Positions 1-51,073 of a stretch of DNA of 51,073 nucleotides are shown here, piece by piece (positions within the stretch are counted from its first letter, which is position 1; each line of letters begins with the position of its first letter). A model generated the notes under the pieces. It worked only from the letters and a program-made list of their open reading frames with translations. It searched no databases and had not been told where the DNA came from. The translations under genes and the position numbers were made by a program. The DNA is from Prochlorococcus sp. AG-402-K14 (lineage in GTDB: Bacteria > Cyanobacteriota > Cyanobacteriia > PCC-6307 > Cyanobiaceae), in the NCBI GenBank assembly GCA_003216815.1, contig QCIG01000013.1, positions 1-51,073 of the forward strand, read 5' to 3'.

Positions 1-705
1 AGTGCGAGGGGAGGGACACCAAGATTATCTAAACTATTAGTTAACGAAGGTGATAATATCTTTAAGGATCAAATCTTAGCCGTTTTTGATAATCGTCCTA
101 AACTTGAAGCTGAATTAGCAGTTGAGGTGGCTAATTTCAATATTTTAATTAATGAAATTAGAATTCAGAGAAGGGAAATTAATAGATATCAAAAGCTTGT
201 AGACAAATATGCAGTTTCATTAGTTATTTTGGAAAAAATGAAAGATGATCTGATTATTTTAGAGTTGAGGAAGTCAAAGCTTAAGTCAGCTATTGCTGCA
301 ATTAACTTTGACCTAGAACAAACACAATTGAAAAGTCCGATTGATGGGATTGTTCTTCAAATTCTTGCTCGTGAAGGTGAAAAACCTAGTTCTTCCGGTG
401 TCCTTAAAGTTGGTGCTAATCACTTAATGGAAGCACTTATTGAAGTGTATGAATCTGATATTGATAGAGTTGAAATTGGTCAGGTTGTAGATTTGATTAG
501 TGAGAATGGCGGATTTAACGGTTCTTTAAGAGGTGAAGTAAGTTTGATTAGCCCACAAGTTAGACAAAGACGAGTGCTTTCAACCGACCCTACTGGTGAT
601 GCTGATTCAAGAGTCGTTGAAGTTAGAGTCAAACTTGATAATGTTTCAGCTCAAAAGGTTTCTTATTTAACTGGTATGAAAGTCATTGCACGTTTTCAGC
701 GATAG
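1..705 (+). CDS. devB: DevB/HlyD-type membrane fusion protein of an ABC exporter (5' partial)
   Basis: The frame is open from base 1, so the start lies outside the window. Codons before the first internal GTG (127) read as a lipoyl/barrel half typical of HlyD adaptors (G-D-N-I-F-K-D-Q-I-L-A-V-F-D). A coiled-coil hairpin follows, then a second barrel half with L-K-S-P-I-D-G-I-V and a beta-barrel domain. Adaptors of this family link an inner-membrane ABC exporter to the outer membrane. The stop overlaps the start of the DevC-like permease by one base (TAGTG), so the three genes are almost certainly one operon. The substrate cannot be told; in filamentous relatives the family exports glycolipids, but this organism has no heterocysts. 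Confidence 0.88.
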   Translation, partial: SARGGTPRLSKLLVNEGDNIFKDQILAVFDNRPKLEAELAVEVANFNILINEIRIQRREINRYQKLVDKYAVSLVILEKMKDDLIILELRKSKLKSAIAAINFDLEQTQLKSPIDGIVLQILAREGEKPSSSGVLKVGANHLMEALIEVYESDIDRVEIGQVVDLISENGGFNGSLRGEVSLISPQVRQRRVLSTDPTGDADSRVVEVRVKLDNVSAQKVSYLTGMKVIARFQR

Positions 706-1880
706 TGAAGCTAAAAAACTTTTTTGAGAAAAGAAAAATACCACTTGCTTGGCTTTTGCTTACTAGGCAACCTCTTAGGATATTAGTGGCTATTGCTGGA
801 ATAGCTTTTGCCGGGATTTTGATGTTTATGCAATTAGGTTTTAGAGATGGTTTATTCGACGCAAGTGTTACTGTCCATAAGTTATTTAACGCAGATTTGG
901 TCTTAATTAGTCCACGTTCAAAAAGTTCAATAAGTATGAGTGGCTTTCCGCGCAGAAGATTAATTCAAGCAATGGCCCATAAAGATGTTATTGGGACAAC
1001 GGCAGTTAATTGGAATTTTTTGCTTTGGAGAAACCCAGAAAATTTATCAACCAGATCTATTCTTGCCTTAGGTTTTGAGCCAAGTAAGCCACTTTTGATT
1101 GATTCTGATTTCCAAATAAAGGCAGAAACGCTAAAAAATAAAGGCAGGGTTTTGTTTGATGATCTATCCAGAGATGAATTTGGTCCAATTTCTTCATGGT
1201 TTAAAAATGGTCGTATTGTCGAAACTGAAGTTGGAGGAAAAAGAGTAAGAGTTTCTGGGATAGTTAGCTTGGGCCCTTCTTTTGGCGCAGATGGTAATTT
1301 AATCACTAGTAGAGAAACTTATTTAGAATTATCACCGGGGAATCCTCAAGGTAGCATTGAAATTGGTTTAGTTAGATTAAAGAAAGGTGCTGATACTGCA
1401 AAAGTGGTTCGCTCTTTGGATTTAAGCTTACCCAGTGATGTTAAGGTTATGTCTTTAAATTCTTTTATAGATTTTGAGAAGAATTATTGGAAAAGTAGTA
1501 CATCGATTGGCTTTATTTTTACTTTAGGGGCTGCAATGGGATTTATTGTTGGATGTGTAATAGTTTATCAGATTCTTTATAGTGATGTTAGTGATCATTT
1601 ACCAGAATATGCCACCCTGATGGCAATGGGATATAATTTAAGAAGTCTTTTAGGAGTGGTTGCTAGAGAGGGATTTATTTTGTCAATTATGGGATATATT
1701 CCTGCATATATTTCAGGACAAGCTTTATATTCCTTAGTTAGATCATCAACTAAATTACCTGTTGAGATGAGTTTTAGTAGAGCTTTAATTATATTTTGCT
1801 TGATACTTTTTATGTGTATGGGTTCTGCCTTAGCAGCTATGAAAAAATTAGCAGATGCTGATCCTGCTGAGATATTTTGA
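705..1880 (+). CDS. devC: DevC-type ABC exporter permease
   Basis: A 391-residue protein with one membrane segment near residues 15-45, a long periplasmic domain (about 50-265) and three further membrane segments (about 270-295, 320-345, 357-380). This is the MacB/FtsX-like layout of the cyanobacterial DevC family. It starts with GTG at 705, overlapping the devB stop by one base, which points to translational coupling. It should pair with DevA (ATPase) and DevB (adaptor). The pairing and layout are clear; the exported molecule is unknown. Confidence 0.9.
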   Translation: MKLKNFFEKRKIPLAWLLLTRQPLRILVAIAGIAFAGILMFMQLGFRDGLFDASVTVHKLFNADLVLISPRSKSSISMSGFPRRRLIQAMAHKDVIGTTAVNWNFLLWRNPENLSTRSILALGFEPSKPLLIDSDFQIKAETLKNKGRVLFDDLSRDEFGPISSWFKNGRIVETEVGGKRVRVSGIVSLGPSFGADGNLITSRETYLELSPGNPQGSIEIGLVRLKKGADTAKVVRSLDLSLPSDVKVMSLNSFIDFEKNYWKSSTSIGFIFTLGAAMGFIVGCVIVYQILYSDVSDHLPEYATLMAMGYNLRSLLGVVAREGFILSIMGYIPAYISGQALYSLVRSSTKLPVEMSFSRALIIFCLILFMCMGSALAAMKKLADADPAEIF

Positions 1881-1914
1881 CGTATAAATCTGATATTTAA
1901 AATTATATAAACTT

Positions 1915-2607
1915 ATGAATAATATAAATAATAATACTTTAAAAATTGTTGATTTGAATCATTGGTTTGGGCATGGAGAAATGAAAAGACATGTTCTTCA
2001 GTCTATTTCTATGGAAATTTTCCCTGGTGAGGTTGTTTTACTTACTGGACCATCAGGTTGTGGAAAAACCACTCTTCTAACTTTGATTGGAGCACTGCGT
2101 AAAGTTCAAAATGGAGAACTTAAAGTATTTGGAAAACAGCTTTATGGAGCAAGCAGGAAAACTAGGCAGAAACTTAGAAAAAATATTGGCATGATTTTTC
2201 AGGGGCATAATCTTTTGAGATGTCTTACCGCCGAACAAAATGTTCAAATGGGTGCTGACCTCTTAAATGGGTTTTCATATAAGGCTCGACGAGCACAGTC
2301 TCGTGAATGGCTTAGAGCTGTTGGATTAGAAGATCACATGTCTAAGCTTCCGCATGATTTATCTGGTGGTCAAAAGCAGAGGGTTGCTATTGCACGTGCT
2401 TTAGCTGCAAGACCAAAATTGTTATTAGCTGATGAACCAACATCGGCATTAGATAGTTCAACTGGTAGAGAGATTGTTGATTTGTTAAAAAAACTAGCTT
2501 TAGAACAATCCTGTTCAGTCTTGATGGTTACTCATGATCCGAGAATATTGGATGTAGCAGATCGTCTTTTGCGAATGGAAGATGGCCAATTATTGCCCTC
2601 TGTTTAG
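1915..2607 (+). CDS. devA: DevA-type ABC exporter ATP-binding protein
   Basis: A 230-residue ATPase of the MacB/LolD group. Walker A is GPSGCGKTT (residues 45-53), the signature is LSGGQ (149-153), Walker B is LLLADEP (169-175), and the switch His lies in MVTHD. It follows the permease by 34 bases and completes the devBCA set. It energises the DevC permease at the inner membrane. No recognisable terminator follows; a small basic protein gene begins 38 bases downstream. Confidence 0.93.
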   Translation: MNNINNNTLKIVDLNHWFGHGEMKRHVLQSISMEIFPGEVVLLTGPSGCGKTTLLTLIGALRKVQNGELKVFGKQLYGASRKTRQKLRKNIGMIFQGHNLLRCLTAEQNVQMGADLLNGFSYKARRAQSREWLRAVGLEDHMSKLPHDLSGGQKQRVAIARALAARPKLLLADEPTSALDSSTGREIVDLLKKLALEQSCSVLMVTHDPRILDVADRLLRMEDGQLLPSV

Positions 2608-2645
2608 TAAATTGGTTATATATTAAAAATTTGTGGGGATTTAGC

Positions 2646-2801
2646 ATGTCTAAAAGACGAAACCTTAAGAAAGAAAAGCAAGAGAGAAATCGAGCTTATG
2701 CCAGAAAATTTAAGAAACGTAAGCTTCGCAATGATGGAAGGGGTGAAGGGGCAGGTAATGGTGTTACTGGCACAGCAAATAATGGTGGAGCAGCTGATTA
2801 A
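2646..2801 (+). CDS. Small basic protein, 51 residues, function unknown
   Basis: The ATG at 2646 is preceded by a good ribosome-binding site (GTGGGGAT) and opens a 51-codon frame ending in TAA. The first half is very basic (MSKRRNLKKEKQERNRAYAR, then KFKKRKLR) and probably helical. The second half is Gly/Ala/Asn-rich (GRGEGAGNGVTGTANNGGAA), ending in Asp. The composition suggests nucleic-acid or ribosome binding, but no family is recognised. It lies between devA and a glycosyltransferase on the same strand. I believe it is real because of the ribosome-binding site and its non-random composition. It is too short for a standard 60-residue cut-off. Confidence 0.7.
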   Translation: MSKRRNLKKEKQERNRAYARKFKKRKLRNDGRGEGAGNGVTGTANNGGAAD

Positions 2802-2892
2802 CAATTTTTATTCACATCAATAAGAATATTCTTTTAATTGCTTTAATTGAAAGTGTTACAACAAAAATCTTTGATTTTGTTTTTAATTTAAG

Positions 2893-3822
2893 ATGTTATT
2901 AAGTGTTGTTATACCAACTTACAACAGGCTTCCGATACTCAAAAAGTGTCTGGATGCATTAGAAAATCAAATTTTAATTGATGAAATTTCTGATTACGAA
3001 ATAGTAATTGTTGATGATGGCTCAACTGATGGAACTGTTGATTGGTTAAACAAGAATATTAGCTCTTTTCCTCATTTAAGACTTTTTGAACAATCCCATG
3101 GAGGTCCTGCTCTTGGAAGAAATCTTGGTGTAGATAAGTCACAAGGTGATTTAATTATTTTTATTGATAGTGATCTGGTAGTTGATAAGTTTTTTATTTG
3201 TAATCACGTTAATTCATTAATGAGAGCATGGAAGAGACTTGGTAATAGAAAATGCTTTACTTATGGTTCTGTAATTAATACTTCTAATTTTCTTAGTCCA
3301 AATTCTGAACCCTTTAAACTCCAAGATTTGTCTTGGGCTTATTTTGCTACTGGAAATGTTGCTATTGATAAAAAGGTTCTAGAAAAAGCAGGCCTTTTTG
3401 ATACATCTTTTCGATTGTACGGTTGGGAAGACCTGGAATTAGGAGAAAGGTTAAGAAATATGGGGGTTAAGCTTATTAAATGTCCAAAAGCTATTGGATA
3501 CCATTGGCATCCAGCATTGTCTCTTGATCAAATTCCTAATTTGATTCGGATTGAAAAAGAGAGAGCAAAAATGGGGTTAGTTTTTTATCGTAAGCATCCA
3601 ACTTTGAGGGTCAAATTTATTATTCAATACACATTTTTTCATCGCTGCCTTTGGGAACTTTTAACTTTAGGAGGTCTTATAAACATAAAGACACTTAGAC
3701 CTCTTTTAGCATTTTTAATCAAAAATGGTCAATCTGGAGTAGCGATGGAATTGCTTAGACTTCCTCTTAATTTGATTGGGGTGAGACAAATTTTTAGAGA
3801 AGCATCATTAATAGGACTTTGA
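2893..3822 (+). CDS. Family 2 glycosyltransferase
   Basis: A 309-residue protein with a GT-A fold: N-terminal SVVIPTYNR (4-12), the nucleotide-binding DDGSTDGT (41-48), the metal-binding DSD (92-94) and the acceptor-side motif GWEDLE (177-182), like the C-terminal domain of galactosyltransferase-type GT2 enzymes. It has no clear membrane segment and probably acts on the cytoplasmic face of the membrane in polysaccharide or glycolipid synthesis. It lies downstream of devBCA, but there is no direct evidence of a shared substrate. The specific sugar is not predictable. Confidence 0.85.
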   Translation: MLLSVVIPTYNRLPILKKCLDALENQILIDEISDYEIVIVDDGSTDGTVDWLNKNISSFPHLRLFEQSHGGPALGRNLGVDKSQGDLIIFIDSDLVVDKFFICNHVNSLMRAWKRLGNRKCFTYGSVINTSNFLSPNSEPFKLQDLSWAYFATGNVAIDKKVLEKAGLFDTSFRLYGWEDLELGERLRNMGVKLIKCPKAIGYHWHPALSLDQIPNLIRIEKERAKMGLVFYRKHPTLRVKFIIQYTFFHRCLWELLTLGGLINIKTLRPLLAFLIKNGQSGVAMELLRLPLNLIGVRQIFREASLIGL

Positions 3823-3860
3823 TGAGCCATGGTTTGTTACATTAGTACTGTAAATTAAAA

Positions 3861-3963
3861 CCGCACACCTGACTGTTTCGGGTGATAAATGAATCTTGAT
3901 TTTTTAATCATTATTTAAGTTATCCCTGTTAGGTGGAGGCGAACCCGGAACCCACAAAAAAAC
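3861..3963 (+). promoter_or_regulatory. Candidate structured leader of rpsB mRNA
   Basis: CACCT (3866-3870) can pair with GGGTG (3880-3884) across a 9-base loop. The same CACCT is perfectly complementary to AGGTG (3931-3935), which lies in the probable Shine-Dalgarno region (AGGTGGAGG) of rpsB. Such mutually exclusive pairings would suit autoregulation by S2, as known for other bacterial S2 leaders. The pairing is seen in the sequence; the function is inference. Confidence 0.4.
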
Positions 3964-4656
3964 ATGGCTGTAGTTTCTCTCTCAGAGATGATGGAAGCTG
4001 GCGCTCACTTTGGGCATCAGACTAGAAGATGGAATCCTAAGATGTCTCGTTACATCTATTCAGCTCGTAATGGAGTCCATATTATTGACTTAGTCAAAAC
4101 CGCTGTTTGTATGAACAGTGCATATAAATGGACTAGAGGAGCAGCAAGAAGCGGGAAAAGATTTCTCTTTGTAGGTACAAAAAAACAAGCATCTGAAGTT
4201 GTTGCTCAAGAAGCTACCCGATGCGGAGCCTCCTATGTTAATCAAAGATGGTTAGGAGGTATGCTTACAAATTGGACAACCATGAAAGCAAGAATTGATC
4301 GATTAAAAGATCTTGAAAGAATGGAATCTAGTGGTGCTATTGCAATGCGCCCCAAGAAGGAAGGAGCCGTCTTGCGTAGGGAATTAGAAAGATTACAAAA
4401 ATATCTGGGTGGACTAAAAGGGATGAGACGTTTACCTGATGTTGTCGTTTTGGTAGATCAAAGGCGAGAGACAAATGCCGTTTTAGAGGCAAGAAAACTT
4501 GATATTCCATTGGTATCAATGCTCGATACCAATTGTGATCCAGATCTTTGTGAAATTCCTATCCCATGCAATGATGATGCTGTCCGATCTGTTCAACTTG
4601 TACTGGGTAGATTAGCTGATGCTATCAATGAAGGAAGACATGGCACTAATGATTAA
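3964..4656 (+). CDS. rpsB: 30S ribosomal protein S2
   Basis: A 230-residue S2. The diagnostic segments are present: [17 protein letters not shown] near the N-terminus, [27 protein letters not shown] and PDVVVLVD. The length matches cyanobacterial S2. The strong ribosome-binding sequence AGGTGGAGG lies well upstream of the ATG. tsf follows 65 bases later in the conserved bacterial rpsB-tsf order, so the two are probably cotranscribed. Confidence 0.98.
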
Positions 4657-4721
4657 TTAGCATACTTACAAAGAATTCTTAACTTAATTTATTTACCTAT
4701 TCCTTACTAAATCTAAATACA

Positions 4722-5378
4722 ATGCCGGAAATAACAGCAAAACTCGTTAAAGAATTGCGAGACAAGACTTCTGCAGGAATGATGGACTGCAAAAAAGCTC
4801 TAGTTGAAAATAAGGGCGACATGGAAAAGTCTATTGAGTGGTTAAGGCAAAAAGGCATAGCAAGTGCTGAAAAGAAATCGGGAAGAGTAGCGGCTGAAGG
4901 TGCTGTTGGGAGTTATATACATACGGGATCTCGTGTAGGTGTCCTTTTAGAGTTGAACTGTGAGACTGACTTTGTTGCCAGAGGCGATTTGTTTCAAGGC
5001 CTCTTGAGAGATTTGTCGATGCAAGTTGCGGCTTGTCCAAATGTTGAATATGTAAGCGTTGACCTAATTCCAGAAGCAATTGCAATTAAGGAGAAAGAAA
5101 TAGAGATGGGAAGAGATGATCTTTCAGGCAAGCCTGATCAAATAAAAGCTAAAATTGTTGAAGGAAGAATCGGAAAAAGATTAAAAGAAATGGCTCTTCT
5201 AGAGCAGCCATTCATAAAAGATAGCTCAATAAATGTAGAAGAGCTTGTAAAGCAAGTCGCTGGTAAAATAGGAGAGAATGTAAGAGTTCGTAGATTTACT
5301 AGATATACCCTTGGAGAAGGAATTGAGGTTAAAGGAACTGATTTTGCAGAAGAGGTTGCATCTATGACTTCGGATTGA
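4722..5378 (+). CDS. tsf: Translation elongation factor Ts
   Basis: A 218-residue EF-Ts, the nucleotide-exchange factor for EF-Tu. It shows the N-terminal [12 protein letters not shown] motif (about 16-27), the exchange motif TDFVA (82-86), and a C-terminal LLEQPFIKD followed by GENVRVRRF. It is shorter than the E. coli protein (about 280 residues) because it lacks part of the core and coiled-coil region, as is usual in cyanobacteria and plastids. Its TGA overlaps the probable TTG start of the next gene (TTGA). Confidence 0.97.
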
Positions 5379-6592
5379 TTTTGTCTAATAAAAAGTATTT
5401 ATTGGATTCTAATTTTGATCCTTTAGAGCAATTAAGTTTGCTTAAAGAAAAATGTAATAATATATCTTCTAACTTATATAGAGTAAATTCTTTTTATCTG
5501 GAGGAAGTAAGAAATATTCTTCCTCAAGTTATAAGGACGACATTATTCTCTCTTATTACTGATAGAGTTGGAGATGATTTTGGATTTTCAACAGTTACAT
5601 CTAGAAAAAAATTTCAGTTGAAAATTGATAAATTAGTTGCTGATAATATTTCTCTTATAACAATTGAGCATTTAAATGAATTAGCTAAGAAAATTGACGA
5701 AGAAAATTTTCGTCAATTAAATAATGCTAAAGATGATATAGCAAAAGCTCTCAAGATGAAAAAGAATTCTGAGAGATCTGAGTCATTCAATGATGTGAAT
5801 TCTATTAATATAAGTTCTATTCCGCCATTGGATAACTCTTCAATAAAGGAAGGATGGAATGGAGAATTAAAAGCTCCATATTCAATAGATGATAAAGAAA
5901 CTTTCTTCAAAAGTTCAACATCCGAAAATGATTCCCTTGTTAACGTTATTGATACTGGATACGAGTCAATAAAAGAAAAAGAAAAAGAAAAAGAAAAAAA
6001 GTCAGATCCTTTTCATTTAAGAAGTGATGATATTGAAATCTTACAGTCAATATTTGCTTCGGATGATGACTCTAGATCAAGTGATTTAGATACAAAACAA
6101 GAAGATTCATCTAATATATATAACTCTTATGAAGATCAGAATAATAATCGATTAATGCCTGAATCTCCAGTTGGTTTGTATGAATGGGTGATCTCTATTG
6201 ATACTGCTTTGGTTCGAAGATTACGTGATCTTTCACATTCGATTAATACTGAACTTTTAAAATCAGGATTAGTAAATACACTTGTTCCAATTAATATTTT
6301 AGATGCTGCTTTGGCAGGACAATTAATATCATCTAAATCTATGTCCAATATTCTTACTTTAAAATTACCAACAAATAGTTCATTGAGCTCTGGGGGAGTA
6401 GATGTTGATTGTCTATTAATTACACCCTGGGATATGGAATTTGATAATCCTAGACTAAGAAAGAGCAAAACTCATATTAAACATTATCAAAATGTACTTT
6501 TGGGTATGATTAAACAACAACGATACTGGCAAGGTCGCTCATTAGTAGAAGAGGTCAATAAAGAATGGTGGAAGGATACAACAAAAATATAA
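5375..6592 (+). CDS. Cyanobacterial conserved hypothetical protein between tsf and recG
   Basis: A 405-residue protein with no family I can name. The N-terminal about 130 residues look helical. The middle (about 140-265) is low-complexity, Ser/Asp/Glu/Lys-rich and probably disordered, and includes an EKEKEKEK run. The C-terminal about 140 residues are ordered ([16 protein letters not shown] to the end). The likely start is TTG at 5375, overlapping the tsf stop (TTGA); TTG at 5381 is an alternative. Its 3' end overlaps recG by 28 bases, so it is probably cotranscribed with tsf and recG. No catalytic motif is visible. Confidence 0.75.
5971..6000 (+). repeat. GAAAAA simple-sequence repeat inside a coding region
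   Basis: Four head-to-tail GAAAAA units (5975 onward), the last followed by extra A, form an all-purine tract that encodes the Lys-Glu run in the 405-residue hypothetical protein. Unit length 6 keeps the frame, so slippage would change protein length only. The final A7 tract could shift the frame. Confidence 0.8.
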
Positions 6593-9105
6593 GCAGTAAT
6601 GATTTAATAGCTACTCCTGAGAGGAATTCAGGCGAACTACTTACTTGGATTCGATCTTTGCAACAAGCATTAACAGTTGAAGTTGATCACGGGTTTACGA
6701 ATATGCAAGGAAGAACAAATAAATTTTCTACTTTTGTAAGTAGTTATTTATCAAAGTGCCCTTCTTTAGTTGTCCCTGAAAGTGAACTTTGTAAAGTTAA
6801 TCAATTAGTATTGGATTTCGAAAACTATCCATCTATGTCTATTAATCATAGACGTAGAACAATTGTTCAGACAAGACAGTTCCTTCATAATTTATATAAA
6901 TATGAAGAAGAGAGAGATGCTAAAAGAACATTAAATTTAAAGATCAGGAAATCAGATGGCCTTAATTTATTTAATAAAAGTTCTTTTTCAGATTCATTAA
7001 ATTTAGCAAGTTCCATTTTATCTATTAAAGGTGTTGGCCCAAAACAAGCCGAAAGATTATCTGGGTTGGGTCTTTTAACAATTCGTGATCTTATATATTA
7101 TTTCCCTCGTGATTATGTCGATTACACTGCGTTGAAAACAATTGCTAATACTCAAGCAGGACAAAACGTAACAATCTTAGCAAAAATTAGACGTTGCAAC
7201 TCATTTAAAAGTCCCAAAAATCCAAATCTTTCGATTCTTGAGTTATTTATTAAAGACAAAACAGGGGGAATTAAAGTTACTAGATTTTTCGCAGGTCGTC
7301 GTACTAGTAGTATTGCATATATAAAATCTCAACAAAGTTTGTATCCAGTTGGTGCAACAGTTGCGGTAAGCGGATTAGTTAAGGAAAGTAAATATGGTAA
7401 ATCAATAAATGATCCTTTAATAGAAATCATTGATAGTCCTAATAGTTATTTGAAATCTAGAACTATTGGGCAAATACTTCCTATATATTCTTTAACTGAA
7501 GGAATTACTGCTGACAAATTTAGAGATCTAATACAATCAATTCTTCATTTAACATCTGATATTGATGATTCAATTCCTACAGATATTCTAAAAAGATTAG
7601 ATTTGCCTGCTAAGAAAGAAGCATTTTTTCATATTCATAATCCTGAGAATTCAAAAACTTTAGCTAAAGCTAAAAGAAGAATTGTTTTCGAAGAGTTTCT
7701 ATTATTACAGTTGAGTCTTCTTTTAAGACGCGACTTACATAAGAAATGCAATTCTCCTCAATTAAGTATTCAGCAAAATAGTAATAGTCTGGTTGGGAAA
7801 TTTTTAAGTTTTCTCCCGTTCTCTCTTACAGATGCTCAAAAAAGAGTTTTGAGGGAAATTGAATCCGACATAGTCAAGGCTGAACCTATGTCTCGTTTAT
7901 TGCAAGGAGATGTTGGTAGTGGGAAAACTGTTATTGCTATTTCAGCTCTTCTCACTGCAGTTCAATCAGGATGGCAGGGTGCTTTTATGGCTCCAACTGA
8001 GGTGCTCGCCACACAACACTATCAAACGCTAAGAAAATGGATCCCTCAGCTTGAATTGAATGTAGATCTATTGACTGGTTCTACGCCAAAGTCCCGTCGT
8101 AAACAAATTCTTACTGATTTAATAAATGGTTCTACAAAAATACTTGTAGGGACTCATTCATTATTTGAAGACCCAGTTGTCTTTGAACGCCTTGGGCTAG
8201 TCGTTGTAGATGAACAACATCGTTTTGGCGTTAAACAGAGGAATAAACTTTTGAATAAAGGTTTACAACCTCATTTGCTAACGATGACGGCTACTCCCAT
8301 TCCAAGAACTTTGGCACTTACTTTGCATGGTGATCTTGATGTTAGTCAGCTAGATGAGCTACCACCTGGTCGAACTCCTATTACTACTCAGCTCATTTCA
8401 CCTAAAGATAAAGAATATGCATATGATTTAATCAGGAGTGAAATTTATAAAGGTCATCAAATCTATGTTGTACTACCTTTGATTGAAGAGTCTGAGAAAC
8501 TAGAACTTAGTGCGGCTGTTGACGTACACCATCAATTGTCTACTGAAATATTTTCAGAATTTACTGTTGAATTACTTCATGGCAAAATGAAGAGTCCTGA
8601 AAAACAAGAGGTCATACAGAATTTTCTTTATAAAAAAATTGATATACTTGTTTCTACGACGGTTATAGAAGTAGGTGTAGATGTGCCAAATGCTAGTGTG
8701 ATGCTAATAGAGGATTCTGACCGTTTTGGACTGGCTCAATTACATCAATTAAGGGGCCGTGTTGGAAGAGGAGCCTCCAAATCTTACTGCCTTTTAAGCC
8801 ATCAAAATAAAAACAAATTATCTCGACAAAGATTGGAAGTTTTGGTGAAGTCCAACGATGGATTTGAAATTTCTGAAATTGATTTGCGTTTTCGTGGCCC
8901 TGGACAAGTTTTAGGTACCAAGCAATCAGGCTTGCCTGATTTTGCTTTGGCATCATTAGCCGATGATGGTGATATACTTGAACTTGCAAGGGAAGAGGCT
9001 CGATCTATCTTAAAGTCTGATCCTCAACTAAAGAGGAACTCAAACCTTCGCATTTCAATTAAAGAACAGTGGGATAAACTAAAAATTGGGAATAAATTAA
9101 ATTAA
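6565..9105 (+). CDS. recG: ATP-dependent DNA helicase RecG
   Basis: An 846-residue helicase that remodels stalled forks and Holliday junctions. The wedge/OB region begins near residue 150 (SILSIKGVGPKQAERL). Walker A GDVGSGKT is near residue 448, DEQH (motif II) at 549-552, TATPIPRT follows, and the second RecA-like domain has TTVIEVGVDVPNA and QLRGRVGRG. About 150 residues precede the part that aligns with enterobacterial RecG (about 690 residues); such N-terminal extensions are known in cyanobacteria and plants. The start at ATG 6565 lies inside the previous gene. Confidence 0.95.
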   Translation: MVEGYNKNISSNDLIATPERNSGELLTWIRSLQQALTVEVDHGFTNMQGRTNKFSTFVSSYLSKCPSLVVPESELCKVNQLVLDFENYPSMSINHRRRTIVQTRQFLHNLYKYEEERDAKRTLNLKIRKSDGLNLFNKSSFSDSLNLASSILSIKGVGPKQAERLSGLGLLTIRDLIYYFPRDYVDYTALKTIANTQAGQNVTILAKIRRCNSFKSPKNPNLSILELFIKDKTGGIKVTRFFAGRRTSSIAYIKSQQSLYPVGATVAVSGLVKESKYGKSINDPLIEIIDSPNSYLKSRTIGQILPIYSLTEGITADKFRDLIQSILHLTSDIDDSIPTDILKRLDLPAKKEAFFHIHNPENSKTLAKAKRRIVFEEFLLLQLSLLLRRDLHKKCNSPQLSIQQNSNSLVGKFLSFLPFSLTDAQKRVLREIESDIVKAEPMSRLLQGDVGSGKTVIAISALLTAVQSGWQGAFMAPTEVLATQHYQTLRKWIPQLELNVDLLTGSTPKSRRKQILTDLINGSTKILVGTHSLFEDPVVFERLGLVVVDEQHRFGVKQRNKLLNKGLQPHLLTMTATPIPRTLALTLHGDLDVSQLDELPPGRTPITTQLISPKDKEYAYDLIRSEIYKGHQIYVVLPLIEESEKLELSAAVDVHHQLSTEIFSEFTVELLHGKMKSPEKQEVIQNFLYKKIDILVSTTVIEVGVDVPNASVMLIEDSDRFGLAQLHQLRGRVGRGASKSYCLLSHQNKNKLSRQRLEVLVKSNDGFEISEIDLRFRGPGQVLGTKQSGLPDFALASLADDGDILELAREEARSILKSDPQLKRNSNLRISIKEQWDKLKIGNKLN

Positions 9106-9106
9106 T

Positions 9107-9124
9107 TTTTTTGACGTCAAAAAA
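9107..9124. repeat. Perfect 18-base palindrome downstream of recG
   Basis: TTTTTTGACGTCAAAAAA reads the same on both strands and lies just after the recG stop, before the VanX-like gene. It could be a binding site for a dimeric regulator, or a weak terminator-like element. There is no loop, so a classic hairpin would be small. Confidence 0.5.
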
Positions 9125-9209
9125 GTATTGATCTATGAATTTTTAAGGATAGAATTAACAAAGATATTTTTATAAGGTTAAAAATTGATACTCATATTTG
9201 CTTTCAATT

Positions 9210-9965
9210 ATGAAATTTAAACCTTGGAATAATATAAAAATAAATGAATGTCATGAACCCTTAATTACTATTCCACAATCAATATTTCGATTAACACCTC
9301 ACCCTTATATGTCGTTAGGGGCACCATATCTAAATGGAGCAGACCCATGGGTTTTGCGTAAAAGTGTTTTAAAAAGATTAATAGAAGCGCAGAAACATCT
9401 TACAGAGAGAAATCCAGATTTGAAGTTGGCTTTGTTTGATGCTTGGAGACCTATTCCTGTTCAAAAATTCATGTTTGATTACACCATTCATGAAACTTGT
9501 AAGAACAGGGGGATTGATATTAATGATCATTCTTTAAATGGAATTGTCACTGAAATAATAGAAGAGGTTGGTATGTTTTGGGCTAAACCATCATCCAATC
9601 CTTCTACCCCGCCTCCACATAGCACTGGTGCCGCTATTGACTTGACTCTTGCTGATATAAATGGTCAACCGTTGGATCTTGGGGGAGAAATAGATTTTAT
9701 AGGGGATAAGTCTCGTCCTAACTTTTATGAACAAGATTCTTTAAGGATGCCTTATTCAAAATATCATGTTTTTCACAATAGAAGATTTCTTTTGTCCTCA
9801 GTTATGGAAGAGGCTGGGTTCGTTCAACATCCAAACGAGTGGTGGCATTTTAGTTATGGAGATCAGTTATGGTCTTGGTTAAGTAAGAGAGGTAATGCTA
9901 TTTATGGATCGACATTTGATGTAAGTAAAGACATCACGCTCTCATACCCCAGCTTCGTTACATGA
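9210..9965 (+). CDS. ddpX: D-alanyl-D-alanine dipeptidase (VanX/DdpX family)
   Basis: A zinc peptidase of the M15D group, 251 residues from the ATG at 9210. A TTG at 9198 would add four residues but has no better ribosome-binding site. Motifs are DAWRPIPVQ (the catalytic Arg region), HSTGAAIDLTL (zinc His and Asp) and HPNEWWHFSYGD (Glu and the second zinc His). It hydrolyses D-Ala-D-Ala. In non-resistant bacteria this serves cell-wall dipeptide recycling, so glycopeptide resistance should not be assumed. The 3' end overlaps the convergent sulfite reductase gene by 64 bases. Confidence 0.88.
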   Translation: MKFKPWNNIKINECHEPLITIPQSIFRLTPHPYMSLGAPYLNGADPWVLRKSVLKRLIEAQKHLTERNPDLKLALFDAWRPIPVQKFMFDYTIHETCKNRGIDINDHSLNGIVTEIIEEVGMFWAKPSSNPSTPPPHSTGAAIDLTLADINGQPLDLGGEIDFIGDKSRPNFYEQDSLRMPYSKYHVFHNRRFLLSSVMEEAGFVQHPNEWWHFSYGDQLWSWLSKRGNAIYGSTFDVSKDITLSYPSFVT

Positions 9966-12079
9966 TCTCCAAGACTTGAAGACTTCTTGTTATCTTTCCA
10001 GTTAAGAAATAAAGGCTCTAATGTTTTCTCTAATTCATTGATAGGCATTTTTTGTAGATATGGCCTTGCTAACCTTTTTAAAGTTGTGCTGCCACCCAGC
10101 CATAATTGGTATTGATTTAAACCACTTCCAACTAGCGCTAGTTCTGCCATGTATGGACGAGCACATCCATTTGGACAGCCTGTAATTCTAATTAAAATTG
10201 ATTTATTGATATCTAGGCTTTTTAATTGATTGTTTATACGGTTTAAAAGTTCGGGTAAAAACCTCTCTGCTTCTGTCATTGCAAGTCCACATAATGGAAG
10301 TGCTGGGCAAGCCATGGCATGCCTAGCCAGGGGCGCAGGATTACCTGGATCTGAGAAACCTATTTTGATTAAAGCATTGTTTATGCTGTTTTTTTGGTAA
10401 TTACCGATGTTGCACAATAATAAATCTTGGTTGGGAGTTAAACGTACATCTAATGCATATTTTTCAACTATAATTCTAAGTTCTTTCTTTACTTTTCCTG
10501 AAAGTCTACCTGATAATAGTGGTAGGCCAACAAACCATAATTTGTCGGATTGTTGATGCCAGCCTAAATAATCTTCAAGCTTTGTCTCGCCTTCGTCCTT
10601 TAGTTTCTTAATGCTTTTAGTAAAATATTTAGTCATTAACTGTTTCTTAAACCAATCAACACCCATATCATGTAAAACATATTTAAGCCTTGAATGTCTT
10701 CTAGTTTTTCTGTCACCATAATCTCTTTGAAGAGCAAGTATAGATTGAACAAGTTCTAGTATATCCTCTCCTTCTACATAACCAATTGGATCTGCTATTC
10801 TTGCAAATGTAGTATCTAGGTTATGTGTCCTACCCATGCCTCCTCCCACGTAGACATTGCATCCTTCTAAAGCTCCTTTTCTGTTCGTAAATGTTACTAA
10901 CCCTATGTCATGAGTTAGAATATCTACAGAATTATCTCCTGGGACTGTTGTCGCGCATTTGAATTTTCTTGGTAAGTAGGTCGAGCCATATAAAGGTTCT
11001 TTATTGTCCCCACTGAAAATACCTGGATTTAGCTGTTTTTTTCTATTCTTTTTGACATCTGAAGATGGTTTTATTGCGTATTTGAGCGCACCATCAACCC
11101 ATAAATCTAGATAAGTTATTTCTGCTTTTTTAGGTGATAAAACATCTGCTATATCATTTGCTAATTTTCTAGCAGCAGGGTAAGAACCTTTTTCGTATGG
11201 TGCTGCTGGGGCCATAACATTCCTATTGATATCTCCACATGCTGCTAGGGTTGATCCCATAGATTTAACTATTGTCCCAATAACTTCTTTCAGATTTTGT
11301 TTCTTGATTCCATGCATTTGAAAGCATTGACGAGTTGTCGCTCTAAGCGTTTGGTTGCCTAATCGATCTGAGAGCTCATCTAATGCAACGAAAAGTGGAC
11401 CTGGGACCAACCCGGCTGGATTCCTAAGCCTCAGCATCATTTGCCAATCTTTACCTGTTCCACCTTTCTTTCTATGCTCGCGATCATCTTGTTGATAACT
11501 ACCATGAAATTTTAATAGTTGAACCGCATCATTTGTAAAGTGATCGCTTGTGTTTATTAATTCACTTTGTAGTGGTTCATTTAAGTAATTACTATCTGCT
11601 TTGAATTGTTCAAATTTAGCTCGAGGGGATTTATTGGCTATGCAAGGTGAAGGAACAGTTTTCTCTACTTCAGCATCATTTGTGTTTTCTTTTTCCTCAA
11701 AATTCATCAGAGCTTCAATAGCTGCATTGCTAAATCCAGCATTTTTTAGGTCTTTTTTTATGTTTTTTGGAGATTCTTCTAAATTAGTATTTTTTATTGC
11801 TTCGACTCTTATGCCTTTTGGCAATGATTTGTTGATATTCTTTGCCTCTTCTTCTTTTAACTTTTCGTCAAATTTTTGTTGAATAGCTATTTCTGCTGAG
11901 CTTATGTTTTTCTCAGCTTCTTTTCTGGTGTTACCAATTTTTTTTACGACATCACATGTTCCAAAAGCATCCCTTAACTTACCTCTTGGTACGGCAACCC
12001 TGAGGTAAAACCCTGATCTTCCTGGTATTTGTATAATCTTAGGCAAATGGTACCTACACCGGTACCTACACTGTATCAT
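9902..12079 (-). CDS. sir: Ferredoxin-sulfite reductase with an integrase-like N-terminal extension
   Basis: The frame of 725 residues contains a complete sulfite reductase from about residue 151. It holds FHGSYQQDDRE, the substrate-binding RATTRQCFQMHG region, and both siroheme/4Fe-4S cysteine motifs, CPALPLC and GCPNGC, near the C-terminus. The enzyme reduces sulfite to sulfide with ferredoxin for cysteine synthesis. The first about 150 residues are foreign to the family. Residues 14-77 resemble the N-terminal domain of tyrosine recombinases, and 78-150 form a Lys/Glu/Asn-rich linker. An internal ATG at residue 125 (codon at 11707) would give a 601-residue protein of more normal length, but its ribosome-binding site is weak. 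The fused form may be translated, or only the internal start may be used. Confidence 0.9.
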   Translation of the reverse strand: MIQCRYRCRYHLPKIIQIPGRSGFYLRVAVPRGKLRDAFGTCDVVKKIGNTRKEAEKNISSAEIAIQQKFDEKLKEEEAKNINKSLPKGIRVEAIKNTNLEESPKNIKKDLKNAGFSNAAIEALMNFEEKENTNDAEVEKTVPSPCIANKSPRAKFEQFKADSNYLNEPLQSELINTSDHFTNDAVQLLKFHGSYQQDDREHRKKGGTGKDWQMMLRLRNPAGLVPGPLFVALDELSDRLGNQTLRATTRQCFQMHGIKKQNLKEVIGTIVKSMGSTLAACGDINRNVMAPAAPYEKGSYPAARKLANDIADVLSPKKAEITYLDLWVDGALKYAIKPSSDVKKNRKKQLNPGIFSGDNKEPLYGSTYLPRKFKCATTVPGDNSVDILTHDIGLVTFTNRKGALEGCNVYVGGGMGRTHNLDTTFARIADPIGYVEGEDILELVQSILALQRDYGDRKTRRHSRLKYVLHDMGVDWFKKQLMTKYFTKSIKKLKDEGETKLEDYLGWHQQSDKLWFVGLPLLSGRLSGKVKKELRIIVEKYALDVRLTPNQDLLLCNIGNYQKNSINNALIKIGFSDPGNPAPLARHAMACPALPLCGLAMTEAERFLPELLNRINNQLKSLDINKSILIRITGCPNGCARPYMAELALVGSGLNQYQLWLGGSTTLKRLARPYLQKMPINELEKTLEPLFLNWKDNKKSSSLGDHVTKLGYESVMSLLTSNVDP
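11849..12040 (-). other. Integrase N-terminal-domain-like segment fused in frame to sir
   Basis: These codons encode residues 14-77 of the sir reading frame: IPGRSGFYLRVAVPRGKL, then VVKKIGNTRKEAEK and IQQKFDEKL. A Tyr-X-Arg-X-X-X-Pro core, followed by a LG/IGN-T-R-K-E-A motif and a long helix, is what I know from the N-terminal domains of phage-type tyrosine recombinases (DUF6538-like). The catalytic recombinase domain (R..H..R..Y) is absent from the frame. The resemblance is by eye, so a profile search is needed to settle it. Confidence 0.6.
12049..12071. repeat. 11-base tandem direct repeat at the 5' end of the sir frame
   Basis: GGTACCTACAC occurs at 12049-12059 and again at 12061-12071, a period of 12. 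On the coding strand it produces the duplicated Cys-Arg-Tyr in the first ten residues (CRYRCRY). It lies exactly at the start of the integrase-like extension. Confidence 0.85.
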
Positions 12080-12226
12080 TTCCTATGTTTGTTGGTGTCT
12101 AATTGTTCAAATGAAATCATCCCTGACGAAGGTTGTTTTTATTTTGTGTTAAATTTTTTCTAGGACACAGAATGTAGAAGTTATTCAAGTTTAGATCTAA
12201 TCTTGCTAAGAATATAAGGAACTTTT

Positions 12227-14389
12227 TTGTCTACTTACCTTTTAGAAATTGGCACAGAGGAGCTTCCAGCTGATATGGCTGAATCTGTTATTGCCCAGCT
12301 TCATTTAAGTGTGAAAGATGACTTGAATTCTTCTCAAGTAAAATTTAGTGACATAAGAGTTACAACTACTCCTAGAAGAATTGTATTAATGATTGAAGGG
12401 ATTGCTCCTTTTGCTGAAGATAATATTGAAGATCGAAAAGGCCCTCCTGTCGCTCAAGCTTTTCATGATGGAAAGCCTACAAAAGCAGCAATTGGTTTCG
12501 CTAAAAGATACAATGTCACTCCTGATGAATTAGAGACTAGAGAAACATCAAAAGGATCATTTGTTTTCGCCAAATTAATTGAGAAAGGCAAGCCAGTTGT
12601 AAGTTTGTTATCTGAATACTTGCCTGTGTGGATAAGCAAAATCCAAGGAAGAAGGTTTATGAGATGGGGTGAAGGTGATTTTCGCTTTTCGAGACCCATT
12701 CGTTGGATTGTTTCTTTGCTGGATTCAGAAGTTTTATCTTTTAAAATTTCCGGATGCGATCCTGAAGTAGAGATTGGAAATATCTCAAGACCCCATAGGT
12801 TGCATGGATCAGCATTTTCAATTGATAATGCGACAACGTTTTTTGATCAATTGCAAAATGTTGGAGTAATTGTTGACAGACATAGTCGCCTTTCAATGAT
12901 TAATGATTTAGTTGTTAATCACAAAATTAATAATAATTGTAGCCCAGATTTGACTGCTCCACTTTTAAAGGAACTTACAGATTTAGTGGAGTCTCCTTTG
13001 CTTGTGAAGGGGAGTTTTGATGACTCTTTCCTGGACTTGCCCCCTGAGGTCTTGGCTACTGTAATGAAGGTTCATCAAAGGTACATTCCTTTATACAAAT
13101 TAAATGTTGAATCTGATCCATTATCACTTCATTCAAGAAATATTTTACTTCCATGCTTTTTCTGTATTAGTAATGGATTACCTTCAGCCAAAGAGAATAT
13201 CATTTCAGGGAATGAGAAAGTTCTAAAGGCAAGGTTTTCTGATGCTTCGTTTTTTATAAAATCAGATTTATTAATCAACAGTTCTACTCGTATTGATAAA
13301 TTAAAAGATGTAACTTTTGCGGAGGGATTAGGTACTTTATATGATCGTGTATCTCGTATTAAATGGCTTACTAAATTATTGACAACAAAACTTAAATTTG
13401 ATCAAGCGGATATTGATCAATCTGTTAAAGTTGCACATTTTTCTAAACATGATTTAGTTAGCAACATGGTGGATGAATTTCCAGAATTGCAGGGAATTAT
13501 TGGATCTAAATACTTACTTTATGAGGGAGAATCAAGAGATGTATGCCTTGGGGTGTTGGAGCATTACAAACCCAAAGGATCTACTGACTCCATTCCATCA
13601 AACAATCTTGGTAATGCTGTTTCATTGGCTGAACGCTTTGAGTTGCTTTTTAGCATTTTCATAAAGGGTGAAAGACCAACTGGTTCATCTGATCCATATG
13701 CTTTAAGAAGGGCCGCGAATGGTATATTATTAATTTTGTGGAATAAAGATTGGCAATTAAATATTAATGAAATAATTGATGATTCTTTAATATATTGGAA
13801 GCAATTATTTCCTTTGATATCTTTTGATATAGTAAGTCTTGCCAAAGAGATAAAAGAATTCTTTCGTCTAAGAATTATTAGTTTATTAGACGAGAAACAG
13901 ATCGACTTTGATATTATTCAGTCAATTGCAGGAGATACAACTCCAACATCAATATTGTTAGACGATCCTACAGATGTTGATTTTCGTGCTTCATTATTAG
14001 TAAATATGAGAGAAAATAATACACTTAACTTGTTGCAAGCTGTGGTGACTAGAGCATCTAAGCTCGCTGCCAAAAGTTCTATCACTATCGATGTTATAGA
14101 TCCCTTGATTGTTGTTGATAAGTCTTTATTTGAAAAGGATTGTGAGCTTAAAATGTTTAATGTTTTGGAGAAATTAATGCCTCTAGCCATAAAGGGTGAT
14201 CGTATTAAGTATAAGTTATTAGCTGATGGACTTGTCTCAAGTGCTGAGATTTTATCAAACTTTTTTGATGGAGAAGAAAGTGTAATGGTTATGTCAGATA
14301 ATATTAATCTTAGGAATAACAGGCTTAATCTATTATCAATACTTAGAAATCAATCTTTGATTATTGCAGATTTCAGTAAACTTGGCTAA
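12227..14389 (+). CDS. glyS: Glycyl-tRNA synthetase beta subunit
   Basis: A 720-residue beta subunit of the bacterial alpha2beta2 enzyme. It begins LLEIGTEELPADM, the family hallmark, and contains KGPPV, RFMRWGEGDFRFSRPIRWI, a VMKVHQRYIPLY segment and a C-terminal helical DALR-like anticodon-binding region. The start is TTG at 12227, supported by AAGGA about 8 bases upstream. The gene is divergent from sir across about 150 bases and converges with chlP at its end. The alpha subunit (glyQ) is not in this window. Confidence 0.96.
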   Translation: MSTYLLEIGTEELPADMAESVIAQLHLSVKDDLNSSQVKFSDIRVTTTPRRIVLMIEGIAPFAEDNIEDRKGPPVAQAFHDGKPTKAAIGFAKRYNVTPDELETRETSKGSFVFAKLIEKGKPVVSLLSEYLPVWISKIQGRRFMRWGEGDFRFSRPIRWIVSLLDSEVLSFKISGCDPEVEIGNISRPHRLHGSAFSIDNATTFFDQLQNVGVIVDRHSRLSMINDLVVNHKINNNCSPDLTAPLLKELTDLVESPLLVKGSFDDSFLDLPPEVLATVMKVHQRYIPLYKLNVESDPLSLHSRNILLPCFFCISNGLPSAKENIISGNEKVLKARFSDASFFIKSDLLINSSTRIDKLKDVTFAEGLGTLYDRVSRIKWLTKLLTTKLKFDQADIDQSVKVAHFSKHDLVSNMVDEFPELQGIIGSKYLLYEGESRDVCLGVLEHYKPKGSTDSIPSNNLGNAVSLAERFELLFSIFIKGERPTGSSDPYALRRAANGILLILWNKDWQLNINEIIDDSLIYWKQLFPLISFDIVSLAKEIKEFFRLRIISLLDEKQIDFDIIQSIAGDTTPTSILLDDPTDVDFRASLLVNMRENNTLNLLQAVVTRASKLAAKSSITIDVIDPLIVVDKSLFEKDCELKMFNVLEKLMPLAIKGDRIKYKLLADGLVSSAEILSNFFDGEESVMVMSDNINLRNNRLNLLSILRNQSLIIADFSKLG

Positions 14390-14409
14390 TTCATATATTT
14401 GAATTAACT

Positions 14410-15744
14410 TTACTTCTTTGTGGTCTTTATGCCCCCTTTGATTGAACTTACGGCTAACATTTTATTAACTTCTTTGTCATCTCTAACTGCACTTGGAACT
14501 GGCTTGTATGTGCTTGGTGCTAATGCTTTACCTCTTAAAACGGAACCAATTGTTAATAGGGTTAGTTTTAATTGTTGTAGAGGCTTCATAGCAACTACTG
14601 TTTTGTATAGGTAGCTATCAAATGTAAGTCTTTGAACATCCATATCACCACACATCTCTACGAAAGCTTCTCTAGCTCCATCACTTGTGTAAAAAATTCT
14701 TTGGAGAATATCTAAAACTGTATATGTTGTTCCATATTTTTTATCCCATTTCTTTAAATATTTCTTGAGATCATTTTCTGTAGGTATTATTTTTCCATTT
14801 TGACTTGATTCGACAATCTGCTCGGCACACATCCTTCCACTCTTGGCAGCAAAATAAATTCCTTCTCCTGAGCTTTTGGTTACATAACCAGCGGCATCCC
14901 CAACTAAGGCCATTCTCCCTACTACTCTTCTTGGCCTTGGATGTTCAGGAATTGGATGTGCTTCTACTTTGATTACTTCACCATTTACTAGCCTTTTTTT
15001 TGCTCTTTCCCTGACACCAATTTGGAGGCTTTTTATTAAACCACCATTTTGTTTCATGGTTCCAGTGCCTGCAGCAACGTGGTCATATTTTGGAAATACC
15101 CAACCATAGAAATCTGGTGAAACATCTGTCCCTACATACATTTCTGCCCTGTCTTCGTAATACTTCATCTCTTCTTTAGGAAGCTTTATCCTCTCTTGTA
15201 TTGCAACTGCATAATTGTAATCTCCAGCGTCCATTACCTTGGCAACTCTGCTAGTCGCACCATCAGCTCCAACAATTAAATCAACCTCAAGTTTCTTGCT
15301 TTTTTCTTCAGATTGGTCATTAATTACTTCAGTGTAATGAAGTGTATATGGACCTTGTTTATTAGTCCCGGTTTCTATTTTTGATACTAATCCATTAACT
15401 AATGTTGCCCCTAGTTCTGCAGCACGATTTCTCATAAATGAATCCATTACTTCTCGTCTCAACATACCTATATATTCTTTGTCGCTTCCTGGATAAATGT
15501 CATCCAAAATAATGTCTACTTCTCTATTTGAAGGGGATATCATTTTCATATTCCTTACTTTTCTATCAATAATTGATTCGGGAAGATCAAATTCAGAAAC
15601 CATACACAATGGAATCGCACCTCCACATGGTTTAGCATTATCAAGTTTTCTCTCGAAAATCCAAGTTTTAATTCCCGCTTTAGCTAAAATTTCTGCAGTG
15701 CATGATCCACTTGGACCACCACCAATAACAGCAACTCTTAACAT
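14410..15744 (-). CDS. chlP: Geranylgeranyl reductase
   Basis: A 444-residue FAD/NADPH enzyme that reduces the geranylgeranyl group to phytyl for chlorophyll and tocopherol. It has an N-terminal dinucleotide-binding fold (VAVIGGGPSGSCTAEILA), CGGAIP, a mid-protein GADGATSRVAK and the second FAD motif LVGDAAGYVTKSSGEGI. The length and motif order match cyanobacterial and plant ChlP. In Prochlorococcus it would act on divinyl chlorophylls at the thylakoid. It is divergent from the VanY-like gene, with about 137 bases between that would hold both promoters. Confidence 0.96.
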   Translation of the reverse strand: MLRVAVIGGGPSGSCTAEILAKAGIKTWIFERKLDNAKPCGGAIPLCMVSEFDLPESIIDRKVRNMKMISPSNREVDIILDDIYPGSDKEYIGMLRREVMDSFMRNRAAELGATLVNGLVSKIETGTNKQGPYTLHYTEVINDQSEEKSKKLEVDLIVGADGATSRVAKVMDAGDYNYAVAIQERIKLPKEEMKYYEDRAEMYVGTDVSPDFYGWVFPKYDHVAAGTGTMKQNGGLIKSLQIGVRERAKKRLVNGEVIKVEAHPIPEHPRPRRVVGRMALVGDAAGYVTKSSGEGIYFAAKSGRMCAEQIVESSQNGKIIPTENDLKKYLKKWDKKYGTTYTVLDILQRIFYTSDGAREAFVEMCGDMDVQRLTFDSYLYKTVVAMKPLQQLKLTLLTIGSVLRGKALAPSTYKPVPSAVRDDKEVNKMLAVSSIKGGIKTTKK

Positions 15745-15881
15745 CTTTGGATGAAAAATTTAGTTCTCTATATATAAAACTTACATCCTTATCACTTAGA
15801 AAGTATAAAGATTGGAGATACTCGTTACTATCGAAACATCATTTTTGTGAATTCCAACTGTCTTGACCATAAGTAGATCGT

Positions 15882-16592
15882 ATGAATTATCAAGATGAGA
15901 TCCCGCTGGCGAAAAGGATTAATCCCATCAAAACCATTACTGCCAAATCTTTTTTGCGTACAGGACTTCTATTCCTTGGGCTTGGTGTGTTATTAACATT
16001 GATAGCTAATAAATCAATTTTACAAAAAACAAATTTTTCAGATAACTCGATTAGCTCCACTGAGAGAAATGAAAAAAAAAGTTTATTGGGCCATCTTCCT
16101 TATCCTGAGGCTTCAAAAGACGAGTTAATTCTTTTTTCTCCAGGTATTTACGTACATAAAGATATCTATGAGAATTTTAAGGAAATGCAATTCATGGCTG
16201 CCCAAAGAGGCATTTCTCTACAATTATTAAGTGGATATAGATCAATTAACTTGCAAAGAGAAATCTTTTATGAAAATAAATCCATTCGAAATCAAACTGC
16301 AGTTGAGAGATCAAGAGACTCAGCTCCTCCTGGTTACTCTGAACACAGCACAGGATATGCAATAGATGTCGGTGATGGAAATTATCCAAATACTCATTTT
16401 GAGGTTGAATTTGAACAAACGCCAGCTTTTAGATGGATGAAGAGGTTTGCCTCTAAATATCATTTCGTTCTTTCTTTTCCACCCAATAACAAACAAGGAG
16501 TAACATATGAGCCTTGGCATTGGAGATTCGAAGGTACTGTTAATGCTTTGAGGAAATTTGAAGCTGCTAATAAAATTACAAAGTTCAAATAA
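15882..16592 (+). CDS. Membrane-anchored D-alanyl-D-alanine carboxypeptidase (VanY-like, M15B)
   Basis: A 236-residue protein with one N-terminal membrane anchor (about 27-43) and a periplasmic zinc peptidase domain: LLSGYRSINLQRE (the catalytic Arg region), PPGYSEHSTGYAIDVGD (zinc His and Asp) and YEPWHWRFEG (the second zinc His). It should trim the terminal D-Ala from peptidoglycan stem peptides. Together with the DdpX-like dipeptidase at 9.2 kb it is the second M15 enzyme in the window. Wall remodelling is the most economical role. Confidence 0.88.
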   Translation: MNYQDEIPLAKRINPIKTITAKSFLRTGLLFLGLGVLLTLIANKSILQKTNFSDNSISSTERNEKKSLLGHLPYPEASKDELILFSPGIYVHKDIYENFKEMQFMAAQRGISLQLLSGYRSINLQREIFYENKSIRNQTAVERSRDSAPPGYSEHSTGYAIDVGDGNYPNTHFEVEFEQTPAFRWMKRFASKYHFVLSFPPNNKQGVTYEPWHWRFEGTVNALRKFEAANKITKFK

Positions 16593-16725
16593 TTTTGACT
16601 TCATAATTTTTTATTTCTACTTTTCTATTCGATATTTTTATTGGCATTTAAAACAGCTGAATGTATTCATGGTGAGATATTCTTGAAGTTTCTATTAGCA
16701 AAAAAATTTTAAATTTTTTTAAATC

Positions 16726-18528
16726 ATGAGTTTTGATATACAAGCCATTAGAAATATTGCAATCATTGCTCATGTTGACCATGGGAAGACAACTTTAGTT
16801 GATGCTCTTCTAAATCAATCTGGTACTTTTCGGGATAATGAAGAAGTCCCAACTTGTGTAATGGATTCAAATGATTTGGAAAGAGAAAGGGGTATAACGA
16901 TTCTTTCTAAAAATACTGCAGTTACATATAATGATACCCGCATTAATATTGTTGACACTCCAGGACACGCTGATTTTGGAGGTGAAGTCGAGAGGGTCTT
17001 GGGAATGGTGGATGGATGTCTTCTTGTCGTTGATGCTAACGAGGGTCCAATGCCTCAAACTCGTTTCGTTCTAAAAAAAGCTTTAGAGCAAGGTTTAAGA
17101 CCTATCGTTTTTGTAAATAAAATTGACCGAGCAAGGGTAGAACCTGAAACTGCTGTAGATAAAGTCTTAGATCTATTTTTAGAGCTTGGAGCTGATGATG
17201 ATCAATGTGATTTCCCATATTTATTTGGCAGTGGATTAGGTGGTTTTGCCAAAACTGAAGTAAAAAGTGAAAGTGATAATATGAAACCTTTATTTGATGC
17301 AATTATAAGGCAAGTTCCTCCTCCAGTTGGTGATGAGAAAAAGCCTTTGCAATTACAAGTCACTACACTTGATTACTCGGATTTTTTAGGGACGATTATT
17401 ATTGGAAGAGTTCATAATGGTGTTATTAAAAATGGCCAAAGGGCTAGTTTGATAAAGGAAGATGGGAGTTTAAAAAAAGGAAGAATAAATAAATTATTAG
17501 GATTTAAAGGTTTAAAAAGAATTGAAATTGACGAAGCAAATGCTGGAGATATAGTTGCTCTGGCTGGATTCGATGATGTTTCTATTGGCGAAACGGTAGC
17601 CTGTCCTGATGAACCAAAACCGTTACCTCTAATCAAGGTTGATGAGCCCACATTGCAGATGACTTTTGTGGTAAATGATTCACCATTCGCAGGGAAAGAG
17701 GGAAAATTTGTCACCAGTCGACAGTTGAAGGATCGTTTAAATAAAGAACTTCTTACGAATGTTGCATTAAGAGTCGAAGATACAGATTCTCCTGACCGTT
17801 TTTCTGTTAGTGGAAGAGGTGAGTTGCATCTAGGAATTCTTATAGAGACAATGCGAAGAGAAGGGTATGAATTTCAAGTATCTCAACCACAAGTTATTTT
17901 TAGGACCATTGATGAAATCAAATGCGAGCCTGTTGAGACCCTCGTTCTTGATGTCCCAGAGGCTTCTGTCGGAGCTTGTATTGAGAGCTTAGGTGTAAGA
18001 AAAGGTGAAATGCAAAACATGGAAACTGGCACTGATAATCGAACTCAACTTGAATTTCTTATCCCATCAAGAGGCTTAATTGGATTTAGGGGTGAATTTA
18101 TTCGTGCAACAAGAGGTGAAGGTATTATGAGTCATTCTTTTTTTGAATACAGGCCATCAGTAGGTGATTTTGAACAAAGGAGAAATGGAGTACTTATTTC
18201 ATTTGAAGAGGGCGTTGCTACATTTTATTCCTTGAAAAATGCTGAAGATCGCGGACAGTTTTTTATTACTCCTGGGGCTAAGGTTTATAAAGGAATGATT
18301 ATTGGGGAAAACAATCGCCCACAAGATCTTGAATTAAATATTTGTAAGGCTAAACAACTTACCAACATGCGTTCAGCTGGTGCAGATGAATTGGATCAAT
18401 TGCAATCTCCAATTGAAATGACTTTAGAGAGAGCTCTTGAATACATCGGACCAGGAGAGATGTTGGAAGTTACCCCAGAATCCATAAGGCTCAGAAAAAT
18501 TAATGCAAGGAAAAATATTAAAAAATAA
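16726..18528 (+). CDS. typA: Ribosome-associated GTPase TypA/BipA
   Basis: A 600-residue translational GTPase. G1 is AHVDHGKT (15-22), G2 lies in ERERGITI, G3 is DTPGH (77-81) and G4 is NKID. EF-G-like domains III and V and the BipA-specific C-terminal domain follow ([12 protein letters not shown], then [13 protein letters not shown]). It is a stress-related ribosome assembly and translation factor. The start ATG at 16726 lies in an AT-rich stretch with no clear Shine-Dalgarno sequence. The stop overlaps the next start by one base (TAATG). Confidence 0.97.
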
Positions 18529-18908
18529 TGACTTTTATAGATAAACAAGATGATCTGTTCACCAATGACTCTCGTTTTGAAATAGGAATGAAGTTATTTA
18601 ATTCTTGTCAATGGTATAAATCTCATGATGTTTTCGAAGAAATATGGCATGAAACTGGTGGACCTGAAAGACAATTATTACAAGGGATATTGCAAGTCGC
18701 TGTTGCACAAGTTCATTTAGAAAATAGCAACATTAATGGGGCTACGATTCTTTACGGAGAAGCTTTAGGTAGATTAAAAAAATTTCAATTGGCTAATTTA
18801 GGATTGGATATTGCAGGACTTTGTATATGTATTACCAAGAGATTGGAACTCTTACAAATTGGAAAGGAGCTCTCTGGCTGCAGTTTGCCGGTTCTATGTT
18901 TCCTTTGA
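18528..18908 (+). CDS. DUF309 family protein
   Basis: A 126-residue all-helical protein with the DUF309 hallmarks: FNSCQWYKSHDVFEEIWHET, then GPERQLLQGILQVAVAQVH and a helix with EALGRLKKF. The family is widespread in cyanobacteria and has no established function. The typA stop and this start share one base, so the two are probably translated together. The C-terminus (GCSLPVL) is in keeping with the family. Confidence 0.85.
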   Translation: MTFIDKQDDLFTNDSRFEIGMKLFNSCQWYKSHDVFEEIWHETGGPERQLLQGILQVAVAQVHLENSNINGATILYGEALGRLKKFQLANLGLDIAGLCICITKRLELLQIGKELSGCSLPVLCFL

Positions 18909-19070
18909 CAAAGTTTGTTTAGCCTCTTAAAACATGGAACTGAATGAGATTTGATTCCACATTATTTTTCTTGTTAAGTTTTTCTTGTTTTATTTTAACT
19001 GTGTGTACAAATTAAAAGTAAAATTTTGAATAATTCAAATCATATAGATCGAAATTTCATCTAAATCATA

Positions 19071-20627
19071 ATGGAAATTAAAAGAATTAATCAAATAAAT
19101 GTGCCTTATCAACGTTTTTATGAAATATTATTACCTATTTTATTTATAAGCATAGGTTTGTTTGCTGCATTTAATCATGCTCTTTGGAGAGATGAGATGC
19201 AAGGATGGCTTGTCGCTTGGCAAAGTGATAACTTGATAGATTTATGGAAAAACAATGCACCCTCTGGCCATCCTGTCCTTTGGTCATTACTAATTTATTT
19301 TTCTAAAAATATTACTGGAACTCCTATAAGTATGCAATTGATGCATTGGTTTTTGGGTAGTTCTGCTATTTTGATTTTCTGGAAATATAGTCCTTTTAAT
19401 CTAACTACTAAAGCTTTATTTACATTTGGATATTTTCCTTTTTGGGAATATTACTTTGTTTGTCGTCATTACGTAATTGCAGAATTAATAATATTTATTT
19501 TCTGTGCTATTTATCCTTTAAAAAGTAAAACATATATACCATTTGCTTTGTGTGTAGGACTTTTGGCTAACACACAAGCCTTATCCTGGTCATTGGCTTT
19601 CGCGATTTGTGTGACGCTTATCTTTGATTGGTTTTTTAATCCTAATCAAAGAAAAAATTACTTGAGTAATAAAAATTGGATTTATGATTTTATTCTGAGT
19701 ATTTTTATTTCATTCTCATTACTATGTTTTGGAGCATTTAGTCTTCTGCAGGTTAGAGACTCTGTTAAATTATTATCTACCTTTATAGATATTCGTCATT
19801 TTCTTAAAGTAATAGGTCAGATTTTTGGAGGATATGTCCTCATAATTCCTAATTCAAGCAGGTTTATTGATTTAGGTATATGTGCCTTGATTGCTTTGAT
19901 TTTATTAGTCAGTACCATTTCATTCATTAAATATTATCGATCTTCATTAATATTTTTTTCAAGCGGCATGATTTTTTTATTCTTATTTAATTATTTTTTA
20001 TTTTTGGGCGATGGATCAAGGCACTATGGTTATTACTTTCTTTTGATTATTTCATCTGTCTGGTTATCTTTGTATAAAAAAGATCAGCAAGTTACCTCTT
20101 CAAATTATCAAAATTTCTTTACTGAAGGAAATTTATTTTATTTTCCTAATCTCTTCACTATTTGTTTGACGATACATATGGTTGTTGGTGTTCATATGGC
20201 CTTAAATGATTTTCTTTTACCATATTCCAGTGGTAAGGAAACTGCTCAGTATATTCAGAGTAAAGGCTGGCAAGATTTTCCTATATTTGCGACAAGAGAT
20301 GTTGAAGTTGCGACTGTATCTGGATATCTTGATAGAGAATTTTATTTGCCTGAGTTGAAAGGATTTGGAAGCTATGCTCAGTGGGCTAAAAGGGTTACTT
20401 TAGATAGAAGTAAAACACTTGACGAAGTTCAAGTTTATTTAGATGAATTCCCTAAAGTGAATAAATTATTATTACTTTTAAGCAATGGATCATCTATTAA
20501 GAATTTGGAGCCGGGTGAATCTATTAACTTTGATAAATTTAGTGTGATTGCAGATTCCAAATTTGAGAATTCTTTTCATGATTCAGAGATGTTTTATTTG
20601 TATTGGGTTGAGCGGATTATTGATTAA
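19071..20627 (+). CDS. Polytopic membrane protein, probable GT-C-type glycosyltransferase
   Basis: A 518-residue protein with many hydrophobic segments between about residues 18 and 380 and a soluble C-terminal domain (about 385-518). The first extracytoplasmic loop carries LWRDEMQGW, and a later one has SGHPVLWSLL. An acidic pair in the first loop, followed by a His-Pro segment, is the usual layout of ArnT/PMT-like GT-C enzymes that use polyprenyl-phosphate sugars. I infer transfer of a sugar to lipid or polysaccharide on the periplasmic side. It stands alone, 162 bases after DUF309, just before lptB. The exact substrate is unknown. Confidence 0.65.
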   Translation: MEIKRINQINVPYQRFYEILLPILFISIGLFAAFNHALWRDEMQGWLVAWQSDNLIDLWKNNAPSGHPVLWSLLIYFSKNITGTPISMQLMHWFLGSSAILIFWKYSPFNLTTKALFTFGYFPFWEYYFVCRHYVIAELIIFIFCAIYPLKSKTYIPFALCVGLLANTQALSWSLAFAICVTLIFDWFFNPNQRKNYLSNKNWIYDFILSIFISFSLLCFGAFSLLQVRDSVKLLSTFIDIRHFLKVIGQIFGGYVLIIPNSSRFIDLGICALIALILLVSTISFIKYYRSSLIFFSSGMIFLFLFNYFLFLGDGSRHYGYYFLLIISSVWLSLYKKDQQVTSSNYQNFFTEGNLFYFPNLFTICLTIHMVVGVHMALNDFLLPYSSGKETAQYIQSKGWQDFPIFATRDVEVATVSGYLDREFYLPELKGFGSYAQWAKRVTLDRSKTLDEVQVYLDEFPKVNKLLLLLSNGSSIKNLEPGESINFDKFSVIADSKFENSFHDSEMFYLYWVERIID

Positions 20628-20649
20628 ATTTGTATATGTTGGGTATAAT
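20620..20649 (+). promoter_or_regulatory. Candidate sigma-70-type promoter for lptB
   Basis: TTGATT (20620-20625) and TATAAT (20644-20649) are spaced by 18 bases, about 52 bases upstream of the lptB ATG. The -10 is a perfect consensus match. The -35 box overlaps the end of the GT-C gene. A start site here would separate lptB transcription from that gene. Confidence 0.45.
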
Positions 20650-20701
20650 TTATTATTAGATAATTATATGTATAAGCTTTTCCCTGATAGGTTTTATTGA
20701 A

Positions 20702-21427
20702 ATGACTCTACTTACTGAGAGTTTGGAACTAACCATATCCAATAGAACTATTTTAAAAAACGTGACTTTGAATGTTAATCCTGGTGAAGTCGTTGGTCTT
20801 TTGGGGCCCAATGGCGCGGGGAAGACTAGTACTTTTAATATGATTGTGGGCTTGCTTAAGCCAAACCAAGGAAATATTTTCTTAGACGGGAATTGTATTA
20901 AAAACTTTTCGATGACAAAAAGGGTCCAATTAGGTATTGGTTATTTAGCTCAAGAACCAAGTATTTTCAGAAGTCTTACAGTCGTTGAGAATTTGGATAT
21001 TGCGCTCTCTCAATCTAATTTATCTAGATCTTTATGTAGGAAAAGGCGTGAAGAATTGATCGAGGAATTTAATTTGGTTTCTTTCCTTGATCGTTTTGGT
21101 CATCAGCTTTCAGGTGGAGAAAGACGAAGATGTGAAGTAGCAAGAGCACTAGCTGTTGGAAGCATCGGTCCAAAATATTTACTCTTAGATGAGCCTTTTG
21201 CAGGGATTGATCCTATTGCAATTAATGACTTACAGAATTTAATTAGAAAATTAAAAAGTAAAAATATTGGAATATTAATTACTGATCATAATGTTAGAGC
21301 TACATTGGCTATAACAAATCGTGCTTATATTCTTAATCAAGGTGAAATTCTTGCCTATGGGTCATCTGATCAACTTACTAAAAATAATGCTGTTAAACAG
21401 CATTATCTTGGCAATTTGTTTGAATAA
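20702..21427 (+). CDS. lptB: LPS export ABC transporter ATP-binding protein LptB
   Basis: A 241-residue ATPase. Walker A is GPNGAGKTS (35-43), the signature is LSGGE (136-140, followed by RRRCEVARAL), Walker B is LLLDEP (160-165, then FAGIDP), and the switch His is in ITDHNVR. The GERRRCE context is typical of LptB rather than of amino-acid transporters. It works with the LptF/LptG-type permease encoded six bases downstream to extract LPS from the inner membrane. Confidence 0.95.
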   Translation: MTLLTESLELTISNRTILKNVTLNVNPGEVVGLLGPNGAGKTSTFNMIVGLLKPNQGNIFLDGNCIKNFSMTKRVQLGIGYLAQEPSIFRSLTVVENLDIALSQSNLSRSLCRKRREELIEEFNLVSFLDRFGHQLSGGERRRCEVARALAVGSIGPKYLLLDEPFAGIDPIAINDLQNLIRKLKSKNIGILITDHNVRATLAITNRAYILNQGEILAYGSSDQLTKNNAVKQHYLGNLFE

Positions 21428-21433
21428 TTAGAT

Positions 21434-22621
21434 ATGTTTAATAATATTTATTTCTTCTCTAGATTCCAAAAGTTAATTGAAAGAAAGTGGAAAATTATTC
21501 CTTTATTAGATAGATGGATATTTCTCGAGTTGCTACCACCTTTGTTTTTTTCAATTGCTGCTTTTACCGTTGTTTCACTTTCTGTAGGAGTTATTTTTGA
21601 TCTTATCAGAAAAATAGTTGAGATTGGACTTCCTATCTCAGTAGCTATTCAGATTCTATTGTTAAAGTTACCTAGCTTTGTTGTTATTTCTTTTCCTATG
21701 GCAATGTTGCTCTCCACATTACTTGCTTATGGAAGTCTTAATGAAAATAGTGAAATAAAGGCTCTTAAGAGTATTGGTGTATCTATTTATAGAATAATTT
21801 TACCAGGCTTAATCTTATCAATTTTTATGTCATATATGACTTTTATTTTTAATAATAATATTGTTCCTCTTACAAATAAAAATGCAGAGATTGTATTAAC
21901 TAATACCTTAGGAAGGTCTTTTGCAAATGAAAAAGGTGAAGATATTATTTTTTCTAAGAAAGGAGAGATTTTAGATCCTTACTCAAATTATAAAAAAAGA
22001 GGAGTTACTCATCTTTTTTATGCTTGGAAGTTTGTTGATGGTGAGATGTTGGATGTAACAGTAATTGATTTCTCAAAATTAGGTTTTACTCAAATGCTTA
22101 AGGCAAAAAAAGGAATTTGGAACAATGATAAAAAAAATTGGGAATTTTTTGATGGAGATATTTTGACACTAAGTCCTAATGGAAGTAACACAAGAACTAA
22201 ATTCTTGAGTTTTTTATATCCATTAGGTACTGAACTTACGAATATTGCACAACTTCCAAAAGATGCGAATGATATGAACCTGGGGGAAGCAACTAGGGCT
22301 ATGGAGTTATATCAAAGTAGTGGAAATATCAAAGAAGCAAGAAGAATGAAGGTAAGAATTCAAGAAAAATTCACTTTACCAATTGCTTGTTCAGTTTTTG
22401 CTTTAATCGGTTGTAGCTTTGGGGTAATGCAAAAAAAAGGAGGAGGTAGAAGTCAAAGCTTCGGATTAAGTATTATTTTGATACTTATCTATTACATTTT
22501 GAGTTTTAGTTTTAGTTCTCTTGGAGTCAAGGGCATATTAAATCCTTTCTTTGCTGCTTGGTCTCCTGTCTTTTTGTCTATATTAGGTGGAGGGTTTTTG
22601 TTAAAGCAGGCAAGTAAATGA
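21434..22621 (+). CDS. LptF/LptG-family LPS export permease
   Basis: A 395-residue YjgP/YjgQ family permease. It has membrane segments near residues 32-55, 75-100 and 120-140, a periplasmic beta-jellyroll domain (about 145-300) and three C-terminal membrane segments (about 310-392). The LDRWIFLELLPPLFFS start and the GCSFGVMQKKGGGRSQSFGLS segment are typical. Cyanobacteria often have one such permease rather than separate F and G proteins, so I give no symbol. It follows lptB by six bases. Confidence 0.92.
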   Translation: MFNNIYFFSRFQKLIERKWKIIPLLDRWIFLELLPPLFFSIAAFTVVSLSVGVIFDLIRKIVEIGLPISVAIQILLLKLPSFVVISFPMAMLLSTLLAYGSLNENSEIKALKSIGVSIYRIILPGLILSIFMSYMTFIFNNNIVPLTNKNAEIVLTNTLGRSFANEKGEDIIFSKKGEILDPYSNYKKRGVTHLFYAWKFVDGEMLDVTVIDFSKLGFTQMLKAKKGIWNNDKKNWEFFDGDILTLSPNGSNTRTKFLSFLYPLGTELTNIAQLPKDANDMNLGEATRAMELYQSSGNIKEARRMKVRIQEKFTLPIACSVFALIGCSFGVMQKKGGGRSQSFGLSIILILIYYILSFSFSSLGVKGILNPFFAAWSPVFLSILGGGFLLKQASK

Positions 22622-22657
22622 TTTGATTTTTCTAATTTTTAAATGATCTAAAAATTA

Positions 22658-23605
22658 ATGGTTAATTTCTTCTTAAAATTTTTTTCTTTTGATCCTGTTG
22701 TCCTTCTTGGATTTATTGCCTTTTTATCTTTATTGATTGCATTACCTATTTCCTTTTGGTCAGTTGTTGGTAGTAGAAATTCATCAAAAGTTAGATTTTT
22801 AGTTGCAATTGCCAATCTTGTTCTAACTAGCCAATTGATCCTTAGATGGTTGCAATCAGGACATTTCCCAATTAGCAATCTTTATGAATCACTTTGCTTT
22901 TTAACTTGGGGCACTACTTTAACCCAACTTTTTATCGAAAGGGCATGGAGTTCATCTCTCGTTTCTGCAGTGGCGACTCCTATTTCATTGCTTTCAATAG
23001 GTTTTGCTAGCTTCGTTTTGCCGGAGAATCTGCAATCATCTGCGCCTTTAGTTCCAGCACTTCGTTCTAGTTGGTTGATAATGCATGTGAGTGTAATTAT
23101 GTGCTCTTACGCCGCATTGCTTGTAGGTTCAATTTTGTCTTTTGGTGTCTTGATTGTTGATTGGAAAAAACAATTCAATATTCGTAATAGTTCTTTTGGA
23201 TCAGGTGAATTTAGGCAAAGTTCTGAATTATATCTTCAAAATAAATACGAGAACTTAAATTTAATAAAACCAGTTGAATTTACAAATGCTGAGCAACTTG
23301 ATTCTTTAAGCTACAGATCAATAACAGCTGGATTTTTGCTTCTTACCGTTGGTCTTATTAGTGGTGCTGTTTGGGCTAATGAGGCTTGGGGAAGTTGGTG
23401 GAGTTGGGATCCTAAAGAAACATGGGCTTTAATATGTTGGTTGATTTATGCTGCTTATTTGCATACTAGGCTGACAAGGGGATGGCAAGGTAAAAAGCCT
23501 GCATTGCTTGCAATGGCAGGCTTTTTTGTTATTATTGTTTGTTATATTGGGGTTAATCTTTTAGGGGTTGGTTTGCATAGTTATGGTTGGTTCTTTGAAG
23601 CCTAG
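22658..23605 (+). CDS. ccsA: Cytochrome c biogenesis protein CcsA
   Basis: A 315-residue polytopic protein of the system II haem-handling family. The tryptophan-rich WWD motif ([19 protein letters not shown], about residues 244-262) sits between membrane segments and binds haem with flanking His residues. HSYGWF is near the C-terminus. CcsA with CcsB delivers haem to apocytochromes c at the lumen side of the thylakoid, including cytochrome f and c6. CcsB is not in the window. The end converges with rpe. Confidence 0.94.
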
Positions 23606-23624
23606 TAATTAATATTCCAATAAA

Positions 23625-24377
23625 TTATTTTTCTATAATTTTTCCGTTTTGTGCATCAATGGCAACTTTCCTTAGAGCATCACATCCTTCTTTAAGTGTT
23701 GGATAAGCAAACATACCACTCCCTGCTATGAAGCAGTTTGCTCCAGCTGCGCAGCATTGAGATAATGACCAATCTGCTTTTATTCCCCCATCAACTTCTA
23801 TATCTATGTTGTATCCATTTTCTAAAATTATTTTTCTTAATTGAGTAATTTTGTTGAGCATTGTTGGTATGTATGCTTGCCCACCAAATCCAGGGTTAAC
23901 AGTCATTACTAGTACGTGATCAACCATATCTAGTACATCTTTCACCATTTCCATTGGAGTATGAGGGTTTAGTGCTACAGATGGAGAACCTCCTAGCTGA
24001 CGAATCTTTCCAAGAATGCGATGAAGGTGGATATTCGCTTCAGCGTGAGCAATTACGACCCCTGGCTCTCCATTTGGACCCTTACTTGCTTCTACATATC
24101 CCTCAAGCATGGTTTCACAGTTATATTGGCTAACCATTAGCTGAGTCTCAAATGGAACATTGCAGTATTTTCGGCATGCGGAGATCATTTCTGGTCCGAA
24201 GGTGAGATTTGGAACAAAGTTTCCATCCATTACATCAAATTGAATTCTGTCCACACCAGCTAACTCCAGGTCTTTTACGCACTTGCCCATATTTGCCCAG
24301 TCTGCAGGTAAAACCGAAGGGATTATTTGAACTGGGCGGTGTTCAGAAAAAATTGCGGATGAAATGGATTGGATCAT
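23625..24377 (-). CDS. rpe: Ribulose-phosphate 3-epimerase
   Basis: A 250-residue TIM-barrel epimerase linking xylulose 5-phosphate and ribulose 5-phosphate in the Calvin cycle and the oxidative pentose phosphate route. Motifs are IIPSVLPADWANMG, QFDVMDGNFVPNLTFGP (metal ligands), VIAHAEA, VMTVNPGFGGQ and EVDGGIK. The N-terminal about 15 residues (MIQSISSAIFSEHRP) are variable in the family. It is divergent from glpX; the 200 bases between should hold both promoters. Confidence 0.97.
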   Translation of the reverse strand: MIQSISSAIFSEHRPVQIIPSVLPADWANMGKCVKDLELAGVDRIQFDVMDGNFVPNLTFGPEMISACRKYCNVPFETQLMVSQYNCETMLEGYVEASKGPNGEPGVVIAHAEANIHLHRILGKIRQLGGSPSVALNPHTPMEMVKDVLDMVDHVLVMTVNPGFGGQAYIPTMLNKITQLRKIILENGYNIDIEVDGGIKADWSLSQCCAAGANCFIAGSGMFAYPTLKEGCDALRKVAIDAQNGKIIEK

Positions 24378-24577
24378 TGTTTTTTGTCTTATGGCAAAGA
24401 TTCTATTAATTCATGGTCATAAGTTCTAGTGTGTCCTTGCACTGATACAGTAAATATCGCTTATCAACAGATAATAAGTTTTTTGTGAGTACTTTTTTCT
24501 GGGCATTTTTCACTGCCCTTAATTACTTACAATATTGTCTGCCATATGGCGTAAATTTCTTTACCTAGCTGCAAAAA
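24378..24577. promoter_or_regulatory. Divergent intergenic region between rpe and glpX
   Basis: This is the longest gene-free stretch of the window (200 bases) and must drive two Calvin-cycle genes in opposite directions. GGGCA (24501-24505) and TGCCC (24514-24518) form a short GC-rich inverted repeat. No confident -10/-35 pair could be assigned by eye. Confidence 0.4.
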
Positions 24578-25582
24578 GTGGATCGTACTCTTGTCCAAGA
24601 AATTCTTGAAGTAGTTGAGCAAGCTGCAATTGCATCTGCTCAACTGACTGGTTTGGGTCAAAAAGATGAGGCTGATGCGGCTGCCGTAGAGGCAATGCGA
24701 AAAAGAATGGGAACTATTGAGATGCAAGGAAGGATCGTTATTGGAGAAGGAGAAAGAGATGAAGCTCCAATGCTTTATATCGGAGAGGAAGTTGGATCAG
24801 GTACAGGACCTGGAGTTGATTTTGCAGTAGATCCTTGTGAAGGAACAAATTTATGTGCTAACAGCCAACGAGGATCGATGGCTGTTTTGGCAGCTTCAGA
24901 TAGGGGTGGCTTATTTAATGCTCCAGATTTTTATATGAATAAATTAGCTGCACCTCCCGCAGCTAAGGGCAAAGTTGATATAAGAAAAACTCCTACAGAA
25001 AATATAAAAATCTTGAGTGATTGCCTTGGTATTGCAATCAGTGATTTAACTATTGTTGTTATGGATAGAGCTAGGCATAAAAATTTAGTGTCTGAAATTA
25101 GATCTACTGGTGCCAGGATTCAGCCCATTTCAGATGGAGATGTTCAAGCTGCAATTGCGTGCGGCTTTGAAGGTACTGGAACACATTGTTTGATGGGTAT
25201 TGGCGCTGCTCCCGAGGGTGTTATTTCAGCTGCTGCAATGAGGGCACTTGGAGGCCATTTTCAAGGACAACTTGTTTATGACCCTGCAATAGCCCAAACA
25301 TCAGAATGGGCAGACTATACAAAAGAGGGAAATATTAAAAGATTGAATGAAATGGGCATAACTGATATTGACAAGATCTACGAAGCTAATGAACTAGCCT
25401 CAGGAGAAAATGTAGTTTTTGCTGGGAGTGGAATCACTGATGGATTGCTTTTTGATGGTGTTAAATTTGAAAAAGATTGCACCAGAACTAGTAGTCTTGT
25501 GATTAGTACGCTAGATCAAACAGCAAGATTTACTAATACAGTTCACATCAAAGATGATGCTCAAAGCATCTCTTTGAAGTGA
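24578..25582 (+). CDS. glpX: Fructose-1,6-/sedoheptulose-1,7-bisphosphatase, class II (GlpX type)
   Basis: A 334-residue bisphosphatase. It has the N-terminal [37 protein letters not shown] and VDPCEGTNL metal-binding motifs. In cyanobacteria this single enzyme serves both the FBPase and SBPase steps of the Calvin cycle. The start is GTG at 24578; the next residues ([16 protein letters not shown]) match the family start. hemA begins 30 bases downstream. Confidence 0.95.
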
Positions 25583-25612
25583 GATTTAAGTAAATGAGGT
25601 AAGGGGCTATTT

Positions 25613-26938
25613 ATGCATATTGCTGTCGTCGGTCTTAGCCATCGCACGGCCCCTGTCGAAGTGCGTGAAAAGCTAAGTATCCCAGAGGAACATGTTGAAA
25701 AATCTTTTACTAGTTTAAAAAAAATTGATCAAATTTTAGAAGTATCCATATTGAGTACTTGTAATAGACTTGAAATTTATAGCTTAGTTAAAGACCCGCA
25801 ATTAGGAATAGAAGCAATTAAATCTTTTCTTCTAGAATATTCTGATCTTGAAAGAGATATCTTATTTCCCCATTTATTTGATTTTGTTCAAGAGAAAGCT
25901 GTTTCTCATGTGATGAGGGTTTCTGGTGGTTTGGATAGTTTGGTTTTAGGAGAAGGACAGATTCTTTCTCAGGTAAAAAAAATGGTACGGCTTGGCCAAG
26001 ACCATCAAAGTTTAGGGCCCATATTAAATAGACTTTTAACTCAGGCAGTTAGTACTGGTAAACGAGTAAGAAGTGAGACAAATCTCGGAAGTGGCGCAGT
26101 TTCAATAAGTTCTGCTGCAGTTGAACTTGCTCAGCTAAAACTTGGACAAGCGCATGGAAAAGATCAATTAATGACTTTAGAAACTGAAAAGGTGGCAGTT
26201 GTTGGAGCAGGACGAATGAGCCGTTTGTTGCTTCAGCATCTTCAATCAAAGGGATGTTGCTCATTGACTCTTTTAAATAGAACAAAAAAAAGAGCTGAGG
26301 ACCTTTCTTCTGCTTTTCCAGATATTCAGATTGATTGTCGATTAATTGATGAGCTTGATAGCTGTCTTTCAATGAGTACTCTTGTCTTTACAAGTACAGC
26401 AGCTAATGAGCCAATTATTGATGCTCAAAAATTGATGAAAATCAATAGGAAACCATTGCTAAGACTTATTGATATTGGAGTCCCACGAAATATTTCTTCT
26501 GATGCAAAATCTATTTCTGGAATTGAATCTCATGATGTTGATGATCTTCAAGAAGTGGTTTCAAGAAACCAAGAAGCACGTCAAAAACTTGCATTAGAAG
26601 CTGAAGGTTTGATTGAAGAAGAGTGTCGTGTCTTCTTGGAATGGTGGGATAGTTTAGCGGCCGTTCCTACTATTAATTGCCTTCGGTCTGGTTTGGAGTC
26701 AATTAGGAAAGAGGAGCTTCAGAAGGCTTTAAGCAGAATGGGACCTGATTTCTCGGCAAGAGAACGAAAGGTGGTTGAGGCACTAAGCAAAGGCATCATT
26801 AATAAAATACTTCATACTCCAGTAACAAAATTAAGAGCACCTCAATCAAGGAATGAACGTAGAGATTCACTTGATGTGATTGAAAAACTCTTTGATCTTG
26901 ATGTGTCGAGTTCGTTGAACAAGCCCAAAAACAGTTGA
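25613..26938 (+). CDS. hemA: Glutamyl-tRNA reductase
   Basis: A 441-residue enzyme making glutamate-1-semialdehyde, the first committed step of haem and chlorophyll synthesis. The N-terminal domain has VVGLSHRTAPVEVRE and the catalytic Cys50 in STCNRLEIY. LGEGQILSQVK follows, then an NADPH-binding domain (VVGAGRMSRLL, LLNRTKKRA) and a C-terminal dimerisation helix. AAGGGG stands about 6 bases upstream of the ATG. It is probably cotranscribed with glpX. Confidence 0.97.
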   Translation: MHIAVVGLSHRTAPVEVREKLSIPEEHVEKSFTSLKKIDQILEVSILSTCNRLEIYSLVKDPQLGIEAIKSFLLEYSDLERDILFPHLFDFVQEKAVSHVMRVSGGLDSLVLGEGQILSQVKKMVRLGQDHQSLGPILNRLLTQAVSTGKRVRSETNLGSGAVSISSAAVELAQLKLGQAHGKDQLMTLETEKVAVVGAGRMSRLLLQHLQSKGCCSLTLLNRTKKRAEDLSSAFPDIQIDCRLIDELDSCLSMSTLVFTSTAANEPIIDAQKLMKINRKPLLRLIDIGVPRNISSDAKSISGIESHDVDDLQEVVSRNQEARQKLALEAEGLIEEECRVFLEWWDSLAAVPTINCLRSGLESIRKEELQKALSRMGPDFSARERKVVEALSKGIINKILHTPVTKLRAPQSRNERRDSLDVIEKLFDLDVSSSLNKPKNS

Positions 26939-27043
26939 TATTATTATTTACTTCAGAAATTCTTACTACATATCACTTTCTTCTGGATTAATGTGCACTC
27001 TATCCAGTAAGTTTGCACCAAATAGTTGATTGATAGTGCCTTC

Positions 27044-28339
27044 ATGAAGAGAGTACTTGCCATTATTCTTGGCGGTGGAAAAGGATCACGCTTGTATCCA
27101 TTAACAAAAATGAGGGCAAAACCTGCTGTTCCTTTGGCAGGTAAATATCGATTGATAGATATTCCTATAAGTAATTGCATAAATTCAGACATCAGTAAAA
27201 TGTATGTCCTTACTCAATTCAATAGTGCGTCTCTTAACAGGCATATTGCGCAAACTTATAATCTCAGCGGCCCTTTTGGACAAGGTTTTGTTGAGGTTTT
27301 AGCTGCTCAGCAAACACCTGAAACACCATCTTGGTTTGAGGGAACTGCCGATGCAGTTAGAAAATATCAATGGCTTTTTCAGGAGTGGGATGTTGATGAA
27401 TATTTGATTCTCTCAGGAGACCAGCTTTATAGAATGGATTACAGCTTATTTGTTGAACAGCATAGGAAAACTGGAGCAGACTTAACAGTTGCAGCTTTGC
27501 CTGTTGATTCAGCTCAAGCTGAAGCTTTTGGTTTGATGCGCACAGATGAATCTGGGAACATTAAAGAATTTCGTGAAAAACCAACTGGTGATTCTTTGAA
27601 AGCAATGGCTGTGGATACTTCAAGGTTTGGATTGGAAGCAAGTGAGGCTAATGAAAAACCATATTTAGCTTCTATGGGTATATATGTTTTTAGTCGTTCA
27701 ACACTTTTTGACTTATTAAATAAATTCCCCTCCTATACAGATTTTGGAAAAGAAATCATTCCTGAAGCTTTAGGCAGAGGAGACAAGCTAAAAAGTTATG
27801 TTTTCAATGATTACTGGGAGGATATAGGAACAATTGGTGCATTTTTTGAATCAAATTTAGCTTTGACTCAGCAACCAACACCTCCATTCAGTTTCTATGA
27901 TGAAAAGTTTCCAATTTATACAAGGCCTAGATATCTGCCCCCTTCAAAAATTGTAGATACACAAATAACTGATTCAATAGTTTCCGAGGGATCAATACTT
28001 AAATCTTGTAGCATTCATCATTGTGTATTAGGGGTTAGGAGTCGGATTGAAAGTGACGTTGTTCTAAACGAAACCCTAGTTATGGGATCTGATTTTTACG
28101 AATCTTATGAAGAGAGAATAGCTCTAAGAAATGGAGGGGGTATCCCATTAGGTGTTGGACAAGGAACAACAGTTAAAAGGGCGATTCTCGATAAAAATGC
28201 TCGAATAGGTGACAATGTGACGATAGTCAATAAAGACAATGTCGAGGAGGCTGATCGAGCAGATCAAGGTTTTTATATTCGTAATGGAATAGTTGTCATC
28301 GTCAAAAATGCCACAATTCCTGATGGAACTATTATTTGA
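27044..28339 (+). CDS. glgC: Glucose-1-phosphate adenylyltransferase (ADP-glucose pyrophosphorylase)
   Basis: A 431-residue enzyme that makes ADP-glucose for glycogen. The start at ATG 27044 gives [20 protein letters not shown], the exact family start; an upstream in-frame TTG (27026) is not needed. Further motifs are [47 protein letters not shown] and a C-terminal left-handed beta-helix. Cyanobacterial GlgC is activated by 3-phosphoglycerate and inhibited by phosphate. Confidence 0.97.
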
Positions 28340-28500
28340 TTTTTATTTAATGTTTTAGAAATTTAATAAGCCTAGTTTTTATAAGATTTTATTATCAAAT
28401 ATTTATTGAAAGAATCCTTCATTCCTGACATTGAGATATTTAATGCAGCGAAATGATTCCACAGTCGTCACACTAGCTCAAGTAGAAACTTATTAACTTA

Positions 28501-29919
28501 ATGACCAAGGCACATTTTGGATTAGTCGGTCTTGGAGTAATGGGAGAGAACCTTGTTCTTAATGCAGAGCGCAATGGCTTTTCTAGTGTGGTCTATAACC
28601 GTACTTATCAAAAAACCGAAGATTTTCTTTTAGGCAGAGGATTAAATAAATCAATTCAAGGAGCAAAGGATCTTCAAGAATTCGTATCAAAGCTGGAGCG
28701 TCCAAGAAGAGTATTAATGATGGTTAAAGCTGGAGCCGCTACTGATGCAGTTATTAATCAAATTTCACCTTTCCTGGAGGAAGGTGACTTGCTCATCGAT
28801 GGTGGAAATGCCCAATTTTTGGATACAGAAAGAAGAGTCAAAGAACTTGAGAGTAAGAGTTTTGGATACATTGGAATGGGTGTATCAGGTGGAGCCAAGG
28901 GTGCATTGGAGGGGCCTAGTATGATGCCTGGTGGTACAAAGACTTCTTACGATGCAATAGAGAGTTTGTTGAACAAAATGGCAGCCCAGGTCGAAGATGG
29001 ACCTTGTGTCACTTATATCGGCCCAGGGGGGTCCGGGCATTTTGTTAAAACCGTTCACAATGGAATTGAATATGGTATAGAGCAAATCTTGGCTGAGGCT
29101 TATGACTTGATGAAGAGAGTTTGTGGAATGAGTGGTGATGAGATGGCATCTGTTATGGGCTATTGGAATAAAACCGAAGAACTTTCCTCCTATCTCGTTG
29201 AAATTACAGAGGCATGTTTACGTGTTAAGGATCCTGAAGACAGTTCCGATCTTGTTGAAAAGATAATGGATAAAGCGGGTCAAAAAGGAACAGGCTTATG
29301 GACAGTTGTAAGTGCGCTTGAACTTGGGGCTTCTGTTCCAACTATCTATGCGTCTTTGAATGGAAGGGTTATGAGTTCGATGAAAGATCAACGAAATTTT
29401 GCAGAAACAATTTTGAAAGGAAATAAGCCTTCCTTTGTTGATTTCGGAAAGCCTACAGATGGCATGCCTTTGCTTATGGATGCCGTTGTATTGGCTACAA
29501 TAGCTAGCTATGCGCAGGGCATGGATATTTTAAGGCTTGCTTCTGATGAATATGATTACGATCTTGATATGCCGTCCATTGCTCAAATTTGGAAGGGTGG
29601 TTGCATAATAAGGTCTACTCTTCTGAGTCGTATACAAGATGCATTTAAGAAAGAACCGAAGTTGACTAATCTTATTCTAGATAATTGGTTTACCGATCAG
29701 GTGAATAATCGTCTTTCTGCCCTTACCCAAGTCGTTTCTTCTGCTGCTAATGCCGGAATTCCTGTTCCATGTCTAAGTAGCACTCTTGATTACTTAAATA
29801 GTCTTAGGTCATCAAGACTTCCTCAAAATTTAGTACAGGCTATGAGAGACTGTTTTGGCTCTCATACATATGAGAGAGTAGACAAAGATGGTTCATTCCA
29901 CACTGACTGGATCGATTGA
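28501..29919 (+). CDS. gnd: 6-phosphogluconate dehydrogenase (decarboxylating)
   Basis: A 472-residue NADP enzyme converting 6-phosphogluconate to ribulose 5-phosphate and CO2. It has GLVGLGVMGENLVLNAERNG at the N-terminus, DGGNAQF, GMGVSGGAKGALEGPSMMPG and the catalytic KTVHNGIEYG. It is followed five bases later by pgl, so two successive oxidative pentose phosphate enzymes are cotranscribed. This route provides NADPH in the dark. Confidence 0.98.
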   Translation: MTKAHFGLVGLGVMGENLVLNAERNGFSSVVYNRTYQKTEDFLLGRGLNKSIQGAKDLQEFVSKLERPRRVLMMVKAGAATDAVINQISPFLEEGDLLIDGGNAQFLDTERRVKELESKSFGYIGMGVSGGAKGALEGPSMMPGGTKTSYDAIESLLNKMAAQVEDGPCVTYIGPGGSGHFVKTVHNGIEYGIEQILAEAYDLMKRVCGMSGDEMASVMGYWNKTEELSSYLVEITEACLRVKDPEDSSDLVEKIMDKAGQKGTGLWTVVSALELGASVPTIYASLNGRVMSSMKDQRNFAETILKGNKPSFVDFGKPTDGMPLLMDAVVLATIASYAQGMDILRLASDEYDYDLDMPSIAQIWKGGCIIRSTLLSRIQDAFKKEPKLTNLILDNWFTDQVNNRLSALTQVVSSAANAGIPVPCLSSTLDYLNSLRSSRLPQNLVQAMRDCFGSHTYERVDKDGSFHTDWID

Positions 29920-29924
29920 TATAA

Positions 29925-30641
29925 ATGACAAAATATGAAATCCAAATTTCAGAAGATAAGAACTCTCTAGCGCTTGCTGCCTCTGATTTAATTGCTCAGA
30001 TTATTGAGTCAACATTGAAAAATAAAGCTAGAGCTAAAATTGCTCTTTGTGGTGGATCTACTCCTAAGGCTGCTTATTCTTTATTAGGCAAAAAAAATCT
30101 TGAATGGACAAACGTCGATTTGTTCCTTGGAGATGAAAGATGGGTTGACAATGAATCGCAAGACAGTAATTGCTTTTTATTGAATAATTCATTGCTTAAA
30201 GAAGGTAACCCTTCTCTAGAGGCATCCTTTTTTAGTGTTTCAACTGTTGAATTAGCATCGCCAGAGGATAGTGCTAAAGATTATGACAAAATTTTGAAAA
30301 ATAATTTGGATGGGGATCCACCAAAATTTGATTTGATTTTATTGGGATTGGGAGATGATGGGCACACAGCCTCCCTCTTCCCTGGTTCGGATGCATTATT
30401 TGAAAGAGATAGCCTAATAACTGTTGGCGAAGGTAAAGGTCATAAAAGAATTACCTTTACCAGTAAATTGCTCAGTTCAGCAGATAATGTGCTTTTTCTA
30501 ATCAGTGGATCTGCTAAGCAAACGGCTCTTAAACGTCTACTTGATCAATCAGAATCATGGGAGCGAACACCCGCAAAATTAGTTTCACCAAATTCTGAAA
30601 TTATTATCTTGACTGATAAAGATGCTTACCCATCTTCCTAG
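29925..30641 (+). CDS. pgl: 6-phosphogluconolactonase
   Basis: A 238-residue NagB-superfamily protein of the Pgl (DevB-type lactonase) family. It shows ALCGGSTPKAAY, FLGDERWV, NCFLLNNSLL, DLILLGLGDDGHTASLFPGS and FLISGSAKQTAL. It hydrolyses 6-phosphogluconolactone, the step just before Gnd, and starts five bases after the gnd stop. It is unrelated to the DevB exporter protein at the left edge despite the shared synonym. Confidence 0.96.
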   Translation: MTKYEIQISEDKNSLALAASDLIAQIIESTLKNKARAKIALCGGSTPKAAYSLLGKKNLEWTNVDLFLGDERWVDNESQDSNCFLLNNSLLKEGNPSLEASFFSVSTVELASPEDSAKDYDKILKNNLDGDPPKFDLILLGLGDDGHTASLFPGSDALFERDSLITVGEGKGHKRITFTSKLLSSADNVLFLISGSAKQTALKRLLDQSESWERTPAKLVSPNSEIIILTDKDAYPSS

Positions 30642-30676
30642 TTAGATTATTGTATGAGTAGAGCAGTACTTCTTAC

Positions 30677-31252
30677 TTGATTCCTGATTCAGCACCGACA
30701 GAAATTTCAATAACTCCTCTCATACAAGGGTCAGAATTTTCAGATTGGAAATCTCTGAATGACACAATTATGGGCGGATCAAGTCTTGCAACTTGTCGTT
30801 CCTCAGAGAAAGGCTTATTTCTTGAGGGTAACTTAGTAGAAGAAGGGGGTGGATTTGTTAGTTGCCGATCTCCCATCTTTGAAAAGCCTTTTGATCTTTC
30901 AAAATATTCCGGATTAATTCTTGACGTAGAAGGTGAAGGGAGAACATTGAAATTTGCGATTGCTTGTGAAAAGAAACCTTTATCACTATCAAATCTTTTA
31001 AATGGTGATATTCGCTGGGTTGCATCAATACCTACAAAGAAAAAAGGAGTTACTAGAATTAAAATACCTTTCAAAGATTTGGAACCGGCTCGTAGAGCAA
31101 AGCCTGTTCGGCTACCTCTTGGTTTTGATCCCACATGTATCAATAGATTTCAATTATTACATTCAAAATTTGGTCAGCCAGGCAAAATGAACTCAGGATT
31201 TTTTGCTGGTCCTATCAAAGTCTTAATTAAGTCAATTAGTGCATACTCCTGA
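30677..31252 (+). CDS. CIA30 (NDUFAF1-like) domain protein
   Basis: A 191-residue protein consisting of one jelly-roll domain of the complex I intermediate-associated protein 30 family: FSDWKSLNDTIMGGSSLA, EGGGFVSCRSP, YSGLILDVEGEGRTLKF and IPFKDLEPARRA. The family assists complex I assembly in mitochondria; in cyanobacteria a link with NDH-1 or photosynthetic assembly is plausible but unproven. The only standard start in the open frame is TTG at 30677, since a stop lies at 30659. The 3' end overlaps the next gene by 14 bases. Confidence 0.82.
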   Translation: MIPDSAPTEISITPLIQGSEFSDWKSLNDTIMGGSSLATCRSSEKGLFLEGNLVEEGGGFVSCRSPIFEKPFDLSKYSGLILDVEGEGRTLKFAIACEKKPLSLSNLLNGDIRWVASIPTKKKGVTRIKIPFKDLEPARRAKPVRLPLGFDPTCINRFQLLHSKFGQPGKMNSGFFAGPIKVLIKSISAYS

Positions 31253-31634
31253 TTCGAAAGATAGCTTGATAGCTGAAGTCGCCAAAGCTGCAGATCTTTG
31301 TATGAAGCCATATGTTCATTCTGTTTTTTTAGAAAATCAATTAGATGATGATAATGAGCTTGATGACTTGATTTTTAAAATTCAATGTAGAAATATAGAC
31401 GGCGAAAGAGAAGAATCTATGGATATTGAACTTGAAGTGTATAAAAGTGGGAATGAGGTGAATATGACTATATCTTGGAAATCTTTAATTGATAGGCCAA
31501 TATTATGGCAAGGGAAGCATGCTGTTTGGATGGATAGCTCTTCTGGTGTTCAATGCGAAACGCCTTCATATGGAAAACTTTTTGAGTCTCTTGCAAGAAG
31601 GCTTAGGACGGTTTTTAAGGCTTCATTAAACTGA
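31239..31634 (+). CDS. Conserved hypothetical protein, 131 residues
   Basis: No family is recognised. It is a soluble acidic protein with an N-terminal helix (SLIAEVAKAADLCMKPY), an acidic turn (LDDDNELDD), beta-rich central strands and a C-terminal helix (YGKLFESLARRLRTVFKA). The start is GTG at 31239, overlapping the CIA30 gene by 14 bases, so coupling is likely. The stop lies one base from the stop of convergent ilvD. It is probably a cyanobacteria-specific protein. Confidence 0.7.
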   Translation: MHTPDSKDSLIAEVAKAADLCMKPYVHSVFLENQLDDDNELDDLIFKIQCRNIDGEREESMDIELEVYKSGNEVNMTISWKSLIDRPILWQGKHAVWMDSSSGVQCETPSYGKLFESLARRLRTVFKASLN

Positions 31635-31635
31635 A

Positions 31636-33306
31636 CTATATTTGATCAGTTGTAGCTCCTTGGCTTGATGAACTTACTAATCTGGAATACTTTCCAAGAA
31701 TACCAGTCTTATATCTAGGCTTTGGTCTCTTCCAATTCTCTCTCCTTCTAGCTAGTTCTAGGTCTTCAACATTTAACTGAATTAACAATTTATTAGCGTC
31801 AACAGTAATACTGTCTCCTTCCTCTACTAATCCAATTGTTCCTCCAACTGCTGCTTCTGGAGCAACGTGGCCGACAACTAATCCATATGATCCGCCACTA
31901 AATCGGCCGTCAGTAATTAGTGCAACTTTCTCTCCCAACCCTTGACCTACAATTGCTGAAGTTGGAGACAGCATTTCTCTCATCCCTGGTCCTCCTACAG
32001 GCCCTTCATATCTTACGACTACTACATCTCCAGCTTTGACTTTATTGTCTAGAATTGCAGCTAAGCATTCTTCCTCACTCTCGAAAACCCTCGCAGGCCC
32101 TGTTAAGACAGGAGTTTTGACACCACTTATTTTTGCGACACTTCCTTCACTAGCTAAATTTCCTTTGAGAATGGCTAGATGTCCTTTCTTATAAATAGGG
32201 TTTGATATTGCTCTGATAACATCTTGATTTTCTTTGGGCTTTGAGGGGATATTTCTAAGAACTTCATTAATTGTTTTACCTTCAATAGTTTTGCATTCTC
32301 CATGAAGCATTCCTGCATCGAGGAGTAATTTCATTACTTGAGGAATCCCCCCAGCTTGATGTAGGTCTACAGTTACGTATTTACCGCTTGGCTTGAGGTC
32401 GCAAATTACAGGAACAGTTTGTCTTATACGCTCGAAGTCATCAATTGTTAAATCAATTCCTGCAGTCCTCGCTATTGCGAGTAGGTGAAGGACAGAATTT
32501 GTTGAGCCACCAACAGCCATTATGACACTGATTGCATTCTCAAAGGCTTTTTTTGTGAGTAAATCTAATGGTCTGATGTTGTTCTTAACTGCATTGACAA
32601 GCACCTGAGCACTTTTAGCCGCGCTCTCTGCTTTTTCATCATCTACAGCTGCCATTGTTGAACTAAATGGCAAACTAAAACCCATTGTTTCAATTGCCGC
32701 AGACATTGTGTTTGCAGTGAACATGCCACCACAACTACCTGGCCCAGGGATAGCATTTTTTTCTACTGCTATTAAACGTTCTTCGTCGATTTTTCCACTT
32801 GCTAATTGACCTACAGCTTCAAAAGAACTAACTACAGTTAAGTCGCAGCCGTCTAATTTCCCAGGCTTAATTGTTCCTCCATAAACAAAAATTGAAGGTA
32901 TATTCATTCTTGCCATGGATAACATTGCGCCGGGCATGTTTTTGTCGCATCCTCCTATTGCTAAAACACCATCCATGCTTTGAGCATTGCAAGCCGTTTC
33001 AATTGCGTCTGCAATAACTTCTCTTGAAACTAATGAATATTTCATCCCTTCTGTTCCCATAGATATGCCGTCACTAACAGTTATGGTCCCGAATGTTTGA
33101 GGCATTGCACCAGCCTCTTTTAAAGCGGCCTCGGCTCTATTAGCCAGATCCATTAATCCCATATTGCAAGGGGTTATTGTGCTGTGACCATTAGCTATTC
33201 CAATGATTGGCTTATTAAAGTCATTATCATCAAAGCCTACAGCTCTCAGCATTGCTCTGTTCGGTGAGCGTTGAATACCTTGTGTTATCGCATTTGATCT
33301 AAGCAT
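31636..33306 (-). CDS. ilvD: Dihydroxy-acid dehydratase
   Basis: A 556-residue Fe-S enzyme for the third common step of valine/isoleucine (and leucine) synthesis. The cluster-binding cysteines lie in [10 protein letters not shown] and [28 protein letters not shown] and [16 protein letters not shown] mark the C-terminal part. It starts [20 protein letters not shown], typical of the family. Confidence 0.97.
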
Positions 33307-33338
33307 TAGATTTCTATTTAATTTTTTGGAAATTAGAA

Positions 33339-33638
33339 TTAATTTGAAGATCCCAGGTCTTCTAATTGTTTACGCACGTCTGCTATAGCCGAATTAAGCT
33401 GTTCAACACGTTGTTCAAGGTGCTCGTTGCTTTGATTCCCTAGAGTATTTGATTCTAATTCAGTTGCCTCAGAGCCATCTTGAATCCTTGGTGCATAAAG
33501 CATTGCTTTTTGCTTTCTAGTCTCTTGCCTTTTCTCGGCTTCAGAAAGTAACCACCAAGCTAGACCTGCAGCTCCAAGTACGGCACCACTAATTAATGAT
33601 GCCAAACTTCCTGAATTTGAATCTCGGTATTGGCTCAT
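33339..33638 (-). CDS. Small membrane-anchored coiled-coil protein
   Basis: A 99-residue protein. A single Gly/Ala-rich hydrophobic segment (about 11-28, [20 protein letters not shown]) is followed by a charged stretch and a C-terminal coiled coil (about 70-95, [20 protein letters not shown]). It lies between ilvD and the upp-like gene on the same strand. I know no function for it; it has the look of a conserved picocyanobacterial protein. Confidence 0.65.
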
Positions 33639-33662
33639 AACTTTGAATAACTTCTTTAAATG

Positions 33663-34280
33663 CTAGTCCGATGAGGTGACTCTGGTTTTGATACGTAATG
33701 ATGGATCACCAATACCTGGTGATAGTTCACTTTCTGATATTAATTCAGGATCTATACAAGCACAATAAATATTCAAATCTTGAATATTTTCGCCGATTTC
33801 TTTAAGTCCTTGATTAGCGGCTAATGTTGTAATCACTCTTATCCTTCTTGCATCAATTTTTTTATCTTTAAGATGATTTAAATCTTTTAAAAGATGTTTA
33901 CCGGTTGTTATTTGATCTATGTAAAAAATAATTCCTGCATTTTCCTCTATTTCTTTAGGTAGTCCGCCAATACACAAATTTGAATTAGGAATTAAATTTC
34001 TAGCACCTCTAAAGAGCTCAAGACCTGCAGGCAAATAAGGAATTGCCAAAATAGGAATATTTGGATCAATAATTGAGCATTCAGTTGTTCCTGTTGAAGT
34101 AGTGATCTGTTCTTTTTTACTAGGGATCCAATCTCTCAGTGCTTCATAAGTGAGCCAGGTGCCAAGTTGTTCTAGGCCTGTTGCATAAAGGATTTCTGGG
34201 GTAGTAGGGTTCCTTAAAATAGTTAACCAATGTGATATGAGTGGGTGCGGAGGAACTATTACTCTTAAGCTCATTGACAT
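33663..34280 (-). CDS. upp: Uracil phosphoribosyltransferase-like protein
   Basis: A 205-residue protein resembling UPRT from end to end: VIVPPHPLISHWLTILRN at the N-terminus, then ILAIPYLPAGLELFRGA and the C-terminal IYCACIDPELISE and PGIGDPSLRIKT. UPRT makes UMP from uracil and PRPP. The PRPP-binding loop is divergent: FYIDQITTGKHL in place of the usual DPMLATGGS-type loop, keeping the Asp and Thr-Gly. The family is clear; activity on uracil is less sure. A second in-frame ATG lies two codons in. Confidence 0.8.
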   Translation of the reverse strand: MSMSLRVIVPPHPLISHWLTILRNPTTPEILYATGLEQLGTWLTYEALRDWIPSKKEQITTSTGTTECSIIDPNIPILAIPYLPAGLELFRGARNLIPNSNLCIGGLPKEIEENAGIIFYIDQITTGKHLLKDLNHLKDKKIDARRIRVITTLAANQGLKEIGENIQDLNIYCACIDPELISESELSPGIGDPSLRIKTRVTSSD

Positions 34281-34351
34281 GATTCATTCTTGGCCTTATT
34301 TGCCATAACGTGAATAATTAAATTACCTGTTAAAAGTCCTTTTAAGCTCCA

Positions 34352-34864
34352 ATGAACAAAAAAACTTCTTTCATCTCTGATTTTAAAGCGATTTTTATTG
34401 CTGTATTACTTATCTTTGTTTTTATATTCCCTTCTCAAAGCGTGTTCGCTAGAACGCCTGCTGAGATTCGCAATCAAGAAGAACTCAATATTTCCCAAGA
34501 TATGTCTAGCCAGGATTTAAGTGGAAATGATTTCGTAAAACTAGATCTGAAGGGAATAAATTTCAGTGAATCAAACCTTACAGGAGCAGTTTTTAATAAT
34601 AGTAAATTGAATGGAGCAGATTTGCATGGTGCGCAACTAAATGACTCATTGGCCTATGCAACTGATTTTGAAGGAGCTGATTTAAGGGATGTCGACTTCA
34701 ATGGTGCATTATTGATGGAAAGTACCTTCACAGATGCTCTTATTGAAGGAGCTGACTTTACAGATGCGGTGATAAGTCGAATACAACAAAAAGAACTATG
34801 TTCTATGGCTTCCGGAACAAATTCTAAGACCGAGGAAGATACAAGCTATAGTCTTGGTTGTTGA
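34352..34864 (+). CDS. Secreted pentapeptide-repeat protein
   Basis: A 170-residue protein with an N-terminal signal sequence (hydrophobic about 12-30, cleavage probably after SVFA). It then has a run of A(D/N)LXX-type repeats (LSGNDFVKLDLKGINF, SNLTGAVFNN, ADLHGAQLN, ADLRDVDFN, ADFTDAVIS) that should form a short right-handed beta-helix. Such proteins are common in the thylakoid lumen or periplasm of cyanobacteria. Two Cys lie near the C-terminus. The role is unknown. It starts 72 bases from the divergent upp gene. Confidence 0.85.
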   Translation: MNKKTSFISDFKAIFIAVLLIFVFIFPSQSVFARTPAEIRNQEELNISQDMSSQDLSGNDFVKLDLKGINFSESNLTGAVFNNSKLNGADLHGAQLNDSLAYATDFEGADLRDVDFNGALLMESTFTDALIEGADFTDAVISRIQQKELCSMASGTNSKTEEDTSYSLGC

Positions 34865-34884
34865 CTTGTTGAACAAAAATTAAG

Positions 34885-35946
34885 ATGAGTAATAGTCGTT
34901 TGCCAGTTACGGTAGTTACAGGATTCTTAGGCTCTGGCAAAACAACACTCTTGAGACATCTTTTAAGTGAAGGTCATCAACGTCTAGCTGTAGTTGTTAA
35001 TGAATTTGGAAAAGTAGGCTTAGATGGAGGCCTTCTTAAAAACTGTGGTTTCTGTCCTGATGATGAAGTAGATGAAAGAATAGTTGAATTAAATAATGGC
35101 TGTTTATGTTGCACTGTTCAAGAGGACTTCCTACCTGCAATGGAATCTTTACTCCTTAGATCAAATCAGCTTGATGGAATTATTATTGAAACCAGTGGTC
35201 TTGCTTTGCCAAGGCCTTTACTGCAAGCTCTTAATTGGCCTGCAATAAGAAGTAAGGTTTTTATTAATGGTGTCGTAACTTTAGTTGATGGATATGCTCT
35301 TTCAAACGGAAGTCCAGTGGGTGATTTGAAAAGTATTGATGAACAAATAATAAATGATAATAGTATTGATCATTTAACTCCAATAAAGGAGCTTTTTAGA
35401 GACCAATTAATCTCTGCTGATCTCGTTTTGATTAGTAGGTCTGATTTGCTCTCTGCAAAAGGGTTTTCATTGGTTAGGGATGAGGTGAAAAAGCAAGGGA
35501 ATTCCATTACTAATATTTTGCCAATAGCTAATGGGAAAATTGAACCTTCAGTAATTCTCGGTCTTTGCAAAGAAAAAAACAATATTTCTCGATCAGATCA
35601 AAATGACCATGACCATGACCATGACCATGACCATGACCATGACCATGACCATGACCATGTTGATGTAATAAGTGAACATTTAAGATTTGAATTCCCAATT
35701 GATCAAGATGTATTGAAAGAAATACTTTTAAAACTTGTTCCGGAATATCAAATTCTTCGAATAAAAGGTCGATGCTGGATAGAAGGTAAGGCTTTGCCTC
35801 TTCAGATCCAAATGGTTGGTTCTAGATTCAATTCATGGTTTGAGATCGCAAATGATGATTCTTGGAAACCTTCTCAGGCTGGGATTGATTTAGTCTCTTT
35901 GAGTCTGAAAGGCGGAGTTGAAAAAGCTTTTGAATCTTCCTTTTAA
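34885..35946 (+). CDS. CobW/COG0523-family GTPase (metal chaperone) with Asp-His repeat
   Basis: A 353-residue G3E GTPase. The P-loop is GFLGSGKTT (13-21), the metal motif is GCLCC (72-76), ETSGLA is switch-like, and a C-terminal CobW domain begins after about residue 265. Residues 241-258 are nine Asp-His pairs in a linker between the two domains, a probable metal-binding or buffering tail. COG0523 members deliver Zn, Co or other metals to target proteins; the metal here cannot be fixed. It follows the pentapeptide gene by 20 bases. Confidence 0.9.
   Translation: MSNSRLPVTVVTGFLGSGKTTLLRHLLSEGHQRLAVVVNEFGKVGLDGGLLKNCGFCPDDEVDERIVELNNGCLCCTVQEDFLPAMESLLLRSNQLDGIIIETSGLALPRPLLQALNWPAIRSKVFINGVVTLVDGYALSNGSPVGDLKSIDEQIINDNSIDHLTPIKELFRDQLISADLVLISRSDLLSAKGFSLVRDEVKKQGNSITNILPIANGKIEPSVILGLCKEKNNISRSDQNDHDHDHDHDHDHDHDHDHVDVISEHLRFEFPIDQDVLKEILLKLVPEYQILRIKGRCWIEGKALPLQIQMVGSRFNSWFEIANDDSWKPSQAGIDLVSLSLKGGVEKAFESSF
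35605..35658 (+). repeat. GACCAT hexanucleotide repeat, nine copies, within the CobW gene
   Basis: Nine perfect head-to-tail GACCAT units encode (Asp-His)9. All copies are identical even at synonymous positions, which suggests recent expansion by slippage rather than old selection on the protein alone. Confidence 0.95.
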
Positions 35947-36077
35947 TTAATCGGTTCAAATTATTATATTTATATTAAAAATAGGTTGTATTTTGGTTTT
36001 TATCCGCGATTCTTTGAGAGTTAGGAGATAATTCTCTTAAACCAGTTCTTTAATAGTTTCTAACCGGACTTTTTGTT

Positions 36078-36263
36078 GTGAGTCAAGCAGTTTCCACTAC
36101 CAAAAAAAATAAAGATCAGAGTATTTCCAATACTTTGATTATGAAGACTTGCAATAAATGTGGCGGTAATGGTTATATGAAATCTAGCCCAAATTGTTAT
36201 CACACTTGTCTGACATGCCTAGGTAAAGGATTAATAAGTGAACAAGGAGAAAGTATCAATTAG
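36078..36263 (+). CDS. Small zinc-finger-like protein with two CxxC motifs
   Basis: A 61-residue protein starting with GTG at 36078. The C-terminal half has TCNKCGGNGY and TCLTCLGKG, the DnaJ-type CxxCxGxG signature twice, so it probably binds one zinc. There is no J domain. The N-terminal half is Ser/Thr/Lys-rich and probably disordered. It precedes purS on the same strand, separated by about 90 bases. The function is unknown; a chaperone-like or assembly role is only a guess. Confidence 0.75.
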   Translation: MSQAVSTTKKNKDQSISNTLIMKTCNKCGGNGYMKSSPNCYHTCLTCLGKGLISEQGESIN

Positions 36264-36354
36264 AAATTTATCAAATATTATCTACAATATTTTTGTAACC
36301 TTCTTTCTTGGTTTATCCATGAAAGTTAGTAAGAAATTCCATTGATTTTTTAAA

Positions 36355-36627
36355 GTGTCTTTATTTAAAGCAAGAGTTTTTGTTCATTTAAGACCTTCTG
36401 TTTTGGATCCGGCAGGAGAGGCTACCAGGTCAGCCACCAAGAGATTAGGAATAGATGGAGTTATTCAACTAAGAATTGGTAAATCTATAGAACTTGAGAT
36501 CGAAGCAGCAAATAAGGAGGACGCTCGGTCGAAGATTGAGTTAATGAGTGATCGATTGCTTGCAAACCCTGTAATTGAGGACTGGACTTTGGAATTTAAG
36601 GACGAACAGAAAACACTTACAAACTAG
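36355..36627 (+). CDS. purS: Phosphoribosylformylglycinamidine synthase subunit PurS
   Basis: A 90-residue PurS starting with GTG at 36355: [39 protein letters not shown] and a C-terminal [13 protein letters not shown]. It bridges PurL and PurQ in the three-subunit FGAM synthase. purQ begins four bases after its stop. purL is not in this window. Confidence 0.96.
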
Positions 36628-36631
36628 AAAA

Positions 36632-37285
36632 ATGAATATTGGAATAATTGTTTTTCCTGGATCGAACTGCGATAGGGACGTCAGGTGGGCTACTGAAGGA
36701 TGCCTTGGAATTTCTACAAGCTTTCTATGGCATGAGACTACTGATTTAAATGGTTATGACGCAATTGTCATTCCAGGAGGGTTTAGTTATGGAGATTATT
36801 TACGTTGTGGAGCAATAGCAAGATTTGCACCTGTTTTAAATTCTTTAATCTCTTTTGTTGATAAAGGTGGAAAAGTTCTTGGAATTTGCAATGGGTTTCA
36901 AATACTTACTGAACTTGGTCTCTTGCAAGGAGCTTTGACAAGAAATAAGAATCTACATTTTATTTGTGATAGGGCAAATTTATCTATTGAAAGCACAAAA
37001 TCATCTTGGATGAAAAATTATAAAAAACATGATTCTATTTCACTACCTATCGCTCATGGAGAAGGGAGATATCAATGTAGTCAAGATGTTTTGAAAAAAT
37101 TGCAGGATGATGATTCGGTTGCTCTTAGATACGCAGATAATCCAAATGGATCCATTCATGATATTGCTGGAATTACAAATAAAAAGGGGAATGTTTTGGG
37201 GATGATGCCACATCCTGAAAGAGCTTGTGATGAAGCTTTAGGCAATATTGATGGCAAATTAATTCTCAGTACACTTCTTTCTTGA
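36632..37285 (+). CDS. purQ: Phosphoribosylformylglycinamidine synthase subunit PurQ (glutaminase)
   Basis: A 217-residue class I glutamine amidotransferase. The start at ATG 36632 gives [16 protein letters not shown], the family start; the open frame begins further upstream (36575), inside purS, and that extension is spurious. The catalytic Cys is in GICNGFQIL, the His-Glu pair in MMPHPERA, and [16 protein letters not shown] is the oxyanion region. It provides ammonia for FGAM synthesis. Confidence 0.97.
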
Positions 37286-37305
37286 ATGTATAAATTAAGG
37301 CATTA

Positions 37306-37342
37306 AAAAAGCTGCTATCAAAATGAGAGATAGCAGCTTTTT
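37306..37342. terminator. Bidirectional rho-independent terminator between purQ and fba
   Basis: A 14-base-pair stem pairs AAAAAGCTGCTATC (37306-37319) with GATAGCAGCTTTTT (37329-37342) around a 9-base loop. It has a T run on the plus strand and, by symmetry, one on the minus strand. It sits in the 72-base gap between two convergent genes. This is the clearest terminator in the window. Confidence 0.93.
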
Positions 37343-37357
37343 GTTAGCTTTTTTAGT

Positions 37358-38425
37358 TTAGTACTTGTATCCAGCTACAAATAATTGTTCATCAGAAGAA
37401 GGCTGAGAACCAGCGACATACAACCCTTTTGATGCCTCAGAGTTTGCTTGGGCTCTTGCTATAAGTGCTTTTTGTCCATCAGCAGTGTTTGATCCTTTCC
37501 ATGCTTTTAGACATGAATGTTGTAAAGCACGACCATATGAGAATGAAACATTCCACTTGGCCTTTCTATCAATCTTATTCATCAAATTTAAATAAACTGA
37601 TGCAGCCTCCTCACTCAAGCCACCTGAAAGGAAAGTAATACCAGGGACACTTGCTGGTACGCAACGTTCCATTGTACGTATTGTCATTTCAGCAACTTGC
37701 TGAGGATCAGCTTTTGTTGAGCTGTCAGCACCTTGTACTGTCATGGATGGCTTTAGCAGAGTTCCTTCTAGAAGTACTCCGTTTACCTGGCAAGCTAAAT
37801 AAACTTCTTTTATTACTTCTTCCTGAACTGCTGCTGTTTTTTCAATTGAATGTGAACCATCCATTAGGATTTCTGGTTCAATAATTGGAACTAATCCAGA
37901 TTCTTGTACTGATCTAGCATATCTTGCTAAACCCCAAGCATTTTCTCTAATAGAAAGTTTAGAAGGACAACCATCATCTGTTATTTGAAGCACGGCTCTC
38001 CACTTGGCAAATCTTGCACCTTGCTCGTAATAATCAGCAGCTCTCTCAACAAGACCGTCTAAACCTGAACAAAAAGTTTCTACATCATGTCCACCGGCTA
38101 ATGGCCTTAGACCTTTATCAACCTTGATTCCTGGAATTATTCCTAGCTTCTCAAGCTTTTTAACCATTGGCTCACCATCTGGATGGTTTTGGAAAAGAGT
38201 TTCTTCGAAAAGAATCGCTCCACTTATGAAGTTTCCAAGACCTTCTGTGGTGAAAAGCATACCTCTGTAAGCTTTTCTGTTGTCCTCAGTGTTCTCAACA
38301 CCAATTGATGCAAGTCTTTTACCAACTGTTTTCGTTGATTCATCAACAGCAAGAATCCCTTTGCCTGGCTGGGCTATGGCACTTGCTGTTTTCTTTAGTT
38401 CTTCTGCGTAGTACGAGAGTGCCAT
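37358..38425 (-). CDS. fba: Fructose-bisphosphate aldolase class I
   Basis: A 355-residue class I (Schiff-base) aldolase of the plant/animal type. GKGILAVDESTKTVGKRL is at the N-terminus, GIIPGIKVDKG follows, KWRAVLQI is mid-protein, IIEPEILMDGSH comes next, and the catalytic Lys is in LLEGTLLKPSM. FLSGGLSEEAA and a C-terminal KY follow. It cleaves or forms fructose 1,6-bisphosphate in glycolysis and the Calvin cycle. Many cyanobacteria also have a class II enzyme; none is in this window. Its leader contains a long inverted repeat. Confidence 0.95.
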   Translation of the reverse strand: MALSYYAEELKKTASAIAQPGKGILAVDESTKTVGKRLASIGVENTEDNRKAYRGMLFTTEGLGNFISGAILFEETLFQNHPDGEPMVKKLEKLGIIPGIKVDKGLRPLAGGHDVETFCSGLDGLVERAADYYEQGARFAKWRAVLQITDDGCPSKLSIRENAWGLARYARSVQESGLVPIIEPEILMDGSHSIEKTAAVQEEVIKEVYLACQVNGVLLEGTLLKPSMTVQGADSSTKADPQQVAEMTIRTMERCVPASVPGITFLSGGLSEEAASVYLNLMNKIDRKAKWNVSFSYGRALQHSCLKAWKGSNTADGQKALIARAQANSEASKGLYVAGSQPSSDEQLFVAGYKY

Positions 38426-38429
38426 TTAT

Positions 38430-38480
38430 GCAACAAAAATTTCCTTAAGATTATTCCATATCAAAGGCCCTTTTTGTTGC
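38430..38480 (-). promoter_or_regulatory. Inverted repeat in the fba mRNA leader
   Basis: GCAACAAAAA (38430-38439) and TTTTTGTTGC (38471-38480) are a perfect 10-base inverted repeat separated by 31 bases. On the transcribed strand the stem ends four bases before the fba ATG, and the purine-rich AAGGAA lies inside the loop. It could be an RNA hairpin controlling initiation or a DNA operator. Confidence 0.55.
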
Positions 38481-38513
38481 TTATTACACCTAAAATTTTT
38501 TTAGTGAGTTTCT

Positions 38514-39614
38514 TTAATTGATTTCAAGCTTCATTCCTGTCGAGTTTGACTCTTTGACCTTGTCACAAACTAATTGGCTGGCGAATCCCTCAGCTAAGCC
38601 TGGAATCACAGGTGTACCGTCTTTAATGCTTTGAGCCCACCAGCTTTGTATTCTTGCTACTGGGGCAATTCGTCCATCTGTCCAAATTTTTGAAAAAGAT
38701 AGATCTGAATCTGGTTGAATATTTTTAAGAACTTCTTCTTTAGTTGAGTACCATAGCCCAAATCCGTGGACATAATCGTTCTGGTTGTCGCTGCTAAGAA
38801 TAAGAGTTCCATTGCTCCCATAGATTTCTAGACTAAAGCCCCTGCTTTGTTTTGTTACTGCAGAGAGATTTACTTGGACTGGAATCAAATTGTCATTAAT
38901 GCTTTTTATTTGCAGTTGAGAAATGCTTACATCTTCACTTGTCACTTCTTTAGTGGTTTTTGATTTTGTACAAACTCTTTGTTTGATTGAAGTTGAATTT
39001 ATTGCACTTAAAGAATGAGTTGGACCAATTAGCCAATGAATCATGTCAAAAGCATGGGTACCTAACGCCCCCAATACCCCTCCACCAGAAGCCTCTTCTG
39101 AATACCAATCCCATGGCCTATCTAGATTAGCTCTGCTACTCATTAGCCAATCTAGTTTTACAAAATATGGTTCATCTAGTTTCTTGTCGTTAATTATTCG
39201 CTTTGCTTGCATGAACAGAGGAACCGCTCGATATTCGTAATCGACAGCTATTTTTAAATTTCTTTTGAGGGCATTTCTTTGAAGCTCTTTCACCTCTTCA
39301 GAGCTTAAGCAAGTTGGCTTTTCTAGTAAAAGATGTTTCCCTTCTTTAATTGCCTTTAGTGCAAGCTCGTATCTTGGAGCTGGTGGAGTAGCTATGATTA
39401 TTCCATCTATTTTGGAATCATTGACTAAATCCTCCCAGTTCTCGTAGGCACGAAGATTGTGCTTATCGCAGGCTTCTTTAAGCCTCTCTGGCCGAGGATG
39501 CCACAACCCTACAAGTTCAATATTCTTATTGGACAATGATGCAGGAATATGAACACTTTCACCGAAACCTAATCCTGCAATTGCTATACGAAGAGGATTA
39601 TCTGTCTTGATCAT
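38514..39614 (-). CDS. Gfo/Idh/MocA-family oxidoreductase
   Basis: A 366-residue NAD(P)-dependent sugar-type dehydrogenase. The N-terminal Rossmann domain has IAIAGLGFGESVHIPA, then IIATPPAPRYELALKAIKEG, the catalytic-region EKPTC and ALGTHAFDMIHWLIG. The C-terminal domain is all beta-sheet. The exact substrate is not predictable. It has been carried with fba on the minus strand, with about 88 bases between. Confidence 0.88.
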   Translation of the reverse strand: MIKTDNPLRIAIAGLGFGESVHIPASLSNKNIELVGLWHPRPERLKEACDKHNLRAYENWEDLVNDSKIDGIIIATPPAPRYELALKAIKEGKHLLLEKPTCLSSEEVKELQRNALKRNLKIAVDYEYRAVPLFMQAKRIINDKKLDEPYFVKLDWLMSSRANLDRPWDWYSEEASGGGVLGALGTHAFDMIHWLIGPTHSLSAINSTSIKQRVCTKSKTTKEVTSEDVSISQLQIKSINDNLIPVQVNLSAVTKQSRGFSLEIYGSNGTLILSSDNQNDYVHGFGLWYSTKEEVLKNIQPDSDLSFSKIWTDGRIAPVARIQSWWAQSIKDGTPVIPGLAEGFASQLVCDKVKESNSTGMKLEIN

Positions 39615-39635
39615 TCTTTTAAATAATTGATGAGT

Positions 39636-40040
39636 TTAAACATTTTTGCAGCTTTTTGAAATCACATCATCTAATAGTTTATCCCCATTAGGGTCTTCCC
39701 ATTTTGCGGTTAAATTCTTTTTACCATTAACTGAAATATCTTTGAATTTATTAGTCAAACAATTGATTTTCATTATATAAATATTCTCCTCTATTTCTTT
39801 TGAAGTATTAGAGTCAATTTTTAAGTATTTTGTGGTTAGTTCTATTATTCTTTTTCCTTTGATATCAATACTGTCTCTATCTAAATATTGAATTCCTGCA
39901 GGCGTTTTGCTTACTTCAACCCAATTAATATTGGCTGCATATACTATGTTTGTCCTATTGAATAAAATTATTAATATTAGGACTAAGATATTCAAAAGAT
40001 AATCAAGTTTATTCCTTATCTTTTGATTTATTTTATGCAT
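39636..40040 (-). CDS. Small secreted protein (surface-adhesin E-like)
   Basis: A 134-residue protein with an N-terminal signal or anchor (hydrophobic about 15-36, ending VYAA). A beta-rich domain follows with [19 protein letters not shown] and a C-terminal pair of Cys that could form a disulfide. The pattern W-x-x-V-x-x-T-x-x-G-x-x-Y-x-D-x-x-S is that of the surface-adhesin E-like family, common in cyanobacterial genomes. It overlaps accD by eight bases, so it is translated with it. No role is established. Confidence 0.65.
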
Positions 40041-40917
40041 TAGTTTGTAACTTTACTTCTTGTGTCTTATGTAATCGAAGTATCTTTGCCAATGTTTCTT
40101 TAAGCTCTGTTCTAGGGACAATGGTATCTACGAAACCATGATCTTGAAGATATTCTGCTGTTTGGAAGTTATCAGGTAGTTTCTCTCTCAGTGTTTGTTC
40201 AATTACTCTTCTCCCTGCAAATCCAATAAGAGCTTTGGGCTCCGCCAGTATTAAATCTCCAAGCATGGCAAAACTAGCAGTAACTCCTCCCGTAGTGGGA
40301 TGGGTAAGTAATGGCATATAGAGCAATTCAGCATCTCTATGTCTTTCAAGCGCTCCTGAAATCTTAGCCATTTGCATCAAGCTCAACATCCCTTCTTGCA
40401 TTCGAGCACCACCCGATGCGCAAACAATTAGCAATGGCAACTTTTCTTTGGTTGAGTGTTCAATTAGTCGTGTAATTTTTTCTCCTACAACAGATCCCAT
40501 TGAGCCTCCCATAAATCTGAAATCCATCACGGCTAATGCCATAGGAATAGAATTTACTTCGCATGTTCCTGTTATTACTCCATCTTTGAGTCCAGTACTT
40601 GCTTGGCTTTCTCTTAGCCTGTCTGCGTAAGCACGCCTATCTTTAAAACCCAGAGGGTCAATGGGCGTTAAATGATTGTTAATGGATTTAAATGTATTTG
40701 GATCAGTAATTAGTCTTATTCTCTCTTTACTGTCTATTCGATTGTGATGTCCACAATTACTACAAACACTGCAATTATCTATTAAATCTTTTCTATAAAC
40801 TACTTGTCCACATTCTGGACATTTTTCCCAAAGCCCATCACTTTCTTCAGATTCCTGAGTGACTTTGCCAACAAATTGGCCTTTCCTTCTATCAGCAAAC
40901 CAGTCGAATAATGACAC
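40033..40917 (-). CDS. accD: Acetyl-CoA carboxylase carboxyltransferase beta subunit
   Basis: A 294-residue AccD. It has the N-terminal zinc ribbon CPEC (33-36) and CSNC (52-55), then [32 protein letters not shown], and [16 protein letters not shown] with [18 protein letters not shown]. It catalyses carboxyl transfer in malonyl-CoA synthesis. The stop is overlapped by the small secreted protein gene. Confidence 0.97.
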
Positions 40918-40977
40918 AGCTATCTTGTGATTGAATTTAATTTAATACCTTATGTCCCTTATAGGGAATTGGATTGT

Positions 40978-41457
40978 TTAAATCTTATCTATAATCCACG
41001 AACAAAATATCCCTATTGATAGAAATGGTGCAAATGGATACTGTTTAAATGGTATTAATTTCTTAGTAACTTTTCCATGTAAACTATATATAGCTGATAG
41101 TACAAATGAAATGCATAATGATAATACACTCATTTCAATACCAAGCCATATTGTGCTAATCGAAGATAGCTTTATATCACCCATACCTAATGAATTTATT
41201 CCTAAAATTTTATAACTTACATAACCTATTGAGTACATTATAATAAAAATAATTACCATTGAGAAAAAATTATTTATAATTAAGTCCATGCTATTTATTT
41301 TTTCGGTTGATAATCCTAAATATATCAAGTAAAAAAAACCCGATAAAGCAAATATTTTTAATTTATTTTCGCTTATTAGCATTGTTTTTAAATCTTCTTT
41401 TGATATAGATAATAAAATAAATGAAAGTATTAAAGTAAAGAATATAGAAGATGCCAT
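40978..41457 (-). CDS. Short prepilin peptidase-like membrane protein (peptidase A24)
   Basis: A 159-residue polytopic protein. The two catalytic aspartates of the A24 family are visible: Asp22 in SKEDLKTMLIS and Asp94 in GMGDIKL. A C-terminal FKQYPFAPFLSIGIF matches the conserved FGP-F-L-like segment. It lacks the N-terminal methylase/zinc domain of full PilD proteins, so it resembles the short CpaA/TadV or PilD-core type. It would process type IV-like prepilins at the inner membrane. No pilin gene is nearby. It stands between accD and prk without an obvious link. Confidence 0.72.
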   Translation of the reverse strand: MASSIFFTLILSFILLSISKEDLKTMLISENKLKIFALSGFFYLIYLGLSTEKINSMDLIINNFFSMVIIFIIMYSIGYVSYKILGINSLGMGDIKLSSISTIWLGIEMSVLSLCISFVLSAIYSLHGKVTKKLIPFKQYPFAPFLSIGIFCSWIIDKI

Positions 41458-41512
41458 TAGTTATAAAATTGTCTATTTATATTATTAATTAATGATCTTA
41501 AATTTATTAATA

Positions 41513-42415
41513 TTAACCGGCTGCCTTTTTCTCTTCAATCATTTTATGAATGATGGGTGTAAGGATAAGTTCCATAGCAAAGCCCATCTTTCCGCCATTT
41601 ACAACAATACTTGTGGGACTTGACATGAATGAGTCATGTATCATTCCTAATAAATATTGGAAATCTATCCCCCATTTTTCTCTTGAACCTTTTCTAAAAT
41701 GAATTATCACAAAACTTTCGTCTGGGGTAGGAATATTTCTACAAATAAATGGGTTTGAAGTATCTATTGTTGGGACTCTCTGGAAATTAATATCTGTTCG
41801 GCTAAATTGAGGACATATATGATTAATGTAATCAGGCATTCTTCTTAAGATTGTATCAACTATCGTTTCTGCTGAGTAGCCTCTTTCTGCGTTGTCTCTA
41901 TGAATTTTTTGGATCCATTCGAGATTAGTAATTGGTACTACACCAACAAGTAAATCAGCGAATGAAGCGACATCATAATCTTTTCCAACTACTCCACCAT
42001 GAAGTCCCTCATAAAACAAAAGGTCTGTTCCTGTTGGAATATCTTCCCAAGGAGTAAATTGACCTGGATCTAATTTTGTTCCAAGACGAGTATTGTGTTC
42101 CGATGCTTCTTCGTTGCTATGCAAATAATATCTTTTTTGCCCTCCACCTGTTTTCCCATATTGACTAAATAATTCTTCTAATTTATCAAATAAATTTGCC
42201 TCTGGTCCGAAATGAGAAAAGTTTTCTCCTCTTGAAAGCGCTTCAGACATTGCCTTCTTCATAGGCATCCTTTCAAAACGATGATAACTATCACCTTCAA
42301 CAACAGCAGGAACAATATTTTCACGAGCAAATATGTGCTCGAATGCTCTTTTAACTGTGCTTGTTCCTGCTCCGGATGAACCAGTTACGGCTACTACTGG
42401 ATGAAGCTTTGACAT
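41513..42415 (-). CDS. prk: Phosphoribulokinase
   Basis: A 300-residue kinase making ribulose 1,5-bisphosphate. The P-loop is GSSGAGTS near residue 12, followed by EGDSYHRFERMPM, HFGPEANLFDKL, YEGLHGG and RRMPDYINHICPQFS. Length and motifs agree with the short, proteobacterial-type (class I) enzyme rather than the about 330-residue plant/beta-cyanobacterial type; it lacks the GDSGCGKST loop with the redox-active cysteine. This fits the alpha-cyanobacterial lineage, which also has a proteobacterial-type RuBisCO. Confidence 0.93.
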   Translation of the reverse strand: MSKLHPVVAVTGSSGAGTSTVKRAFEHIFARENIVPAVVEGDSYHRFERMPMKKAMSEALSRGENFSHFGPEANLFDKLEELFSQYGKTGGGQKRYYLHSNEEASEHNTRLGTKLDPGQFTPWEDIPTGTDLLFYEGLHGGVVGKDYDVASFADLLVGVVPITNLEWIQKIHRDNAERGYSAETIVDTILRRMPDYINHICPQFSRTDINFQRVPTIDTSNPFICRNIPTPDESFVIIHFRKGSREKWGIDFQYLLGMIHDSFMSSPTSIVVNGGKMGFAMELILTPIIHKMIEEKKAAG

Positions 42416-42503
42416 CGACGCTTATGTATTGACTTTTTATTTTTACAGGTCGACTGACCATCAAAGGGAAACTATTCAAAGAGTTTTTTAATTTGTGAAC
42501 TAA

Positions 42504-43583
42504 TTATTTTAATTTTTCTGCCAAAAGTTCTCCAATTTGAGCGCATCCAACTTGTTTACCTGTCCCACTACTCATCAAGTCAGATGTTCTGTAACCTGCA
42601 TCTAAAATTTGACTAATTGCATTTTCTAAATAATTTCCAGCTTCATTTTCATTAAGGGCAATTTTTAACATCATTGCAGCTGATAAAAGCATCGCTATTG
42701 GATTAGCTAAATCTTTTCCAGCTATATCAGGAGCAGATCCATGAACAGGTTCAAAAACACCAGGCCCATCTTTTGTTAATGATGCAGAAGGTAACATTCC
42801 AATTGAGCCTGTAAGCATTGCTGCAATGTCGCTAAGAATATCTCCAAATAAATTGCTTGTAAGAATGACATCAAATTGACTTGGATCTCTAACAAGTTGC
42901 ATTGCAGCATTATCTACATATTGATGAGTTAACGCTATTTCTTTGAAATTATTAGATACGAATATTGTTTCCTCTCTCCATAATTGACTTACATCTAGAA
43001 CATTTGCTTTATCAACAGAGCAAACTTTTTTATTTCTTTGTTTTGCCAATTTAAAGGCAATCTCTGCTATTCGTTTAATTTCTTCAGAAGTGTATGTCAT
43101 TGTATTAAAGGCTCTTTCTCCTTGTTTGGTTTTTATCCTTCCTTTTGGTTCTCCAAAGTAAATACCGCTAGTAAGTTCTCTAACTACAACTAAATCAACT
43201 TTATTGATAAATTCTTCTTTCAGGCTGCTTGCCTTAGTTAAGGATGGAAATATTTTTACAGGACGTATATTAGCAAAAAGATCTAAAGAAGATCTTAGAT
43301 TTAGTAAACCAGTCTCAGGTCTTTTTTCTCTAGGCAATTGGTCATACTTTGGATCCCCTATGGCGGCTAATAAAACAGCATCAGAATCCTTACATTCTTG
43401 AAGAGTCTTGTCAGGGAAAGGGACGCCATTTGATTCTATTGCTGATCCACCAAAAGGCATTTCAGTAAACTTTAGATCAAAATCAAATTTCTTTGAGATT
43501 AATTCAAGGACCTTATGAGTAACTTTTGTTATCTCTGGACCAATCCCATCACCTGGCAAAAGGGTTATTTTGTAAGACTTCAT
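42504..43583 (-). CDS. leuB: 3-isopropylmalate dehydrogenase
   Basis: A 359-residue NAD enzyme of leucine synthesis. It has ITLLPGDGIGPEI at the N-terminus, RPETGLLNLRSSLDLFANIRP, VVVRELTSGIYFGEPKG, VDKANVLDVSQLWRE and TSNLFGDILSDIAAML, and ends with GSAPDIAGKDLANPIA. It lies 25 bases downstream of lpxD on the same strand. Confidence 0.97.
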   Translation of the reverse strand: MKSYKITLLPGDGIGPEITKVTHKVLELISKKFDFDLKFTEMPFGGSAIESNGVPFPDKTLQECKDSDAVLLAAIGDPKYDQLPREKRPETGLLNLRSSLDLFANIRPVKIFPSLTKASSLKEEFINKVDLVVVRELTSGIYFGEPKGRIKTKQGERAFNTMTYTSEEIKRIAEIAFKLAKQRNKKVCSVDKANVLDVSQLWREETIFVSNNFKEIALTHQYVDNAAMQLVRDPSQFDVILTSNLFGDILSDIAAMLTGSIGMLPSASLTKDGPGVFEPVHGSAPDIAGKDLANPIAMLLSAAMMLKIALNENEAGNYLENAISQILDAGYRTSDLMSSGTGKQVGCAQIGELLAEKLK

Positions 43584-43608
43584 GTGTTCTTATTAATCAA
43601 GGGAAAAC

Positions 43609-44661
43609 CTACCTGAAACTTCGGCGATCTAATTCACGAATAGCTTTAGCAATATCAGGAAGTTTTTTGAAATTAGCAGAGCATCTTAACCACAGTTTAT
43701 TTGGTATTGCAGGGAAGCCACTAACAACCTTACCTGAATCGATATTTGATGTGATTCCTGATTTTGAACTGGCTATTACTCTATCTCCGACTATTACTTT
43801 ATTACTTACACCTACTTGCCCAGCAAGAATAACTCCGTTTCCAATCTTAACTCCTCCAGCTATGCCTACTTGGGCCGCAATAGCACAACCTTTGCCAATA
43901 GTTACTCCATGACCAATTTGAACTAAGTTATCAATTTTTGTATCTTCGCCAATTATTGTTTCTCCTACTGCAGGCCTATCAACAGTAGACCCGCTACCAA
44001 TTTCTACTTTGTCTTTTAAAATAACTATCCCCACTTGTGGCATTTTCTTCCATCCATTTGAAGTAGGTACGAATCCAAAGCCCTCACCACCTATTACGGC
44101 ATTAGCGTTAATTACACATTCGTTTCCAAGTTTAGATCCAGAATGAATAACACTATTTGCATGAACAATATTTTTTGCACCAATAGTAACTTTTTTATAG
44201 ATAGCAACTCCTGCATGAATAATTGTCCCAGCTCCAATTTCTGTATTATCTCCAATAAACACATTTGCTCCAATTGAAACACCAGGACCAATTTTTACAT
44301 TTTCACCAATTACAGCACTTTCATGAATACCTTCTATTTCAATCTCTGATGGATAAAGAAATTCTAGTGTCTCAGCAAATGCAATCTTTGGATCTTTTAA
44401 TAGGATCCAATCAACTTCTAATTTCTTTGATAGTTCGACAATATAATTATCATTAGCAGGCAATAAGAGAGCATATGCTTCTGAGGTTTTGATAAGATTC
44501 CTAAGACTTAACTGACTATTATTATCTAGGAAAGTTATATCATTTCTTTTTGCCTTTTCTAAAGAAGCTGCAGAAAGAATAATTGGATTATTTTTTATTT
44601 TAAAGTCAACTACACCTGATTGTCCTTTTTTTAGGTGTTCGACAATTTCATTGAATAGCAT
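43609..44661 (-). CDS. lpxD: UDP-3-O-acylglucosamine N-acyltransferase
   Basis: A 350-residue left-handed beta-helix acyltransferase of lipid A synthesis. An N-terminal domain (about 1-105) is followed by many hexapeptide repeats from IHESAVIGENVKIGPGVSIG. The characteristic GGEGFGFVPTSNGWKKMPQ precedes VEIGSGSTVDRPAVGETIIG, and the catalytic His is in QIGHGVTIG. It shares the LPS theme with lptB and the LptF/G permease at 20.7-22.6 kb. Confidence 0.95.
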   Translation of the reverse strand: MLFNEIVEHLKKGQSGVVDFKIKNNPIILSAASLEKAKRNDITFLDNNSQLSLRNLIKTSEAYALLLPANDNYIVELSKKLEVDWILLKDPKIAFAETLEFLYPSEIEIEGIHESAVIGENVKIGPGVSIGANVFIGDNTEIGAGTIIHAGVAIYKKVTIGAKNIVHANSVIHSGSKLGNECVINANAVIGGEGFGFVPTSNGWKKMPQVGIVILKDKVEIGSGSTVDRPAVGETIIGEDTKIDNLVQIGHGVTIGKGCAIAAQVGIAGGVKIGNGVILAGQVGVSNKVIVGDRVIASSKSGITSNIDSGKVVSGFPAIPNKLWLRCSANFKKLPDIAKAIRELDRRSFR

Positions 44662-44707
44662 GATTTGGTTTTAATTAATTAAGTGATAATTACTATTGTT
44701 GAGTTAG

Positions 44708-45790
44708 CTATTCACTGGTGAGAACCAGAACATCTCTATGTATGACAAGTGGAGATCCATTTGTTGTAGATGTTGAAGTAATTCCTATCTTTATAGCATC
44801 ACTGCTCATTGAGCAAATTCCTTTAGCAATTTCTTCTCCTACAGTATTAATAACTTTTACAGGTTGATTAGAAATGAAATTCCCACTAACTTTTTTCACG
44901 CCGACTAGTAGTAATGATGCGCCTTTGTTCTTAATAGCTTCACTTGCACCATCGTCTAAATGTATTTCACCTACTGGCTTGATTGCATGTGATAGCCAAC
45001 TTTTTCTATTTCCTATGGGGTTAGGGTGAGGGTGAAAAATAGTTCCTATTTTTTTACCATCAAGCAATTCACCTAATGTTTCAGGAGCTCTCCCATCTGC
45101 TAATTGAACTTTAATTCCGCTTTCTGTCGCAATCTTTGCGGCAGTTAGTTTTGTCTTTATTCCTCCAGTTCCCCAAGTTGTTTGTTGATTAATTAATTCT
45201 AATTTATTTAATTCCTTTGAACTATTGATATCTTTGATTGGAGTGGCTTTGCTATCAGTTTTTGGATCCGAGGAATAGAGATGATCAATATCTGTTAATA
45301 AGATTAGTTGATCAGCAGATATTGCTGTTGCAACCAATGCAGATAAAGTATCATTATCTCCATATTTTAATTCTTCATCTGAAATTATATCGTTTTCATT
45401 TACTATTGGAATAACATCCCATTCAATTAATTTTTTTAATGTTTGCGAGGCGGATTTATAACTATTTCTTGATCCTAATTCTGACCTAGTTAATAATATT
45501 TGTGCAACCTTATATCCAAATTTGCTCATTGCCTTTTCATATAAGGCCATTAAGTGAAGTTGGCCTATCGCAGCAGATGCTTGTAGGGAAATTATTTCTT
45601 TAGGTCTTACTTTGAAATTCATTTTATGGCATCCAAGTCCTACTGCCCCGCTAGAAACTAAAATAACTTTATCTCCTTTCCTTTGAGCTCTAGATATATA
45701 TGAACAATAATTATTAATGATATCAAAAGTTGTATATTTATCGCTTCCTCGTAAAAGGCTGGTACCAATTTTGATTACCCATGTTTTCAT
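44708..45790 (-). CDS. proB: Glutamate 5-kinase
   Basis: A 360-residue kinase for the first step of proline synthesis. It has the amino-acid kinase domain ([52 protein letters not shown] and [17 protein letters not shown]) and a C-terminal PUA domain (about 275-355). The ATG overlaps the TGA of the preceding YqeG-like gene by four bases (ATGA), an indication of coupled translation. Confidence 0.96.
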
Positions 45791-46308
45791 AAAAGGTCTC
45801 CAGTTATAATATTTGCTAAGTATCTTTCTATGGACTGAAAGTTATTTTTTTCAATTCTTTTTCCATAAGAATTTACTGAATCTACTAATATTGTATACAT
45901 TCCTAATCTATTGCCCACAAGAACATCTGTAAAAACTCTATCTCCAATTATTGCGATGTTATTTGTGGGAAAAGCAATTCTATCTAGGATTTTCTTTAAT
46001 TTCCTCTTACTTGGTTTTCCACCCGAATAGGTGTATTCTAAATTTAATTGATCAGCAATTCGCTTGATTCTTTTCTTAGAGGGATTATTGCTGAATAGGT
46101 ATATATAAAAATGGTTTTTTGAGTTATAAATCCAATCTTCTATATTACATGATAGGACTGGATTATTTCCAGAAATTAAAGTTCCATCAACATCAAGTAT
46201 GAGTGCTTTTATATCTTTCGATAATAAATCATTTATCGAGATTTTTGAAATTATATTGTTTACTTTCCAATGAGGTTTAAGTAATTCCTTGATAGTTATT
46301 CTGATAAT
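45787..46308 (-). CDS. YqeG-family HAD phosphatase with a non-canonical start codon
   Basis: An open frame of 173 codons fills the gap between DUF3727 and proB. HAD motif I is ILDVDGT (37-43), motif II is FSNN (72-75), the motif III Lys is in GKPSKRK, and the YqeG signature is [12 protein letters not shown] (122-133). The family is a IIIA-type HAD phosphatase seen next to ribosome-assembly or nucleotide genes. No ATG, GTG or TTG occurs in frame before motif I (a stop TGA lies just upstream). The best start is ATT at 46308, overlapping the DUF3727 stop by one base, with GGAG/GAGG about 6 bases before. ATC at 46305 is also possible. The stop overlaps the proB start (ATGA). Confidence 0.85.
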
Positions 46309-46832
46309 TACCTCTCCTCAAGTTCAGCTTCGATTTTTGATTGTATCTTGTCAAATTCTTCGCCTTCCACAAGATTTACTTCACCATTCTCTAGTTTTCC
46401 CACTATAAAAAAAGGATCAAGCGGTATGTATAGACCATACTCATTATCATCAACTCTAAAATTGACAAGAAGCTCGTAAGTTTCTGACTCATCATCAATG
46501 TCTTCTTCTTCAATTTCTTCTGGTTCAGGTTCATCTAATTCACCTGAAACTGTAAGGGTTATAGCTGAGCGTATGAGCCTAAGGTCATGTTCTTGAAGGA
46601 CAACATCAGCTACTTCAAGAATTGGCTCATTCTTTTCAATTGTTTCTATTAGCTTGGGATCTTGATCATCAATCAATTGAAACAAAGATACTGGAGTGTC
46701 TACAGGAGTTAAGAGAGCATATTCTTTGCCTTCTACAGGCACTATTTGTTCCAGAAAACATAGGAGATCGGAACCTTGAGAATCTCTCACTAAAAGTGTT
46801 GGTACTTCCTCGTTTTTATTTGTTGTTGACAT
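46308..46832 (-). CDS. DUF3727 family protein
   Basis: A 174-residue acidic cyanobacterial protein. The N-terminal part (LLVRDSQGSDLLCFLEQIVPVEGKEYALLTPVD) and C-terminal half (YELLVNFRVDDNEYGLYIPLDPFFIVGK) look like two beta-rich modules related to DUF1292/DUF3727. A strongly acidic linker (about 100-122) joins them. The function is unknown. It is the upstream partner of the YqeG-like gene, which starts on its stop codon. Confidence 0.82.
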   Translation of the reverse strand: MSTTNKNEEVPTLLVRDSQGSDLLCFLEQIVPVEGKEYALLTPVDTPVSLFQLIDDQDPKLIETIEKNEPILEVADVVLQEHDLRLIRSAITLTVSGELDEPEPEEIEEEDIDDESETYELLVNFRVDDNEYGLYIPLDPFFIVGKLENGEVNLVEGEEFDKIQSKIEAELEER

Positions 46833-46897
46833 AGTTGATTTTTAATTAGTAAGTATCTGGTTTTATTTTGTTTATGTTTTTACATCATATTCATAAT

Positions 46898-47332
46898 TTA
46901 ATTTGAGTCATCAAGATTAGGTCCCTCAATAAGCCATTGTTGTAAAAGTATAGCGGCAGCTGCACTATCAATTCTTCCAGTTTTGTCACTTTTTAATGAG
47001 AATCTTTCTTCAGCCTCGATGGTTGAACAATGTTCATTTATAAAAACCACAGGGAGGTTTAAATTTGTTGCTAATTTAGCCCCATATTTTTTACATCGAT
47101 TTGATTGATTAGTTTCCTTGCCGTGCATATCAAGAGGATTCCCAATAACCAGACCTTTAACTTTTCGATTAGAGCATATCTTGTGGAACTTTTGAAGATC
47201 TTCTTCAAAAGTTTTTCTAAAAATTGCAGGGAGATGAGTTATTGATATTCCAAGAGGATCACAACCTGCGATACCTATCCTTTTATTTCCAATATCAAGA
47301 CTTAAAACTGAACAAGGTCTTGGTTGATTCAT
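46898..47332 (-). CDS. ruvX: Putative pre-16S rRNA nuclease / Holliday junction resolvase YqgF
   Basis: A 144-residue RNase H-fold protein: [18 protein letters not shown] with the first catalytic Asp, [34 protein letters not shown] with the Glu, and [15 protein letters not shown] with the last Asp. In E. coli it matures the 16S 5' end. Its ATG follows the TAA of the upstream gene directly, with no spacer. Confidence 0.93.
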
Positions 47333-48367
47333 TTATTTTTGGTCAATTTGAAATGTAGTGGGTAATTCAGGCTGTTGTTGTAAATTGCCTACAAGATTAG
47401 ATAAAAGTTCTGTTTCTATTGACTTTAATTTATATCCATTCTGTCTTTTCCATATACTTCTTCCAAGAAGAACTCTCTCTTCCGTAATTTCCCAGTCATT
47501 TGCAGTCAAGATTTCATTAAATTTATTGTCTGCACTTGTTGTTTCTATATAAATTTTCTTTTGAGCTGTTTTTATATTATTGATTCTTTGTGGAATAGAT
47601 AGATCAAGTCGTTCATCCCATGCTAACCCTCTTATTAGCTCTAATGAATACTCATGCTGGGGACAAATAGATGGTATGAAACCTGCCATAATATTATTTT
47701 CTCTAGACTTAATAACTCCAGTAAAGATATTTCTTTTTTCATATATATCGTGCCATTGCCTATCAAAAATTGACCTAAAGTGAATTGACTCTCTAGATTG
47801 TTCAAGTCTCCATATTTTTTGGCTATTTTCTTCATTTAGTTTTTCCCAAATAAAGTTATCTTTATATTCATTCTTTATGTACTTGGATTCATCTTTTCTT
47901 TTCCAATACTTCACTATTCTAATAGGTTGAAACCCAGATTGTCTTATTACAGGTAGATTTTGATTGTCATTTGTATTTATAGAAATTAAAAAACTCTGAG
48001 TATTGATATTACTTTCGTGGAGAACCTTCCTTAATAAATTCTGTAATAAGTTATAGCGACTATATGAAATTGATTCTCCTATAAAAGATGGCTCTGATAT
48101 TGACCAGCAGGACCCTCTTCTATTAATTGGTGTTGCTAACAAATATGCAATTATATTATTTCTTTCTATGGCTACAAAACAAGTTGAGTTACGCGTAGGA
48201 ATAATGTTAGTAAGACTTGATTCTAATGATGAAAACCATTTCTTACATAATAATATTTGAAATATTCCAAGGTATTTAGTATGTTTTTCTGCTCTAAGCA
48301 TTGATAAATGCTTGAGCTTAAGTGGCTCAATTATCAGATCAGAAGGAAAAGCTTCATCTTTTTGCAT
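47333..48367 (-). CDS. GNAT-like conserved hypothetical protein
   Basis: A 344-residue protein. The N-terminal half (LIIEPLKLKHLSML, then CFVAIERNNIIAYLLATPINRRGSCWSI and a helix with LLRKVLHES) has the strand-helix order of a GNAT acyltransferase, though the acetyl-CoA loop is not clear. The C-terminal half has a second partial copy of the pattern. It directly abuts ruvX, and the pair is likely a conserved cyanobacterial unit. Substrate unknown. Confidence 0.68.
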   Translation of the reverse strand: MQKDEAFPSDLIIEPLKLKHLSMLRAEKHTKYLGIFQILLCKKWFSSLESSLTNIIPTRNSTCFVAIERNNIIAYLLATPINRRGSCWSISEPSFIGESISYSRYNLLQNLLRKVLHESNINTQSFLISINTNDNQNLPVIRQSGFQPIRIVKYWKRKDESKYIKNEYKDNFIWEKLNEENSQKIWRLEQSRESIHFRSIFDRQWHDIYEKRNIFTGVIKSRENNIMAGFIPSICPQHEYSLELIRGLAWDERLDLSIPQRINNIKTAQKKIYIETTSADNKFNEILTANDWEITEERVLLGRSIWKRQNGYKLKSIETELLSNLVGNLQQQPELPTTFQIDQK

Positions 48368-48387
48368 TTAATTATTTTATTATATTT

Positions 48388-49551
48388 TTAACTATCATGT
48401 GACCAATATCTAGTTTCATCCTGTCTGATAAGTACTAATGGTGTTAGTTGGTTGGCATTACCTGCTGGATTTGATGTTAAGGCTCTTTTTATTATTTCAG
48501 TATGATTTATATTATTTGTTGATAGAATTTTAACTCTTCCTAGGTCATTTACATCTACAACAGCTACATTAACTTTTAGTAGTTCTGATGCTTTTATACA
48601 AAATGAATTAGTATCTTTAGGTCCTAAAACTATACTTTTATCATAAGGTGGTGTTGTACCAGTAATATCGTCAATTAATCTTGCTTGTTCTCCTGCTAAG
48701 CGATAAAACATACCTCTAATTCCGAAAAATTTAAATATTCCACCAATTATCCAGGAAATTATTACACGTGAGGGACCAGTGATATTTATCAGTGTTTGCA
48801 TCCCGCATGCTGTGGCTAAACTACTTGTTGGGTGAAACCCTTTGCAAAGTAATCTAGCAATTGGACTTACATGGATAGTCCTAAAATCTATATATTTTCC
48901 TTGCATAATTGCTAGAGGTGATTCTCCAATTGTAAGAATGTCTGAAGGTAAGTAATCTTTAGGAATGTATGACTTTAATATAGATAAAGGATCATCTAAA
49001 GAACCTAATATATGTGTTTTAATCGGTTCTACTGAATTTTTATTAGAGGACTTTTCTTTAGGTGGATTTGAATAATTGGGTAAAACGAATCCATCATATC
49101 TTGTGAAGAAACCGAATGGTCCATAATTACCCCATTCAATATCTAACCATAAACATTTGAATTTATCTATTGATGGTTTCTTGACTTCGAATTCAATCTC
49201 AATATTGACAAATGTAGATTTTTTACTTTTTAAAATATATGCAGACCAGTAATCATTTTCTTCAATTTCTTCTTCTGGGTGATGCGGTTTTATTTTTGTA
49301 TCAATGCTTATTAACTCATCTTTGGAAATACCAACTAGCTGAGGATTTACATTGAAAAATGGAATCATAACCTCCATCTTTTGATTTATGTTTGATATTT
49401 CCACCGAAGCAATATATTTTTGCTTTGCACCTGATAGCTGTTTTCTAAATTGTTTTGGTTTTAGTATTAATGGTGAATCTATACGGAAACTATGACTTAA
49501 TTCAATCAAGAAATAAGTTAATATTGTAAGAATAAGAATGCTTAATAACAT
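48388..49551 (-). CDS. CofE-like (F420-0:gamma-glutamyl ligase-like) membrane-anchored protein
   Basis: A 387-residue protein. An N-terminal membrane segment (about 1-18) is followed by a region unique to cyanobacteria, then a domain like CofE: ILTIGESPLAIMQGKYI and then TGTTPPYDKSIVLGPKD-like and VAVVDVNDLGRVKIL segments. CofE adds glutamate to coenzyme F420, which is not known as a cofactor in Prochlorococcus, so another substrate or role is likely. It lies between a GNAT-like gene and a thioredoxin-fold gene on the same strand. Confidence 0.68.
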   Translation of the reverse strand: MLLSILILTILTYFLIELSHSFRIDSPLILKPKQFRKQLSGAKQKYIASVEISNINQKMEVMIPFFNVNPQLVGISKDELISIDTKIKPHHPEEEIEENDYWSAYILKSKKSTFVNIEIEFEVKKPSIDKFKCLWLDIEWGNYGPFGFFTRYDGFVLPNYSNPPKEKSSNKNSVEPIKTHILGSLDDPLSILKSYIPKDYLPSDILTIGESPLAIMQGKYIDFRTIHVSPIARLLCKGFHPTSSLATACGMQTLINITGPSRVIISWIIGGIFKFFGIRGMFYRLAGEQARLIDDITGTTPPYDKSIVLGPKDTNSFCIKASELLKVNVAVVDVNDLGRVKILSTNNINHTEIIKRALTSNPAGNANQLTPLVLIRQDETRYWSHDS

Positions 49552-49607
49552 TTAGATTAAGGTTATTTAATAATTTAATTTAGTATTTTCAGTTTCTTTT
49601 TACATTG

Positions 49608-50165
49608 TTAACTACCTCTAGGTTTAAGATATCCATCTTTTGAAGGTTCACTATTATATTCATTAAAGCTTTTAACTGTTAGATCAAAATCAGGTTTTTC
49701 AAGACCTGTTCCTTTTGTTATCGCATTATTAATTTCATCAAAGGATATCTGTCCTTCTTTGTCTAAGAGAACATTTCCTTGCCCATCAAGAATTACTACC
49801 TGAGGTATTTTCCCATGCCAGTAGTAACCTGGGTCGGTTAATGTTTTCTTGTCATCATTATCTAATTCATCAATTGCAAGAGGAATTAAATCAATAGATG
49901 AACTCCATAATAATTTAATTCCTGAAACTACAGGGGCGAATTGTTTACTCGTAGAACTATCATCTAGATAGAAAACTAAAACACTTGTTCTTTTATTCTT
50001 TAATGATTCTGATAATGTACTGGCTGGAGGGACTAATGAACCATTTCCAGCATATATTGGGAATATATTTCCATCATAACTATTAGTATCTCTAGCAGAA
50101 TATACTGGATTTACATAGAGAATTAAAAGTATTAGTAATGATGAGAATACTCTAAATAAAATCAA
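49608..50165 (-). CDS. Secreted thioredoxin-fold protein lacking cysteines
   Basis: A 185-residue protein with a signal or anchor (hydrophobic about 3-20, then VYSA). A thioredoxin-like domain follows: SVLVFYLDDSSTSKQFAPVV at the usual active-site strand and helix, then IPQVVILDGQGNVLLDKEG with the cis-Pro. There is no Cys in the whole protein, so it cannot be a disulfide reductase. The only standard start in the open frame is TTG at 50165. A lumenal assembly factor is plausible, as for other cyanobacterial thioredoxin-like proteins. Confidence 0.72.
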   Translation of the reverse strand: MILFRVFSSLLILLILYVNPVYSARDTNSYDGNIFPIYAGNGSLVPPASTLSESLKNKRTSVLVFYLDDSSTSKQFAPVVSGIKLLWSSSIDLIPLAIDELDNDDKKTLTDPGYYWHGKIPQVVILDGQGNVLLDKEGQISFDEINNAITKGTGLEKPDFDLTVKSFNEYNSEPSKDGYLKPRGS

Positions 50166-50233
50166 AGTAAAATACTAATTTTTATAATTCTAAAGTCTAA
50201 GAGCTAATCTAGCTATATTTATGAATAAATAAA

Positions 50234-51073
50234 TTATCCCTTAGATAGGTTTTTCCCCATCCCCTGAGCTATGCCTCTTCCTACTAATCCTATAGATCTT
50301 CCAATTACTTTAGTAAGAATTAGGACTATTAAATCACCAAGGTATTGAATTATTGCCTGTATTTGTGGGGCTAAAGCATCTCTTAACTCAATGATAAACG
50401 CTATTTGTCTCTGCAACCAATCTAATTTCCTTAATTCGTCATCTCTGGGCTCCATAATGATAATCTTTTCTACTGTATTATTATTAACGGTATAATATAA
50501 TCTCTTGCTTTCGTAAAGTCTTACTGGCTTCTTGAAAATATTTTGAATTTGATTTTTTGCGTTAATTTGATTCCTTTTGCGTTCTAGTTCTCTTGTTGAA
50601 ATTAATTCTTTATTTAAAAAGTATTTGCGTAATTCTGGCCATTCAGAACATGAAGATATTATCTCTTCACTAACTAATTCAGATGTTCTAAATATCCAAT
50701 TTAGTATAAGCATTTCTAATTGTATAAAAGCTCTAGGTTCTTCGCTTGAGATGTAATGACCGTCTATGAGGATAGGCTTATTGTTTAATATTGGATCGAT
50801 TATTAAATCAATTGAGGGTAGTTCATCATCAAGTATATCCAGTTCTGAATTGTTTACTAGGAAATCTGAAATAGAAACTTCAACACCATTTTTTAGTAAA
50901 CGATCATATGAACCTATGAGATTTCGTAATGTATTTGCACGTAATTCTGGTGTGATTGATTTTAAGTTATGCTCAAATGATCTTTCTTGATCATTTTTTG
51001 AATCAAGTTTATTTATCACAATCGAGAATTCATGGAGAAGAGTCTTTAAGAGATTAATTCTTTTTATATTATT
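50234..51073 (-). CDS. DUF3685-like protein, probably 5' partial
   Basis: A GTG at 51019 would give 261 residues, but the frame stays open to the window edge (codons up to 51073), so the true start may lie outside. Helical N-terminal part, with a conserved central block (FIQLEMLILNWIFRTSEL) and a C-terminal amphipathic or membrane-like segment (about 225-255 from that GTG, IQYLGDLIVLILTKVIGRS). The organisation is that of the DUF3685 family of cyanobacteria and plastids. The function is unknown. Confidence 0.65.
   Translation of the reverse strand, partial: NNIKRINLLKTLLHEFSIVINKLDSKNDQERSFEHNLKSITPELRANTLRNLIGSYDRLLKNGVEVSISDFLVNNSELDILDDELPSIDLIIDPILNNKPILIDGHYISSEEPRAFIQLEMLILNWIFRTSELVSEEIISSCSEWPELRKYFLNKELISTRELERKRNQINAKNQIQNIFKKPVRLYESKRLYYTVNNNTVEKIIIMEPRDDELRKLDWLQRQIAFIIELRDALAPQIQAIIQYLGDLIVLILTKVIGRSIGLVGRGIAQGMGKNLSKG

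What the first reader, a model, noticed from the sequence alone, without database searches (positions are those of the whole stretch)
9902..12079. Sulfite reductase frame fused to an integrase-like N-terminal domain
The sir frame carries about 150 extra N-terminal residues. Residues 14-77 look like the N-terminal domain of phage-type tyrosine recombinases (GFYLRVAVPR, IGNTRKEAEK). The recombinase catalytic half is missing. Either an integrating element left its integrase start fused to a housekeeping gene, giving a new protein architecture, or the extension is translated separately. An internal ATG (11707) could restore a normal enzyme.
Basis: partly seen in the sequence, partly recalled or inferred. 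Interest (0 to 1): 0.75.

Follow-up and report, generated by a model that had tools for sequence, protein, structure and literature searches.

The report
Sulfite reductase fused to integrase front-end
In one lineage of the ocean cyanobacterium Prochlorococcus, an essential sulfur enzyme has permanently acquired the front end of a mobile element's integrase, together with a paired DNA site of the kind found just before such integrase genes, which suggests that the enzyme may control its own gene.

Summary
Window 9902-12079 (-) is an intact ferredoxin-type sulfite reductase (SiR) with about 130 extra N-terminal residues. It is not a local scar: all 29 same-genus genomes with a sir match carry it, plus one sister-genus genome; no other printed relative does. 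SiR phylogeny fits one origin (99/96).

The extension comes from an integrase. A profile of four picocyanobacterial tyrosine-recombinase N-termini finds 22 of 22 fused sirs sampled (E 1.7e-15 to 1.9e-21). Residues 13-77 are under strong purifying selection (dN/dS 0.063; enzyme core 0.081).

The new part is the DNA. Just before the TTG/GTG start lies TGTAGGTACC-NN-TGTAGGTACC: 18 of 20 positions are invariant in 28 genomes, against 1.8% of 165 four-fold sites, and it occurs once per genome. Of 23 related integrase loci, 15 have a tandem repeat in the same place, usually of different sequence.

Best explanation: a domesticated arm-binding domain, kept with its site, makes SiR an autoregulator of its own gene. 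DNA binding is inferred, not shown; structure prediction did not run. The internal ATG (11707) is not conserved.

The parts
12061..12070 (-). Direct repeat 1, TGTAGGTACC, before the sir start
   Evidence: Exact pattern at 12049-12070; 26 of 29 fused loci have this letter-for-letter pair; 18 of 20 repeat positions invariant in 28 g1 genomes
12049..12058 (-). Direct repeat 2, TGTAGGTACC; overlaps the ribosome-binding region; 2-base variable spacer between the repeats
   Evidence: in 21 of 29 fused genes it holds an in-frame TAG
12071..12080 (-). Conserved AATGATACAG just upstream of the repeats; contains the ATG at 12079; possibly promoter (not shown)
   Evidence: Part of the most conserved 24-base windows upstream; no sigma-70 consensus match in 11950-12300
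12044..12046 (-).
   Evidence: TTG in 27, GTG in 2 of 29; only start left in 21 of 29
11849..12043 (-). Integrase-type N-terminal domain, residues 13-77
   Evidence: dN/dS 0.063; pI 9.7
11780..11848 (-). Variable linker, residues 78-100
   Evidence: Mean identity 72%, dN/dS 0.149
11693..11767 (-). Second integrase-like stretch, residues about 105-129 (KNIKKDLKNAGFSNAAIEALMNFEE)
   Evidence: Covered by the integrase profile (11693-12040); alone Prob 53, E 1.3e-4
11705..11707 (-).
   Evidence: ATG in 24 of 29, other codons in 5 of 29
9905..11644 (-). Sulfite reductase, residues 146-725, with CPALPLC and CPNGC cysteine motifs
12227..14389 (+). Divergent neighbour, glycyl-tRNA synthetase beta (glyS)
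   Evidence: PF02092 E 1.2e-169; beside sir in 34 of 34 loci compared, 31 of them unextended
9198..9965 (+). Convergent neighbour, D-ala-D-ala dipeptidase-like; its end overlaps the sir 3' end
   Evidence: PF01427 E 4.5e-28; found in 33 of 34 loci, L118 ends inside sir

Best explanation
In the ancestor of this Prochlorococcus genus and one sister lineage, the 5' end of a tyrosine-recombinase gene became joined in frame to the start of the chromosomal sir gene. What was captured is the N-terminal domain, the stretch after it and, apparently, the tandem repeat before the start codon. The most likely mechanism is autogenous control: the N-terminal domain still reads the two direct repeats that overlap the ribosome-binding region and perhaps the promoter, so that surplus SiR lowers its own synthesis. 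It would be an enzyme-regulator of the PutA or BirA type whose reader domain was taken from an integrase. Shown here: the fusion, one side of one branch in the SiR tree, purifying selection on the domain, extreme conservation and uniqueness of the paired site, and tandem repeats in the same place before many related integrases. Inferred: that the repeats are arm-type sites, that the domain binds them, that binding represses, and which signal relieves it (sulfite, ferredoxin or assembly state are guesses).
For: Integrase origin. Retention in 29 of 29 same-genus genomes with a sir match and in G081. dN/dS 0.063 for residues 13-77 against 0.081 for the enzyme. Repeat: 18 of 20 positions invariant in 28 genomes while the two spacer bases vary (0.89, 0.79) and four-fold sites average 74.8%. 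One tandem site per genome in 23 of 31 genomes; 22 of the 23 lie at a sir start known or 9. In G081 both copies carry the same A-to-T change. Related integrases: 15 of 23 have a tandem repeat at the start against 8 of 111 control ORFs. Precedent: IntS of prophage KplE1 represses its own promoter about fivefold through overlapping sites (PMC2951348, passages).
Against: No binding or expression data. No sigma-70 promoter was recognised next to the site. 8 of 23 integrase loci did not show the repeat in the scan. The domain-repeat correlation rests on 14 hand-picked rows and weakens to r 0.30, P 0.038 when near relatives are removed; the integrases most similar to the fusion over the domain (L133, L135) share only 6 and 7 of 10 repeat bases, whereas L137 and L136 share 9. 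The repeat could be kept as an RNA element or promoter. The second stretch is weak on its own (Prob 53). No fold was obtained.
Confidence: 0.55

Rival explanations
1. The domain has lost its old partner and now serves the protein itself: assembly, ferredoxin docking, or general DNA binding and nucleoid association as reported for plant plastid SiR. The repeat is kept for promoter or ribosome-binding reasons.
For: Plastid SiR binds and compacts DNA (PMC4154389, passages). The SiR core here is basic already (pI 9.3) and so is the domain (pI 9.7).
Against: Both repeat copies are equally conserved although the first lies too far upstream to be a Shine-Dalgarno sequence, the spacer varies, and related integrases have repeats in the same place. 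A general DNA-binding role does not predict a single conserved site.
Confidence: 0.25
2. The conserved element acts as RNA: the palindromic GGTACC in each copy lets the two copies pair as a hairpin before the start codon and control translation, with or without the N-domain.
For: A 6-bp GGUACC stem is predicted, -10.7 kcal/mol.
Against: The fold is not better than shuffles (z -0.30 and -1.19). TGT outside the stem is invariant in both copies while the loop varies. Several integrase repeats, such as TGTGACTAAA and TGGTTGGGAC, are not self-complementary. No Rfam match at E up to 1 in 11900-12300.
Confidence: 0.12
3. A neutral scar: leftover integrase coding sequence fused by chance, cleaved off or bypassed by an internal start.
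For: Truncated frames with the same N-domain occur elsewhere in the family (177-aa frame L143, 111-aa frame L144).
Against: dN/dS 0.063 over the domain; kept in 29 of 29 same-genus genomes with sir and in G081; internal ATG lost in 5 of 29.
Confidence: 0.03

Closest known systems
Picocyanobacterial tyrosine recombinases (G001 422 aa = L063/L132; L135, L136, L137, L140)
   Same: N-terminal domain and, in L135, L137 and L140, the stretch after it; tandem repeats before the start in L132, L135, L136 and L137.
   Different: They have SAM-like and catalytic domains (PF00589 in 8 of 8 of alignment A1) and mostly other repeat sequences; L140 showed no repeat in the scan.
Negatively autoregulated integrase genes, e.g. 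intS of prophage KplE1 (PMC2951348, passages)
   Same: A binding site overlapping the gene's own start region is the proposed control point.
   Different: IntS is a recombinase acting at attL; here the product is a metabolic enzyme and no att site or element is present in the fused gene.
Trigger enzymes with DNA-binding domains (PutA, BirA; PutA recalled, BirA from an abstract listing)
   Same: An enzyme fused to a DNA-binding domain that controls its own pathway.
   Different: Those domains are ribbon-helix-helix or helix-turn-helix (recalled); here the domain is of integrase origin, and regulation is not shown.
Ferredoxin:sulfite reductase, incl. plant plastid SiR/DCP68 (PMC4154389, passages)
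   Same: Same enzyme family (TIGR02042); plant SiR also binds DNA.
   Different: To my knowledge plant SiR has no integrase-type domain (recalled, not tested); its DNA binding is general compaction.

Membership tests
Ferredoxin-dependent sulfite reductase (TIGR02042) | Score over the curated cut-off | tested here: met
   738.9 bits against 731.5
Ferredoxin-dependent sulfite reductase (TIGR02042) | Cysteine motifs for the siroheme/iron-sulfur centre (motif recalled) | tested here: met
   CPALPLC and CPNGC present
Tyrosine recombinase | Catalytic domain PF00589 | tested here: not met
   No PF00589 hit in the 725-aa protein
Tyrosine recombinase | Homologous N-terminal domain | tested here: met
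   Integrase N-terminal profile, E 1.9e-17 in the window genome; hhalign Prob 99.5, E 1.3e-22
DUF6538 (PF20172) | Score over the Pfam cut-off | tested here: not met
   0 of 16 fused extensions listed with it at E up to 10; related integrases reach it only in 3 of 8, and the two whose scores were shown were under the cut-off
Integrase arm-binding domain | Three-stranded sheet plus helix fold (recalled) | not tested
Integrase arm-binding domain | Binds direct-repeat arm-type DNA | not testable with these tools
   Only indirect: conserved unique paired site and selected domain
Trigger enzyme / autogenous regulator | Binds its own operator and controls its own gene | not testable with these tools
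   Inferred from anatomy and conservation only

The most novel reading that the evidence does not exclude
An integrase's 5' module, the paired site plus the domain that reads it, moved as a portable self-control cassette onto an essential metabolic gene and has been kept as that gene's own single-target autoregulator across a whole bacterial genus: a recombinase arm-binding domain domesticated as a metabolic feedback sensor.
Probability: 0.45. Interest if true: 0.85.

Novelty: new variant of a known kind. Interest (0 to 1): 0.7.

Why it matters
It points to a simple route by which a mobile element can donate regulation to a host gene: if integrase genes often begin with a binding site followed by the domain that reads it, one in-frame joining could put any gene under self-control in a single step. 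It also suggests a feedback device for sulfur assimilation in a streamlined marine cyanobacterium. One fused genome (G148) has the contig length that I recall for the cultured strain NATL2A, so it may be testable in culture. The searches I ran (listings only, open PMC library) showed no paper that I recognised as describing such a fusion.

Tried and rejected
Pfam and PHROGs on the extension gave only weak unrelated hits (DUF4473 E 0.012, 0.0014 and 0.00068; PHROGs best E 0.071). PDB sequence searches gave no credible relative: the integrase profile's top hit, DotG (E 8.7e-8), covers only the short second stretch and I judged it a repeat-pattern match; variant surface glycoproteins and others followed at E 0.026 or worse; the fusion profile's best was E 0.089. 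IMG/VR: the integrase alignment found no relative; the fusion alignment found one locus, an unrelated frame; the tandem repeat occurred in two contigs and I read no integrase-like or SiR-like frame in the three frames of the 900 bases behind it. INPHARED phages: no match to residues 13-136 at E up to 1; integrase L137 found 4 records (two phages, each twice) at about 24% identity. Internal start at 11707: not conserved. A regulon: the tandem occurs once per genome, and in the own genome 9 matches to a single repeat with up to one mismatch (two of them the sir pair) do not exceed 13 in the control. Rfam: nothing at E up to 1. Terminator and promoter scans: nothing that bears on the site.

Selections behind the counts. 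One search scored 23 of 26 integrase loci (3 had no N-domain motif); the 23 include near-duplicates (L151, L155, L161) and two truncated frames (L143, L144); its 111 control ORFs may include antisense frames. By eye I also saw repeats in L146, L148 and L149, which the scan did not score as such (L149's scored repeat is another one). The Mantel test used 12 hand-picked integrase loci with a visible repeat plus 2 fusions, 14 rows; the rest were left out, which favours my reading. The tree used 13 of the fused loci then held. dN/dS used 28 same-genus sequences; the G081 gene was left out. My notebook calls L137 the integrase closest to the fusion; the similarity scores do not bear that out (L133 and L135 score slightly higher).

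I corrected the locus counts, the bounds of the second stretch and the statement.
Full report
WHAT IS THERE. The frame 9902-12079 (-) is intact and encodes a complete ferredoxin-type sulfite reductase, preceded by about 130 residues (12 to about 145) where relatives outside the clade have a short, variable N-terminus. The neighbours are glyS (PF02092) on one side and a D-ala-D-ala dipeptidase-like gene (PF01427) and recG on the other. In 34 loci compared (31 unextended; 3 extended, of which two are the same cell), glyS was found beside sir in 34 and the dipeptidase in 33; the one exception, L118, ends inside sir. The extension therefore appeared in an otherwise unchanged neighbourhood.

DISTRIBUTION. 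(40 genomes, own included): 18 of 25 same-genus genomes had the full-length match, all from query residue 1, 11 or 12. The other seven had no match (3) or only a nitrite-reductase-like paralogue at 28-30% identity (4). (300 genomes of the family): 278 matched. Of the 24 same-genus genomes listed, 21 matched, all from residue 1, 11 or 12 (two further genomes without a match were not listed; one matched gene, G292, is cut by its contig end). The union is 29 same-genus genomes with sir, all extended. Outside the genus only G081 has it, at 64% identity from residue 12; every other printed row starts at residue 83 or later, and the printed list was cut. Reading 41 rows directly (39 unextended, several of them the same genome twice) showed short unrelated N-termini and no tandem repeat, with single GGTACC in four rows. 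G148 is a single contig of 1,842,899 bases, which I recall as the size of strain NATL2A; that name rests on recall.

ONE ORIGIN. A maximum-likelihood tree of 38 SiR cores (13 fused, 23 unfused, 2 outgroup) puts the fused genes on one side of one branch, support 99/96, in 98% of 200 bootstrap trees.

WHAT THE EXTENSION IS. No Pfam or PHROGs recombinase model hits it. But tblastn with the whole fusion found a 424-aa frame in G001, 44% identical to residues 12-75, E 6.7e-8. That frame is a tyrosine recombinase (PF00589 E 1.1e-7, PF13102 E 8.4e-8, DUF6538 E 1e-4 but under its cut-off). In reverse, this integrase finds fused sir in 21 of 21 same-genus genomes with sir and in G081 at E 7.5e-8 to 1.7e-6. 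A profile made only of four other integrases' N-termini (L135, L136, L137, L140) finds the same 22 of 22 at E 1.7e-15 to 1.9e-21. Profile against profile gives Prob 99.5, E 1.3e-22 over 102 columns, residues 13-125. The match thus runs past the N-terminal domain into KDLKxAGFSxxAIxAL; tested alone that stretch (residues about 105-129) gives only Prob 53, E 1.3e-4. So roughly residues 12-129 derive from an integrase, with the join to SiR between about 130 and 146.

SELECTION. Over 28 same-genus sequences, pooled pairwise dN/dS is 0.063 (residues 13-77), 0.149 (78-100), 0.204 (101-135), 0.162 (136-155) and 0.081 (SiR 156-725). The domain is translated and about as constrained as the enzyme; the linker and second stretch are looser. 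The codon at residue 12 is TTG in 27 and GTG in 2 of 29 genes. In 21 of 29 an in-frame TAG 9 bases upstream, inside the second repeat, leaves it as the only start; in the window and four others an ATG 33 bases upstream is also open.

THE PAIRED SITE. Directly before that start, 1 to 3 bases away, every one of the 29 fused genes aligned has two direct 10-mers. In 28 same-genus loci 18 of 20 repeat positions are invariant and the mean consensus is 99.6%; the two spacer bases stand at 0.89 and 0.79; 165 four-fold sites of the same genes average 74.8% and 1.8% are invariant. The most conserved 24-base windows of the upstream region lie on AATGATACAG plus the repeats. In G081 both copies are TGTTGGTACC, and the only departures in the genus are the same A-to-T change in one copy of each of two loci. 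With up to three mismatches the tandem occurs once in 23 of 31 same-genus genomes; 22 of these lie at a sir start known, and G328 was not checked. Of the eight genomes without it, seven had no full sir match and G327 was not examined. The backwards control pattern occurred once in the 31 genomes.

THE SAME ARRANGEMENT IN RELATED INTEGRASES. Their starts show tandem repeats in the same place with other letters, for example TGGTAGGACC twice (G001), TGTGGGTACC three times (L136), TTGTAGGTAC/TTGTAGATAC (L137) and TGTGACTAAA twice (L151). By a fixed scan 15 of 23 loci reach 9 of 10 matching bases, against 8 of 111 other ORF starts in the same loci. Across 14 hand-picked rows domain similarity and repeat similarity correlate (r 0.57, P 0.0004), falling to r 0.30, P 0.038 without near relatives; common descent can explain part of this. 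L137 and L136 share 9 of 10 repeat bases with the fusion, L133 and L135, slightly more similar in the domain, 6 and 7.

MECHANISM. Integrase N-terminal domains bind arm-type sites; in prophage KplE1 such sites overlap the integrase promoter, IntS represses its own gene about fivefold, and the authors report that 61.5% of tRNA-associated integrase genes have a promoter overlapping attL (PMC2951348, passages). The simplest reading is that sir inherited this loop: the chimera binds the repeats over its own start and lowers its own expression when abundant. This is inference; nothing here shows binding. Rivals are a protein-level or nucleoid role (plastid SiR compacts DNA; PMC4154389, passages), an RNA hairpin from the palindromic GGTACC pair (not better than shuffles), and a neutral scar (disfavoured by selection and retention).

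LIMITS. Structure prediction could not be completed. No promoter consensus was found. Integrase-query matches, fused sir included, came from 18 of 59 sampled genera and are not independent. Papers were seen as listings or passages only.

VERDICT. A real, selectively maintained fusion of an integrase N-terminus to a housekeeping enzyme, consistent with one origin, with a conserved site before it like those before related integrases. Fusion and integrase origin are near certain; autoregulation is the best-supported function, at about 0.55.

Noticed in passing
L002 (G000:C18:12779-12967 and flanks): The window's own genome holds a broken tyrosine-recombinase-like stretch (PF00589 E 1.2e-5, under the cut-off, 2 TAG inside) near a ribosomal protein S4 gene (PF00163), besides an intact 395-aa recombinase frame (L001); the integrase N-terminal profile finds only the fused sir in this genome.
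   Followed up: partly
L143 (G246:C1:634613-634933) and L144 (G060:C2:90595-90822): Short frames (177 and 111 aa) with the same integrase N-domain but no recombinase domain found (no Pfam hit for L143): truncated integrases or further stand-alone copies of the domain.
   Followed up: partly
L071, L113, L114, L117 and other unextended sir loci, upstream of sir: Several unextended sir genes share a pre-start block such as TTCGCTACGGT and, nearer the start, ATGACACCGTGAC, a three-codon frame whose stop overlaps a possible GTG start; (24 loci) shows that it varies a lot.
   Followed up: partly
window 9902-9965: The 3' ends of sir (-) and the dipeptidase-like gene (+) overlap by 64 bases.
   Followed up: no
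L132, L135, L136, L141, L143, L144, upstream of the integrase: Several unrelated-looking integrase loci share a stretch like GTGCCGTGCGAGCCCCAGTGATCGACCTGAA upstream of the integrase, perhaps a common attachment site.
   Followed up: no
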